From Pyronema omphalodes (Eukaryota; Ascomycota; Pezizomycetes; Pezizales; Pyronemataceae): DNA of 64,000 nucleotides. The stretch covers positions 62,001 to 126,000 of the forward strand of contig JAJJXM010000054.1 in NCBI GenBank assembly GCA_024516155.1. Direction: 5' to 3'. Under the pieces are notes generated by a model. It searched no databases, had not been told where the DNA came from, and saw nothing but the letters and a program-made list of their open reading frames with translations. How positions within the stretch are numbered: position 1 is the first letter of the stretch; the number at the start of each line of letters is the position of its first letter. Below, in pieces: positions 1 to 64,000 of this stretch. Position numbers and translations under genes: made by a program.

Positions 1-65
1 GCCGTCACGGGCTAAGCACCAGTGTGCGCTGCGCTACAATAAACCCTTAGTGTGTCTATCCCCAT

Positions 66-500
66 CGTCAACCGGTTGAGAGATACTTTGACGAGCGGAA
101 GGCCCTATCTGTTGCGGTAGAAGGTATTGCTAGTACTGTTATTGAGGCTCAGCTTGATCCACTAGCCCTTCTGAATCGTCAGCACTTCCCACAAGCCTTC
201 AACCGTCTAAAGTCCTACAACTCTTCCCTTATCGCCTCTCCCAATTCGCTTCAGAACCACCTTACTTGCCCCACTCTCAAGTCTCACGATTCCATTCATT
301 CAACTCTTCAAACGCCCCTTCATTCTCGCCTCCGGTTCACGGTCTACTCCCTTCCACAAGAACGTTTCAACAATATCTGCATTCACCACTGCTATACCCC
401 AACGCTGTACCCCTTCACTACCTCTGCTCTTCCCTCCCCATTTTCCTCCGTTACTTCAAAATACTTTGCAGATGTAAAAAGCGGGCACCAAGGTTCGTGA
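66..500 (+). pseudogene. Conserved open frame of block A, 5' end lost
   Basis: An uninterrupted frame of about 145 codons runs from near the window start to a TGA at 498-500. Its beginning reads RQPVERYFDERKALSVAVEG and its end reads YFADVKSGHQGS. The same frame is present in block A copy 2 (16289-16792, minus) with the same terminal stop. That copy has a premature TAA after the residues RQHFP, while this copy loses the frame upstream (RYNKP, then a shift). I do not recognise the family. One intact ancestral gene that decayed in both copies is the simplest reading. The last third overlaps the small secreted-protein ORF on the other strand, and only one of the two frames may be real. Confidence 0.35.
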
Positions 501-625
501 GATGTGGGTAATGGTTCCGGGATCAGATGATGATGACGGGCTAGTGGTAGTATATAGCTATAGCTATCCGTGAGGAGAGTAAGTAAAGTCAGTGTATATA
601 GGAGGATGAGAGACGGAAGTTGCAT
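392..625 (-). CDS. Putative small secreted protein, 77 aa (paralog 1)
   Basis: The ORF encodes 77 residues. The start is followed by a strongly hydrophobic stretch (LILLYTLTLLTLLT, residues about 6-19) typical of a signal peptide. The predicted mature chain is about 55 residues, with the motif PTSHEPW in the middle and KGYSVGV at the end. The paralog at 16164-16397 has exactly the same length, the same start and stop, and about 70 percent identical residues with no gap, which favours a real coding sequence. Only one cysteine is present here and none in the paralog, so it is not a classic cysteine-rich effector. Function is unknown; secretion is inferred. An antisense open frame overlaps its C-terminal part. 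Confidence 0.5.
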   Translation of the reverse strand: MQLPSLILLYTLTLLTLLTDSYSYILPLARHHHLIPEPLPTSHEPWCPLFTSAKYFEVTEENGEGRAEVVKGYSVGV

Positions 626-1652
626 TTTCTTCTTTGATATTTCTTTTGATATTTGTGTTGAAGTGTAAAATGGTCAATTGGTGCAGCGGTATTCTGCGTG
701 GTTGTGGCCCGAGGATGATAGGGATAACATATGACTGACATCTTCTTCAACTCTTCTCGCCGACATACAAAATCGGGTTTAATTGAATTCAGGACAAAAA
801 AAATAGAAAGGACATTGTATTTGTCGCGTCTACAGAATTTAGTGATGCTGTGTTATTTCGCGTGTAAAATATAGATAACGATATTTGCCATAGCGCGCAT
901 GACTGTCTTCATACCAGGATCAAAATACGAACGTAAAAGGAAAGATTCGTATAGTATTATGTATGAAACAAACGAAGCCGTGAAGATAAGGATCCTTTTC
1001 CTTTGTGTCCTGTCTCCTTTTCCCCCTTTCCCTCTACCTCTTTTCCCAATCCCGTGCCTATTCCACCCTTCCATTCGCCACGCAGCAGGAGTGGTAATAA
1101 GTCGATTTAATGGATATGTATATTATTCCTACCCCCCCCCCCCCCCCCGGGAAGGCCGGGTGGTTTCGATGAAGCAGCGAGCAGGGATTAGCGCCTCAGA
1201 TGTAGGGCCTAGGTTAGGGCTTCTGAACATCTATGGCCGCTGGCGCATCACATGCTGAGCTAAGATGAAACCATGTCATGCACCAAGAAGAATACGGTAA
1301 AGTTAGTTTACATATCCTTGAGTTGAGCGAATTTGATTGATAAGAAAGATAAGATAAGCTTCATATATCCTCACCAACTTTCATGAGTCACTGATGAATT
1401 TTTGATGTTATGTCCGTAGAATCCGCAAAGTAGTAGAGAACTCGACAAGTTGTAGATTTTTTGTCCATCATTTTCCAATCGCGCACATACAAACACACAT
1501 ATAACAAAACCAAGCCAAAATGAATTTTCCAAAAGTACCGACGACGAGGTACAAAATACTAAGCACTTCCTATATCTTCATCATAACCTCATAAGAATCA
1601 TGGTATATCTACAACAACATTATCCCCTTCCCTCCGAACCCTTATATCCTCT

Positions 1653-3448
1653 CTAATTCTTCCACGGCAATGGGAAAGCACCAGTCCACTGTGCAACCTC
1701 CTTCCGCAGCTCCTCAATCTCAGGGTACTTCTCACCCTCCGCAAGGTGTCCCAAGAAATCCTTAACCTTCTTGACCTCAGGGTTCTTACTCGTGATCATT
1801 CTAGTAATTTCCACACCCCTGTCCAAAAAGTCTCCGACCTTCTTGAAGTCCTCCTCTCCAAGTCCTCTGGTAGTCATGGCAGGGGATCCAAGTCTCAATC
1901 CACCGGGCTTCAAGGCGGATTTGTCACCTGGAACGGTGTTCTTGTTTGTTACAATGTTTGCAATCTCAAGAACACGCTCTACACGTGCTCCGTCAATTCC
2001 CTTGTTCTTGAGGTCAACAAGGACCAAGTGGTTGTTGGTACCACCGGAGACAATGTTGTAATCCTTGGACTGGAGACGATCACTCAATGCCTTGGCGTTT
2101 GCCAAAACGGAGGTCTGGTATGCCTTGAACTCGGGGGTCTTGGCCTGGCCTAAGGCAACGGCCAATGCGGTGATGGTGTGGTTGTGAGGTCCTCCCTGGT
2201 GACCGGGGAAAACGGAAGCGTTGATGGGATCTTCGAGTTGGTACTGAATCTCTCTTCCTTTGCTGTCGACGCTGCGGACTCCCTTACGCATGAAAATCAT
2301 AGCACCACGGGGACCACGGAGGGACTTGTGGGTGGTAGTGGTGACGATATCAGCGTGCTCAAAGGGTCCGGGGATGACACCAGCTGCGATCATTCCGGAG
2401 AGATGGGCAATGTCAGCCATGAGGTAAGCTCCGACCTTGTCACAGATCTTCCTGAAGCGCTCGTAGTCGATGAAACGGGAGTAAGCGGTAGCTCCGGCAA
2501 CGATAATCTTGGGACGGTAGATCTCAGCCATGCTCTCAAGTGCGTCGTAGTCAATCAGTCCAGTAGCGGGATCGAGACGGTAGGGAAGAGTCTCGAAGTA
2601 CTCGGAGATCTTGGAGATTTTCTTGGTTGGTGTCTGGTAACCGTGGGACAAGTGACCTCCGTGAGGAAGGTCGAGACCCATGATTCTCTCGTGAGGACGG
2701 AGGAGTGCACCGTAGACGTAGAGGTTGGCGGGGGATCCGGACAAGGGCTGGACGTTGACGCCCCACTTCGTAGGGTCGAGACGGAAAGCCTCCAATGCGC
2801 GCTGACGGCAGAGACGCTCAACAGCATCGATGTGCTGGTTTCCTCCGTAGTAACGAGCGCCGGGGTAACCTTCGGAGTATTTGTTCTGCATGGGGGATCC
2901 GAGGGCGTCCATTACAGACTGGGAAGCGAAGTTCTCGGAGGCAATAAGGTTGATGCATTCTTTCTGACGGAGCTTCTCCTGGGGGGAGGTTAGCAGGTGT
3001 TACCAAAGCAATTAAATTCTTTCGGAAAGCGATCGAGGTTGTAGAGAAACATTATGTGTTGTAGAAGCCGATAGTAACCACACTGGTGGCACTCAATTCC
3101 CAAACTCATTACCGGCGACTCAATGCAGCTGGCGCCTTCACTCATCGCGGGGTAGCAAGCGGGGTGACTTATGAGTACGTACAGCTTCAAGAATTTTCGA
3201 AACCTCGGGGTCGGCGGCAGGAAGAGCATCGCTAAGAAGCTATCGCACTGTCAGTTCCACGGTTCATAGTCCCAATCCCCAATTCCCCAGCATCGGGCGT
3301 CGTCGGATCATTCCGTCGCAGAGGATCTACACACCTTCTCCTGCTGAGCCGAAAGGTTTCCGGCAGTTCTAACGACGGTAGTAGAGAAGGCCTTTGCCTG
3401 TGTAGCCTTGATCGCGGCGCGGTGCCGTAGGGTAGTGCGTGCCAACAT
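1653..3448 (-). CDS. SHM1: Serine hydroxymethyltransferase, mitochondrial form
   Basis: The enzyme interconverts serine plus tetrahydrofolate with glycine plus 5,10-methylene-tetrahydrofolate, using pyridoxal phosphate. Three exons (3335-3448, 3183-3239, 1653-2978) join in phase 0 to give 498 residues, a normal length for the mitochondrial isozyme. Exon 1 encodes an Arg/Ala/Thr-rich presequence without acidic residues (starts [20 protein letters not shown]), which indicates mitochondrial import. Family motifs follow in order: [40 protein letters not shown] and the PLP-lysine motif [13 protein letters not shown], with Lys at about residue 275. Introns begin GTGTGT and GTACGT and end TAG and CCCCCCAG. 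Start choice: first ATG upstream of the presequence. Long open frames on the opposite strand are shadows of this gene. The neighbouring genes are unrelated. Confidence 0.95.
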
Positions 3449-6400
3449 GATGTCGCTGTGCTGTTGAGTTGTGGAGAACTCAGGACTCGGTGGTGTTTCG
3501 GTGTTTTATGAATGACAGATGGTTTTACTCGGGGTTTCGAGGTGGCAGAGATGTCGTGCTCTTACCTAAGTTGCTCTGCTGCATAAGCATCTTGCGCTAC
3601 CCGAGATGATGACGGCAACGGTGTTTGGCTAGTTTAGTTAGTTCCCGGTCTGGGCCCCGCCCTTGGCAAGACTTTTAGATGCCCGGCTACCATAAGCTTC
3701 GAGAAAACTATTTTCCACACAAGATTTCGGAGCCGGAATAACGTTCAAATGATTAGAATTTTTAAGCTTTCCGGGGATTTCGTTTAATGTTAATTTTTGA
3801 TTAATTCCGTTTCAACCTTGGTTACGGTTTGTAACACCGCGGGAAATCCGGGGATAACCGAAACTGAAATTTTCAACACCGTCTCATCGGGATTTTCACT
3901 GACAATTACCACCAAATCACACCCCATCACTAGGCACTGAAGAAATCTCAGCATCATATACATAGGCCCTGCATTCACCGAAACCAACTTATACCAAAGA
4001 CATATATATCCTCCCCATATACCAGACCAACACATATGATACACAACATCTAGACAAAAAAAAGGCTTTCAGCAACACTGCAGCAAGCTACGATATCTGT
4101 GTTAGACATCGCCGCACAAGCACATCATCGCAACCTCCATCTACGGCTAGCTAGTAGCTGCAACTTCCAGTTCTCCCGGGATTTCAGCCGAGTGAACAAC
4201 CAAGACTTCTTCCCCCGATGTACTGACTGCGATTGATATCCTCGGCTTCAACACTGTGGGGCTGCGGGGTAGGAGTGCGCTATATCTGTATGTTCATACA
4301 TAAAAAAATTACTTCACACACTTTACAGGTTTTATGTAGGCTTCGTATGTATGTTACATAGATCCATGCTGACCGGAATTTCCAGCTGCTCTGTTAGGAC
4401 GTTTTAAACGTATGGTATATGGTGGTATGCAAACAGCTCTAGAGCTGTCCCCGAATTCACAACGTTCGTATGCTTCAATGCTTCGTATGTCATCCCGCCC
4501 TGAATCTGAATCTGTAGCAATTCCAATATATCTGTACATATCCACATACGGAATCCATAGCGATCAAGTCCATGATACTAAATACTTGGATCCAGAAATA
4601 AAAAGTTAATTCAAGCTTAAGCCTCATATTTATTTCAACCAAAGCAAAAATCTCACGTAACCTCATTGTTGTGCAAATTATACGATACCAAGCCGGGTCA
4701 TATACATTGCATGCATGCATCGAAGATGATGAATATTGCTCGGTATACCTATGCATATGGCACCGGAAGAAAAAGGTACAGTTAACGGTACAGGTACATA
4801 TGAAGGTTTTGCTGTTTTTTCTTGGTGTTGAACTTACTTTTCAGTATTAACAAGGCCAGACAAGTTGAGTTTCAATGATGAACTGTTCTCATAGAAGGCA
4901 CCGTCGAATAATTGCATAGATGAACCGCCATTTCTTATACTTTCCTACTGTGTTTCTACGTGAGCGTTGTATTCTGGATTAGAACCGGAAGTGTTGAAGA
5001 TTATTGCGTTTGACATTCGGTGTATTGATTTGTATTCAAGTTGAATCTATCCGTCAGCCTTTAACTTGCATTCCTTTCCCTTGCTTGAATTGAATCTTGG
5101 ATATCTAAATCATTTATATATACTTTTTCAACCGGATTATCTATGAGGGAAGATCGTTCACCAGCTCGAGCTTCTATTTCTTAGATTTCTATTCTCTTTT
5201 TGTGGGATGATTGAGTGGTTGGATAGTTTGGTTGACTAAAATATCACAATAATGAACCCTTTACGTGTTTTTTTTTCTTTTTTTTTTTTTTTTTTTCAGA
5301 TTTAATACTCAGCTGCGGGACCCCGAGCCTCGAGAAGTCAAGCACTCTGGCAATCAGACACCCAGTCAACGGTTCACATCATCCCCAGTATCATCCATCC
5401 CTGATACAATTAATCATAAACTGTCGAGGGAACCATGACATTTCAAGATAACCAATCCTGGTGTATATCCTGAATATCTTAAACGTGCCCTGACTGTGGT
5501 GTATACAGTGCTTAAGATCAAGATCTCACCTGCATATTACGTCGTTGTGATGCATCCCTGGTAAAAACCGTTGGACAAAGTGCATAAAGCAGGGTCCACA
5601 CCCAACCACTGTCGATCGGATCAGGTTTTTGGGCACGCGCGCGCGCTTCGGTGTTTCTGTGCCTGCAGAGGGTTATTTGGAGAGAAATGAGAAACGAGTT
5701 AGTAATCAGTTGGAGAGGATTGAGAAATAAGGTAGTAATCAGTACGAATGAATGTAGCTGGAAGAGTGTTGCAGGTAATTGTATAACCAAAAATCTAAAC
5801 TTCCAGAATCTTCAAACCTCCAGAATCTCCAAGGGAATTTTACTCGTGTCTCCTCGTCTGTATTTTGCTTGTATCTCTTCATCTGTATTTTTCTTTAATC
5901 AAGTCTTCACAATAATAACCAGTAGCGAGACAAGTCAGTCACTAGCCACGAATCACGGGGTCTCCATCGCCAAATCACCAAGCCCCGTCGCTGCTGGGTG
6001 CTCGTCGCAGATACACATGAACCGAGAACGAGATCAAGCTGTTTGGCGCCATATATTTCGCTTGGAGTTCTCGCTGTTGAAATAGAACAATGGACGCGAC
6101 TGTCGAAGATCACGAGGGAAAAGAGTGAACGTGGATGAAAAGTGGAGGTGGAACGTATGTGTAGATTGTTAACTGAAGATCTATCTGGTAACGAATCAAG
6201 CGAGGCATAGCCAGTACATAACACACTCCATCCTCCACCTAGGCGCTAAGGCCTTAGGCAAACTTCAACAGCGACAAATTATAAAGTTGAAAAAGTTTGA
6301 AATAAATGAAATAATACTGATACCGATATGCCACCATATGCGCTGAGCTGAGTGATGCGCCGAGTGCATAGCCGCCACTCAATTTGCTACGTGCTGGTGC

Positions 6401-7602
6401 TGGTGCTGGTGCTACAAATCCCTGTTGTGAAGAGAGCGAGGAGTGGCCCCCACCCGCCCACACGTGACACGGTGACACGCCCACCACACCCCGGCCCACC
6501 CCTGTTTCCAAAATCCAGGCTCGGCTGGCTGTGAAAACGGGTAAACAGAAGAAGGTGGTGGTTGGGAAGAAGGAGCAGCAAGTTGGGGAGACAGGAGAGA
6601 GGATAGGACAGCAGCAGTTGGGAAGACCAGAGACGGGATAGGACAGCATCAGTTGGGGAGACAGGAGACGGGATAGGACAGCAGCAGTTGGGGAAGATAG
6701 GATGGGACAGCAAGACTGGACAAGAAAGACAACACGACGAGACTTGATTTGATTTGATTTTGTTAAACGATACAATAAACTTCACCCATTGACAGAAAAA
6801 AAGAAGAAAAAGAAAAAATACTGCGATTGATATTATAATCGGTTTAAAGGAAGAAGAAAGAAAGCAAGTAAAAAAAGACGGATGATTACGTTTTGTGCGT
6901 GAGAGATCTGCTATCCTGTTGAGCTTGATGTTGCTTGTCGACTCTTGCACTGCAAATTCACTTTTGATCTTGCTGGTGGACTGACGATTGACAACGTCGT
7001 GTGATTTTTCGGATTTGATAACTTAGAAACGAAGATAAACGAAGAATTCTCAAAATTCCGCTATTCTATGCGAATTCTGCATTCTGCATTGTCGATTTCT
7101 CCATCTCCATCTCCATCTCCATCATTCCACCTTTTTTCTTCCTCAACCGCCCTCAGTCCACCAGCACCTTATCGTCTAGCCCAACCATCTCCCACAAATC
7201 GAGCTTAAACCCACACGCAACCGTCGAACCAAGAACGAAGAACGAGCGACTCTACTGCCACGCCGCACTTTACTATTCGTGTGTGCAAGACAGGCCTTTT
7301 CACGTCGCATCGATTCGCGAGCGCAGTTTTGAACGGACAGCACGAAGCACGAAGCAGCAAAGTCCGAAAGCACCTCGAATCACAAAGCAGCACCAAAACT
7401 GCTGTGCAGAACGACACTAACGCAGCATCCGGAACTCCCGAACAGCTCGCGACAGATCTCGCGACTTGCTGCAACTACTTACGACCGCGACATCTTGCGA
7501 CATTACGACATTGCGACGCGCGAACTTACAAGCACGGAAACAAGAAACACAAACAAACTCGACCCGGCTTCGAAAAGGACAAAAAAGCCTTGATTCACCA
7601 TC
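3449..7602. other. Intergenic region between SHMT and the NIPA-like gene
   Basis: No convincing gene was found. The segment holds the SHMT promoter, AT-rich DNA with a long T run (about 5271-5297) and a short CG alternation near 5638-5645. It also holds an imperfect minisatellite (6570-6715), a CCATCT-repeat tract near 7095-7125 and the likely 5' leader of the transporter. Open frames of 60-190 codons occur, but they lack family resemblance, and the longest (6387-6950, minus) is largely the minisatellite in translation. Confidence 0.5.
6570..6715. repeat. Imperfect minisatellite, about 35-bp unit
   Basis: About four degenerate copies of a unit containing GGGATAGGACAGCAGCAG, TTGGGGAGACAGGAGA and similar words follow each other, spaced about 31-36 bp apart. 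Translated on the minus strand it gives a repetitive Leu/Ser/Cys/Pro peptide, which I regard as an artefact. Confidence 0.75.
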
Positions 7603-10332
7603 ATGGTGGGAGGCGGTCCTACGTCGCCTGAGGGTAGACCTCCTATGTGAGCCTCCCTCTTTCAACTCGTTCGTTTGCTCATGAGGAATCTCGTCGGTTC
7701 TGGGGATGTCGTCGCTACTCGGTGCTTCGTGATGCTCGGGGATCTCGTCATGTCGGGCTGCACTTTCTCGGACCGTCGAGATTCACGCCTTCGCCACATT
7801 GTCGCACACCACGGGCGTTGTTGAACCATGCTCAGTCTGTAGCTAACACACCCCAGATACAAAGCTGTCGGAGTCTCCCTCGCTGTCGCTTCAGGAGTAT
7901 TTATCGGTGTTTCGTTCGTGTTAAAAAAGAAGGGGCTGCTGGCGGCAAATTTAAAGGATGGAAAAGAAGCTGGAGAGGGTTATGGTTATCTACGGAATGT
8001 CTGGTGGTGGAGTGGAATGATCTTGAGTAGGTTATCCGAAGGGGTGAAGGGGGCCAAGTAGTCTTGGACGGCGATGCGTGCGGAGTCACCGAGGTCGTCA
8101 AGTACATCAGGGCTTGATTGAGGGCTTCGGGGCTTTGCCGTGCCGCTCGCCGGAAAGCTTAGGAACTCTGGGCACACTTCGTTTCAGCAACTGACTTTAC
8201 CAGTGATCTTGGGTGAAATATGCAACTTTATGGCATATGCTTTTGTGGAGGCCATTTTGGTCACACCTTTAGGAGCTCTCGTTCGTCCCCGTTCTATATC
8301 TCCTAACACCCCTCCATATTCACCATAGCTAACACCTGCACAGTCAGTAGTAATAACGGCCATCCTGTCTTCCATTTTCCTCAAAGAACGACTCAGCTTT
8401 ATCGGAAAGATCGGTTGTTTTATGTGCATAATCGGATCTATCGTTATCGTTCTTAATGCCCCGGCTCAGAGCTCTGTCGCTACTATTCAGGATATGCAAC
8501 GATTCATTTTAAGTCCGGGATTTTTGGTTTATGCGGGATTAGTCATTGTTGGATGTGTATCCATCATCATTTGGGTTGTGCCGAAATACGGTAACAAATC
8601 CATGATGCCGTATTTAATTGTTTGCTCCTTCATCGGAGGTCTCAGGTATGCCCGCTGCCGCCCATTCCAGCAGGGTGTTCTACCTGCTTTATACCTCCCA
8701 GGTCACTAACCACGCCACAGTGTTGTTGCAACCCAAGGTCTTGGAGCTGCTGTAGTAACCCAAATCTCGGGAGTTCCACAGTTCAACCAATGGTTCCTCT
8801 ACGTCTTGCTGGTCTTCGTAGTTGTCACCCTCTTGGTGGAAATCGTATACCTCAACAAAGCTCTCAACATCTTCAATGCCGCCTTAGTCACCCCCACCTA
8901 CTACGTCATCTTCACTTCTGCGACAATTGTAACCTCCGCCATATTGTTCCGAGGTTTCAAAGGATCTCCCTCCTCCATCGCCACCGTAGTCATGGGCTTT
9001 TTACAAATTTGCTCTGGAGTCGTATTACTGCAGTTATCAAAATCCTCCAAGAATGTCCCGGACACCGAGATTTTCCGAGGAGACCTAGACCAAATTCGAA
9101 CCGTGGCTGAGCAATCAGAGCCAGAGTCGGAACCCAAGGCTGACGCAATCCGTGGAACCGCCGCTATCATCCGTCGGTTGTCTGTTGCCCGTCAACAAGC
9201 CGAAGTCGACGAGGCCCTGAGAATTCGTCGGGAGCTGATGAGACCTGCAACCGCTGATGAACAACTCGAATGGGACGGAGTCCGTCGACGTGCCACCTGG
9301 AACTCAACCCGCCGGAATACCCTGAGTGGACATCATGCCCCACCACCAATCCACATGGCCCGCATCCCAGACGAAGAAGAAGCCGTTGTTCCAGAGCCGC
9401 AACCGGAAGTAGCTAGGGGCAGAAGACGTAGTATGTCCGTCGATGAAGCAATGCGAGTACGTATGCTTCAAGAGGGTGGAGGAGCCGAACCTCATTCTCC
9501 GGAAACCTTCCTAGAGCGTATGCGTGCACTATTTGGCGCCCGTACACAAGGCGGAAAGAGTTCAGTCGACCTTACCCACGCAAAGGAGGAACCAGCAACA
9601 GCCGCCGTAGTAGGGGGAGGAGACCACACCCGTGCCCTCGACTCACCGTCAACCCCCAACCGCCCTCGCTTCTACACTAGCGCCACCGCCGCCCCACCAC
9701 CCCTAAGCCAGCTCGGCATGCAACACTCCTCACAATCATCCCCACACGTCAACCACGTTCAATTCGAACGGCCCCGAAGCCACAGCCGGGGTTCAGAATA
9801 CAAAAGCATCCCCTCATCCCTTCCATACGACGAAAAATCCGACATCACAGCCGTTAGCGGTAGCCCTACCCCCGAAAAAGACCATGGAAGTACTAAAGGA
9901 AAATCCCCCGCCGATGGTCCCATGAGTCCCAAATCCCAAAAGGGAGGTGACGATACACATCTCCGTCCGGATTCTCGGGGTGGTGCAAGACGACAATTCT
10001 CCTTCACTTTCCTCCATCGTGGACATAATCGTAGTGAATCAGCCAGCAGTGCAATATCGACAACTGAATCACATCATAGCTCAGGAGTCGGCGCGAAGCT
10101 GCCGTGGAATAAAAGACCCGGTACCGATAGAGCTAGAACGGAGGAGGAAATGTTGGGGTTGGTGAAAGGTGATACTGCGAGTAGTGGGGAATCGGCCGAG
10201 TCGAGAGGGACGAGTAGAGGCGGTACTAGAAGTAGTTCCCCGGATCTTGCGGGGAGGGAAAAGGTTCCGGATATTAGAGTTGTGAGTGAGGATGAGGACG
10301 AGAGGAGGTGGAAGGAAACGGGGAAGAGGTAG
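7603..10332 (+). CDS. NIPA-type (DUF803) magnesium transporter family protein with long C-terminal tail
   Basis: Five exons (7603-7646, 7857-8026, 8204-8280, 8344-8645, 8721-10332) give 734 residues. The N-terminal ~305 residues are the membrane core of the NIPA family (Mg2+ transporters of plasma or endosomal membranes), with about nine hydrophobic segments. Family motifs seen are YKAVGVSLAVASGVFIG, FVLKKKGLL, MILGEICNFMAYAFVEAIL, VTPLGALSVV (across intron 3), SVVATQGLGAAVV (across intron 4) and NAALVTPTYYVIFT. Phase and family sequence fix each splice site; the second donor is GTAGGT and the third is an unusual GTTCGT. Residues ~306-734 form a hydrophilic, Ser/Arg/Glu-rich and probably disordered tail with many SPxx and RRxS sites, so phosphoregulation is possible (inference). 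The first ATG (context ACCATCATGG) is the start. Transport substrate is inferred from the family only. Confidence 0.9.
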
Positions 10333-11859
10333 TTGGAGATGTGGAATTGGGTTTATTGGTTACTGGTGATAAAGATGGGTGGATATATATGTAGACTGAG
10401 CCATCATGGCTCATACAGCGCTTCGATTGGACTGTGCTGATGAAAGTGTGAGTATCAAAATGTGACGTTTCTTTTTTTTTTTCCTGACTATATATGTTTC
10501 TGTTTCTGTTACGGCTGGTTGCATGTTACTGGATTTTTGTTTTTGTATTCCGAGATTTTTTGCATTTGGCTTTTTTTTTTTTTTTTTGAAGTGTATATGG
10601 GATTTTTGGTTATCTTGATTCTTTTTTTTTTTAAGCTTTTTATTTATAGGGATATTTCTGAATTATAGGGATACATCTGATTTTTTTTTTCATTTTTGAC
10701 ATTTTCTGATATGACTGACATTTCTGATATTTTTGATTTGTGTCGTTTTTCTTTTATTTTTTGCTTTTGGAGGACGATTATATAAATTATAACCCGCCCG
10801 GACGCTTTTTTCATTCTTGAGTTTTGATTTGATTTGCTTTGATCTGATTTGTTGTGTTTTGATCTGATTTTGTTGGTTTGTGGGGTTGGGATTTGTTTTT
10901 GTTTGTTTATAGTATGGGTTTCTTGAAGTAAAGACGAAGACAAGGAATAGAGGCAAGGAATGAAGGTGAAGAAGACATGTGGCATCTGGCATGTGGCATC
11001 TGGTGTCTTGTATATGGCATTTGCATATGTATTGCAACAGATGGTGCAGCTTAGAAAAGAGGTTATGAATGTATAAAAATATATATAGCATAACTACTAT
11101 ACATAGCATAAAGAAAGTGGGATGGGCGGGAAGATTTACAGGAAATTTCGGGAGAATTTATATCGGATTTATAATACTTTTTTTTTGAGATTTATGACAT
11201 ACCCTTTGCTTCTTTTGCTTTTTCTGTCTTTTTCTTAATTTTTACGCATCATATTCTCTTGCTTTTTTCTGCTTTTTCTGTCCTTTCCGTCATTCCAATT
11301 TCCATGTTTCCATATTTTCGTGGTTTCTTCATTCATGACTGTGACTGTTATTCCCGGGGCATATATCACTACACTACCACTATCCCCCGGCTCCAAAATT
11401 CCCTCCACAGTCAACATTCCCCCACTGTCCCCGCATCTCTCATCCCATATCCACATCCCTCCACATCCCTCCACCTCCACCTCCACCACAGCTAAAGAAA
11501 TCACGTGGAAGCAGAACCAATTTGAAACGCTTCTGACGTTAAATCAGGACTGTCGGTTAAAGAACGGGAAAAAAATATATGGAATTGGAAATGGAGGGAG
11601 TGGTACTATGATAGATTGAGGAGATACTGGTGGAGGAGGGTTTGGATGTAGCGGAGGAAGGATGGTGGAATGGGGGATATGGAGGAAAGAAAGGGGAAGG
11701 AGGATATGGGGGATGATGTAGGGGATGAAAAAGCGGATGCAACAGCAATAGGGAGGTTAATAAGACATGATTAACTAAGATAACAAACCCGCCGCGCGGC
11801 AGCGGCAGGAGAAGTAGTAGCAGCGGAATAGGAAATATGTCGATTATAGTGCGTTTTAA
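10333..11859. other. 3' flank of the transporter gene, low-complexity
   Basis: The first 900 bp contain repeated T runs of 8-14 bases and TTTGATTTG/TCTGATTT words, and probably include the transporter 3' UTR. Further on come purine-rich stretches (11610-11720) and a (CCTCCA)-like tract near 11455-11490. Several open frames of 60-140 codons are low-complexity, and none resembles a known protein. Confidence 0.5.
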
Positions 11860-13510
11860 AGCTATAATACACATGCAGTAATGCACTGTATATAGTTGCT
11901 ATCTACGGAATTGGTAAAACTCAACATGTCACGAAGTGGTTGTTGGATGGTAGACCAGGAAAGAGAGAGACAAGGGGAGAGGAATTCACAGCTGCCGCTG
12001 TGCGTAAGTCTGTTCCTGCAGCAGTACATATACAGGATGTAGCGCAACCCGAGAATCTGGCTATTATACTTGTCAATGAGATCATAGGGAAAACATACCT
12101 AAGATTAATAGAATGCAACTATATGTATGTACACGACAATCCCATGATTAATCCCACCATGTTTTCGATTTTCTTGCCGAAACCGCCCTTGTTGTCGAAT
12201 TTTGACTCCACTTCCATGGAACTTCGATTACCCCTCATCCTGTTTGGATTGTATTTGATCTCCCGCTTTATCCTGCCCGTTTTCTACGGTCTACCGCATA
12301 CTCCGGCTCTTCACAAATCTTTTCTCACAAGCATATGTTTATTACCTGTAATATATAAACACATTCTGGGATGTCACCGAAATGGTGAAGACGGGAAACG
12401 AATGCGAAGCTGGCCGAGTGGATCGAGAGTCGTTGAAATAGAGGATGTATCTCTGTTAGGCGCTGGAGGCCAGGAACTTACTTATTGAGATATTTTTATT
12501 ACATCCAAAGAGCAAATGAGATGATGGTATTGGTATCATTGTAGTGACAGGCATGGGAAGATTGTTCAGGAGGAGGCTTCGAGGAGGACTCAGAGACGGG
12601 ATGGAGAGTGAAGTGGGTGTAGGTGGTGTTTGCTGCAGGAGCTTGGAAGCGGTAGGCTTTGACGGAATTATGGTGGAATATGAAGGAGGAATAGGGTGGA
12701 AGATGAAGGGAGAGTACGGAAAATACTGAGACTAGACGAAGTACTAAAAGTATCGTCAATCCGTAACGCTTGAAGGCAGTGATGATTAATTTCTTGACAG
12801 TTTTAAATGTATGTGCAAGAGTGGCGTATAATTAACTTTGGATGATAGTAAATGAGGTTTTCCATTTCGATATGTTTCCCGCGATATCGTAAGCTGTATT
12901 ATCTCTTTTTGCTGCAGTGTCGTGAAAATCATCTATAGTTCACGGCCTTCTACGGTATGGATCCCGTTACAGTGCTACCACACAGGCCTGCGGCAGTGAG
13001 ACATAAACATAGTGTCAATGGGTGGAATGCAGCAGTCGGCTAATTAGATTACGGTAGCAGTCACAACAATTATATAATAACCCTTTTGAACCCAGTAAAT
13101 ATCTCAGCCTGATTATCCATCTACACTCCTCTCACGCACCGCGTTATTGCACTCTATCCCCACCGTACCATCGTTTTCCCTTCCAGCAATACACATCATG
13201 GACGCCAACAGCACGAACCGTATCGAAGCCAATGGCCTTCGGTTAACTCCCACTGCCATACTGCGTACACTCCCGGAAATGCAATACAGTATCCTGCTTC
13301 TACCCCTCTCTTCTCGCGGATACGGTTATCCCCTCAGACAAAAAAATGTCAAAACATACCGCTTACAGCACACCGGAGATGTCCAACATTTACCCAGAAC
13401 ACAACTTGACGGTGTTGAACACAACAGTGTTCTTATTACAAGACTTTCCTACATAACCCCAGATCCTATTTCTTATCAATCGCAACAGCGGAAACCCCTC
13501 CAATGCCAAA
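11860..13510. repeat. Block D, copy 1
   Basis: Matches about 18355-19980 in the same orientation with moderate divergence. Shared landmarks include GGAATTGGTAAAACT near the start and GGTATCATTGTAGTGACAGGCATGGG in the middle (12531-12556; 19018-19043), then CCCCACCGTACCATCGTTTT and ACACATCATGGACNCCAACAG near the end. Long frames in one copy are mostly broken in the other. One frame on the minus strand (about 12499-12720) is open in both copies with roughly three quarters of residues identical (both contain RFQAP.ANTTYTHFTLHP), but neither has a convincing ATG start. The block ends directly upstream of PAM2-array sequence in copy 1, and shortly before the third PAM2 gene in copy 2. Confidence 0.85.
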
Positions 13511-13564
13511 CAAACCTTGTTCCCCAGCCTCCGTCACCGATGAAGAAACAGCAACTACAATGCC

Positions 13565-14600
13565 CTCCCACATTTCGCCATTTCAGCCCCGGATACCCAA
13601 TCGCGAGTTCTAGATTTCAACCACACAGTCAATTAAAGTACGTCCTTCATCACGTACCATCATCTGTTATTTCTTTTTCATCTAACAACCCGAAGTCTAG
13701 CAGCATGAACTCGATCACGTACGCCTCTCCACCTTTTCTATCCAATACCGCCACCCTTATCGCTAATCTTGGCAGTCACAGCACGCTTAATGTCCACGCG
13801 CCTATCTTTGTCGCGGCCGCGGCGGCCGGTCTCAGCGGCAGAAAACCGCTCAATCCCCGGGCAACTGTCTTCCTCCCGGCTGGCACTTCGAAGGGATATA
13901 TCAGAGGCCCAAAGCGCCTCAACGCCGAGGCTACCATCTTCACACCCACCGCCGCTATCGCAACCGAGCACGCCTCTACGTCGTTCTCGTCCGAGCTTGC
14001 GCACCAACTGTCTCCGACAGTGAAAGAATTTATGCCGCGCGTGCACCATCAAGGTTTGAATGATTATATCTCCAACCTACCACCTGCGCTGGGATTGACC
14101 GGCCCCCACCTTCTTATGCCTCCTAGTCCTGCCCCTCAGAAGTTCATCCGATTGACAACTTCTCTGCCTTTTACTTGTCCATTTTATCAACATGGAAACC
14201 TTTTCGTTTGTCTCTTTTTAAGTTTGTGCTGCACTTTTACCTCTCTTTTATGCGCGAGCCTTTTTGGGCTCGGTTAATGTAGGATTAAATGATAATAGAT
14301 TTGATTTGGATTGACGATAGTAAATGTTCATTGTACAAAAGTAGACTTCGCTGATAAAGTTGTGACTTCCCCCGCCGCTCCCTAATGTAGCCTACCGCTG
14401 CAGAATTCCCCGTCCCTTTCCACCTCCGCGCACCGCAACGCAAGTGTGGCTCCACAACTCTGATTCCAATTTATATTCTCATCTGAGAAGTGTTTATCGT
14501 CCGTTATTTTTCATTGTTTTATTTTTTTCATTTATAATCTTTTTGATCTTCAGGTATCCCACGTACTCTACTTGTTGTTACTGGGTGGTGAAATTGTCTG
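13565..14600. repeat. Block B, copy 1 (contains PAM2-array gene 1)
   Basis: Matches about 16815-17790 in direct orientation. Both begin with TTTCGCCATTTCAGCCCCGG, run through the PAM2-array coding sequence and 3' flank, and end near TGGTGAAATTGTCT / TGGTGAAGTTCTCT. Copy 1 is followed by a SINE candidate, copy 2 by unrelated sequence, and then both resume with block C. Confidence 0.88.
13705..14277 (+). CDS. PAM2-array protein 1 (four PAM2-like motifs, hydrophobic C terminus)
   Basis: From the ATG at 13705 the product is 190 residues; the frame is open upstream to 13147, so a 376-residue form is possible. The 13705 ATG aligns with an ATG in copy 2 that follows the same leader, so I prefer it. 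Four motifs follow the PAM2 spacing L3-x3-A7-x2-F10-x-P12: STLNVHAPIFVA (final Pro lost), KPLNPRATVFLP, KRLNAEATIFTP and HQLSPTVKEFMP (Ala replaced by Val). PAM2 peptides bind the MLLE domain of poly(A)-binding protein in known proteins such as Paip2, ataxin-2 and eRF3. A strongly hydrophobic end (NLFVCLFLSLCCTFTSLL, about residues 164-181) suggests a tail anchor. I infer a membrane-tethered PABP-binding protein; no enzyme domain is visible. Confidence 0.6.
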   Translation: MNSITYASPPFLSNTATLIANLGSHSTLNVHAPIFVAAAAAGLSGRKPLNPRATVFLPAGTSKGYIRGPKRLNAEATIFTPTAAIATEHASTSFSSELAHQLSPTVKEFMPRVHHQGLNDYISNLPPALGLTGPHLLMPPSPAPQKFIRLTTSLPFTCPFYQHGNLFVCLFLSLCCTFTSLLCASLFGLG

Positions 14601-14619
14601 CAACCGTAAGGTTATGACA

Positions 14620-14905
14620 GTCGTAATACTAATACTAATACTAATACTAATATTACATTTCCCAAATTTATTCCAACGCTTGTCTATGCCTATGGAGGTA
14701 TAGATCAGGTAAGCGGGGCCGCCCTTAACACATGTCAAGTACCCTTTCACCCCGGAGAGTGACTGCTTATCCTGAGCACCAGGTAAACCTCCCTTTGGAG
14801 GGCAAACCCAGGTTACCAAGGACATCTGTGGGAGCACCACGGGATTCGAACCCGTTGCTTTCTTGTGCAACGCAGGAAATATACCACTATACTACTGGGG
14901 CTGCC
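14620..14905 (-). mobile_element. tRNA-derived SINE candidate
   Basis: On the minus strand the head (14900 downward) has a Pol III A-box-like segment TAGTATAGTGG and a B-box/T-arm GGGTTCGAATCCCGT. The acceptor stem and anticodon arm do not fold into a functional tRNA. An unrelated body of about 170 bp follows, then a tail of ATTAGT hexamers (about 14625-14655). Head, body and simple-repeat tail is the standard SINE order. In the homologous region of block B copy 2 the element is absent: blocks B and C flank a different spacer there. I could not define a clear target-site duplication. Confidence 0.55.
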
Positions 14906-14909
14906 CCCT

Positions 14910-15600
14910 GTTCTGATATGTGTGTTTGTCTGTGCGCGATTCAAAAATGATGGACAAAATATAACTTCGGTATTTTTAAAACTTGGCGAGTTCTCTAGTT
15001 CGCGCATTCCGCTAACAGAACATCAAAAATTCACCGGTGACTCATGATAATAGGTACAGTCGACTCGGGTTATAAGGATACTATCTATAAGAATACCCAG
15101 TGTAGAAGGGTACCTGCCGCGGTCCCGACGGTTTTTGTATGGGAATTAAGGGTATCACAGTGTACTAGAATATCCTTATGAAAATGCCGAAAATTTGTAT
15201 GGTACCCTTATACAGTGGGGCAGCTGGTGATGTGGCTATAGTGCAATTTGTGTGGCTATGGTGCAATTTGTGTGGCGCTAGGACTCCACTTACCTCCGCA
15301 CTACCCCAGATCTGTGCATCTCGATCAATCACTCGTGCCAAGCCCCTCGGTCTTTAAGAATATACATCATATAAGGGTACACCCCTTCGGTCCCGGCGTA
15401 CCCTTATAGACCGAGTCGACTGTATGGATAAAGAGTTGGTGAGAATTATGATGCTTATCTTATCTGTCTTATCAATCAAATTCGCCCAACTCCAGAATAA
15501 TTGAGCTGTCCCGAATTCTTCATGGTGCATGACATGGGGTCATCTTAGCTCAGCATGTGATGCGATGCGGCATAGATGTTCAGAAGCCCTAACCTAGGCC
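14910..15600. repeat. Block C, copy 1, interrupted by a MITE
   Basis: 14910-15056 and 15423-15600 together match 18040-18330 and, in reverse complement, about 1210-1500. Shared words are TGTGTGTTTGT.TGTGCGCGATT, ATGATGGACAAAA, CGAGTTCTCT, AAAATTCACCGG and AGTTGGTGAGAAT. The continuity is broken only by the 366-bp element at 15057-15422. Confidence 0.85.
15057..15422. mobile_element. MITE, Tc1/mariner (pogo/Fot1-like) type, TA target
   Basis: The 366-bp element starts CAGTCGACTCGG and ends CCGAGTCGACTG. The terminal inverted repeats extend about 25 bp with few mismatches (ATAAGGATAC versus ATAAGGGTAC). It is flanked by TA on both sides, and paralogous block C copy 2 at about 18180 shows the uninterrupted site with a single TA (AATAGGTATCCATT). 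There is no coding capacity. Internally, ATAAG(G)GTACC words recur in both orientations. TA duplication plus CAGT ends are typical of Tc1/mariner-type non-autonomous elements. Confidence 0.85.
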
Positions 15601-16163
15601 CTACATCTCAGGCGCTAATCCCTGCTCGCAGCTTCATCGCAAACACCGCTCGCGTGGTGCAGGAATATAGTATCGATATCTATCAAGTCGAGTTATTACT
15701 ACTCCTTCTCAGTGGAATGGGAAGGGTGGAATAAGAACGGAATTGGGAAAAGAGGAAGGGGGAAACGGGGGAAAAAGGAGACAGGAAACAAAGGAAAGGG
15801 ATGCTTATCTTCACGGATTCGTTTGTTTCATACGTCACACCATACAAATATTGCCTTCTACGTTCGTATTTTAATCCTGGTATGAAAACTATCATGCGCG
15901 CTATGGCAAATATCGTTCCCTATATCACACGCGAAGTAACGGCATCGCTGAATTCTGTATATTAGACGCGACAAATCCAATGTCCTTTGTATTTTTTTGT
16001 CCTGAATTCAAGTAAACTCGATTTTTTATGTCGGTGAGATATGTTGAATATTCACCTTGTCATATCGTATCCGCTTTATCATAGACCTTCAATCTCGCAG
16101 AATACCGCTCCACCAAGTTCACCTTTTGATACTTCAACATCAAAACGAATACCAAACAAAAGA

Positions 16164-16397
16164 ATGCACCCTCCGTCTCTCATCATCCTCTATACACTGA
16201 CTTTACTTACCCTGCTCACAGCGCGCTACAGCTACATACCACCACTACTCCCTGATTATCATCTGATCCCGAAACAATTACCCACATCTCACGAACCTTG
16301 GAGCCCGCTTTTTATACCTGCAAAGTATTCTAAAGTCGCGGAGGAAGAGAGGGAGGAAAGAGCACAGGCAGTGAAGGGGTACAGCGTTGGGGTATAG
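16164..16397 (+). CDS. Putative small secreted protein, 77 aa (paralog 2)
   Basis: Same length and architecture as the ORF at 392-625. It has an N-terminal hydrophobic stretch (LIILYTLTLLTLLT), then PTSHEPW and a KGYSVGV end. A longer frame opens at 16041, but the ATG at 16164 aligns exactly with the start of paralog 1, so I place the start there. Of 77 positions about 54 are identical and there is no indel. It has no cysteine. The role is unknown; secretion is inferred from the N terminus. The antisense frame at 16289-16792 overlaps its C-terminal half. Confidence 0.5.
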   Translation: MHPPSLIILYTLTLLTLLTARYSYIPPLLPDYHLIPKQLPTSHEPWSPLFIPAKYSKVAEEEREERAQAVKGYSVGV

Positions 16398-16792
16398 CCG
16401 TGGTGAATGCCGATATTGTTGGAAAGTTCTTGTGGAGGGGAGTAGACCGTGAACCGGAGGCGAGAATGAAGGGGCGTTTGAAGAGTTGGGTAAATGGAAT
16501 CGTGAGACTCGAGAGTGGGTTCTGTAAGGTGGTTTTGAAGCGAATTGGGAGAGAGGACACGAAAAGAGTGGTAGGACTTTAGACGGTTGAAGGCTTATGG
16601 GAAGTGCTGACGAGTTAAGGGGACTAGCAGATCAAGCTGAGCCTCAATAACAGTACTAGCAATACCTTCTACCGCAACGGATAGGGCCTTCAGGTCGTCA
16701 AAGTATCTCTCGACCGGTTGACGATAGAGATGGACACACTTAGGGTTAATGTAGCGCACCGCACAATGGTGCTTAGCCCGTGACGGCGGCAT
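16289..16792 (-). pseudogene. Block A conserved frame, copy 2, with premature stop
   Basis: The minus-strand frame starts MPPSRAKHHCAVRYINPK, continues RQPVERYFDDLKALSVAVEG and meets a TAA after TRQHFP. Beyond that stop the same frame continues to the same terminal TGA as in copy 1, ending AGIKSGLQGS. Here the 5' part is intact and the middle carries a nonsense change; in copy 1 the reverse holds. I do not recognise the protein. Confidence 0.35.
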
Positions 16793-16814
16793 TCGTAAAT
16801 TATGACATAAAGCC

Positions 16815-17790
16815 TCCCCGTTTCGCCATTTCAGCCCCGGATACCCAATCGCGTTCTAGATTTCGACCACTGCATCAATCAAAGTACGTCCTTCATCACC
16901 TAACATCATCTATTATTTCTTTTTTAATCTAATAACCCGATGTCTACCAGCATGAACGGAATCAAGTACGTCTCTCCACCTTGTCTCTCCAATGCTGCCA
17001 CCCTTACCGCTAATCTCGGCAGTCACAGCACCCTTAATGCCCACGCGCCTATCTTCATCCCCGCCGCCACCGGAACAGCCCATCTCGGCGACCAAAAGCA
17101 GCTAAATCCTCTGGCTGCCATCTTCGCCCCAGCTGGCACTGTCAAGGGATATCCCCTAGGCCCAAAGCGCCTCGATCCCGAGGCCCCCATTTTCACGCCT
17201 ACCGCCGCAACCGATGCCGATCATGCCTCGGCGTCGTTCTCTTCCGCGCTGGCACACAAGCTGTCGCCGACAGCAAAAGTGTTCGTCCCGCGCCTACAAC
17301 ATCAAGATTCGACCGAATATATGCGCATCCGACCACCTGGGCTGGAATTCACCAGCCCCAACCTTACCCCCCCTAATCCTCCTCCTCCTCAGAATTGCAC
17401 CCTTTTAACCTCTTCCCTGCGTTTTACACGTTCATTTCATCAAGATGGACATTTATTCGTCTGTCTTTTGCTTTTTTTGTGCATGGGGCTTTTGGCCTCA
17501 GTCAATGTATAATTAAATACTAATGATAATGATTTGACTTGACGATAATGAATGTTGATTGTACGAAAGTAGACATCGCTGGTAATGCTTTGATTCCCCC
17601 CGCCGCTCCCTGATGTAGCCACTGCTTCAGAACTGCCCATTTCTTTCTACCTCCGAGCAACGTAACGCAAGTATAGCTCCACAACTCTGATTTGAATTTA
17701 TATTCTGCAATACAAAGAGTTTTTGTGGTCCGTCATTTTTTGATCTTTGGTTGCCTAAAGATACTCTGCTTGTTCTTGCCAGGTGGTGAA
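16815..17790. repeat. Block B, copy 2 (contains PAM2-array gene 2)
   Basis: Direct repeat of 13565-14600. Homology includes 250 bp downstream of the coding region (CTCCACAACTCTGATT, TTATATTCT, GTGGTGAA). After about 17790 it carries about 250 bp not found in copy 1 before block C resumes. Confidence 0.88.
16940..17512 (+). CDS. PAM2-array protein 2 (four PAM2-like motifs, hydrophobic C terminus)
   Basis: A single-exon ORF of 190 residues (or 186 from the second ATG). It has the best-preserved motif array of the family: STLNAHAPIFIP (residues 30-41), KQLNPLAAIFAP (53-64), KRLDPEAPIFTP (76-87) and HKLSPTAKVFVP (106-117). All keep Leu3, Ala7, Phe10 and Pro12. Motif spacing is about 23, 23 and 30 residues. 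A Pro-rich linker (about 134-150) leads to a hydrophobic end, LFVCLLLFLCMGLLASV (172-188), consistent with a C-terminal membrane anchor. The extreme C terminus is read in a different frame from protein 1 because of a small indel, yet both stay hydrophobic. Known PAM2 peptides bind PABP MLLE; binding here is inferred from the motif only. Confidence 0.68.
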   Translation: MSTSMNGIKYVSPPCLSNAATLTANLGSHSTLNAHAPIFIPAATGTAHLGDQKQLNPLAAIFAPAGTVKGYPLGPKRLDPEAPIFTPTAATDADHASASFSSALAHKLSPTAKVFVPRLQHQDSTEYMRIRPPGLEFTSPNLTPPNPPPPQNCTLLTSSLRFTRSFHQDGHLFVCLLLFLCMGLLASVNV

Positions 17791-18039
17791 GTTCTCTATA
17801 TTTCGAGCGCAAAGAAATGTGAGAGGAGTATTTTCGCGCGGTACTCCTGCCTCAATAGTCCTACGTCGCCATATACCACATGATCCAACTATGTCATGCG
17901 ATAGGTACCAATCTTCTACTAAAACACCCATCGACTAATCCTCCCCGAAGTGTTTCTGCAATTCTCCACCCACGTTCACAACCTCTATTTCAATATCCTT
18001 CCGGTCGACTCTCACATCTCTCATTTCGTCTTGGCTTTA

Positions 18040-18330
18040 TTACATGTGTGTTTGTCTATGCGCGATTGAACAATGATGGACAAAAAGTGTCATCGATGTT
18101 TCTACAACTCGGCGAGTTCTCTGCGACTTCGCGGCTTCCACAGACAGAACATCCAAAATTCACCGGCGAATCATAATAATAGGTATCCATTAAAAGTTGG
18201 TGAGAATATATGAAGCTTATCTTATCTGTCTTATCACTCAAATTCGCCTAACTCCAGAATAATCAAGCTTTCTCGAATTCTTTATGGTGCATGACACATT
18301 TTCATCTTAGCTCCGCATGTGATTCGTATA
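18040..18330. repeat. Block C, copy 2 (uninterrupted)
   Basis: Carries the same landmarks as copy 1 (TGTGTGTTTGTCTATGCGCG, ATGATGGACAAAA, CGGCGAGTTCTCT, TCCAAAATTCACCGGCGA, AAAGTTGGTGAGAATATATG) without the MITE. It therefore documents the pre-insertion state. Confidence 0.85.
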
Positions 18331-18354
18331 ATGCAGTTCTCAGCTACAAGAAAC

Positions 18355-19980
18355 CTGCAGCACTGAGCTCTATATACTTAGTATCTAGGGAATTGGTAAA
18401 ACTAAACATATCACGGAGTCGTTCTTGGATTGTAGACCAAGAAATGGAGAGACGAGGGGAGAGTAATTCACAGCTGCCGCAGTGCGAAAGTCTGTTCATG
18501 CAGCGGTACAGATACATAATTCAGCGCAACCCGAGAATATACCTATAACACCGATCAATGAGATCCGATGGAAAACATACCTAAGGTTGATAGAATGCAA
18601 CTAAACCCATGTACACGACAATCCAGTTTCACTATTTTCGATCTTTTGATTTTTCGATTTTCGAACCGAAAGTCGGTAATGTCGAATTCGGGGTCTATTT
18701 GCCTGGATGTTCAGCTACCCGCCATCTAGATTATTTGTATTTGATCACCCGCGTTTTCCTGCCCGTTTTCTACGGTATACCGGATACCCCGGCTTACCGC
18801 AAATATTTTCCCACAAGCCTGTCCTTGTTACACGTAATATGTAAACATATTGTGGAATGTGAGATAGGCGATGAAGACGGGAAATGAATGCGAATCTGGC
18901 TGGGCGGATCGAGAGTCGTTGTTGAAATAGAGGATGTATTTGTTGGGCGCTAGAGGCCGGGAACGAACTTGTTGAGATATGTTTATTACATTCATAGAGC
19001 AGATGAGATGATGGTATTGGTATCATTGTAGTGACAGGCATGGGGAAATTGTTCAGGAGAAGACTTCGGAAAGGGTTCTGAGGCGGGATGGAGAGTGAAG
19101 TGGGTGTAGGTGGTATTTGCTGTAGGAGCTTGGAAGCGGTCGGTGTTGACGGGATTATGGTGGAGTATGAAGCAGGAATAGGGTGGAAGATGAAGGGAGA
19201 GTACTGAAAATACTGACGCTGGACGAAGGACTCAAAAGCATTGTCAATTCGTAACGCTTGAAGACAATGATTATTATGTTCTTGACAGTTCTAAATTCAC
19301 GTGGAAGAGTGACGTGATAATGAACGTTGGATGATAATAGATTGAGTTTGGTTTTTCGGAATGTTTTCTGTGATGTCGTATCTTGTACTACCTTTATCCT
19401 ATCGAATGCCGTGAGAATACAGGCCTGCGGCAGTGAAACATGACAATAGCGTCAATGAGTGAAATGGGGCAGTCGGCTAATTAGATTAGGGTAGCAGTGA
19501 CAACGATTCTATAATAACCCTTTGAACCCAGTAAATGTCTCTGCCTGATCATCCATCTACACTCTTTTCACGCACCGGACAACGCTCTTTTTCTGAGCAT
19601 CCGTTGTTGCACTCTATCCCCACCGTACCATCGTTTTTCCATCCAGCAATACACATCATGGACACCAACAGCACGAACCTTATCGAAGCCAATAACCTCC
19701 GGTCAACTCCAATTCCACTACTGCGTACTCTCCCGGAAATGCAATACAATGTCCTGCTTCCACCCTTCTGGCCTCGCCGATACGGTTATCCCCTCAAACA
19801 AAAACAATGTCAAAATATATCGCTCACAGCACACCGGAGGTATCCCAAAAATACCCAGCACACGATGTGACGGTGTTTAACCCAACAGTGTTCTTATTAC
19901 AAGACTTTCCTCAATAACCCCAGATCCTATTTCTTATCAATCCCAACAGCGGATAAATCTCCAATGCCAAACGAACCTCG
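18355..19980. repeat. Block D, copy 2
   Basis: Direct repeat of 11860-13510. The 3' part has a short frame (19535-19870) equivalent to the leader of the copy 1 PAM2 ORF: both contain LHSIPTVPSF and EMQY, but this one is interrupted by indels. The block does not run into a PAM2 array directly; about 270 bp of other sequence separate it from gene 3. Confidence 0.85.
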
Positions 19981-20452
19981 TTCACTCCAGCCTTCGTCAC
20001 CGATACGGATTCCAAGATTTTCATCACTTGAAACTTTACTTACCTCATCAAATTTAAATACTTCTTCTTTCGTCCCCCTTTTCTTTCCACATTACCACTC
20101 AAAGCCTCGCATACAGAACTACGCGGATTCTGTAACCCCCAGTGTTAGTCTCAAATATACAACACCCCTCCCGAAACCACAGTACTATCAATTCATTCAA
20201 CCGCACTAACAGATGGGGTACTCCGCTCGTAAAAGTGTCTCAAAGCCGGTATACGATGGTGATGCATACAAATAGGGTTTACTATAGCGCACCGCAAACA
20301 CAACTGCGTAGCTTGTAATTACGGCAGTCGCAGATTTCTATAAAATGCCACGCCTTTGGCCATGTCTGTCCCAGATCTTCATTCATAATTATTGAACGAC
20401 GAAATCTCATCCAATAATCATATTCCTCTATCTTTACACCAGCTTCTTTATC

Positions 20453-21071
20453 ATGAATCGCGGAGGTGCGAGGCACCTGAATGTTCATGCGGCCGTCTTC
20501 ACCCCGGCCTCCGTCATCGAAACAAACGACTTCACGACACCTGCTATACCCGCCTCTCATGCGAAGCTGTCTCCGACAGCAGCAGCATTCGTACCTCATC
20601 TCCAGTATCGGGTGATGAGCGATCTAATCGACAAGCTGCCTCCCGCGCTGAAACCCCGCGACCCCGACATCTCGAGCCTCCTCGAACTTGAAGGTATGAG
20701 ATCTTGTTCTTGACTACATTCTAATAGTTATGGTTTGCTAATTTGTCAATCTAGTGCTGGGGACACTTCACGACGAAGACATCTACCTCCTCCGGGACGC
20801 CGGTAGCATCCTCTTTTGCGAGGGTGACCGTCCCCAGCAGTTCTATGGATTGGATGCTTGTCTGGTGCCGAATCATCGACAAGGGAGCCGATATACCCTC
20901 TGGACCAACGGCATCATGTTGAGCAAGGAACTCCTGCTGTCTCTCGGACGAGATACCATCTCCGGATCATATACTGAAGGTGGTAGGATGGGCAGCGCTG
21001 GCTGGTCTTTTCATGGGCGTGGGAATAACGTTGGTATTGCTTGTGTAGGAATTTGTGCACAGTATAGGTAG
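20453..21071 (+). CDS. PAM2-array protein 3 (two PAM2-like motifs, spliced)
   Basis: Exon 1 (20453-20693) joins exon 2 (20755-21071) across a 61-bp intron (GTATGA...CTAG, with a possible TTTGCTAATT branch region) to give 185 residues. Two motifs fit PAM2 spacing: RHLNVHAAVFTP near the N terminus and AKLSPTAAAFVP about 35 residues later. The following DKLPPALKPRDPD resembles the NLPPALGLTGP segment of protein 1. Exon 2 (YLLRDAGSILFCEGDRP, then KELLLSL) has no counterpart in the other two genes and I do not recognise it. Near the end a different frame encodes a good transmembrane segment (WAALAGLFMGVGITLVLLV, about 20989-21045, then TAG), so the last ~45 codons may be frameshifted relative to an ancestral tail-anchored form. 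Confidence 0.5.
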
Positions 21072-21153
21072 ATGAACAGAGCATTTTACATTTTTTATTT
21101 TCTATCCGTCCAGAAGCCACGTTTTTTCCTCTAATAAGTTCGCCAACAGCGAA

Positions 21154-21651
21154 CTAAACCCATCTAATTCTAAACCGCCTCCATAAAAATGCCCCCAAAA
21201 AATCCCTACAAGCACTGTACCAGCGAACCGCAATATCAGCCATTCTCCAGATCGAAAATAGTGCAACCGCCTCTACAAATACGGAAACAAACGCCGTCCA
21301 CCATCCCGGCTCTTCATTTAGAACCAACTCAGATATAAATATCGCAATCAGGAAGCAGCTTAAAATTGACCAGAATGTTATGAATAAATACAGGAAGAGC
21401 ATCTTCTTCCTCATCTGTCTATTGTAGTCAATGTAGAGCGTACCACGAGTCCCCAGAAATACTCCGCTACCGAGGCAGCAGCTCAGGATAATAATGACGT
21501 AAAGATTGAAAGAGGCGCGGAAAATGCTGAGTGGACGTTCGGGGTCGAATGGAATGCGAGGAATTCTGGTTTCGGTTGAGTTGGTGAAGGTGGAGTTTTG
21601 GTCAGGTAGCATCGTTGCGTTTATTACGGAAGCCAGATTGGCAAATCTCAA
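21154..21651 (-). CDS. Small multi-pass membrane protein, paralog 1
   Basis: A 165-residue ORF with about four hydrophobic segments (starting at YVIIILSCCLGSGVFLG, then LFLYLFITFWSILSCFLIAI, then the FVSVFVEAVALF region) and a short N-terminal hydrophilic part with three N-linked glycosylation sequons. It shares FLxxxFxxFWxxLxxF, SEL/SEV, EExGxWTA and ExVALF with the ORF at 22894-23304, about 1.2 kb upstream on the same strand, so the two are diverged tandem duplicates. Conservation of the pair supports coding. The family is not recognised and I see no transporter or enzyme motif. Confidence 0.6.
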   Translation of the reverse strand: MRFANLASVINATMLPDQNSTFTNSTETRIPRIPFDPERPLSIFRASFNLYVIIILSCCLGSGVFLGTRGTLYIDYNRQMRKKMLFLYLFITFWSILSCFLIAIFISELVLNEEPGWWTAFVSVFVEAVALFSIWRMADIAVRWYSACRDFLGAFLWRRFRIRWV

Positions 21652-22149
21652 TCCAGAGGAGAAGGTTTGATTAACTTCTTGCTGCCGTGGTTTCTTGTTC
21701 CCGTGACGATTTCGGTTTGCAAAAACAATTCTCTAGTGACTCGAGATTTCACGGCTGTAGTCGTACAACGTATCTGGTCCTGAACAGGCTCAGCAGATAA
21801 TCCGTCGTAAACTCTCCAAATCAATGAAAAATTGGTTGGATTGCTCGCTTGCACAAGTGCTAAGCGAGGTAAGTGTCGGTGTAAAATAGAAGCGCTGCGG
21901 ATCGCGGCCAGATGTTAATGATGTTATAGAAAGATGAGAAAATGGTAGTGAAGGGCTGTAGCACTGAATCCGGATGTCGTGGTTTGTGAAAGTCGGGGTG
22001 TGAATTGCTGTGAATAGAGATGGGTATTGAGTATTATACTTGGAGGTAGTCGGGCAGTAATGGTAGTAAAGATGGAGTCTCGACAGCAGGGGCGCGCAAG
22101 ACATGTTCTGTATTCTATTAGCATTTATATTCCGCATTGATTGAATCAC

Positions 22150-22893
22150 AAACTTGCACCTCCATCTGCACTTGCGGTTGAAACATCCCGCTTCAAATGA
22201 AACTTTGGATTATAGGTTGTTTCATAGTAGGCTAGAAGCCTTTTGGAGCACCCATAATCTGTGGCTGAGCGAGAGATATGAGTTAAGAGGTAGGTTATAC
22301 GTTATGATTCGAAGAGGCATGATAGAGAAACTAACTCAGTAAAACCATCCTGCGATGTTGATACGACGCCTTGGTAGGCTTGGTCATGAGCTAAATTAGA
22401 AAGAACTACAGTATGGAGAAGGAAATTTTCTGGCAGACTTTCAAATTATGGGGTGTTGAGATATAATCATGGAATGGCATCCGTTCCAATCAAGTTTTAA
22501 TCAATGCATAAAGTGATAGAAAAACGCGGTATACGAACTTGAAAAAGGCATTGAGATTTTTATTGCGGCTGGGGGCAAAGATATCTTCAACCAATCAATT
22601 GAACTAATTCTAACGGAGTCTTACAACCGAGAAGGCGGTGAATTTGCATCACATAATGTCGTGAAGCTATGCTAATCCCCACTTACTGCCAGTAGAACGC
22701 GAGCAGCAAGCGATGTAGCACACACACAACACAGATGCAGAAAATTCGGCTGCTTGCATATTTATCTGTCATTGGAGCTACGTACGATTCTTATGAAGTC
22801 TCATTTTTATCAATCAAACAATGCCAATGCGAATCATTATTTAAATATAACGCCGCAACCAAACCTCAAACCCCAAGCTATTCTGAATATCCC
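22150..22893. other. Spacer between the two membrane paralogs
   Basis: AT-rich sequence with no convincing open frame or repeat. It presumably includes the promoter of paralog 1 and the 3' end of paralog 2. Confidence 0.4.
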
Positions 22894-23304
22894 TCACAAC
22901 CGAGTGATCGATTGAACCCGCCAAGATCGACAAACACCAATCGCCAGATTCGTTAAAGCTGCGATGATAAACAACGCCACAAGTTCAGCACATACACACA
23001 ACACTGCAGTCCAGCAACCTAGCTCTTCTTTCATCATCACTTCCGAAAAGATCATTGCAAAAATGAATGACCCTAAAGATAGCCAGAAACTGACAAAAAC
23101 ATGTAGGAAGAGTGCCCGTGTCCATACCTGTCGAGTAAGGTCAAAGGAACCAAGGCGAGTGAATATAAAAACTGCAGTAACTACCATACAGAGTATGACG
23201 ACCATGATGTAGAAATAGGTGGGGGCATGGAAGAAGGCAAGAGAAAGGTCGGAGTAAGAACGATCGCGAGGGACCGTTAGTTGATTTGAATTGGTTGAAG
23301 TCAT
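22894..23304 (-). CDS. Small multi-pass membrane protein, paralog 2
   Basis: A 136-residue ORF with hydrophobic segments MVVILCMVVTAVFIFT, LFLHVFVSFWLSLGSFIFAM, TAVLCVCAELVALFIIA and a weaker C-terminal one. It aligns with the ORF at 21154-21651 through the central two segments and the EELGCWTA / EEPGWWTA loop. It lacks the longer N-terminal region of paralog 1. Function is unknown; localisation to a membrane is inferred. Confidence 0.6.
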   Translation of the reverse strand: MTSTNSNQLTVPRDRSYSDLSLAFFHAPTYFYIMVVILCMVVTAVFIFTRLGSFDLTRQVWTRALFLHVFVSFWLSLGSFIFAMIFSEVMMKEELGCWTAVLCVCAELVALFIIAALTNLAIGVCRSWRVQSITRL

Positions 23305-24453
23305 TGTATTCTGCGGTCGATGTAAACAATAGAGGTCAGACTGCGTATTCAGATAAGCAGAAGGATCGCAGACTTATTGACTAGGAGTACTCACACTGAG
23401 TGTGGTTTGATTTGTTCATATGTCTCTTTGCTGAAACAGGTTTTGGTGCCGTTTTCGGGGGATTAGTTTAGTTTAATACTAAACACGTAGCAACAATGAG
23501 CAGAATCGCGGTGCAAGCTGAGTCGTAAACCCGGTGTCTCAAGAGGGTACTCTGGTTGAGTCTTTGTTGCTGTGTATCGGGAGTTTGAAAGGATAGAAGT
23601 GATAAACTGCCAGAGAGTTAACCGGAAGCAGGTTACACCAGGTGTAAACAGCAGACACCAACAGTGGCGAAATGAGCACAGAGTGAGGACAGCCTCGGGT
23701 CTTGTTCTTTGGCGTGGCCAAACAGAACCACACTTTGAAAAAGAAATTCTATTGATGAAAGCGGGCCGAACTTGTCATACAAAGTGATTTTTAAAATATG
23801 AATGTTTGAGAGTGGATAAAGAAGAGCTGAAATTGCACCAGTACTCTAGACAGATATATAAAAGAAACTGAAGAACACCCAGTAAGTGCACAAAATACAG
23901 CGAACCTTCTAGAAGTGATCGCTGGAAGATCTCTCGTTCATTTACTTCATCTCGGCCACTTTCGCCGTCCGCTCTGCAGTTCACCGTACTGAGGCCTAGG
24001 GTGCATGATAAATCTATTCTCGGAGATATATTTTCCGTAGACATTACATACATTCTTATGGATGGATTATACGACTCTGATAGAGAACTGAAGGTGGAAT
24101 AGATCAATCTAGTATGATACTGCTAACGATTTAGGTACCAGATCAAGTCTTGGATTGTATATGGGGTCTATTTGAAATGATCTGTAATTAAAGTAAGCTG
24201 AATTTGTATGTCATCATGACTTGGGATTACATGCACGTACGACTTGCGGTCATTGGGGCCATGTAATCGTCAACGTTCGACCCCTGACAAATTGGACATT
24301 TCCCCGACGCATTTACTACAGCTCCAGTGTTCCATCTTCTGCTCATCTTCCTCGCTCTCATTACATCTTTCCATCCTGTCTCTAGCCACTGCATCTAGTC
24401 ACCATTCCGGAAAAATACATCACGAGTCAAAACACAATTTCTAGATTACAGAC

Positions 24454-24945
24454 ATGCGGAGCGAACGTTTGGTCCCACTCTTCATCGCAATCGTCATGAT
24501 GGCAAGTCTTGTTACAACTTTGTCTATGATGTTCAAAACAAATAACAACAAATATTCCAATCGTTCTGGACGCTACTACAATGGCATAGATCTCAGTAAC
24601 ATACACCTGCCTGACCTATTACAGGAAGTCTACTGACCATATCACAGAACTACCTAAAAACTATTTTAAACCGTTTAAAAGTAAGACATGCGATATTTTC
24701 TGCTGGCTTAGGTGGAAGAAGCATCTTGAGGGACTTGATACATTCCGATTGATCGAGGAGCAGATCCAAAAGGATGAGCAACTTGTGAAATGGACACAAA
24801 AGCAGTACCAGATGACGGGACAGAGCGCTCGGGTGTTGGAGTCTGATTGTGGATACGTATTGGAGGGTTCTGCTTTCAAGAAAGTACCAACCAAGGAGGT
24901 CATCTTCGGCATTGCTGGAGTTGCGGTCTGCATGTTGGCCTTATA
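24454..24945 (+). CDS. Candidate small membrane protein, splice structure uncertain
   Basis: The first frame starts MRSERLVPLFIAIVMMASL, a typical signal anchor. A second frame is open from about 24626 to the TAA at 24943-24945. It reads KSTDHITELPKNYFKPF, then WKKHLEGLDTFRLIEEQIQK, and ends with the hydrophobic EVIFGIAGVAVCMLAL. A good acceptor (CTGACCTATTACAG, ending at 24625) precedes the second frame. The only phase-compatible donor I find is a weak GTCTAT near 24522, so the junction is tentative. Two terminal hydrophobic segments resemble a secreted or GPI-type layout. Unrecognised. Confidence 0.35.
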
Positions 24946-25477
24946 AGCTGTCATCAACTAGATGAGAGGTAGCGAGACGCACAGAGGCCTTACATTTGTA
25001 GTGGCAGTATCGCAGATGTTATGATTAACAATGGTACGATATTTCAATAAAATGGTGGATATTTAGGGTGGCCTTCAAGTAAAACTTCCAATCGTGTGTG
25101 TCTGTATCGGCGGTGATCAAACATCAGTCTTCATAACATATCACCGACCCGCGTAGCTATTGGCCAACGAAGCACCCAAATATAAAGTGCTGCTTGATCA
25201 ATAATGGCATCTGACCAGAGATCCTCATCCTTTTCGTACTTTTTTTTCTGTCACTATTCTGATCATGTTTCTGTGACACGTAAGGTTTTCCATAAGCGGT
25301 TGATGAAGAGTCACAGAGCGTTGAGTTGCTTTCAATCTCATGTTTATTCTTGTGTCTACAGCGGGGTTAAACATAACACCAATCTAGTAATGCCTGACAA
25401 ACCCTATCACCACTTGACATCCACCATTCCATCCTCCACCTGCTCGTCTCCTCGTCTACTACGCAAAGCCGATCACA

Positions 25478-26002
25478 ATGCAGCCACCATTTTCCCCAGC
25501 TTTTTCTCTCATTCTTCTATCCTCTGCATTACTTGCCAGAGGATACCCCGCGGAGCCCTCTACCACTCATGTGAAAATGCGGGGCAACCCAACTGGTCCG
25601 TTCTCTCAACCACTTTACCGCTCGCAGCACTAATAAGCCCCAGTAACAGCCGATGCCTCGCCATTCCCACGAAGTAACTCTACTCGTCCTGACCTCTGGT
25701 GCAATCATTCTGCACGTACGACGTCCGAGCAAAGCTGGTGTGACCACCCGGCTCACCTTAAACCCGACGAAGACCAGCCGAAAGTGGGATTACTTCTCCC
25801 GGTCGCGACTACAACAGGCAAACTTGGCTTGCCAATCCCATTAGGCGAAGGGGGATGTGCTGTTTGTATTACTAGCACTGCTCCTTTCAAGCCCAAGGAG
25901 GCCTCTGATGCTGGGCCGGTTAGCGGTGGCATCACGACGACTTCTAGAATGGCTTGGGTTGTTATTGCGGTGCTTGTGACTGCGTTAAATAGCATGTTGT
26001 AA
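25478..26002 (+). CDS. Putative GPI-anchored or secreted small protein
   Basis: Exon 1 (25478-25595) and exon 2 (25644-26002) join across a 48-bp intron (GTCCGT, branch CACTAATAAG, acceptor CCCCAG) to give 158 residues. The N terminus (AFSLILLSSALLA) is a signal peptide. The middle is Thr/Ser/Pro-rich with four cysteines (LWCNH, SWCDH, GGCAVC) and N-glycosylation sites. The C terminus GGITTTSRMAWVVIAVLV... is a short hydrophilic spacer followed by a hydrophobic tail, the layout of a GPI signal. Exon 2 is in a frame that a plain ORF scan would start elsewhere; an in-frame TAA TAA just upstream is removed by the intron. A cell-wall or surface role is inferred. Confidence 0.6.
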
Positions 26003-26956
26003 TGCAAGTAAACGTCTGACTCTGCAGATGTGGTGGCTTGTATGTAGCGGTTGACGAACATAAGGATAGATACTATCCTAAGAATTCAATGGTGGATATA
26101 CTTGTAAGGATACTTCTACTCGGAGATATACGTCGAATGTCTAGAATTATTCCAGATCTAGTGCTACCAGAATCTATTACAATGAAATAGTTGGCTTTGA
26201 AGTGACATGACGTTTTATTACAGAGATTTTTTCGGGCGTCCAAATAGCAAATCCGTTGTAAAACTTTGAATGGCTATATGTACATATTATTTCATTAATT
26301 TGGGCTTTGCGGATCTTGCCCTGCTCATCATTAACAGTTTCTTGGATATATACCTACCTAATAGTTTCCTTCAGCTTCAACATCACAAGGTATATTAGCA
26401 CTGACTATAATTTAAAAATTATACTTCGCATAGCGAAACGTACGGCAAGAAGCTTCAAGATCATGCATTATGACTCCTATCACGTGCTGTGGTTAGGGCT
26501 GGAGAGTCATATCGCACAGCCGAAACCAGATAGACGCGAAAGAAATCATATTCCAACATCCAATGATATTGCAACGTGAAAGGCATAAGAAATATGAAGA
26601 AGTAAATACTGCGCTTAAAGATACCCGTGCTGCTTTTATTTGCTGACTGTAATAGCAAAAAACCAAAGTGTGCCCGCAAAACGCCATCCATGTAACCCCT
26701 TCTATGCATTATTCATGCTCCCAATATACTACCAGTCACCCTCCAAAGTTGCTTATCCAGACTGCATCGCTTTTATTAGTCCACTGCCACTTCAAACAAA
26801 GCCAGATCGTGCCCAAAAAACGCCATCCATGTAACCCTTCTATACACTGTTCACGCTTCCAAAGTACTACCTCCAACCTCCAACCTCCAACATAGCTCGT
26901 CCAGTACCTTCTTCCCTGCCTTCAGATTGATCCTGTTAATCCCGTACCTAAATCTT
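26003..26956. other. Intergenic, with a short tandem duplication
   Basis: Mostly AT-rich without a supported gene. Two similar stretches (about 26662-26745 and 26800-26880) share GCCATCCATGTAACCC, TTCTAT(G/A)CA and a TACTACC word. They are followed by three CCAACCTC units near 26870-26890. Confidence 0.5.
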
Positions 26957-27421
26957 CTACTTCGTATCATTCCGTCTCATCCATCTCTTCAGCAACCCAC
27001 TATTAGTCAGTACCTCCAAAGCAACCATATTTTCCTCCCTAAATGCCCTGACAGTTTTCTCTTCCTCCAAGACTTTCCTCCGGATTTCCTTCTTACTCAA
27101 AGATTTTACTTCATTATATCCATAAGGGCCCGCGATATGTCCCGTTTTCTCATTGACGCTATAAGCTTTCCCTTCACACCTGTCCGCTAGTTGAATTGAT
27201 ATGGTGTCGATCATGATACGGCCATTATGGACCGGTTCTAGCTCGCGCTCCAGGAAAAGAAGTTCAGAGGGAAGTTCTGGAAACGCTGGCTTGTAGGTGT
27301 CTGACTTGAGGGCGATTGGGTTGAGGATGATGGGGTTGAGAGCGAGTTGTTTGATGGTCGTACATAAGCCGCCGAATACTAGCAGGAGAAAAACGAAAAG
27401 CGCGAGGGTGTTGCTCAACAT
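26957..27421 (-). CDS. Putative single-pass membrane or secreted protein
   Basis: The ORF is open from 27487. I prefer the ATG at 27421, which puts a hydrophobic stretch (TLALFVFLLLVFGGLCTTI) at the N terminus; the product is then 154 residues. The rest is soluble and charged: PELPSELLFLERELEPV, IAGPYGYNEVKSLSKKEIRR, and a predicted helical end (KVLEEEKTVRAFREENMVAL). No family is recognised. The organised hydrophobic-then-charged layout and good length support coding moderately. Confidence 0.45.
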   Translation of the reverse strand: MLSNTLALFVFLLLVFGGLCTTIKQLALNPIILNPIALKSDTYKPAFPELPSELLFLERELEPVHNGRIMIDTISIQLADRCEGKAYSVNEKTGHIAGPYGYNEVKSLSKKEIRRKVLEEEKTVRAFREENMVALEVLTNSGLLKRWMRRNDTK

Positions 27422-27487
27422 AATTTCGGGTATTGTAGCGTTATCGATTTGGTGATAGGAACTGAGTTGGTGTGTTTGTGTTACCAA

Positions 27488-29329
27488 TTAAGGCGCGTTA
27501 GAAGCGTGGTAGGCGCGGTGGATATTTCCTGTTGAGCGTAGGTGCAAGGAATTGTGAGCGATTGATATCCTCAGTATTGGGTGTTCACTTCAGTCCCGGG
27601 TACACGTATTTGTGAGACAGAAAGTGACAATCTGGTCCCGAATATCGATGTCGAAGATAGATGTTTGTGATAATATTAGCTGACCGCTTGTTGCAACAGG
27701 AAGTTATATGCTGCTGGATATTCTGTCAATTCGGAATAGAAAAGGTCGCAATGCAAGCACATAGTATTTGGATTCCACCAATGCACTCGGGGATTGAAAA
27801 TTACAATCCCTATTGATGTATGATTCATATACTTTTGCCGGGTATAACTTGAAATAAGCCTTTCCGTAAGTCGGATTGATTAACAGGAGCGTGTGATGAA
27901 TTCGGGGTGCACGTGGACTGCAGGATATGTCGTAGGTGGACTCGGTCCAGAGTGAAGGTTTGTGTAAAAAGTGTAAAACTGTGCTTTAATCTAGCGCAAT
28001 CCGGATAAAAAGTACTTCAGGGTTGAATGGGATTTATGAACCCCGTCGGAGATTGATATTTGTTGTGATGTGTGGTGTGTTTGTACATTCTGTGCAGCTT
28101 ATATATTGGAACGTCGCCACGGCAACGACGACGGCAGACGCGCGGTATGTGAAGTGCGCTTAGGTTCGGGCTAGCGCTGCCTTGTTTTCGTGGAGGCAGT
28201 CTTGCAGGGGATCAAAAGTTGCTTCGCCGCGAGGTTTTTCAAACAGTCGTTGGAAGAGACGCGACCATGAGCGCGTTGTTGTGTTGATTAATCTCGACTT
28301 CCACAATTGGTAACGAAATTGAGGCTCTGCGATATCCCAAGGCAACCACTTGCGCGCGCTCATAACGTGCTCGGCTCTGCGCATGCATAATGTTACGGCT
28401 GGCCAGTGATGCCCATGCATCAGATTTACCCACCCGACAAATGAGCAGAAGGAGAAGTAATTCATGATTCCATCATTTTAAATTTTTAATTATGGACTCC
28501 TTTGTAAAATATTGCATGTGGTCAAACTCTGCCACCTCCGGATCCTGTTAGGCTGGCTCGGTAACTAAGAACAATGAATAAAACATGCCAAGACTTCGAG
28601 ATAATGCCTTTTAAACCCAACGATAATATTCTTGAATGTTCATTGTGGACGCAGGGGTTACTGTCAATATAAAGTACTGGAGTATTATTGAATTCCACTA
28701 TTTTAATTGCATGAATTGTGTATGTCACGCACATGTTTTGTTGAACCGACACATCTGATGATAGGCGTTTCACCACACCCGGTAACATTTTGGCATTCAA
28801 AAATTGGGAGGTTTTACCCACGAATGCCATTCTCCTCTGAAACCTTGTCTGTGTTAAATCTTCGCACTTATTTATGTAGCCTTCATTTGGAGCTACTACT
28901 AACATTTATGTGCCAAACATGCTCTACTGGTCTTCAAAAACCATTATATCATTCAAAGGTGCAGGTAGATTAACCATGGCAGATGTAATCATGAAGATAT
29001 AAAGGTCAACTATTGCTTGAAACTTCTGTTTCAACCCTTCATGTATTATATTGTTTATATTATAGTAACGGATCGTCATTGATAAAGAAATCTCGGTAGA
29101 AAGTTTCTGATAAAATCAAGAACCAGTATTAAAGCATCTGAAAAAAATCTAGTTTCAAAGTTAGTCCATCTGTCATGACACTGTGGACGATAAATAATTA
29201 TTATCAAATAATGTACCACCACAATATTGCAAGACTGTTAATTTAAATAAGAGTACAAGAACATGATTCATGCGTCGGCCCGAACAAAATCAAGTGAACA
29301 TGCAGATTATCTAACATCAAGTTGCTGAC
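27488..29329. other. Gene-poor spacer
   Basis: Mostly without recognisable genes. It includes a 101-codon minus-strand ORF (listed separately) and a 127-codon minus-strand ORF at 28522-28905 that has no family resemblance and that I leave uncalled. Confidence 0.4.
28160..28465 (-). CDS. Hypothetical protein, 101 aa, weak support
   Basis: The ORF has a Trp-rich composition and phrases such as WLPWDIAEPQFRYQLWKSR and WSRLFQRLFEKPRGEATFDP. The residue mix looks more protein-like than the surrounding random frames, and local GC is higher than in its flanks. There is no homolog in the window, no signal peptide and no recognised domain. It could be an exon or fragment of a larger decayed gene. Confidence 0.25.
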   Translation of the reverse strand: MNYFSFCSFVGWVNLMHGHHWPAVTLCMRRAEHVMSARKWLPWDIAEPQFRYQLWKSRLINTTTRSWSRLFQRLFEKPRGEATFDPLQDCLHENKAALART

Positions 29330-29737
29330 TTATGTCTGATCTTCCGAACGTGATCCCGGAGGATGACCCGCAGCTGAAACATTTTCGCTTGACGGTGATT
29401 GTGGAATCTCTGTAAGCGAATTGCTGAACGCATTTTCGGGGGAAACGGTGGTGTTGGGCAATTCTGACATAGCTCCAGGAACCAAGGTAACCATCCTCCC
29501 GTACTTCAAGCCCAGAACAATTGCTAGCACTGAAACCAAAAGACCGGCTACTCCGAGGATGACGCTAGTGAACCCATCGTAGGTGAGATGTTGGGGGCTT
29601 TGGGTTTCAGGGGATACGATGGTTTCGTTGCTGACGACGTCATTGACAGTGTAAGTGGTTTTCGAAATCGGATTCGTAGACACCGGAAAGGCATAAAGAA
29701 GAAGGAAAAAGAATATCGAGACAGTAGATTGTTTCAT
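29330..29737 (-). CDS. Putative small type I membrane protein
   Basis: The ORF is open from 29851, but the ATG at 29737 starts a signal peptide (MKQSTVSIFFFLLLYAFPVS). A short Thr/Asn-rich lumenal part with N-glycosylation sites, a transmembrane segment (SVILGVAGLLVSVLAIVLGL) and a Ser/Pro/Glu-rich cytosolic tail follow, 135 residues in all. This is the layout of a small single-pass surface or secretory-pathway protein. No family is recognised. It lies at the end of a 9-kb run of small secreted or membrane candidates. Confidence 0.5.
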   Translation of the reverse strand: MKQSTVSIFFFLLLYAFPVSTNPISKTTYTVNDVVSNETIVSPETQSPQHLTYDGFTSVILGVAGLLVSVLAIVLGLKYGRMVTLVPGAMSELPNTTVSPENAFSNSLTEIPQSPSSENVSAAGHPPGSRSEDQT

Positions 29738-29851
29738 GCCGTTTATGTCGATTAGCGTGATGTTGTCGGCTTCTTGGATAACTGAATGCTCGTTAGCGGT
29801 CTTATATGTAGGGGAAAGAGAAGAAGTAGAAACAAAGGTAACTGTGCCCAT

Positions 29852-32362
29852 CTGGAGGTTTAGACGTTGAAGCTATCACATGCTGTATGGCCCGAAAGAT
29901 TGTTCAAAGTGGAAGCCTCCAATACCAGAACACCAAGGTCTTTGCTCGTGACGATTCCCTCATCTTTAACACTACCCCCACTATGACGGTCGAGTATTCA
30001 TCCGCTCAACAACTGTAGTAGAGAACATGATGTTGCCGTTAGTAGCTTGTTACTTGTTAATCGAAGACCTCATTATTGACTCATAAGTTAACTCGGTAGG
30101 GCAAGACATTCTGACTCTCAGGAGGCTCGAAATAATTGCAGGATAGAAGCAGCTAGAATACGGCTGTGCCAAAGTGGAAATCAAGATTCCTCAATAAGTA
30201 ACCCATATGATGCATAACCTCAGGTGGTTCGAAGGAGAAAATAGAATCTCTTCGACGATCTCTTACAGTAAAGATATTCGATGTGTTTCGATATGACGAT
30301 CTACCCCACCGTTTTAGGGCTGAATGGATGTCCGGGGCGGCCGTGTAGCAACTATGATCATAGGGAATGGTTATGTGATCGGCTTTTGTGTTTGTGAAGA
30401 ATTATACCTGGGTTCATTTCAATGTGGGCTAACTGACCGCCGGTGCGCGGGAGAAATCCGTTGAACTTGGTTGCCTTCTGGGGAACTTCGCTTTAGTGTG
30501 CTGAGTGGATGAAGTTGGGGTACACTCGCCAGTACGCTGCCGCGATAGAGGAAACTGCTGAGTCAGAACTAGAAAGGAGTTTGGAATTGTAAAATAAAAT
30601 GCGTGGGGTAAGGCTAAGAAGGCTGAAGTGCCGGTTCGTATATTGCTTCCATGAGTTTCTATTTTCTAGTCGGCGGAGAGGGGGGCGTCACACTCAAGTA
30701 ACAACGAGGAAAAGAACTATTGACGCAGCGGTGAACGGGGAATTCGCAATTCTCTTATATCAGTGAGGCGAAGTTATTTGAGCGGTTCGGATTGGAGTAA
30801 GTGCCTGCGGGGCTGAAACCCAACCCGTGCACGATGATGTCACATTGGATACTGCATAGACAAATACATGGTATCCTACATAAGTACAGACATATATGGC
30901 GACACCGTATGCTCCGGGTTACACTGAAAGTGCAAAGATTGAGATGAACCCGCGACTATCGATAAAAAAAAGAGAAGGAAGATGCGTCAATATGTATCGT
31001 TATGTCGATTAATGAACCCTGAAAATAGTAGAGAAATAACAGGAACAATTCCACTGTCATGCATGGGCTCCACTGGCCTCGATCAGCGTTTGATTGAATA
31101 AATAGATAAGTATCCCGATGTATCTATGACGACAACTCTAACCAACGGACACAACAGCCCGTCCGCGCTGTTTAGATCAAGAAGACGTTGCCTAAACTAC
31201 GTACACTAGTACTGTGATTCCCGTTAACACAGTAAATTATGGGTTTTCGTTGATTTCGGTGTTCTGGTGGGCGGCACTTCCTAGAAGACTAGAAGTGCCG
31301 ACGGTTGATGAGCATACGAGTGACCGTGAGTGGTGCATTAGCACCACCTTGGCGAGAGTACCATTGAGTGCCCCTGATACATATGTGGTTCCAAGGTACT
31401 GTCCCCTAGGTTACCGTGGACTACCTGGATTTAAACGCGAAACTGATGATGTCACTCGAATAAGATAAAATAGATGCGTAAGGCTCGTTGATCGCGTAAC
31501 TGAGGCCAAGGATAATTCTGGCGCTTGGTTATTTCACTAGATGCGTCCAACTTTTGTCCCTGTATCTGTGTAAATGCAAGATAACTTCCTTTCATGAATC
31601 ACCAAATATCTTTCAACGATCCAGGTTAACATTATCCATCACAGAGCTTTTCGAACATCACTATTATCTAGAAAACCTCTAAAATGATCGTTGTTACGCT
31701 GCTATGTCCGAACATACGCGGTACAGCGTACTGAAGTAACTCCCCGGGTACATGATTTGGAGGGTTACCTGTTGGCCATAGATCCACGCCAGAAAATACA
31801 CTAGAAAGTTCAAGTAACGCAAAATGCTTTCTTTAGGCATTTTTCAAGTAGCGTTATGCTTCAGTGCATTTTAACTGACGCTCTTGCTATCACACGATAT
31901 TTGAAGTTTACTACACACTATCAATTCCTCGCCGTACTTACATCTATTTAGTAGACGATGAGCCGCGTGGTCAACATCCAAAATTCGTCATGAAAGTCAG
32001 CGGCCGAGTGAGGCAGTACTGCGGAATAATTGGGAAATTATATCTCAATGATAATGTCTTACAAGTTGCACCAATTCATTCTCTTGAAGTTCAGGGCATG
32101 AGATATTTCGTTTCGCGATCCGAGATTGAAGTTTCATCATATAGACAAGCTTGTCCTCACGTGAGCATCAATGTATCGAGCATTAGATTTGGGCGTCATC
32201 CGGCGATATCACGTGCATTGACGTCATACCTGGCGATGTGGCGTCTCACGAAAAAAGTACATTTGATCAGTGTAAACTTCAACTTGCAGAAATACATACA
32301 TATATATGTGTTGTCTTTGGTTTCGCATATCATATATTGAAATGGAAGTGATAGTTCACGGC
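29852..32362. other. Gene-poor region upstream of the hAT-like MITE
   Basis: No supported gene. ORFs at 31214-31468 (84 aa) and 31990-32340 (116 aa) lack recognisable features. An inverted pair of near-identical words occurs at 31266-31305 (GGCACTTCCTAGAAGACTAG, then GAAGTGCC). Confidence 0.4.
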
Positions 32363-32895
32363 TAGGGATGCACACAAGACGAGACGAGACGAGAACGCCA
32401 TTGGGCTCGAGACGTGTCGCCTCGTGGGATTTCAGTCTCGTTAGTCTCGAGACCTCGAGACTTTAGGCGGAAAAAATATTTCATAAAACTAAAAGTGGAG
32501 CAACAATTCTGCAGTATATTATCTGCCCCAATAATTATGCTCTTCCTCCCCGAATGCCTCCTAATACTCAGACTCAGGTAGTCAATTCTAGCTCTTGATG
32601 AGCAACACGTACTGCCGAAGACGTTTTACTATGAAGTCGATTCTTACACTTGGTAACAGATTTACCTGGAAGAGTAATTAGCGGAGTAGGAAAAAATACA
32701 CATCTAAATTGATTTGGCATATTTTTGCCCTATAGAGTATAGAATCTACAAGTCTCGAAAAATCTCGAGCTTATCTCGAGCTTTTGAAAAAAAAAAAGTC
32801 TCGACACGTCTCTTCTCGTGGAAATCTAGTCTCGTCAGTCTCGAGACTGAAGCTCGAACTCTTGTCTCGAGCCGCTCGTCTTGTGTGCATCCTTA
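32363..32895. mobile_element. Non-autonomous hAT-like MITE with 8-bp target duplication
   Basis: The 533-bp element begins TAGGGATGCACACAAGACGAG, and its reverse complement begins TAAGGATGCACACAAGACGAG. Direct 8-bp repeats TTCACGGC flank it (32355-32362 and 32896-32903). An 8-bp duplication and TAG/CAG-type ends fit the hAT superfamily. Beyond the terminal repeat, subterminal sequence is full of GTCTCGAGAC/CTCGAG words in both orientations. There is no transposase; the centre is AT-rich. Confidence 0.85.
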
Positions 32896-33019
32896 TTCAC
32901 GGCAGACATAGGTGTGGAAGACTTGATACCAAGAGTGAAACCCGGATTCACTTTCTTCAGAACTGATTTTTTCGCTTTTAGTTCCCTGTATCTCTTAATG
33001 CGCACATGCGTTGAATGCA

Positions 33020-33517
33020 TTACTCACAATCGAAGCTATTTATCACGTGACACAAGGAATTACTATCAGAGTGTGCTACAAAGCCTTGATAGCTTAGGAG
33101 CATGAAAGAGGATCGGAGCTGATGGGACTTCAACCCCGACAGAGCCTCTGAGTACGCCATGGCCGATACCTGGCACTGAGCCAAAAACCGCAATGACGAC
33201 ATAGAACTTTCAGGCTGCTGACCAAACCTGCGGCAGGTTGACGGAGAGGGTCTGAGAGGGTAGAATGGTATAATCTGAGCGAAGATGGTATCTTCTATAG
33301 CCTGATTAGCTAGTCCTCTGTGAGCTACCCTGGCTCGGTAAAAGTCACCGGTGAAATAATTTAGCTGAATAGGTTGCGCATGGGTAGCTTTGAAAGATTG
33401 TTGCGCATGTAGGACGTATAGAATTTGACTTGTAGATTCCGTAACTGGCGGAATCCGAATCACTAATTGTGATGCAACCCCCGTAATATTCACACCAGAA
33501 ATTCCACCAGATGCCAC
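33020..33517 (-). CDS. Hypothetical protein, 165 aa, weak support
   Basis: The ORF starts MASGGISGVNITGVASQLVI and is soluble and Ser/Gln-rich, with phrases such as IFAQIIPFYPLRPSPSTCRRF. No known domain is recognised. An open frame just upstream (33490-33672) contains VHELWHLVEF in another frame. This could be a decayed transposon or retroelement fragment, but I see no catalytic motif to support that. Confidence 0.25.
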   Translation of the reverse strand: MASGGISGVNITGVASQLVIRIPPVTESTSQILYVLHAQQSFKATHAQPIQLNYFTGDFYRARVAHRGLANQAIEDTIFAQIIPFYPLRPSPSTCRRFGQQPESSMSSLRFLAQCQVSAMAYSEALSGLKSHQLRSSFMLLSYQGFVAHSDSNSLCHVINSFDCE

Positions 33518-34525
33518 AGCTCATGAACTATAATCTGTAAAGACTTCAATACAAGAACCAATTTGGACGATAATCGATCTAAACTGGTTAATCTTGTGAT
33601 CACAGGAAATATTACGCCGACGTCAGTACCTTGGTGATTACCTTCTCTTTGGCGCTTGTTCGGTAAACGCAAGTTGCAAGCGCTATTATGATAGTTAGCC
33701 TACCGCAGTATATGGAAAATTTTATTTTGATATATCCGAACCTGAATTCGGACTCTGAGATGGGATAACGGGAAGTATCAAGTTCCTGAATTTCGTCCTC
33801 TGGATTTTCTATTGTCGCTCGGTGTTATAAATCTACGGCCCGGCTGTAGACCCCTGTGATACCTCAGGAGAACTTTAATCACGATAACGACAATACCTAT
33901 AGATTACCTCGGAATTCGATTAAAATATTTTCGCGACATCCTTTAAACGATTTCACGAATAAATACGCCCGCCAACCACCTTCAAGACACGATCAAATCC
34001 AAACTAGGCCCGCACTCGCCAAATCGTAAAAAAACTCCAAGCGAAACAACACCACGACGTAATCTCATCGCTGGAGTAAAACAAAGGATTTGGCCAACAC
34101 GATAAACTACGCGGCTTTCCCAATCCAAGACACGCGCGATTTGTATGTACTATTGAAGGATATTGAGGAGCCACGTACGACAATGGGAGCAACACAAGAG
34201 ATGGAATGGGAGGAGATCTCCGATATTGAGTCGAAGCCGGAGACTGAGGAGGCTGATGAAATGGATTGGGAGGAGGATTCGGATGATGAAATGGATTGGG
34301 AGTATACCTCTTAAATGGAGTACCAAAGTATACGCTTTTGAGAATGCTGACGAGGTGGGAAGATGTATTTTTAATGGGTTTCTGTATTTAGACTCTACAA
34401 TAAAGAACAAAGATATTCCGCGTATATTGATTTTACCGCTGTGGGTCTTGATGAACTCGTGATAGATGTGAATAAGGAACTAGTTTACGGATGACGGAGC
34501 AGTGATCACGGAAGTATGTCATGGC

Positions 34526-34730
34526 TTAAGTCGAAAGTTTGGGAATCTTCTTAACCTTCTCCATCTTCCGCATCTGGCGTGATTCTTTCAGCATGCTCAT
34601 TTTCTTGTAAAAGTCATACATTTTCCCATCCGAAACGATATCTTTGAATCTCTTGCCACTCCATCGTTTTCTATCGCTCCTGCCTCTTTATAATCAAAAT
34701 ATTAAAGATCACCAACTCATCTCCCATCAT
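34526..34730 (-). CDS. Candidate small basic protein, two exons, weak support
   Basis: The second exon (34526-34679) is an open frame reading KRWSGKRFKDIVSDGKMYDF and then KESRQMRKMEKVKKIPKLST, strongly Lys/Arg-rich with a helical look. A 14-nt first exon (34717-34730) gives an ATG through a 37-bp intron (GTTGGT...GGCAG), which is short even for fungi. The start is therefore uncertain; the frame could instead be the last exon of a longer gene. Function is unknown. Confidence 0.22.
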
Positions 34731-35794
34731 TCACGTAGTATTTTGCATCGATGATCAGAACTTCCACTGCTCGTCCCGTTGCTCTGGCTGAGGCACACGA
34801 GCACTCAGCATGCTACCTGACCCCGGCTATCGCGGTACCATGTTTCCTGGTTCTCATCTTAGTCCGCCTGTGAACTAATCCAGCAGTCGGGCCACGGCTA
34901 TTTAATTTAGCTTAGACCAGCCACGTCTCCATAGCAAAACCTCTATCCGGTTTACATAGGAGGAATATCAAGGCAGTATTTCGCAATCCCAATGCAATCC
35001 TGAGTCCACCTTCAAATTTCAAAGAACCACTCTCGCTTTCTATGAATATGGACCAGAGAAAAAATACAGACTATAGATGCGGCAGAGCATGTATCCGCCA
35101 TAAACTTCGGCGTGTTAGGAAAATGACCTAGCCTGGATCACGTATTCATTGTCTTTTTCTCGTAAATAGTTCAAGGACTCTACGGACTATGCTGGACTAT
35201 GCTGGACTTCACATGTTCCGGTACCACGGGATTGAACGTATATCCACCGCCGAGTGATGGGCTATGAATGAATATACTAAGCCAATAAATGCGGGCGACG
35301 AACTTCTCAAAAACTATGACGGTACACAACATACACCCAGCACATACCACTTGACACCGCCAATCTTACCATAGACACGGCTATCGTCGAAGTAATGTTT
35401 TCTCCGCTTAAAAACGAAGACTTTCCTTTCACCTACTGCCATAGATTGTGTATAGTAACTTAGTAAGTCCACCACCATTTCCTAGACACGTCCAGCTCCC
35501 TGTAGGCTGTAATTACTCCCCTTGAAAAAAAAATGCGGAAATTCCATATAAAAGCTTATCAAAAGCACTACATGAATCACAAGCTCTACTTCCCTAACGA
35601 ACGTCGAATACCACTGCATCATATACCAATGTCCATAATTTAAGTAAAATTACAGTCGAATATCTAATCTCCAGCGTTTACTTTCTATTCATTAGCTACT
35701 AGGTACAGCATCATTACAACCGAGATCGCGAACGTATCAATATCGGGTTGAATAGTTAGAAGGTATCTTATAAAGGTAATTAAAAAGCAATAAA

Positions 35795-36035
35795 GAAGCA
35801 AAGAAGCAAAGAAGCAAAGAAGCAAAGAAGCAAAGAAGCAAAGAAGCAAAGAAGCAAAGAAGCAAAGAAGCAAAGAAGCAAAGAAGCAAAGAAGCAAAGA
35901 AGCAAAGAAGCAAAGAAGCAAAGAAGCAAAGAAGCAAAGAAGCAAAGAAGCAAAGAAGCAAAGAAGCAAAGAAGCAAAGAAGCAAAGAAGCAAAGAAGCA
36001 AAGAAGCAAAGAAGCAAAGAAGCAAAGAAGCAAAG
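35795..36035. repeat. 8-bp microsatellite (GCAAAGAA), about 29 copies
   Basis: Nearly perfect tandem copies of GCAAAGAA over about 235 bp, followed by (CAAGAA) units near 36035-36060. Because 8 is not a multiple of 3, all three minus-strand frames stay open and give the same CFFASLLL peptide. The ORFs there are products of the repeat and not genes. Confidence 0.95.
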
Positions 36036-36756
36036 AACAACAAGAACAAGAACAAGAACAAAACAGTACCATAACCCGTGTCCATTTTTCAATTTCTCTG
36101 TATACATTATCGTTGGAAATCTGACAACTAAAGATTTATTTTTCCAAGGGCTTTATAGCTTGTTTACATACACGGCAAGCATATATAGCGAGCTGCTGGA
36201 TTCTGAGTGATTTATGCCTGATGCTTGCTGCTGTGTATTAGGTATTAGGTATGCCTCAAGATACCGGAAGAAAGTTATTTAATCAAGACCAAGACAGCAG
36301 CGAATATACATGGTATATAGAGTCGACCAGAATCTCCGTGTTGTTAAGTCAGTACAAAGAATCGACAACAAGTCTCCACTGACGAAATCTTAAAGTTTAC
36401 ATATCGGCGCCTGGTATATGGAGTGCACAGTGCTATGTTCTTCACCGGTAACATAACACGTTCCTGGGATGCAATAACTTAAGGTTCAGGGCGTGACTGG
36501 GATTAAAACAGGGGTGTATCAGTATCTTAGCTGACTTATGTCTAACTACATATAACGAGATGATACCGATCATCTTTCGCATATTTCGCATCCTCCAAAT
36601 CCCTAGATGACGACAGTCGAACCCCATAAATGTGTTGTACTCCCAAGGCTAATTAATTCTATAATACATATTCATAACATCATACGCGGGGTGGCTACTG
36701 TAATGATAATCACAGTGCCCAGCGCCTGATACCCCCAAAAAAACCTGCTTATATGA

Positions 36757-39700
36757 CTAATGACATCCCCCTCTAACTCCTTCCAATAACACACCGCCCA
36801 CTACACCTCTTGCAACTTCACACTCCTGTAACGCCACCCAAACCCTTTCCAATGCTTCTTCCGTTGCCTGCGCACCCATAACTCCCCTCAGTGCCTCTGG
36901 TACACCTTTCGCAAGCAACAATTTCCTCGCCTTCTCTCTCAGTTCGGCTCCTTGAATGGATTCTCCCTTCTCCGCAAGCTTTGCCTTCTCCTGCTCCGTT
37001 GGAAAAACTCCCTCCCTTAACTTATTTATCATCGCGGCAACGGCCTCATCTGTAGTATTAGCCTCGATAACAGTTTCCTGTAAAACAACTCTAAGATTTT
37101 CTAATGTCGCATTTCCGGGACGGAGTAGGAGGGATTTGGCAATGTTTAGGAGTGAGCGTCGAAGAGTCCAGGCGGAGGATAGTGTGTACAATTCGCTGAG
37201 GACTGAAAAGACGATTTCTATTATTAGGGTTGTTTCGGAGAGGGTTAAAGGGGAGGAGGATTTTTTGGGGACAGATTCTGAAACCGGGGGTGCGGATGAG
37301 GGATCAGGGGGAGGAGTGAAAGATATTGGTGGCGGGGTAGTTGTTTGTGGGGATGCCGCATAGGATGTATCGAAGGGGTCGTAATCGTCGGGCATGTCAC
37401 ATGGGGGCGGGGGGAGGTTGATGGTTTCTGCATCTCCGTCAAGTTGAATGGTCATAGAAGATGCCACGCTTTCTGGACGCTTTTCGGATCGGTCTCGGTC
37501 TAGGATTGAGGATGCACGACTCCGGCTGGTACTACGGTTTCGCCCTTTGTTGCCGTTGAAGATGGAGCCAGGACGGGATGCCGGGCGGGAGGGTGCACGT
37601 CCAAATTCAAGAACCATTTCACTGAAGGGTTCTGTACTTTGTCGTCGTAGTGGTGCTGGTTCCTCTTCCTCCTCTTTCAACAATGATCTGGTTGGGGTAG
37701 GTTGCATACTCTGTCTCTGACCGACAGTAAAAGCCTTTTTCATACCCCCAAAAAGTCCCTTAGATCCATCTGCAACACCTTGCGGCGCTTTCGAAAGCAC
37801 ATCTAGTGCTCCTTGTCCCATCTTTGCAAATGCCGCCGGGTTAGGCCAACCTTTTACACCCGGGATATTGAAACCACCTTTTGGTCTATCGGCCGTATCT
37901 TTTTCCAAGAATCGTTTCATGCCCTCGCTATCGGCTAAAGCTCGGTCGTGGAGAGCATCATTGAGGTATCCTTCAAGATTCAATCGAAGTGATGCCATAG
38001 ACTCGTTGCGCCAGGTGGGGATATCAATGTGATGGCGACGAAAGGTATCATTTCCAGAGATCGCCGCGATACGTTTGAGTACCTCATGAAGGTTTTCAAA
38101 GTCGGTGTATTTGCGCACTACTAACCAGCCGGGAACGATATTATTCGGAGGCTCGACTTTTAGAAGATATTCGGCGGCGGGCTTGGAGCGAAGGGTTTTG
38201 GAATCAGAGGTTAAGGAGTATGGATTGTTGACAGGCGGCGGGGTTAGATCTTCCAGAGATACATGGGCCCGGTAGAGAGGGTTTTCGCGGGGCGTGTTTT
38301 CGGTAATTTGGTCGAAGGAGACGAAGGATGAGTCTCGGCGGAAGGAGGAGAAGGAGGGAATGCGGCGTGGCGCAGGGCGGGGAGCAGGAGCGGGCGCAGG
38401 TGTGGGACCAGGTGTAGGGCCAGGTGAGACTGGTGGTGGCGGTTGAGGTAAGCTGTAGGGTTCCGGTTCTGGCGTGCGAGGAGGAGAGAAGGCTTGTGCT
38501 TCTTCTGGTATACTATTGATTGTGGAGAGAAGATTGCTGCTACTGCTATTGGTAGAGGCATCTGGAGTAGCTTCGGTGGACCGACTAGAGCTGGGATATT
38601 CTGTTGATTGATGTTTGCGGGATTCCTCCTCATCTATCATTCGGTTCATCTCCCGCGCTTCTTCAAGCGCCTTAGCCATCTCGGCTTCGGCACGACTGAG
38701 CCGATTGGCGTTGTCGGTTGCTTCGTCTGTAAGCATGGTTTCTTTAGGCGCCTCCTCGACTAATGTGCGGCCCTTGACGGCGCCTGTAGCTTCGCTCAAA
38801 TCCACCTTCTGTAGAATCTCTGGACGTGTCTCTTTGTCAAGAAGATACACAATCCAGTTGTTGATCCAATCTGGCTTGGAACACATATCCACTGTCGTCT
38901 CCAATACCACACCAGCCAAAATTTCAGTCAAAAATACTCGAACTGGATCACATTGTAGCACGTCTTTTCCAAAAAAGCTCTGTAACACGTCGTCTGCCGC
39001 CATCCGTAGCTTTCTCTTCTGTAAATCCCTGTCCAGAAGTTGCGCCATAGCGGAAGTGGGAGAATTTTCGAGATACATCTCAATTGAACCCTGTGCTGAG
39101 GCCAACTCCCGTAGAAAGACAATAATTGTATTGCTTGCCGACATCAAAAACATCAAAAACGTGTCGGCGCCGCGTTTACTCGATATACGGTTGTACATAG
39201 CCAAGATGACATTCGCCAAAACATTTCTGACTGAGTTCGGAAAGCGCTCATCGTCTGGTAACAAGGGTCCGTACCACATTCTAGGTAGCTCAACATCAGT
39301 ATCAAATTACATCAACCGAGTGAAACAAAAGGTTACCGAACGTAGTCCCTCACAATCGCATCTGTAAGTTCCTCCATAGCTCTTGCCGTCATTGGTGGCA
39401 GAGACGAGAAGTCGGCCTGCTTCGAAGACTGACCGGTCAGCTACCAGTAAACTTGGCTGGACCCAAAGTGGCGAACCTTAATCACCACTGCACTCTCTTC
39501 TTCCTTGGCTACCTCTTTTTTCTTCCCTTCCAGCCATAGTTCTGCGGCGTCTGTGGGCTGCGACAATGTTACAGCGGCATGACCCACGACTCCGACGACA
39601 ATCCCAACAAAGAGTAGTCCTAGATCCCCAAGGAAGAAATAGAGTACCACCGCGCCACCAATTGAAACAGCTATCAATTGTTCTGGAGACGCGGTTGACA

Positions 39701-40004
39701 GGTAGGCTATCGATTTGTTTGCAACATCCTGCGCGATAATTGGGAGCACGGATGGAGGATGGTTAGGGTCCGGCGCGGCGGGATATTTGGTGCCGGCGGA
39801 TTTTGGGATCGTGACGTTGGTCGCAGTAAGGGATATGGTGCTCGGCTCGGGGTCTTCTTCTGGCTTGTCGTCGTTCTTTTCGTCCTCGGCTCCGCAATGT
39901 GTTGTCGGCGTTTGCGTTTGCGTTTGCGTTTGCGTATGTGTCTGCGGATTGGATAGGGATGCAGGTGGTTCTTCTGTTAGTTGATCGCAATCGCCTTCCT
40001 TCAT
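36757..40004 (-). CDS. PXA-PX-nexin-C sorting nexin (Mdm1/SNX13-14-25 type)
   Basis: Three exons (39477-40004, 39337-39428, 36757-39280) give 1047 residues. Introns are 48 bp (GTTCGC, branch GCTGAC, acceptor CAG) and 56 bp (GTAACC...CTAG). After a Thr/Gln-rich N terminus, two close hydrophobic segments (LIAVSIGGAVVLYFFL, LLFVGIVVGVVGHAAV, about residues 109-147) form a likely ER hairpin. A PXA domain begins at IVRDYVRMWYGPLLPDDERF (about 197-216). A Pro-rich linker leads to the PX domain (about 543-668; core VVRKYTDFENLHEVL), and a nexin-C domain starts near 892. No RGS domain is visible, as in yeast Mdm1. Family members tether ER to endosome/vacuole or lipid droplets and bind phosphoinositides. 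A GTTTGC hexamer run (39908-39934) encodes the TQ repeats. Confidence 0.92.
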
Positions 40005-40819
40005 CGTGTCCTTTTTCGCGTTGCGTTGTCAAAAGTGATTTGACTGACTTCCTTCCTGACAGCTATGGCAATGCCATCACAGAGCTCGTGGTGTAACCCC
40101 TGTTCGCAGCTAACCCTGACTTGACTTGAGCAGGGGCGAGCTAGCGACGGGTGGAGGACGAGGTCTGACAAAGCCGCGAAGCGTGGAACGAGCGAGCGAG
40201 CGAGCGGCGACGAGACGAGCTGCACTACCCGAAATTCGAATGCTTCACCCACGAACAACTGAACCACGAACACCAACCAACCCAACCTCACAACATCACA
40301 ACCTCACAACCTCACAACAATATAATAACCCTATTCACCTGCCTCAAATTGCACTGCAGCGGAAGGCGCCGTCGCCCAGAATTGCCCTGTCACTTTAATT
40401 TCACCTTTCCCCCGCTCGTAGTCCGAGAGTTTTTCCGAAATTTCCTGCATTTTGTGCTCGGAGAGGGTTAGGGCTGCATGTCTTGGGCAATGGAGGGTTT
40501 ACCTGATTCCGGTACTTCTGCACCTAGTCGGATCAGGGAGACCGACGGCAGCGGCGAGGACACAGATGGTTAGTGTGGAGCGTCCGCCGAGCCCGGGCGC
40601 TTCGTACCGACAATTCTGCGGCACTACACTCAATATCCCCGCAACTGCCGCCGGTGTTTGGTAAGAGTAATTGTACGGTGAGTCTGAAGCATACAAAGTA
40701 ACAAAATGGACATGCCGTGGGACAAGGTGGTCGGAGTAGGCGTTGTGCGAAGCAAGCCACCTGGCAGCCCCACGTACTCCAAGTCGCCTGCAGATGATCG
40801 GCAGTAGCAGAGTGGTGCG

Positions 40820-40865
40820 AACTGGTGAGAGGTGAGAGGTGAGAGGTGAGAGGTGAGAGGTTGGA
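40820..40865. repeat. 7-bp microsatellite (GGTGAGA)
   Basis: Five to six tandem copies of GGTGAGA lie in the divergent intergenic region between the sorting nexin and the conserved fungal gene. The rest of this 1.45-kb spacer holds CAACCTCACAACAT-type short repeats (about 40285-40320) and both promoters. Confidence 0.85.
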
Positions 40866-41460
40866 GGTGCGAGCAGTTATTGGGTGGGGAGAAGAACTGT
40901 CGTGGAGGTGAGGTAAGGTTGCTTGCTACAATCCCGTATCGGGACTGCTCATGTCCATCATCCGGCTGCATCCCCCAACTCCCCCGAAACATGTTCCTGC
41001 TTTTCATCTGGTCTTTATTCCTGCTCAGAGTTACAGAATTCTAAATTTCCCCAGTCAGTCAATTGAGCTTTGTAGTGATGGGTTCACACTGATGTAAATA
41101 CATACGGTGGTTGATAATAAATCCGGAACTACAGCGCTACCTCTCATAATGCACACCCCATACATACGACCCACCTGTCTGCCGGCTCCAACTCTACTAC
41201 AGTAACCCCATCATATCACATCACATTATCGCGCGCCGCACCACTCACACCCTCCGCCCATACATACCGAACACCCGTCCTCGTCCACCTTTCCACCAGC
41301 TACTTCCTAGTAGAGAACTGGCTGCACCTCCACCTGCAATGCAACCGATCAACCCAGTCCAACCAGCCACACCCCCAAAGCAAATACCCCCTCTCTCGCC
41401 GTCGCCCTCTCCTCTCCTCTTCCTCACCCACCATCCTCTGCCATCCACACAGTTACCATA

Positions 41461-43096
41461 ATGTTTGGCAACTGGTCCTCGTTACCCATCTCCCACGGTC
41501 CCGATGGTCAACCGGTGCTGAGCCAAATCTACAAGTACAAGGGACCTTTGTCCTTTCCAGGATACGGAGCATCAACATCCAAATCCGACCCAACCTTCCC
41601 GTGTCCGGCCGATGAGCGAAGCTTCTACTCCTACTTTGCGAAGGTAAAGCGGGCGACTGACGTGACCCGTGAGCACTTGGACTTGCTGAACGTCAGTGTC
41701 GAGTACAACGTACCCGTCCAGGACCTTGTTGGCGGAACCGAATGGCTACCCAAGGAAGACGACGAGATCTGGGCCGAGCGTGAGAAGGAGCTTTTAATCG
41801 AAAACAATGTAGCAACTGAGGTTATGGCCCGTGTCCGGCGCGATGTGAAACTTGGGCACATGTACAAGTTCTTTCAGAGTCTCGAAATGGTTCTTCCATA
41901 CTATGGAACCCCGGAGGAGTGTGCTGCCGAGGAGGCGAAGCTTAAGGACCAAAGTACCGACGCGGGAGCTGACAAGATGGACATCGACGGCGGCGACCCT
42001 AACGATAATGGAAAGCGGCCAGCAGTCGGAGAAGCTTCCGGAGATCACGCGGCAAAGAAGGACAAAACTGACATCGAGGAGGAAAGTGAGGATGCCCAGA
42101 AGAAGGAGGAGAAATTCTCGATGCCCGAACGTTTCCGCGATGATCTTGTCAAGAACTTTGTTGAGCCGATATGCTGGGGCCACGGTGTTCGTGTCTAGTA
42201 TGTCATCCCTTCCCCGCTCAGAAACCATGCTAACCCTTGTCCGCAGCCCACCCCGCCCATCTCCGAAATTCAACCTCCAATGCTCCAGATTCTCCATCCA
42301 CCTCAACTACCACATTTACAAGACCCCCGATGACCCCCAGGAAGCTCGTTCTGGCATTGTCGATGGACCCGTAATGGGAATGCAGATTCGCCACGAACAT
42401 GCTTTCAAGGCCCTTGCCGACCCCCAGGCTGTCCTCCGGAAAAAGAGGAAGAAGCTTATGGCCGCTGCTATTGCCGCCAAGGCCCCTCCCACTCCCGAGG
42501 AAGAGGAAGCCCGCCGCAAGAAGGCTGAGAAGGAGAAGGCCCGTGCCGAGCGTAAAGCCAAGCTTGGTATCCCTGTCCGCAGATCCCGCGGTCCCTCAGC
42601 CGACGAAGAAGTCGAGGAGAAGCCCATCGAAGGGGAGATGAAGGAGGAGGTTGATGATCTCCTCGGAAACGAAGGTATCCTCGTCCAGGGTGCCGACGGA
42701 ACCCCTCAGGATATTGTCGGTATTACCCGAGAAATTGCCGCTTTGTTGAGTATTGCACAGCTTCGTGCACGTGACGGAACTAGTGAGCGTAAAGTTCGTT
42801 TCCGTGCGATTGGAAAGGAGGAGGGATATTGGGATGATGTTTTCATGGTTACTTGCTTGCACCACCATGTTTCCATTAGTCATCTACGGGTTAGCAAGCC
42901 GTACTTGAGATTTTTGAAGACTGGAAAGTTGCCTAACAAGGAGCACCCATTCATCAAGGAAGGAGGATGGGAGAAGTTGCAGTTGAGAAAGACCCGTTAC
43001 TGGAGTTTGATGGACCCTAAGGAGCGCACGGAAGCTGCCAGGGCTTTGGTAACAGTACTGAAATGGGCCACCAGAAACGAGAAAAAGACTGCGTAG
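41461..43096 (+). CDS. Conserved fungal protein of unknown function, 528 aa
   Basis: Exon 1 (41461-42197) and exon 2 (42247-43096) join across a 49-bp intron (GTATGT, branch GCTAAC, acceptor CGCAG). The N-terminal region (FGNWSSLPISHGPDGQPVLS, YKYKGPLSFPGYGAS) and a central block (FVEPICWGHGVRVYPPR, KFNLQCSRFSIHLNYHIYKT) look like structured domains. A long acidic linker (about 165-220) and a very basic KKA/ERKAK segment separate them from the C-terminal WDDVFMVTCLHHHVSISHLR region. The C-terminal part ends with LVTVLKWATRNEKKTA. Codon use is strong and GC is higher than its flanks, as for a conserved gene. I recognise the general look of an ascomycete-wide protein but no characterised family. 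The basic coiled segment could suggest nucleic-acid association (weak inference). Confidence 0.85.
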
Positions 43097-43801
43097 AGAT
43101 ATTTGTTTGATAGAGCTTTTTGGATTTTTGGAATAATGTAGGTTGCTGAATGCGGCAAGCATGACGATTTGATGATTCTATCTGTGAAAAAGTGACTTTG
43201 AAATTTCTCAAGAATCCTAAAGGTGGAGGTGGAGCGACGGAGTATGTCGATGATAAACGAGAGGGTGGATAGAAAACAAGTAGCGTCCCCGCCTCTGCGA
43301 CCAGCAAGGCTGCCAAGCCACATGGGACCCTGTTGACTCGACCAAATATTTGAGTATGTACCCTGGGAACTGGAGCCTGTGCACGTCGTTGCGGCAGCGC
43401 AATATTTAGCGCCCGCTTTTTAGATCAAAATTGTTCACGTGGCCGTCTAGTGTGGCGACGTGCGGGTAGGACCCTGGTTTCATTTCGGCCCGCTCTATGG
43501 GATATACATAGCGAAGTTGATTGCTTTGGTAGAGACGTCGAAGAAAGCCATGGAGGGGCTGCAGCGTAAATGCTAGGCCATATAGGCCAAACGATTCATC
43601 ATCTGACGTTCCCACTAGAGCTATCAATGACTTCCCTTTCAATCGTTTAAGAACAAAATTCATCACAAGCTGGGCTTCACTTCAACACTGGCTAAGATTT
43701 CCGGATACTACTACTTTGTATTCATAGCTAACAATACCGCCGGTGCCCTCCGTAATGAACCGCTATGTATCTTGTTCCTATCCCATATCAACACCCCGCT
43801 C
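43097..43801. other. Convergent 3' flanks
   Basis: Holds the 3' UTR of the conserved gene. An 86-codon minus-strand ORF (43406-43666) has no recognisable features. Nothing else is seen. Confidence 0.4.
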
Positions 43802-44073
43802 TTACTTACTAAGAGCGTCCGTTTGCACAACAGTCTCAGGGCCGTTGGCTGGCTTAACCTATTTTATATTCCAAGTAATCAGTGAATGTCAGTTGATGAA
43901 AACAAGAAAACAAGAAATTCAACATACCACAGATTTCTGGGGCTCTCCGGCTAGAGTCTTGACGAATGTACCATGTTGTGTCTTGTTGTCTAAATCGATG
44001 TTAGATTTTATTACAGGGGTATTTCTTCTGTGTACGAGCCCTTGGTCCATGTCACAGAGTCTCCGGGCTGCAT
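43802..44073 (-). pseudogene. Paralog of the small three-exon gene at 47144, apparently frameshifted
   Basis: Three segments mirror the gene at 47144-47425. Exon 1 (44036-44073) encodes MQPGDSVTWTKG. Exon 2 (43928-43989, 62 nt, the same length as its paralog) reads NKTQHGTFVKTLAGEPQKSV. Exon 3 (43802-43858) reads VKPANGPETVVQTDALSK, then TAA. Intron 2 (GTATGT, AACTGAC branch, ATAG) is good. Intron 1 (GTACAC, CTAAC, TTTAG) joins exons 1 and 2 one base out of frame. A single-base indel, an assembly error or a non-canonical donor would explain it. Function is unknown. Confidence 0.5.
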
Positions 44074-47000
44074 TTTCGGTGATGGTTTGGTAGTTTGTGA
44101 GGGAAGTTGGTGATTTGTTTATGAGTGAAGGTAACAGTAATCAAAGTTGTCGAAGTTATGGATTGTGGATGGAAAGACGAGAAACAGTTGCTGACTATAT
44201 ATGATCCCATGATAAGGCTCTTTTCAAAATGCTAAGCACCCTGATTACACTTTAGATGTTTGATATTTGATGGATCCTGCAGAAACAGCCTGATCCAAGG
44301 ATCAACGGGCATTCCCCGCGGTACGGTGCGCTTCCCCGCGTTCCAAACTCAATTTTGGGACAACCTGTGAACCATACATCTCATGACCCACAACCCCGCG
44401 TTTGGTTGGAATCTTAATCTTGGTAGATCTTAATTATTTTCCACCATATTGCCTCCCTCATGGTACAGTGAATATGACTACCCGCTTTTGCCGGAAAGTG
44501 TGAGACATTTATCAAAATTCCATTCCCGAGGAATAATAATTCACTCACGAAGATAATTCTCCAGAAAGGTGATGAATGTGTAGAAATCAAGGAATGGATA
44601 GACTTCGTGAGTCATATCAAGTTTGTGATTTGCGGGATTCGGATTCAACTATTCTGTGGAATGCGAGATCCGAAATGTGAGCGGCTCATAAACTTGCTGT
44701 TCAATGCTGTGAAACGGTAAGGAATGTGGCTGTTACTGCGAGCCAATTTCTTATACTACAAAAATTAATGGGAATTGAATTTAACTAGCGAAGAATAATT
44801 TTACGTTGAGAAATATATCTGAAGTCAATTCAAGCATAAGGTTAAGATGTGGATAGGTGTTGATAACTCTGGCATTTTATTTGGACATGGAAAGGGAGTA
44901 GAAATTCTTGGTGTTCTAAGAACGTCAATGCTTCACTTGGATTAATTTTCTAGGCTACATATACCGATTCCGCTCGGGCACGTTTCAAGCGAGTAAAATA
45001 CCCAATCACATGGTAAAACTCGAATGGATGTTTGACCCCGATCTACCGGCACACTCAAGGTGTCCCTATACGTATGTATACTTTACGATAATTTATCGAC
45101 GCTCATACCAGACTATGAGGGAATTGCTCTGAAAAGCAGTATTGGTGTAGAATGGTGGCCGTGGCCGTGGCCGTGGCAAAGGTCTCGTATTCTAAGGCGA
45201 TCCTCATTTATCCACTGAAATAACCCGAAACTGTTTTCAGGAAACATTGTTCCGCATGTACTCCGGAGCTAATGATAGATAATCTGCTTGGCATGATGTC
45301 AATGCCATTTTCTCCTGGATCAATAGCTAGAACATCGTAATACTCCTCTTCTTTTACCCCAGCTTCCAATGTTCTATCTGCTGGATCGTTCAGCATGTCT
45401 TGCTATATTGTGCAGATATATTTATGCTTTTTGGTTGGAAACAGTGTTTCATGCCAAATGCTTTTATACTTCATGATCCAGAAATATATTTCTCGTTTTC
45501 ATACGTTGTTGACGCATCCTGATACTGGAAACTGATGTACAAATAGGGATCACCAATTCTGGGACATAGAGCCGTAACTTCAATATCATTGCTTACGGTG
45601 ACTTTATCCTTTGAAATTCTTCGTCCAACGATACTGCAGGTTCTGTTAATATTCATGTGACATAGTCTGTGCCTTAACACCGCTCCCTTTCAACGGCGAA
45701 TGCCATGTTATGTGAAGTATCCCTGTATTACCGATGCGAAACAATCCCAATAGAGGACGCAATGAATCGTGCATATATTATTCCCACATTCCCACCGTCA
45801 AAAACTGCGGCTAATCTACAATCAGCGGCAAAACAGTCGGCGCTGTCTGACGTTCTACAAGTTCTGGTAACACGAAGAATATCCGCCATCTGAGTCATAA
45901 CCGTTTTTTTCGGTAATCATCCAATAAGTATTGCAGTTCATTACACGTACCAACCCACATATGTTTATCCGCGTCTATCCGCGTCTCCAATTTCAATGCA
46001 TGCAGTTTGCATTCCAGCATCAAAAACCTGTAATCATCCCTTCCATATGCCACCCTGATTCGTAAACTGATGTTTCTCCTCCGATCACTTTATTGAAAAT
46101 TCCTTTGAAGGGAAGATCTCCAACAAGGCATTCCTATGGCAGAATCGTAACTGAGTAGCCTAACTGACTCTTGTCTCATTTGACATTGCTCGACGAAATT
46201 TGGGCGAACATCGGCGTGAAATTAAAGTTTTTCCACACAAGGCTCCCCATATTGGCTACTTACCCAAGCCTCGAAAATGTATAATTCGGCGTTCATCATT
46301 GCATACATTAGACATGATTAGCCCCCCGATAAATCTTGGCCACAGGTACTGTTATTACCCCAGTCTTGGCAACTGTGTAACCGCAGTACACAGCAGAAAA
46401 AGGACGCCGGGGTTTAAAAATGTATATCATGTTTAATAAATAAGCTCCTTTTTCTCATGTGATTGGATTGATATAGCCACGAAGCACATGTTTTACGATA
46501 TGGTTTAAGCCAAATCTGAGAAATATCAATTTCAATACGTTCCCTAGGGATTCCGAGGAGAACATCATTACTGAAGAATTATTTGTGTGATTAGTTTGAC
46601 CCATTGAGTGCATCGTGGCGTGTTTCATTTTCCCCATCACCATTCTAAATCAGTCGTTAATCTTCCACGCCAACCCTGTATCTAAGGGTAAACTCACTGT
46701 GCAACCACTTTTCGAACTGTAATGACATAATACCACTGAGATAGTAACCAAGATTGTAGTATTTCACGTTGCCGAACCCTGTAGGTTGCTGCAAACGGCT
46801 AGGTCTGGAATCGTAGACAATGCATCATCGAAAATAAACAACGCATTTTTGTAAATGCATGCCGACGTTTTACGGAATGCATACTTGCGCGGTATGTATA
46901 GATTTTTAAATTCGTGGGGCCGATGGCCCGTGGGATGGTCTGGGTTGTTGGAAAATTACCGCAAACGGTGGAAAATAATGAGAGACTACATGACTTTCGA

Positions 47001-47143
47001 AATTGAGCCTCATCATCAGCTTGGGTATATAAGTAAGCCAGAGGCCCTCGTCTTGATCACTATTAATCCTCCAGCAACTACTCCAATACCATACTTTTAC
47101 ACCCATAAAAAAACCAGCAACCCCGAGTCTTAACACCATCATC
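44074..47143. other. AT-rich spacer between the two small paralogs
   Basis: Several 60-70 codon ORFs occur (45208-45396, 45471-45680, 45705-45893). The minus-strand frame containing VKEEEYYDVLAIDPGENGID (45208-45396) looks most protein-like, but I cannot join it to a start or a neighbour. A GGCCGT triple repeat lies near 45160-45178. No other feature was found. Confidence 0.35.
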
Positions 47144-47425
47144 ATGAGGGAGGGACAGCAGATTAAATTCACCCTAGGTTTGCCTATCGTTTCCTTGATA
47201 CGAAAAACACTAGCGCAAGAAGACTAACTTGGTATTGCCTAGGCGGTATCACCCACGAGGGAACTTTCCTCAAGAACCTCGCCGGCGACGAGTCCAAGGC
47301 CGTTGTATGCTGAAATCCATTCATGCTTTTTATATGCGTTCAGATTTACTGATTACTGGCGATAGGTCAAGGACAAGGAGGGTAACGAGCACGTCGTGTC
47401 CTTGAGCGCTGTTCATACGTTGTAA
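47144..47425 (+). CDS. Tiny three-exon protein, 51 aa, possible KOW/SH3-like fold
   Basis: Exons 47144-47177, 47243-47304 and 47366-47425 join in frame. The product begins MREGQQIKFTLGGITHEGTF, continues LKNLAGDESKAVVKDKEGNE and ends HVVSLSAVHTL. Intron 1 (GTTTGC, branch GACTAACTT, acceptor CCTAG, 65 bp) and intron 2 (GTATGC, TACTGAT, GATAG, 61 bp) both look authentic. The short alternating hydrophobic pattern with conserved Gly resembles a small beta-barrel of the KOW/SH3 kind (inference). A paralog with the same exon 2 length and the same intron 2 position lies at 43802-44073. Function is unknown. The gene is invisible to single-exon ORF searches. Confidence 0.65.
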
Positions 47426-48139
47426 TCCCATTCTTGGAATGGGAGGGGATCAGGAAATATGGAGGATGGTTGGATTTTTTCATAGTCCGGTAACGAGAAA
47501 ATACAGAATTATCAATATCTGAAAATATCCTGTCCGGTGACTCAAATCAGTCGTGCTGTCGAAATTTTAATATATGTGATCGATAGGGAAGACCAAGACT
47601 CCTTCGGCCCATAACATTATGTCAACCCTGTCCAAAAAGCCCCCGTGAGCCCAAATCATTCTGGATGCCTTGCGAATGCCAGTCGTTAGTTTGATATCTT
47701 AGAGTCAGCCTAATTCGAAAAAAAAGACATGCCGGAATAAGACTCGCCTCCTCGTATAGGAAGGTGGTTCGTAGCTTCAATCGCAGAGATATGATGCTTT
47801 AGAGATTGAAGTCATTGAATTGAAGCATGTGGGAGTCCAGAAACATTTTACTACAGGCCTTTGAAATTCGTAGTTTAAAGAAATAGAGACATTCTACAAC
47901 GCAACACGTTCCCTCTTTAATGGTTTTGCAACTTTTGTCTGAGATTCTCAACATTTTAGTTATATCTATCCGCGTGATCCACGGACCCAACAAGCAAGAA
48001 ATCCATTCATACGTTTATAATTTATTTATCTTCAAGTTGTATTTCACATCAAGTTCCATTATCCCTCTGCTTCGAAAAATGATGTTTGTCACCTGCTCTT
48101 ATCACCCTATGGTACAAGAAAACGAGTGAGAGTGGTTTA

Positions 48140-48770
48140 GTTCAAACACCTTCGTGGTTTAGCTAAACACCGAAAGTGTTTAGTTAAACACCCTAAACAC
48201 CAAAGTTGTTTAGTCTGATTTAAGGTGTTTAGCTAAACCACCCATCGTTGTTTCAAAGTGTTTAGTTAAACACCCCTAAACACCGAAGTTGTTTAGTGTG
48301 ATTTAAGGTGTTTAGCTAAACCACCTAGCGTTGTTTAGTTAAACAACTACCTTGATTTTTTTTTTGTGGGGTTTATTTAAACACCCCTAGGGTGTTTAAA
48401 TAAACACCTTCTTTTTCGCTTATTCTTCGGTATTTATTTAAACATCCTAGGGGTGTTTAGATAAACACCCTAGAGGTGTTTAAGGATGTTTAAATAAACA
48501 CCTTCTTTTTCGCTTATTCTTTGGTGTTTATTTAAACACCCTAGGGGTGTTTAAGGATGTTTAAATAAACACCTTCTTTTTTCGCTTATTCTTTGGTGTT
48601 TATTTAAACACCCTAGGGGTGTTTAAGGATGTTTAAATAAACACCTTCTTTTTTACATATTCTTTGGGGTTTATTTAAACACCCTAGGGGTGTTTAAATA
48701 AATACCTTCTTCTTCGCCTATTCTTCGGGGTTTATTTGAACTATCCTCTGACGTTTAAATAAACATCTAC
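48140..48770. repeat. Palindromic GTGTTTA array 1
   Basis: Dense array of GTGTTTA and its complement TAAACAC, arranged as near-palindromes such as GGTGTTTAGCTAAACCACC, GGTGTTTATTTAAACACC and GTGTTTAAATAAACACC. From about 48400 a higher-order unit recurs four to five times at spacings of roughly 60-92 bp. It runs from a dyad through CACCTTCTTTTTCGC and TTATTCTTTGG to a dyad joined by CCTAGGGG. Individual dyads could form hairpins. There are no coding frames. Confidence 0.9.
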
Positions 48771-48844
48771 AGTCCACTTCCTAGGGATGGCGTTTCCATG
48801 GTTCATATAAATCACCCTGCAGTGTTCTACTGAACATTCAGTTT

Positions 48845-49060
48845 TAACCTGTAGAGCTGTGTTCTGTTTTTGTTTGTTGATGGAAGTGGATATTGCCTTA
48901 GTGCGCATCCCTGCCTTATGTTCTGTTCGTTCTGCCGTTGTTGTTCCTCGCTCTTCATCCATTTCATTCACTTGTTTCTCCACCTCCATCTTTCCCTCTT
49001 GTTTGACTGTAAGTTTTCCCTCATGTCAAATGTTTGTCCCTCAACAGAATTTGCTAGTTC
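48845..49060. repeat. Dispersed repeat, copy 1
   Basis: About 200 bp closely related to 63303-63500. Shared words include GTTGATGGAAGTGGAT, TTGCCTTAG, CCTTATGTTCT and CCACCTCCATCTTTCCCTC. It lies between the two GTGTTTA arrays. Frames on the plus strand do not stay aligned between copies, so I see no evidence of coding. Class unknown. Confidence 0.75.
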
Positions 49061-49439
49061 ATACACCATACACCACCGGAGGGAAAAAAGAGAGAGAGAG
49101 GGGGAATTGGGATATGAACTTCTAGATACTCGCTGAGTCAAGTACTGCAAACCAACCCCACAAATATCCACAATGCTAACCAGACAAACAGGATGCTCAG
49201 AAAACCTAAGTCTATTTATTGAAGCGATCCATGATTCCAGCATATGTAAGGGTCAATTAAAAAAGCCACAAAGCGAATGGTACTATACAGAGAGCAGGAG
49301 CAGGAGTAGGAGGGGTGAGGAGGGAGGTGGGAGGTTCTTGTATGTATAGATAGAGGACCTGGCAATAGCTAGAGACATGTTATATAATGAGCGAGTGGTT
49401 TAGTAATTAATTTAAAACATTCAAAAAATATCTGAGGTG

Positions 49440-49805
49440 CTTGATCAAACCATTATTGTGCAAGGTGTTTAAATCGGTGTTTAAAGGTGTTTAGTAGGTG
49501 TTTAAATCGGTGTTTAAAGGTGTTTAGTAGGTGTTTAAATCGGTGTTTAAAGGTGTTTAGTAGGTGTTTAAAGGTGTTTAGTAGGTGTTTAGATCGGTGT
49601 TTAAAGGTGTTTAAAGGTGTTTAAATCGGTGTTTAAATCGTTGTTTAAAGGTGTTTAGTAGGTGTTTAAAGGTGTTTAGTAGGTGTTTAAAGGTGTTTAG
49701 TAGGTGTTTAAAGAGGTGTTTAGTAGGTGTTTAAAGAGGTGTTTAGTAAATGAATTTTGCGGGTGTTTGAATTAAACACCTTTTGTGGTTTAAAGTGTGG
49801 TTTGA
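49440..49805. repeat. Direct GTGTTTA array 2
   Basis: Some twenty to thirty head-to-tail units of the GGTGTTTA word, separated by AAA, AATC or GTA spacers (for example GGTGTTTAAATCGGTGTTTA and AGGTGTTTAGTAGGTGTTTA), end with the dyad GGGTGTTTGAATTAAACACC. Array 1 is mostly palindromic, whereas this one is almost all in a single orientation. About 650 bp separate the two arrays. Confidence 0.9.
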
Positions 49806-50411
49806 TTAAACACCTTTTTTTTGTACCACAGGGATCAGTTGGGTGGGTCTAGTCATAATACATCACTCGATTATAAAGTCCGGGTTTGGGGTGGCGTTGT
49901 TGGTAATCCTTGAACATCTGTTGTTTCTGAATTCATTTATTTTAGTGTGAATTAAAAACTTTAGTGAAGGTGGTCATTGTCTTTTCAAACGTGATCTTGG
50001 GATTTGTAACGTACGTATTTTCGTTTATGTGCCCCAAGTGCTCAGGCGGCGGCCATTGGTTTAAAGTACGTGCTAATCTCCATGCATATGATATTCTTCC
50101 CGTATTACCTCTAAGTAAGTACTTCAGTCACAAGCTTCAGACTCCCTATCTGTCACATGAAGAGGTCTGTTATTGCAATTATGTCTTCCTTGACCACGGC
50201 AGCAATAATTTATATATGCACGGATCATCTGACAGTAACCAGAAGTCTGCAACTACAGAAAATATCGTAACTTGAGTCTATTTATAGACATGGGTAATAT
50301 GCTTCTATCCTCTATCTCCTAGTTCTCGGTCCCTTCCGCCATTCACCATTCACCGCCGCCATAATACCTTGTCTGACCCTACCAGAACCTCCGAAACTCC
50401 GCATTTCAACT
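49806..50411. other. Spacer downstream of array 2
   Basis: A 103-codon plus ORF (49964-50275) contains FMCPKCSGGG and no further zinc-binding pair. I do not accept it as a gene. The rest is unremarkable. Confidence 0.35.
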
Positions 50412-50793
50412 CTAAACCCCATTCACCAGATTTTCTGTGGATTCTGCATCATTCCCTCTCGGTCGCGGTCTCTCCGTCAGTATTTCCGTCTCACCATCCT
50501 CCTCATCCACCGCCGCTTCCAGGCGCCTAACCCGTTCACGAAGGCGATTATTCTCCTCCAAAAGTTGGCTACAAACCTCTTCTAACACTTCGACACGCTC
50601 CAAGAGTGGGAAAAGACCATTTTCGTTTATGATACTTATGATGGATCTTGCTGATTGTTCCTGGAGAGAAGTTAATCGTGAGTTCTTTTTGGCAGAGGGT
50701 TGGATTTGGAACATTGTGGCATAGAGGATTTTAGGGGGGAGGGGGGCTTACGATGCGCAGGTCGACTTGGTCAGAGGTGATTTCGATGGTCAT
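50412..50793 (-). CDS. Small coiled-coil protein, about 96 aa
   Basis: Exon 1 (50752-50793) begins MTIEITSDQVDLRI. Exon 2 (50412-50660) follows a 91-bp intron (GTAAGC, branch TTAAC, acceptor CTCCAG) and starts EQSARSIISIINENGLFPLL. Its heptads (LLERVEVLEEV, LLEENNRLRERVRRLEAAV) predict a leucine-rich coiled coil, and an acidic, Arg/Pro-containing tail closes the protein. An unspliced alternative of 100 residues starts inside the intron (MFQIQPSAKKN). Residues TIEITSDQVDLRI fit the spliced form well. A dimerising adaptor is plausible; there is no basic region for a bZIP. Confidence 0.5.
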
Positions 50794-52111
50794 GTTGCCT
50801 TGGGCCTTGGTTGTAATTGTAACTTCAAGTTTCGAATGTGATATGACCGATTCACGTCAACTTCTGTTGAGGCCAGATTTGTTTAGCCGTACTGCGGAGC
50901 TAGTTGGCTGGTTGGGTAAATTCTTTCGAACATAAAAAAAAAAAAAAAAATAAACTGGGAATTTATTGTTTCAATTTTCACACCTGGCTTTATTTTCCGT
51001 TTGTCTCTCTCTCTCCCACCTGCGTGGATCACCCCCCCCCCCCCCCCCCCCCCCCCTCCGGACCCGAGGATAAATCGACGTCGCCCGCCGATGCGGCCGC
51101 CTGTCTGCACAATTAATCTAAGAACTCAGCTCAGAATAATCGTAAAACATAACGTTCCGGTACACACGCAGGTAAATTAGCTGGTATTTTACGTTATCAC
51201 GTCATACCATATCATAAGGCTGTTCATACAATACTTCAAACGAAAAGACCAGATCACTATCCAAACGGGAATACTCGTTACCGTTGTGGATAAGTGCTTC
51301 TGCTAGATCGCCCTATGTAGGATTCATAATAACGGAGACGGGATTCGGCATGTATAGAGCTAACGCAGCTATATACTTGGTAAAATAAATAAGGGCCGAT
51401 GGTAAAGATCTGAGTTGTGAGTGGTTCGAATCAGGGAACATTGCAGGTCGGGATGATCATGGCTTTATGTTATACCTACATATATTGGCACTGGAAGCAA
51501 TATATTTCGGAAATGTAGGAGTCGGAATGAATAAGGATATCGAAATTCCAATTACGTTTTTATTATTTTATCTTCGAGATTAATATCTGCAAATAAGTAA
51601 TACAAATTGATTTTATAACACTGGCTGAATTAAGCACTAAACAAATATTAATCCTTTATCTTATTTTCTGCACCCATTCCAAACCATGATACAGCTGCTA
51701 TCAAACATTTCTCTATTCCTTCAATATTGAAAACGACTCATAAACCTGATACTCTCTACTCTTGACCGTACATTAACTATTTTCTGTGTTTCCTTCCAAC
51801 TGCTCGCACCAAGTGTTTGGATCTGAATGTTTATTTTGCTTTTTTTCTTCACCCGTGCGTTCGAGGCAGTTTTTTTGTTTGAAGTAGTCGTTTGCTATAT
51901 GCGTCCTTGACTTGTTTTGTGATGTTGGGACCTGTTCTAGGATCAAGGTAATTTGGTACTATATATTTTCAGCAAGGGTCAGTCATATTCTGTAATAGCT
52001 ATAGAAAGGATACTATAGGAACTTAGGAAGTGTTACATGATAACTATGGGCTCTGCCTCGTCCTCCTTATTTCGAGCTTTATTAGAGGTACCCATTTGAC
52101 TCATCATATTT
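50794..52111. other. Spacer with homopolymer tracts
   Basis: Contains an A run of about 18 (50934-50951) and a perfect C25 run (51032-51056) next to a (TC)n tract, then AT-rich DNA. No gene seen. Confidence 0.5.
51032..51056. repeat. Poly-C tract, 25 bases
   Basis: Uninterrupted C25. Together with the C17 at 1132-1148 it is the longest G/C homopolymer in the window. Length is prone to sequencing and assembly error. Confidence 0.9.
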
Positions 52112-52777
52112 CTAACCTCCATCACACGTTGCACCGCCGACTGGATTCACAAATATCAGCCAAGCCCACCATAATGATGCTGGAAGACAAACTGGTGGGG
52201 CATGCGCTAGCGCTGTTATCAACTTTATACCATACGATTTTGATCGTGTAGATACTATTGTCTCCTCGAATCGTAGCGACGGGCTCATCCAATATGGTAC
52301 TGGATCATTATAATTCATTTCCCTTACATCCCCACGTAGTTTCTGGTCTTGTAATTTGTCAAGATGATCAGGCAATGGGAGCATGCGATGTGATAAGGGT
52401 GGAGCTTTTGCTTTAAGCTTGGCAAACAATTTCTCCCGTTCTTCAAACTCATATTGCCATTGAGCTTCTTGCGCGATTCTGAATTGCCGTTTAAACTCCC
52501 TTAATGCTGCTGTTTGATAGGCTTCAAAATGGGACATGCTGTCCGGGCACGGAGGAGGAGATGGTGATGCAAGCCGTATTGCCGGGATAGGTCCTCTCGA
52601 CCGCACAAGTAGTGTTGACGGGTGGTTTTCTGGCGAAGGACCTTGTACTATCGGAGGGACGTGTCTGTGAATGCTGCATCCATATTGTTCTTGCCATTCT
52701 TTTGGATGGGTACCACCGCCATGTGCAGGACAATGGCAATGTTGAGTATGCTTTGGCACGGATCGGACTGGCGCCAT
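52112..52777 (-). CDS. Hypothetical protein, weak to moderate support
   Basis: The ORF opens at 52966, but the ATG at 52777 (MAPVRSVPKHTQHCHCPAHG) gives a more protein-like N terminus with a His/Cys cluster (CHCPAHGG, then YGCSIHRH). A Pro-rich segment (LASPSPPPCPDSMS) and a helical Glu/Lys-rich part (FEEREKLFAKLKAKAPPLSH) follow. The last ~40 codons look unlike the rest, and a possible intron (GTATCT...GCTAG, 49 bp) begins near 52259, so the true C terminus may differ. No domain is recognised; the Cys/His cluster might bind metal (speculative). Confidence 0.4.
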   Translation of the reverse strand: MAPVRSVPKHTQHCHCPAHGGGTHPKEWQEQYGCSIHRHVPPIVQGPSPENHPSTLLVRSRGPIPAIRLASPSPPPCPDSMSHFEAYQTAALREFKRQFRIAQEAQWQYEFEEREKLFAKLKAKAPPLSHRMLPLPDHLDKLQDQKLRGDVREMNYNDPVPYWMSPSLRFEETIVSTRSKSYGIKLITALAHAPPVCLPASLWWAWLIFVNPVGGATCDGG

Positions 52778-52966
52778 GTTGAAATTGTAAGAGTGGTAGC
52801 CGTTCGTCACCTGCTCTGAAAGTTGGTTTGAAGATTGAAAAAAGGCGGAAGTGAGGTTTGTTGGGAAACAGAGGTGGAGGCGCCAGATGATAGACGAATG
52901 AGGGGATGGCAAATGATAGACGATGGTGGAGGCATCTCTAACCCGAATTGGCCTACTCCGGTTCAC

Positions 52967-55488
52967 GTAGTATCACTGGATGTCTTATAAATGGTTTACC
53001 GAATTTGTCGTCCACTGACTTTGACGCGAGCATTCTAATCCCATACCTATTTCACCTCGGATATATTACTTGTCTCTAGTCAACTGAATTCAGTATACAG
53101 GTGTCTCTAAATTGCCTAAGAAAAGACTCGAGTAGCAACGGAAACGAATATTGTTTCAAAAAGCATTCTAAACATAATTCAGTCAAGAATTGAGCCGATA
53201 GCATAATACCTGGAATTATTTGGAATCCGTCTAGTTTGACTGCCCTTCGATGAATTGTTGGTTAGGCGAATTTGATTTCCGGCTCCATCAAACCTCCAAC
53301 TAGTTTACATCCAACCGAGCTCTCGGATGCTCCACGTGATAAGATCATGCCGCTACACCAACCGCTATTCCCAATGAGCGCGTTATGATTATCCTCGTCG
53401 GACTAATGCACCTCGAAGAGACCGTTATACAAGATCTAAATATGATTTTTCTAAGATGAAAGCTGTACATATCTCCGATATGTGGCGTCACGTTCATACT
53501 GGACGATAGTATCGTTTTAGCCGACATGGCCTTGCCGCCTTGCTTGCTAGCTATTATTCTACTGGAACTAGGCTAAATGCCGCTTCACAGGTATGGGTTC
53601 ATCGTCTTTTTATTTTATGTACTTATGGAATTCAATCTTGCCCATCCATTACTTTCGCGAGACGAATTTACTGGGCTACTACATAGCGTGCATTTATTAT
53701 GCAATTCTCATAATTAAACTCATTGTTCCAACTATCGGCTTGTGGTGATCCTACTGCTGTGTATAAAACTATAATAGAAATATCTGCTCTTACTTGAGGC
53801 CAGTGGCTTTGGAGCCTATGTTGCCCTCGCTTCGACCTTGACAACCGTTTTTCGCTATCAAAGGGCTTTATCCGAAGACTACGTCAAATGAAAGATAACG
53901 AACTTAAGGAGTGTAACGGATATTATGGTGCCTCGAAGGGTAGCATCCTTGAAAATTACCTGCCTGGTCGAAGTCAGTCTAAGGGCGGAGATGTACTTGC
54001 CATTTTGCAGGGATGAGGGTAATCGCAAGATTTGTCATAGGAAGTCGAAATAAATGTGTTGGGGTAATGGGAATAATGTGGATGATTGTTGTCATTTAGA
54101 GCATTGAATCGTAAGAAGTAACTCGCTTTCTGCTTGTGATGAATATCAAATATGTTAGACGTACTTAGTGCAAAGAATCCTTCAGAGGCTCATTGGCAGA
54201 TATATAAGAAGACAGCTGATGTGATTCGTTATGTAGTTATTTACTTCCAGATGGCTGCTGATGGCTGTCATCTTGATAAACCTCCGGGGAATCGGAAGAA
54301 TTCTGGAAAGAACCTGGAAGAAGTGTACTGATATGATGGTAAAATGGGTAATAGCAGCAGTAATGTATAAAATATGTAACTGGGATTCTGCTTGTAATGA
54401 ATATCAGATCCGTTATATACTTTTTCAGCACAAAGCACCCTAAATGAGATGACACACAGATGAGTAATAAGACGAGTGATGCAATTTGGTATCTAGTTGC
54501 CATAGCAAACTGCATCGATGGTCATTATAGAATTCGTGGTAACTTCTACGTAGAAGGTACCTGATGGTCTCTAGGAGGAAGGTATAATGGCATCAGAGTC
54601 TTTACTGGTCGATGAATCTGTGAATGGATGTACCAAACCGAACAGAAAACCACCTTCATATTAACAAGGCGAGATGAAATATCCTAAATCGCAGAATATG
54701 TACAACGTAACCAATATTTAGTCATGCAATCGTTACACAAATTTCACGCCAGTCGCTCATAGGCCGAAGATAGAACGCAGAGAAATTGTTCAATGAATAC
54801 AGCCTCACCACAGAGATGATCATACCTTGGTAGGAATAAACACAGAGCATTTTCACGGTTCTCATCTATGAAAAGAGGTGCCAGTTCGACCACCAACCCC
54901 CTGACGTATAGTATGTATTGCGTCACACACGAGAAATACAAGGAGATGGTTTCATGCAAAAACTTTCCACATTATGTGATATAGTAAGTGCTTTACGCGA
55001 ATGGTACTCAATTTTGTATTAGGAAAGCGAACAAAAGTCTACAGGTATAAGAAATACACAATGTATTATTCAGTACAAAAAACTTCCCCACAACAAATCA
55101 AACTACAGGTATAAAAGCATTTCATAACAGTAGTCATATGAGTTTTTATTTTTTGATTTAATTTGATTTGATTTTCTTGAACGTTCTCAACCTGCAGGTT
55201 CTGACGTATGCTACAGTCTAAATACATTTCGAGGCTCTAGCAGTTACCTTAGAGTCTCGCTGCGATCCGCCCCAGAACGTACTTCATTTCTTGGGCCTGT
55301 TGCCGCCTCTCTTCTTCCTGCTGGTTTTCAACTTTTCATTCTCGTCGTTACATTTTGGAGCCCTGTTTGCTCTTTTCCCACTCGGCACTCTCAACTTGAC
55401 ACTCTCACCCCGTCATTCGTAACCTGCCTCTGATTTCTTCTCCTCTCCTCTCCTCTTCTCTTCTACATGATTACATGAGTACATATCC
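52967..55488. other. Gene-poor region with degenerate repeats
   Basis: Around 53380-53540 a plus-strand frame reads YDYPRRTNAPRRDRYTRSKY but is soon interrupted. 53955-54560 is a degenerate repeat listed separately. The rest is AT-rich without supported genes. Confidence 0.35.
53955..54560. repeat. Degenerate repeat, copies 1 and 2
   Basis: Two adjacent diverged units (about 53955-54300 and 54330-54560) share CTGCTTGT(G/A)ATGAATATCA, GTGATNCNNTNTGTAGTT-like and AAGACNNGTGATG words. They also resemble 59490-59830. I cannot assign a transposon class. Confidence 0.55.
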
Positions 55489-56343
55489 TCAAAATGTCTC
55501 CTTCTCCGTATCCGGATCGTCATTCAGTAGGCTGGCAATAGCCATGCGGTTATCTCTGATGCATCGTGTTGGACTCTCGACAGGTCCATGGGTGGCGTAG
55601 ACTTGTTGTCCTCTCATGTGGGAATCCATTACCGCGTCTTTCTTCGCCGGCTCCATATCCGGCTCATCATCAAGTCGGTTGGTAATAGCCATGCGGATAT
55701 CCCTAATGTGTTGGCTTGGGGTATCGATAGGTCCATCGGGGGCAGAGAGTTGTTGACGTCTCATCTGAGGACTCATATGACCAACTGCAGCACCTAGCTG
55801 CGAACGGAAACCTTGTACTGCTCCACCAGTGATAAGGTGTAGCGAAACATGAGTCTCGTGAGCGTAGGAGATGAGCGGCTCCGAAGTTGGGTAGAGTGGC
55901 TGGCCGGTGGAAGTTGTTTTAAGAATGGGCGCAAGGTCCTCGTCGTAGTTTACCCAGGTGATATCGATTTCGAGCCAACTGTAGAGGGCGCAGTAAAGGT
56001 CGGCGACAGAAGCTGAAAGCGGCAGAGCTAGTGTTATGTCGTGGTGACAGGAAGCACCAGTTCTGATGGTGATTTTGAGCATATTATTCTCCGTGACCGA
56101 GGAGAGCTTTGCAGTGTCACCAAAAAGACGAAAGGAGACAATATCGTTGATGGCGATGTCCTCGAGCGGCTCGGATGTGGGGCGTAGTCGCCGATCAGTC
56201 ATCATTTTCATGAGGATGAGGCAGGGGTCTTCGTCGATGTCCAGCCAGTTGAAAAGGGTGGTATAGACATCGGCATAACTGGCGTGGAATGGGAGGGCCA
56301 GCTGAATCTTGTAGCCGGAGGCAAAGATTATGACTTTGATCAT
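55489..56343 (-). CDS. Protein with two ubiquitin-like-sized repeats and two C-terminal repeats, 284 aa
   Basis: A single-exon ORF built from internal duplications. Residues about 2-76 and 89-173 are two ~75-85 residue repeats that share LALPxxASxADxYxxLxxWLxID and RPTSEPL/YPTSEPL. Alternating hydrophobic strands suggest a beta-grasp (ubiquitin-like) fold, and repeat 2 ends VSLHLITGG, recalling a ubiquitin C-terminal strand. Residues about 194-230 and 243-279 form a second repeat pair (RGQQVxAxxGPxxxP, then IRDxRMAI, then NDDPD/DDEPD). The clean internal homology in one frame is strong evidence of coding. No characterised family is recognised; fold assignment is inference. Confidence 0.7.
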   Translation of the reverse strand: MIKVIIFASGYKIQLALPFHASYADVYTTLFNWLDIDEDPCLILMKMMTDRRLRPTSEPLEDIAINDIVSFRLFGDTAKLSSVTENNMLKITIRTGASCHHDITLALPLSASVADLYCALYSWLEIDITWVNYDEDLAPILKTTSTGQPLYPTSEPLISYAHETHVSLHLITGGAVQGFRSQLGAAVGHMSPQMRRQQLSAPDGPIDTPSQHIRDIRMAITNRLDDEPDMEPAKKDAVMDSHMRGQQVYATHGPVESPTRCIRDNRMAIASLLNDDPDTEKETF

Positions 56344-58052
56344 CTTGCGTTGCTTTGGAGATATCAGAAGGAGTCCGTGAGAAACTGTGTCGTGGAGGAA
56401 ATAGGAACTTGGATATCTGGCGGCAGCGCAGACTAGATATGGTGCATTGTGTTGCGTTGTGCGCGGTTAATGGCTCATGAGAAGCTACTTTGAGAAGTCA
56501 CAATCGTTTGCCATATCCGTATCGGAGCTACTTCGACCGCATGCTGGAAAGTGACTCTGCGTTTAACGAAAGGGTTTATCCGCCTGCCGTTTGAAGCAGA
56601 GGAAGATTGACGAAGTTGTCAGAATATCATCAGCGTGAAGTGGTATGTTAGGGGATCAGGATAATGAGAATAACGGGCATAGCAAACTGTCACAATTAGG
56701 AAGTTAAGACGTACATCGCGAAACTAGCTCCGAGTCCCATTTTACACACTTACTAAATATCGGAAAATCTTTATACAGGCATTTTGGTCGGCTAGTCTAC
56801 ATATACCACCTGATACAGCATGCGGTAGACCATTACGTTTTAGCAGTTTCACAATCTGAATTTGCCGCTTAGTAGGGGGCACGGGGGAAAAGGGGGACGA
56901 GGAAAAGTTGGCGTTCAATATTACAGATAGTTTCGTTGGTGATGATTTACTTGATGGTTCTGAGATTCGGGGTCGGTGAACGGGTTAACTCATAGGATGT
57001 CACTAATCGACAGGGTATGGGTTGATGGATTTCGGGTTAGGGTATTAGGATTTAGTCGGTGTTCAGGAATTTAGGGAAGTTAATTACGCACCATAATGAA
57101 TTTAAACAATTCTGAAAATCTAGCCAATTTACCATTCTCGAGCGGATACTCAAGACTGTAAATTCAACATCAAGAAAGCATAGGTTCTGTAAGCGGGCAT
57201 AGAGTGGACAGTACTCGAGAGGCCGCTACACTTCGAATTTCCTTTTACTTGCACTACAGCTTCTACAATATGAGGTGGATATCACTATCATTTTGTGAGC
57301 AAAAAAACCAAGCTTTGACGACGCGCGAATTGGTATCAAGTTTTCCGGTGACATAAATCTTCAGAATGTTTGTGAAAATCGAGAGCAACAAGAGAGGTAA
57401 TACATCGCAAAAAAGATATATGTAATTTAGGTATATTCCACGTACTGCATTGAATCAGAGGACGCGGCAAAAGGTTCACCGGTGCGCCCCCACCCCCCTT
57501 CCCCGAATAGCCAGGTGACGAGCCCTCCAGCGGTTCAACCAACCTTACGTAACCAAAAAAGTCAGAAAAGCCGTCCGTAGCGCCTTTCTACACTTTGTCG
57601 CCTCGGACCAACTGGGCAGCCAACACAGACGAACACAAGCGAAATTCTCGTGTAAATCTTTTGAAGAGATGAATCCAGCTGAATTTTATTTCTTTGATTG
57701 AAGACTTTCTCTTCAAGTAAGTACAGTAGTTCCATAGTGATCATTGTGTAATAAGGTAGTATTTTGGTCGTTCGCGACTTTGTGTTGCCACGATTCGAAG
57801 CGGGCATCAAGCAGCCAGGGCTCAAGTCGTAACTCAACCCCCGCAGTCCACAGATCGTGTGACCCCCCTCCTACTCAACCCCTCTGCTGGAAAAACGCGA
57901 CCAGGGTCAGCTGGTGTATCCAGACAACGCGTCTGTCCCGCAACTTTCTTTTTCTTCACAGACAACGACTCACCATTCACCATCCACAAATCAACAAATC
58001 CCACCAGGGAATCAATCGCATCAGTCTGAAGGCAGACAGAACAGGAAAATAA
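56344..58052. other. Spacer, no supported gene
   Basis: AT-rich, with GGGG-rich words near 56873-56900 and short G/T-rich stretches near 56940-57060. ORFs of 60-100 codons (57336-57542, 57562-57837, 57744-58052) have no recognisable content. Confidence 0.35.
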
Positions 58053-58350
58053 AGAAATTCCAGCCGTCCTACCGTGACGAGGATAATATTCTATGTTTCA
58101 ACTCGCCTCGGTACGACTCGATGGCACAATACTTCAACAGATGAGGTCGATGGCATATACGAACTACAAATGGGCGACCTTCCTCTGAAAGTTCTTTTGC
58201 CGGCGGGCAGTGAAGATACTTCCTGGTATAGCATACTGTAAGTCTCTCAAATTCCTTCTGCCTTCCCTCAAGTATCAAAACGCTGATTAGAATAGTCCTA
58301 CCCGCAATTGACTTGCTTCACAGAGCCTCTGCTATACAGAACGCCCTTGA

Positions 58351-58539
58351 GGCACCACCCATTGTCAACCCTTGTTCCCACGCTACGAAAACCTCTGCTA
58401 TCGTTCTCTCCGCTTCACGCCCACTAGAGTCGAAGCAGGTCGCATGTGGGATAATCCCTCGTTCGCTTGGCTTCCTAAAATCAAGAAAGAAGCCCGACGA
58501 GGGGGAGAGACAAGCCGCCAAGTTGAAGGCTGCGGTTGA
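58351..58539 (+). pseudogene. Fragment of an unrecognised gene family, copy 1
   Basis: The plus-strand frame without an ATG reads YENLCYRSLRFTPTRVEAGR, then MWDNPSFAWLPKIKKEARRG, and ends at a TGA. The second copy at 58876-59133 keeps the pattern NLCxxxxR...G(S/R)MWDN...KKKE/KIKKE in its own frame, which suggests this frame was coding. A plausible intron (GTAAGT...TTCACAG, about 58239-58322) lies upstream but feeds a different frame. I read it as decayed. Confidence 0.3.
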
Positions 58540-58875
58540 GCAACACGAATGAAAGCAATAAGGCAACTTTGCCAACTCACGACGCTACGCCCCCACTGAC
58601 AGGTATGATCCATCATTCACTGAAAAAGCGATAACCCTCCTTAACCATGCGCTCAACAGGCTACATATTCCGGTTTTCATCAATGCTTTAACCAAATACT
58701 ACTTCTTTGGTCCATCGAGATTCTCGAGGCTGACCAATTGTGGGTCAACCGCATGTCTACCTGAACGCTGGCGTATGGATGACTTGTTCACGATGCTACC
58801 TAGCAAGTGCCACCGGCATTCTGTGATCTGTTCTTACAGACACATCCAGAAGTCCTTCATCAGTCGTCACCATGA

Positions 58876-59133
58876 GGACTTCAAGCAGGAAGTCTTCTTC
58901 CGTGCCCTGGGATCACTACGGATAACCTCTGCGCTCACTTCATCAGAATACCACTTGGTAACCTCTCCACCCTTGAAAATGGTAGCATGTGGGACAACCG
59001 CATGTCGACATGGAGAATGAAGAAGAAGGAAATAGCAGAAACTCATCAACACACCGCTATACTCGAGGCACTCCGTAATCCACGAGAAACTCGATTGATC
59101 TCCGGTGACAAGCTGATCGTGCGGAACGATTAG
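58876..59133 (+). pseudogene. Fragment of an unrecognised gene family, copy 2
   Basis: Open frame of 85 codons without an ATG: TTDNLCAHFIRIPLGNLSTL, then ENGSMWDNRMSTWRMKKKEI, ending VRND. Pairs with 58351-58539. Short duplicated words nearby (CAGAAGTCCTTCATCAG at 58849-58865 and 59279-59295, a third weaker one at 59195) show that this area has undergone local duplication. Confidence 0.3.
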
Positions 59134-59489
59134 TTGGTGTCAAAATTACCAAGCCAGTTTTACCTTTGCGCGGTGGTCTGCTTATACAGACATATACAGA
59201 AGTCATTTATTGCTCGCCAATACGGCTTTTCAACATGTATTACCTGTGTTTTGTGATCTTTTCCTACTGACACATACAGAAGTCCTTCATCAGACGTCAC
59301 CATGAGGACTTCAAGATCAAACAGGAACTGTACAACTGATTGCTAGAGAAAGCTTGATAATAACCTTGAGCGTCGACCATGGTGATTTTCCGCGACACAT
59401 GGTGCGGGTTGAATGAGATTTACGAAGAAAGAATTGGTCATATTTGAGTATCCTCCACGAGGATTAAATAAAACCTGGAAGTATCTGTG

Positions 59490-59830
59490 CAAGTGACTTG
59501 CCTGGTCGAATAAGATTTGAGGGGGATTTGTACATATCCTTTAATCAGGCGGAGGAAATTGGAAGAATTGTGGAAATAATTAGAAAGAGGTGAATGAGGT
59601 GAATGGAAATAATGGGGATAATAGGATAACGGCTATCATTTGAAGGAAAGAATGATCAGAAGGAACTAGTATTCTAATTGTAATACATCTACTACGTTAT
59701 ATATTGTTTACTTTACAGCCCTGTAGACAGCTGAAAAACATGACGAGTGAAGTGATTCGGTATGTAGTTGTATATGGAGCTGGTTATAGATGGCATCCTG
59801 ACAAGCCTTCGGTTTCCCAATGGAATTATC
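59490..59830. repeat. Degenerate repeat, copy 3
   Basis: Related to 53955-54560 in direct orientation: CTTGCCTGGTCGAA, GGGGGATTTGTAC/GGGCGGAGATGTAC, AGTGATTCGGTATGTAGTT, GGCATCCTGACAAGCC. Roughly two-thirds of bases match. Class unknown. Confidence 0.55.
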
Positions 59831-60460
59831 CACGGGCTTTCCTTCCCGTTCTTTGGTAGGGGGCGGTGTTTGAAAGCAACTGACGCGGACTCATCACACC
59901 AAACTGATATATATTGATTAATTTATTGATTATTCATAGACGTTCCGAACCTTAAGGTTACGACGAGCCGACACTAAATATACATATAAGCCGTTGGCCC
60001 CATGCGGGCGGAGTGCATCACCGTCTGAAGGTGTGGCTCTTTTCTAAACTGCGTGATTGTTGTCCTGTGCGGCGTCTGATTCAGAGCCCTGTTTTTTCGG
60101 GGGCCTCCACGCCGGGTAGTTCCTCCCTATCATCCTCCCTTCCCCTCACACTCAACTGATACCTTACACTACATTTTTCCGGTTTTGGTTCTTGTCATAT
60201 TTACTCTCTCGCCTCTCTCTCACCTCTCACTTCTTTCTCCTCCCTTCCCCCTATTTTCTCATCGCTTTCTTGATGTTTGCACTCTTTCTTGCCCATCCTT
60301 TCCCGTCTTATTTGCACTGTCTTTCTATCTTCTCCCCTTTTCTTTCCTCCCTTCTCTGCTTCTACTCTCGCATCTCTCTTACTTCTCTACTCCCTCTCTT
60401 TTTCCTTCTCCGCCATCCCTCGTCCCTCCTCCTCCTCTATGTTCCTTCTTCTCTCCCTTT
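59831..60460. other. Spacer ending in a pyrimidine-rich tract
   Basis: From about 60120 to 60540 the plus strand is almost entirely C and T. That tract keeps all three frames open and creates 88-178 codon Ser/Leu/Phe/Pro ORFs that I reject. It lies at the 3' end of the minus-strand gene at 60461-61262. Confidence 0.6.
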
Positions 60461-61262
60461 TCACTCACACTTCTCCTCCTTACGTCCTCTCCTACCACTT
60501 GTTTTTTTGTTCTCTCCTTTCACCGCGCCCGAATACTGATTAGCAGCTTCTGCAGTCTTAGAAGACGAAGCAAATTTCCTCGACCGCCGCAGCTTCCGTT
60601 GATTTCTATTCCTGACATTATCCAGGTACAAGCGATGAATGATCGCCTCGATAATCTCATACGTGACATTTATCCTGTCACCAAAATGGTCACTGACTTT
60701 TTCGACCAGTGTCTCGGTTAGCTCATACTTCTGGGTGAGTGTGAACCGGGAAAATGGCTCGTTCAAAGACTGATCCAGTTTGTAGCATTCAATGTTGATG
60801 AACTTCCGGATGTCGCGCATGATGATCTCGTTATTGCCTCGGAGTCCCATCATATAGCTAGTATAACCTCGCTTTATCCTTGTACAGGGGAATTTCATAG
60901 TTGTGCTGCGTTAGTGTTGTGGGATTGCCCGATCTGGGGGGCGTTGTCGGAGCGGAAACATGGGGTTGTGGGTCAGGAGACATAGGCGGTTGAGGTTGGG
61001 GAGAAGTGGGATTGGCAAGAGGTGAACTTGGTGGAAGCGGCCGAGCAGCGATGGAAATAGGAGTAGCAATGTCTATAGTCTACGTCAGCTTTATTAGGCA
61101 TAAAGAGGAAGGATAGAAGATACCTGGATTCTGCCTTCTGGTATTATCATTCGCGAATGCCTCGGAATTCAGGCGAAGTCGCAATGCTGTAGACAGATCG
61201 TGATCTGAGAGGATGGCATCAATCACTTGCTGGAGAACAGGATTAACTGGTGTAGGAGCCAT
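60461..61262 (-). CDS. Unrecognised three-exon protein
   Basis: Exon 1 (61124-61262) reads MAPTPVNPVLQQVIDAILSD and LRLNSEAFANDNTRRQNP. A good 51-bp intron (GTATCT, branch GCTGAC, acceptor ATAG) leads to a Pro-rich exon 2 starting at 61072 (IATPISIAARPLPPSSPLAN). A further shift of frame is needed to reach the C-terminal frame (60461-60898) with GLRGNNEIIMRDIRKFINIE and VSDHFGDRINVTYEIIEAII, ending in a basic Lys/Arg tail. One option is an intron from GTCTCC to CTAACGCAG around 60900-60975; its donor is weak. The helical C-terminal part could be a small DNA- or protein-binding domain, but I do not recognise it. Confidence 0.45.
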
Positions 61263-64000
61263 TGTGGAGGATTGAGATTGTTATCGAAGAAGAAAATAAG
61301 ATTGTTATCTAGGGAGAGAAAGTGTCTCCAATTTCTGTATGAGAATATATCGCGTACGGTCGGAGAAGAAAACTTCCGGTGGACAAAGATGGGGAATGAG
61401 TGGTGGAGGTTGGTGGAGTGTGATGGTTGTGGTCCCACTGAACCTTGGCTTTTATCTGGATCTCAGCAGCTACTGTAACAGAGACAAGATCATATAGCCA
61501 TCTTGCGCGTTAACAACCCGAAGATTGAATACGAATTCCAGCGACTAAGAAAACATCGGGTAATACATATGTCCGAGTGATATGCCGTGAGCTTGGCCGT
61601 TTATTTGTTTATTTGATGATCACGAATATTTTCAACCGCCCGAACTTTCTAAAAGGCAAATATCTATACGCCTCCAGCAAAAACGTGCGATGGATACTGG
61701 ACTGGAACGAATAGTATGTCATGCTCTGAGCAACTCAGAGAAGTGACATACGCTTGATTGCACAGTATACCCCGCGTATGTTCAAGAATGGAATTTCTGC
61801 ATAAACAGTATATACCACGCATGGGAGAGCCTCAATGAGTAAGGTCTTACGAAAGATATTATCGTATCATAGTGAGAATGGGCACAGAAACTTCAAACCT
61901 TTCATTATTTTCCATCGATAAACAGGGGTATTGGTTTATTCACCGAACTACCGGTATATAGTGTGTATCATATTATAACTTATGGTCCAGATCAAATCAG
62001 AATATCACGAATAAAATTTCATGCTTTCGATGTCTAAGATTATCACATTATGTGTTCAAGTGAGCATTGTAGACAAATGATATGAAATATTGCGTTATGA
62101 AGGACAACAAAACCATACAGGGAATAGCAACACAACGCACAATTTAGTATGCATCAACACAAAGATCAACTACAGATATAACAGCGTTATACGGTTACAG
62201 TTACATCATCAAATATCCCAAATTGAACCTTCCTCATCTTTACCGTCTCGATGACGCCTCACACTGTACACCTTAAATAACTTGGGGCCATCTCTCCATT
62301 TCCAGCCCTTTCTGCTTCTTTCCATATCCAGCTCGACAGTATGTCGGCAGGTAATAACCATGGGATTATTTCTCTTGCGTACATAGTCTCAGCGAGTGGA
62401 TGCTAAGCATATCAAGGGGATGGGGGTTGGTGCAGATGCTGAACGTGTGAGACATAAAGAGGTAGTTCAGTCACTAGAACAGACAGCTTAATTTGTTTGC
62501 TTTATTTCTTTATGCTCTCGTCGGAAGAGTTATAGTGAATGAATTATAAGTTTGTACAACTTTTGTTGGTGACGATTTCGATAGTTTTTGAGGCACCGCA
62601 AGAAACATTCTGTGCGAATTATGTTTTATTTGTGGAGTGAAAATTGAAGGCCTGGGGGCTGTTGTATCCGTTGTTCAGGAATACAGACGCAAAAAGATCA
62701 ATTCCTTCGTGGGGAGGTGATAGTCCCTTTTCCGCCGTATATTTTTACACTTATTCTATGATCGCTGCCATAATGATGGTTCAAAAATCCGATATGAAAA
62801 CCCCCCACCTCCATCCTATAGGCTATAGGACTGTAGCATAGCAGTCATATAAGACAGAAGGAAGGGGAAACCTTTGACTTTTCTAGATCTATAGCCCGAG
62901 TTGCGAGCAGGACTCATACATGGGGATTAAGAATATGTGTGATAAGCTTTACAGTATGGCACGACTTCAAGAAGAAAGGAAGGAAGATTTCGAGAACACT
63001 ATTCCTGAGAAGAGAAGTACACGTGGTTTGTTGTGTGGAATGGGTGTACTATATGTTGTAGGAAGTTGCTCAACGTGACAACCTGGAGACTTTCCCGAGC
63101 TAGAGATTACAAATATCCCAGGGATCTCTTCGTCTTATGCAAGTCAATTCATAAACAGTTCTTGCTCGATGACCCAAGATTCTCGGATGCTTATATAATT
63201 TCCGTTCTTTACTTGATTTTTCTTTGGTAAAGAAATGTTCGACCTGACTGACCTGGCTTTACGCTACTGGTACGGACATACCGTTGAAGGTTTAGCCTAA
63301 AGAGCCGTGTTCTCTTTGTGACTGTTGATGGAAGTGGATGTTGCCTTAGCGCATATCCCCTCCTTATGTTCTTCCTATCGTTGTAGATGCTCGTTCCGCA
63401 TCCAATCCATTCACTTTTATCTCCACCTCCATCTTTCCCTCTCGTCCGACTCCAAGCTTTTCCTCAAGTCAAACCTTCGTCCTCCAACACATACCTATGC
63501 TGTTCCTCTTTTTTTTCTTTCTTTTTTTTGCTTTCCTTGCCGGAATTTATGGAAAGATAGCAGATTTTGGTAAATGCTGTGTTTGTTACCTGCCGAAGGG
63601 AAACGGTTTTTGTTGCTTGCTTTTTGGGGCTATAGGCAATGATAAATGTGCTAGCATGCTGAACATGCTAATGTCCTAGCATATTGACATTGATTCGCTA
63701 GGTGATGATTAGGTAATGCGGAGGTAATCCCTAGGTAGGTTATAAATTACATATCACATGTATCACAGGCCTTAATATCTTAATCGAGAAATTTCCGCTG
63801 ATACTTCAACAGCTTCTACTTCCACGGCTTCCACAGCATCTACTTCATCATTGTGTTATCGAGACGTCAAGTTATCGGTATATATCTATAGACATCGGTT
63901 ACATCGGTTACCATAGCTACATACCGCATCATCGCTATCAAGTCAGTATATTCAAAGACGAAATCCAGTTGCGCGTACTTATTTCTCTATTTCTCTATTT
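61263..64000. other. Gene-poor terminal region
   Basis: AT-rich. It contains the dispersed repeat copy at 63303-63500 and, just after it, a T-rich tract (63505-63530) and a short AGCATGCTGAACATGCTAATG near-palindrome region (about 63652-63685). No gene is supported. Confidence 0.4.
63303..63500. repeat. Dispersed repeat, copy 2
   Basis: Second copy of the 48845-49060 sequence (GTTGATGGAAGTGGATGTTG, CCACCTCCATCTTTCCCTCT, TCCTCAAGTCAAA). No GTGTTTA array accompanies it, so the repeat is independent of those arrays. Confidence 0.75.

Follow-up and report, generated by a model that had tools for sequence, protein, structure and literature searches.

Gene layout and PAM2 identity of the motifs

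A cluster of duplicated small genes in Pyronema omphalodes raises the question of whether the repeated 12-residue motifs that they encode are PAM2 motifs, which dock on the MLLE domain of poly(A)-binding protein (PABP), and, if so, what proteins built almost entirely from such motifs could do. The DNA analyzed, hereafter the window, is a stretch of 64,000 nucleotides that contains three copies, about half of the family, all on the + strand. Copy 1 (coding sequence 13705–14277) encodes a hydrophobic C terminus and four PAM2-like motifs, STLNVHAPIFVA (13780–13815), KPLNPRATVFLP (13843–13878), KRLNAEATIFTP (13912–13947) and HQLSPTVKEFMP (14002–14037), with a single anchor replaced in motif 1 (Ala for Pro12) and in motif 4 (Val for Ala7). 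Copy 2 (16940–17512) also encodes a hydrophobic C terminus, together with four motifs that each retain all five anchors: STLNAHAPIFIP (17027–17062), KQLNPLAAIFAP (17096–17131), KRLDPEAPIFTP (17165–17200) and HKLSPTAKVFVP (17255–17290). Copy 3 has two motifs, RHLNVHAAVFTP (20471–20506) and AKLSPTAAAFVP (20561–20596), both in exon 1 (20453–20693), followed by an exon 2 (20755–21071) that holds the start of a domain common with a CCCH gene described below.

Every 12-mer quoted in a previous sequence-only reading of this DNA was found, and its motif counts for the three copies held. Its description of three related genes needs to be widened, since further members lie upstream of the window and on C231. 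Three further four-motif copies (mA, mB and mC) and one remnant lie just upstream of the window on the opposite strand, reaching to about C183:54,300, i.e. ~7.7 kb ahead of window position 1. Copy 3 is a gene of another type than copies 1 and 2, being a truncated version of a C219 gene with two exons, and the hydrophobic C terminus ascribed to all three is present in copies 1 and 2 but not in copy 3.

The PF07145 profile scored above its curated cut-off of 20 bits in six of the nine sequences scanned, namely mA, mB, mC and the three window copies (41.4 bits over three stretches for copy 2, 27.5 bits for copy 1, and 23.4 bits over 20453–20710 for copy 3, scanned as exon 1 only). The remaining three were a two-motif exon from C219 (16.8 bits; 12.7 bits for the protein spliced to 278 residues) and two exon-2 pieces devoid of motif. 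A back-translated anchor pattern had six exact matches in the window, all inside copies 1–3, versus an average of 0.25 and at most 3 in 100 shuffles, which rejects a chance origin of the motifs. Across the five four-motif copies (copies 1 and 2, mA, mB and mC), 97 of the 100 anchors are kept if Asn, Ser or Asp is accepted at position 4, the three losses being in copy 1 and mB; Leu3 and Phe10 are present in all 20 motifs of these paralogues. Position 9, a Glu in the consensus xxLNxxAxEFxP given in a passage of PMC9249222, is Glu in only two of the 20.

Over the whole genome the profile gave no match at E ≤ 0.001, and likewise none in 14 control genomes, because a motif of 18 positions hardly attains such values; at E ≤ 10, 11 places were found, five of them in this array. 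The best single match of the genome lies outside the array, on C212. No solved structure matched copy 2 at E ≤ 10. None of nine pattern matches in viral contigs and none of 108 in prokaryote genomes was confirmed as a relative of copy 2, as expected of a fungal gene.

The start codon of copies 1 and 2 is uncertain, as a candidate GT...CAG intron could end just before the ATG. In copy 1, the possible intron (13638–13703, + strand; GTACGT...CTAACAAC...CAG), recognized from the sequence and the five-copy alignment, would end just before ATG 13705. In copy 2, the corresponding stretch (16884–16950, + strand; GTACGT...CTAATAAC...CAG), read from splice signals only, would end just before ATG 16952; with a real intron, copy 2 would start at 16952, otherwise at 16940. 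The alignment of the five copies shows complete signals in only three of them (copies 1 and 2 and mA); mC lacks the acceptor AG, and mB both donor and acceptor. The frame of copy 1 stays open upstream as far as 13147.

Selection on the PAM2 anchors

Selection was analyzed in the five four-motif copies only, with the mB stop codon handled as missing; because their motifs are fewer or decayed, the C219 paralogue, copy 3, the remnant at C183:54k and the copy on C231 did not enter these counts. The dN/dS ratio was 0.06 at the 20 anchor codons, versus 0.72 at the other motif codons and 0.81 in the linkers. The conservation of the anchors was equalled by only one of 20,000 random codon sets and by none of 20,000 residue-matched sets. 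Minimum-change counts gave 17 silent and 4 replacement changes at the anchors, compared to 43.5 and 88.5, respectively, for the remaining codons as far as motif 4 (p = 5.6e-5). As judged from these codon comparisons, selection falls on the PAM2 anchors, and the conservation of the anchors in the face of accumulating silent changes means that selection at the protein level was needed during at least part of the divergence. Gene conversion was rejected as the cause of this conservation, since silent changes abound at the anchors, and a non-coding repeat was rejected on the grounds that selection is anchor-specific. Indel counts were set aside as a coding test owing to paired one-base alignment artefacts and to some flank pairs that barely overlap. 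Together, profile and anchor-specific purifying selection support the PAM2 identity of the motifs.

The same data bear on the idea that the genes are decaying by-products of segmental duplication, i.e. pseudogenes or near-pseudogenes with no present function. Sequence comparison identifies them as segmentally duplicated paralogues encoding small proteins (about 160–190 residues) with no recognized domain besides PAM2, and part of the family is in decay: the remnant at C183:54k has lost anchors, and the additional copy on C231 is degenerate, with two stops and lost anchors. The internal TGA of mB, an overall dN/dS of 0.53, the high linker value and the fact that much DNA outside the PAM2 frames of the duplicated units is also 70–90% identical all fit this idea. 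Nevertheless, it sits poorly with the anchor codons of the five four-motif copies, whose conservation greatly exceeds chance even as silent changes accumulate, and we consider it unlikely.

Kinship to a tristetraprolin-like CCCH gene

The two-motif paralogue on C219 lies near a gene encoding 810 residues (exons joined by inference), with one PAM2-like motif and a tristetraprolin-like tandem CCCH finger. The motif, in which Pro12 is Ser, goes unreported by the Pfam profile. The finger region matches the tristetraprolin structure 1m9o (78 bits); counting by eye puts 18 residues between its two CCCH fingers. No solved structure was matched at E ≤ 1 by a 228-residue piece from the middle of the protein.

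The two-motif paralogue is 61% identical to the CCCH gene in their common domain (56% over a longer stretch), and is related to the five four-motif copies at the protein level. Copy 3 exon 1 is 92.5% identical to it over 80 residues, while exon 2 departs from it after about 20960. Its upstream DNA is 73% identical to that of copy 2, mA and mC, and 70% to that of the remnant; no such kinship was reported for copy 1 or mB among the blastn matches at E ≤ 1e-5, all of which were considered except those resembling dispersed repeats (e.g. window 55144–55460 and 1579–1835). In addition, CCCH-related stretches lie on the + strand 5′ of copy 1 (12524–13384) and of copy 3 (19011–19801), each with three blastn segments against C219 (69–75% and 69–74% identity, respectively); both are related to the 5′ flank of the CCCH gene and to its N-terminal region, coding in the case of the stretch 5′ of copy 1. 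Fourth segments occur at 12154–12298 and 18649–18781.

At E ≤ 0.01, neither the array pieces nor the 5.5 kb surrounding the two-motif paralogue matched the zinc-finger segment, and in a whole-genome search with the 810-residue protein this segment was matched only at its own gene. The two-motif relative has the middle domain of the CCCH gene and lacks the zinc finger; the four-motif copies on C183 have the docking segment and extra motifs ~23 residues apart, without zinc finger or middle domain. With kinship established at both the DNA and the protein level, the four- and two-motif genes seem to have arisen from a CCCH gene of the tristetraprolin type, the direction of descent presumably being from the CCCH gene to the arrays.

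Comparison with known PAM2 and CCCH proteins

Unkempt carries CCCH fingers, and the family and structure names in our profile and structure matches agree with this. The C219 CCCH gene has in it a precedent for its architecture, a PAM2-like motif combined with CCCH fingers. The PAM2-like motif of Unkempt is required for PABPC binding according to a passage of PMC11009413; unlike the arrays, Unkempt has a single motif, kept with its RNA-binding domain. The C219 gene resembles the tristetraprolin/TIS11 type in its two CCCH fingers, which match 1m9o, whereas neither the array copies nor the two-motif paralogue has zinc fingers. Contact between human TTP and PABPC1 depends on phosphorylation, and TTP competes with poly(A) (PMC12350847); the word PAM2 is absent from the main text of that paper.

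Multi-PAM2 proteins are already known. Upa2 of Ustilago maydis, a scaffold of endosomal mRNA transport, has four PAM2 motifs that interact with the Pab1 MLLE (passages of PMC9249222), and is similar to the five four-motif copies in motif number. It differs from them as a dimerizing scaffold with a C-terminal GWW motif crucial for endosomal binding (same passages), a motif absent from the five copies; the array proteins, in turn, measure ~160–190 residues, come from a cluster of paralogues and are kin to a CCCH gene. A partial search of the literature found no prior description of the origin and architecture of these arrays.

The hydrophobic tail

The sequence-only reading had suggested that the products could be tethered to membranes, an idea that the data support weakly. 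All five four-motif copies have a downstream in-frame hydrophobic stretch (best 19-residue Kyte–Doolittle means 2.26–2.98), which in mB comes only past the stop; in copy 2, it spans 17450–17509 (+ strand), in T-rich DNA, with a mean of 2.57. The C termini read LFGLG, ASVNV, ASVNV, ASINV (past the stop) and ALVSV. A tail anchor would insert into a membrane, where the four PAM2 motifs would hold polyadenylated mRNPs. Frame 0 is the most hydrophobic of the three (four copies compared) and the dN/dS of the tail is 0.33, as such an anchor would lead one to expect. However, the tail DNA is 47–48% T (four copies measured), so that hydrophobic residues come cheaply, its minimum changes (20.5 silent, 22.5 replacement) do not set it apart from the linkers (p = 0.12), and mB has its TGA ahead of the tail; moreover, the C219 paralogue likewise has a hydrophobic T-rich end, which may be no more than the translation of sequence resembling a 3′ UTR. 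Membrane tethering is possible, but we regard membrane-tethered PABP collectors as doubtful.

Candidate partner and possible function

A genome search for MLLE domains scored two candidates and found one at E ≤ 1, in the PABP gene, where the MLLE piece aligns closely with human PABPC1. If expressed, the array proteins would present four (or two) PAM2 peptides to this MLLE; one multivalent protein could occupy several MLLE domains along a poly(A) tail and would compete with other PAM2 clients as a decoy or collector. Since they are without a recognized RNA-binding domain, the products likely act as multivalent PABP ligands, and on balance we favor the view that they bind MLLE multivalently, probably serving as decoys or collectors of PABP. 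Two published results count against it: certain human PAM2 peptides, such as that of PAN3, failed to bind PABPC1 although they contain the essential residues (a passage of PMC5118804), and mutating all four PAM2 motifs of Upa2 abolished MLLE binding and left transport undisturbed (a passage of PMC9249222).

Instead of PABP, the motifs might bind a different protein with an MLLE domain, or a partner that has none. The MLLE of U. maydis Rrm4, a protein other than PABP, binds variant PAM2L sequences (a passage of PMC9249222), and an MLLE domain that has diverged strongly could go undetected by the profile. This seems quite improbable, given that the sole MLLE at E ≤ 1 (two candidates scored) sits in PABP and that it is the canonical PAM2 profile that picks up the motifs.

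Coming back to multivalent PABP ligands, their kinship suggests a more specific scenario, which we put forward tentatively: a CCCH regulator may have lost its RNA-binding end and multiplied its docking motif, giving rise to multivalent PABP sponges that would compete with their ancestor and with other PAM2 clients for polyadenylated mRNA. If true, a post-transcriptional regulator would have spawned decoys by domain loss and motif amplification. Provided that they bind PABP, the array proteins would be natural minimal multi-PAM2 ligands, nearly isolated motifs on a string, comparable to artificially tethered PAM2 peptides: in passages of PMC5118804, isolated PAM2 peptides of several proteins, once tethered, recruit PABPC1 and suppress NMD, those of PAN3 and TOB1 working poorly. 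Those laboratory peptides are artificial and RNA-tethered, whereas the arrays have no detected RNA-binding part. Redundancy has been a problem in studies of mutants affecting single PAM2 proteins (a passage of PMC9249222); the arrays, if they are what we propose, would offer a direct test of how MLLE occupancy and valency affect polyadenylated mRNAs.

A cluster of PAM2-array genes

The three PAM2-array genes proposed by the sequence-only reading are present in the window as open frames on the forward strand (copy 1, 13705–14277; copy 2, 16940–17512; copy 3, 20453–21071, with a join at 20693/20755), and every one of the PAM2 motifs it had quoted was found in the sequence. All three copies score above the 20-bit cut-off of the Pfam PAM2 profile (PF07145), and the pattern of the five motif anchors (positions 3, 4, 7, 10 and 12) occurs six times in the window, versus a mean of 0.25 over 100 shuffles.

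The window corresponds to C183:62001–126000 of a genome that probably belongs to a fungus, to judge by its size (60.8 Mb, in 232 contigs), the short introns predicted in a CCCH zinc-finger gene and its PABP. A search of this genome with copy 2 gave at least ten matches at at least nine places, both counts being lower bounds. Besides the window copies, these are (i) three four-motif copies on the opposite strand of the same contig (C183), upstream of the window, namely mA (C183:55449–55961, matched twice), mB (C183:58253–58834, with one TGA ahead of the hydrophobic C-terminal tail) and mC (C183:61281–61835); (ii) a decayed remnant near C183:54.3 kb, also upstream of the window; (iii) a degenerate copy with two stops on contig C231; and (iv) a gene with two PAM2 motifs on contig C219. 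Self-comparison of C183 revealed duplicated units in direct and inverted order over about 54–82 kb, flanking both sides of seemingly ordinary genes, the frames at window positions 1653–2912, presumably related to serine hydroxymethyltransferase, and 8806–10332. When the five four-motif copies (copies 1 and 2, mA, mB, mC) are aligned, a possible intron appears immediately 5' of the start codon, its signals being whole only in copy 1, copy 2 and mA, so that translation of copy 2 may start at 16940 or 16952.

The duplicated units also repeat a second, small frame (16164–16394, forward strand, 77 residues, MHPPSLIILYTLTLL...) with a hydrophobic N-terminus, whose kin at window 562–395 (reverse strand) and at 2749–2510 of locus L012 (reverse strand) show 68–70% identity, one of them with a stop. 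Adjoining copy 3 lie two small, membrane-like, mutually related frames (21157–21651 and 22897–23304, both reverse strand; about 34% identity). Elsewhere in the window, the translation of frame 55489–56343 (reverse strand, 284 residues) appears, by eye, to contain two similar halves.

Selection on the motif anchors

Among the five four-motif copies, all codons taken together give a dN/dS of 0.53, with 0.81 in the linkers, 0.72 at the seven non-anchor motif positions, 0.63 past motif 4, 0.33 in the tail and 0.06 at the five anchors. In 20,000 random draws of 20 columns, one had replacements as few as those at the anchors; in 20,000 residue-matched draws, none did. When changes are counted as a tree-free minimum, the anchors show 17 silent and 4 replacement ones, and the remaining codons up to motif 4 show 43.5 and 88.5, respectively (p=5.6e-5). 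These estimates of selection come from a small set of related copies, and the events counted are not independent. Leu3 and Phe10 are retained in all 20 motifs, and anchors overall in 97 of 100 instances; six motif relics, located by eye in the C183:54k and C231 copies, retain 20 of 30. Gene conversion between copies is ruled out as the source of this conservation because silent change at the anchors is high (pS 0.47).

Kinship with a CCCH zinc-finger gene

The two-motif gene on C219 would encode 278 residues if spliced as we inferred. About 6 kb downstream starts a tristetraprolin-like gene (C219:149329–151929; L021 4329–6929), whose exons we joined at GT...AG sites (introns of 61, 55 and 55 bases) into a product of 810 residues comprising a PAM2-like motif, a domain in common with the two-motif gene and a tandem CCCH finger. 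Its single motif, ARLSPTAPEFIS, has Ser in place of Pro12 and was not reported by Pfam PAM2 at E≤1. The finger matches zf-CCCH in two stretches (54.6 bits), its top solved structures being 9y10 (90.6 bits, named only as a C3H1-type protein) and tristetraprolin 1m9o (78 bits). The shared domain is 61% identical between the two genes over about 124 residues (56% over a longer stretch); this middle region of the CCCH gene (~125 residues) had no Pfam or solved-structure match at E≤1. On the 3' side of the two-motif gene, L014 3546–3858 is 87% identical to window 55144–55460, probably a dispersed repeat.

The two-motif gene matches the array copies around motifs 3–4 (33–46% identity; E 2e-8 to 0.003 in a search limited to six DNA pieces), and in copy 1 the match extends into a common LPPAL segment. 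Its upstream DNA is 73% identical to that of copy 2, mA and mC and 70% to that of the remnant; the same comparison gave no such match for copy 1 and mB. Copy 3, 92.5% identical to it in the exon 1 protein (88% in DNA), is a truncated copy of this gene type. The array also contains stretches related to the 5' flank and N-terminal region of the CCCH gene; that the zinc finger was lost rather than gained is the simpler reading.

A candidate receptor and a possible role

Genome-wide, the MLLE profile had a single match at E≤1, in a gene that reads like PABP; this 57-residue piece aligns with the MLLE of human PABPC1, with KITGMLLE intact. Further PAM2-like sites (E≤10) include a frame with FSLNPLAQEFRA on contig C200 and one on contig C212 with RSLNPTAAEFVP, the top single PAM2 match in the genome (C212:167951–167992, locus L023), which lies close to the beginning of its open frame.

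As outlined in the respective reports, isolated PAM2 peptides can recruit PABPC1, but some fail (PMC5118804), and the RNA-binding protein Unkempt carries a PAM2-like motif (PMC11009413). PAM2 motifs may be redundant, since transport is described as undisturbed by loss of the four motifs of Upa2 (PMC9249222). Among the literature matches listed (titles and abstract openings, with partial coverage), there was no clustered family of small multi-PAM2 proteins, nor any CCCH-derived PAM2 proteins.

The hydrophobic stretch at the C-terminus might serve as a tail anchor, a reading limited by its T-rich DNA and non-significant constraint. The array products are most likely multivalent PABP ligands, whose four motifs, 23 to 30 residues apart, could bridge several PABPs along one poly(A) tail. 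Products of this kind, lacking any recognised RNA-binding part, would be competitors of other PAM2 clients.
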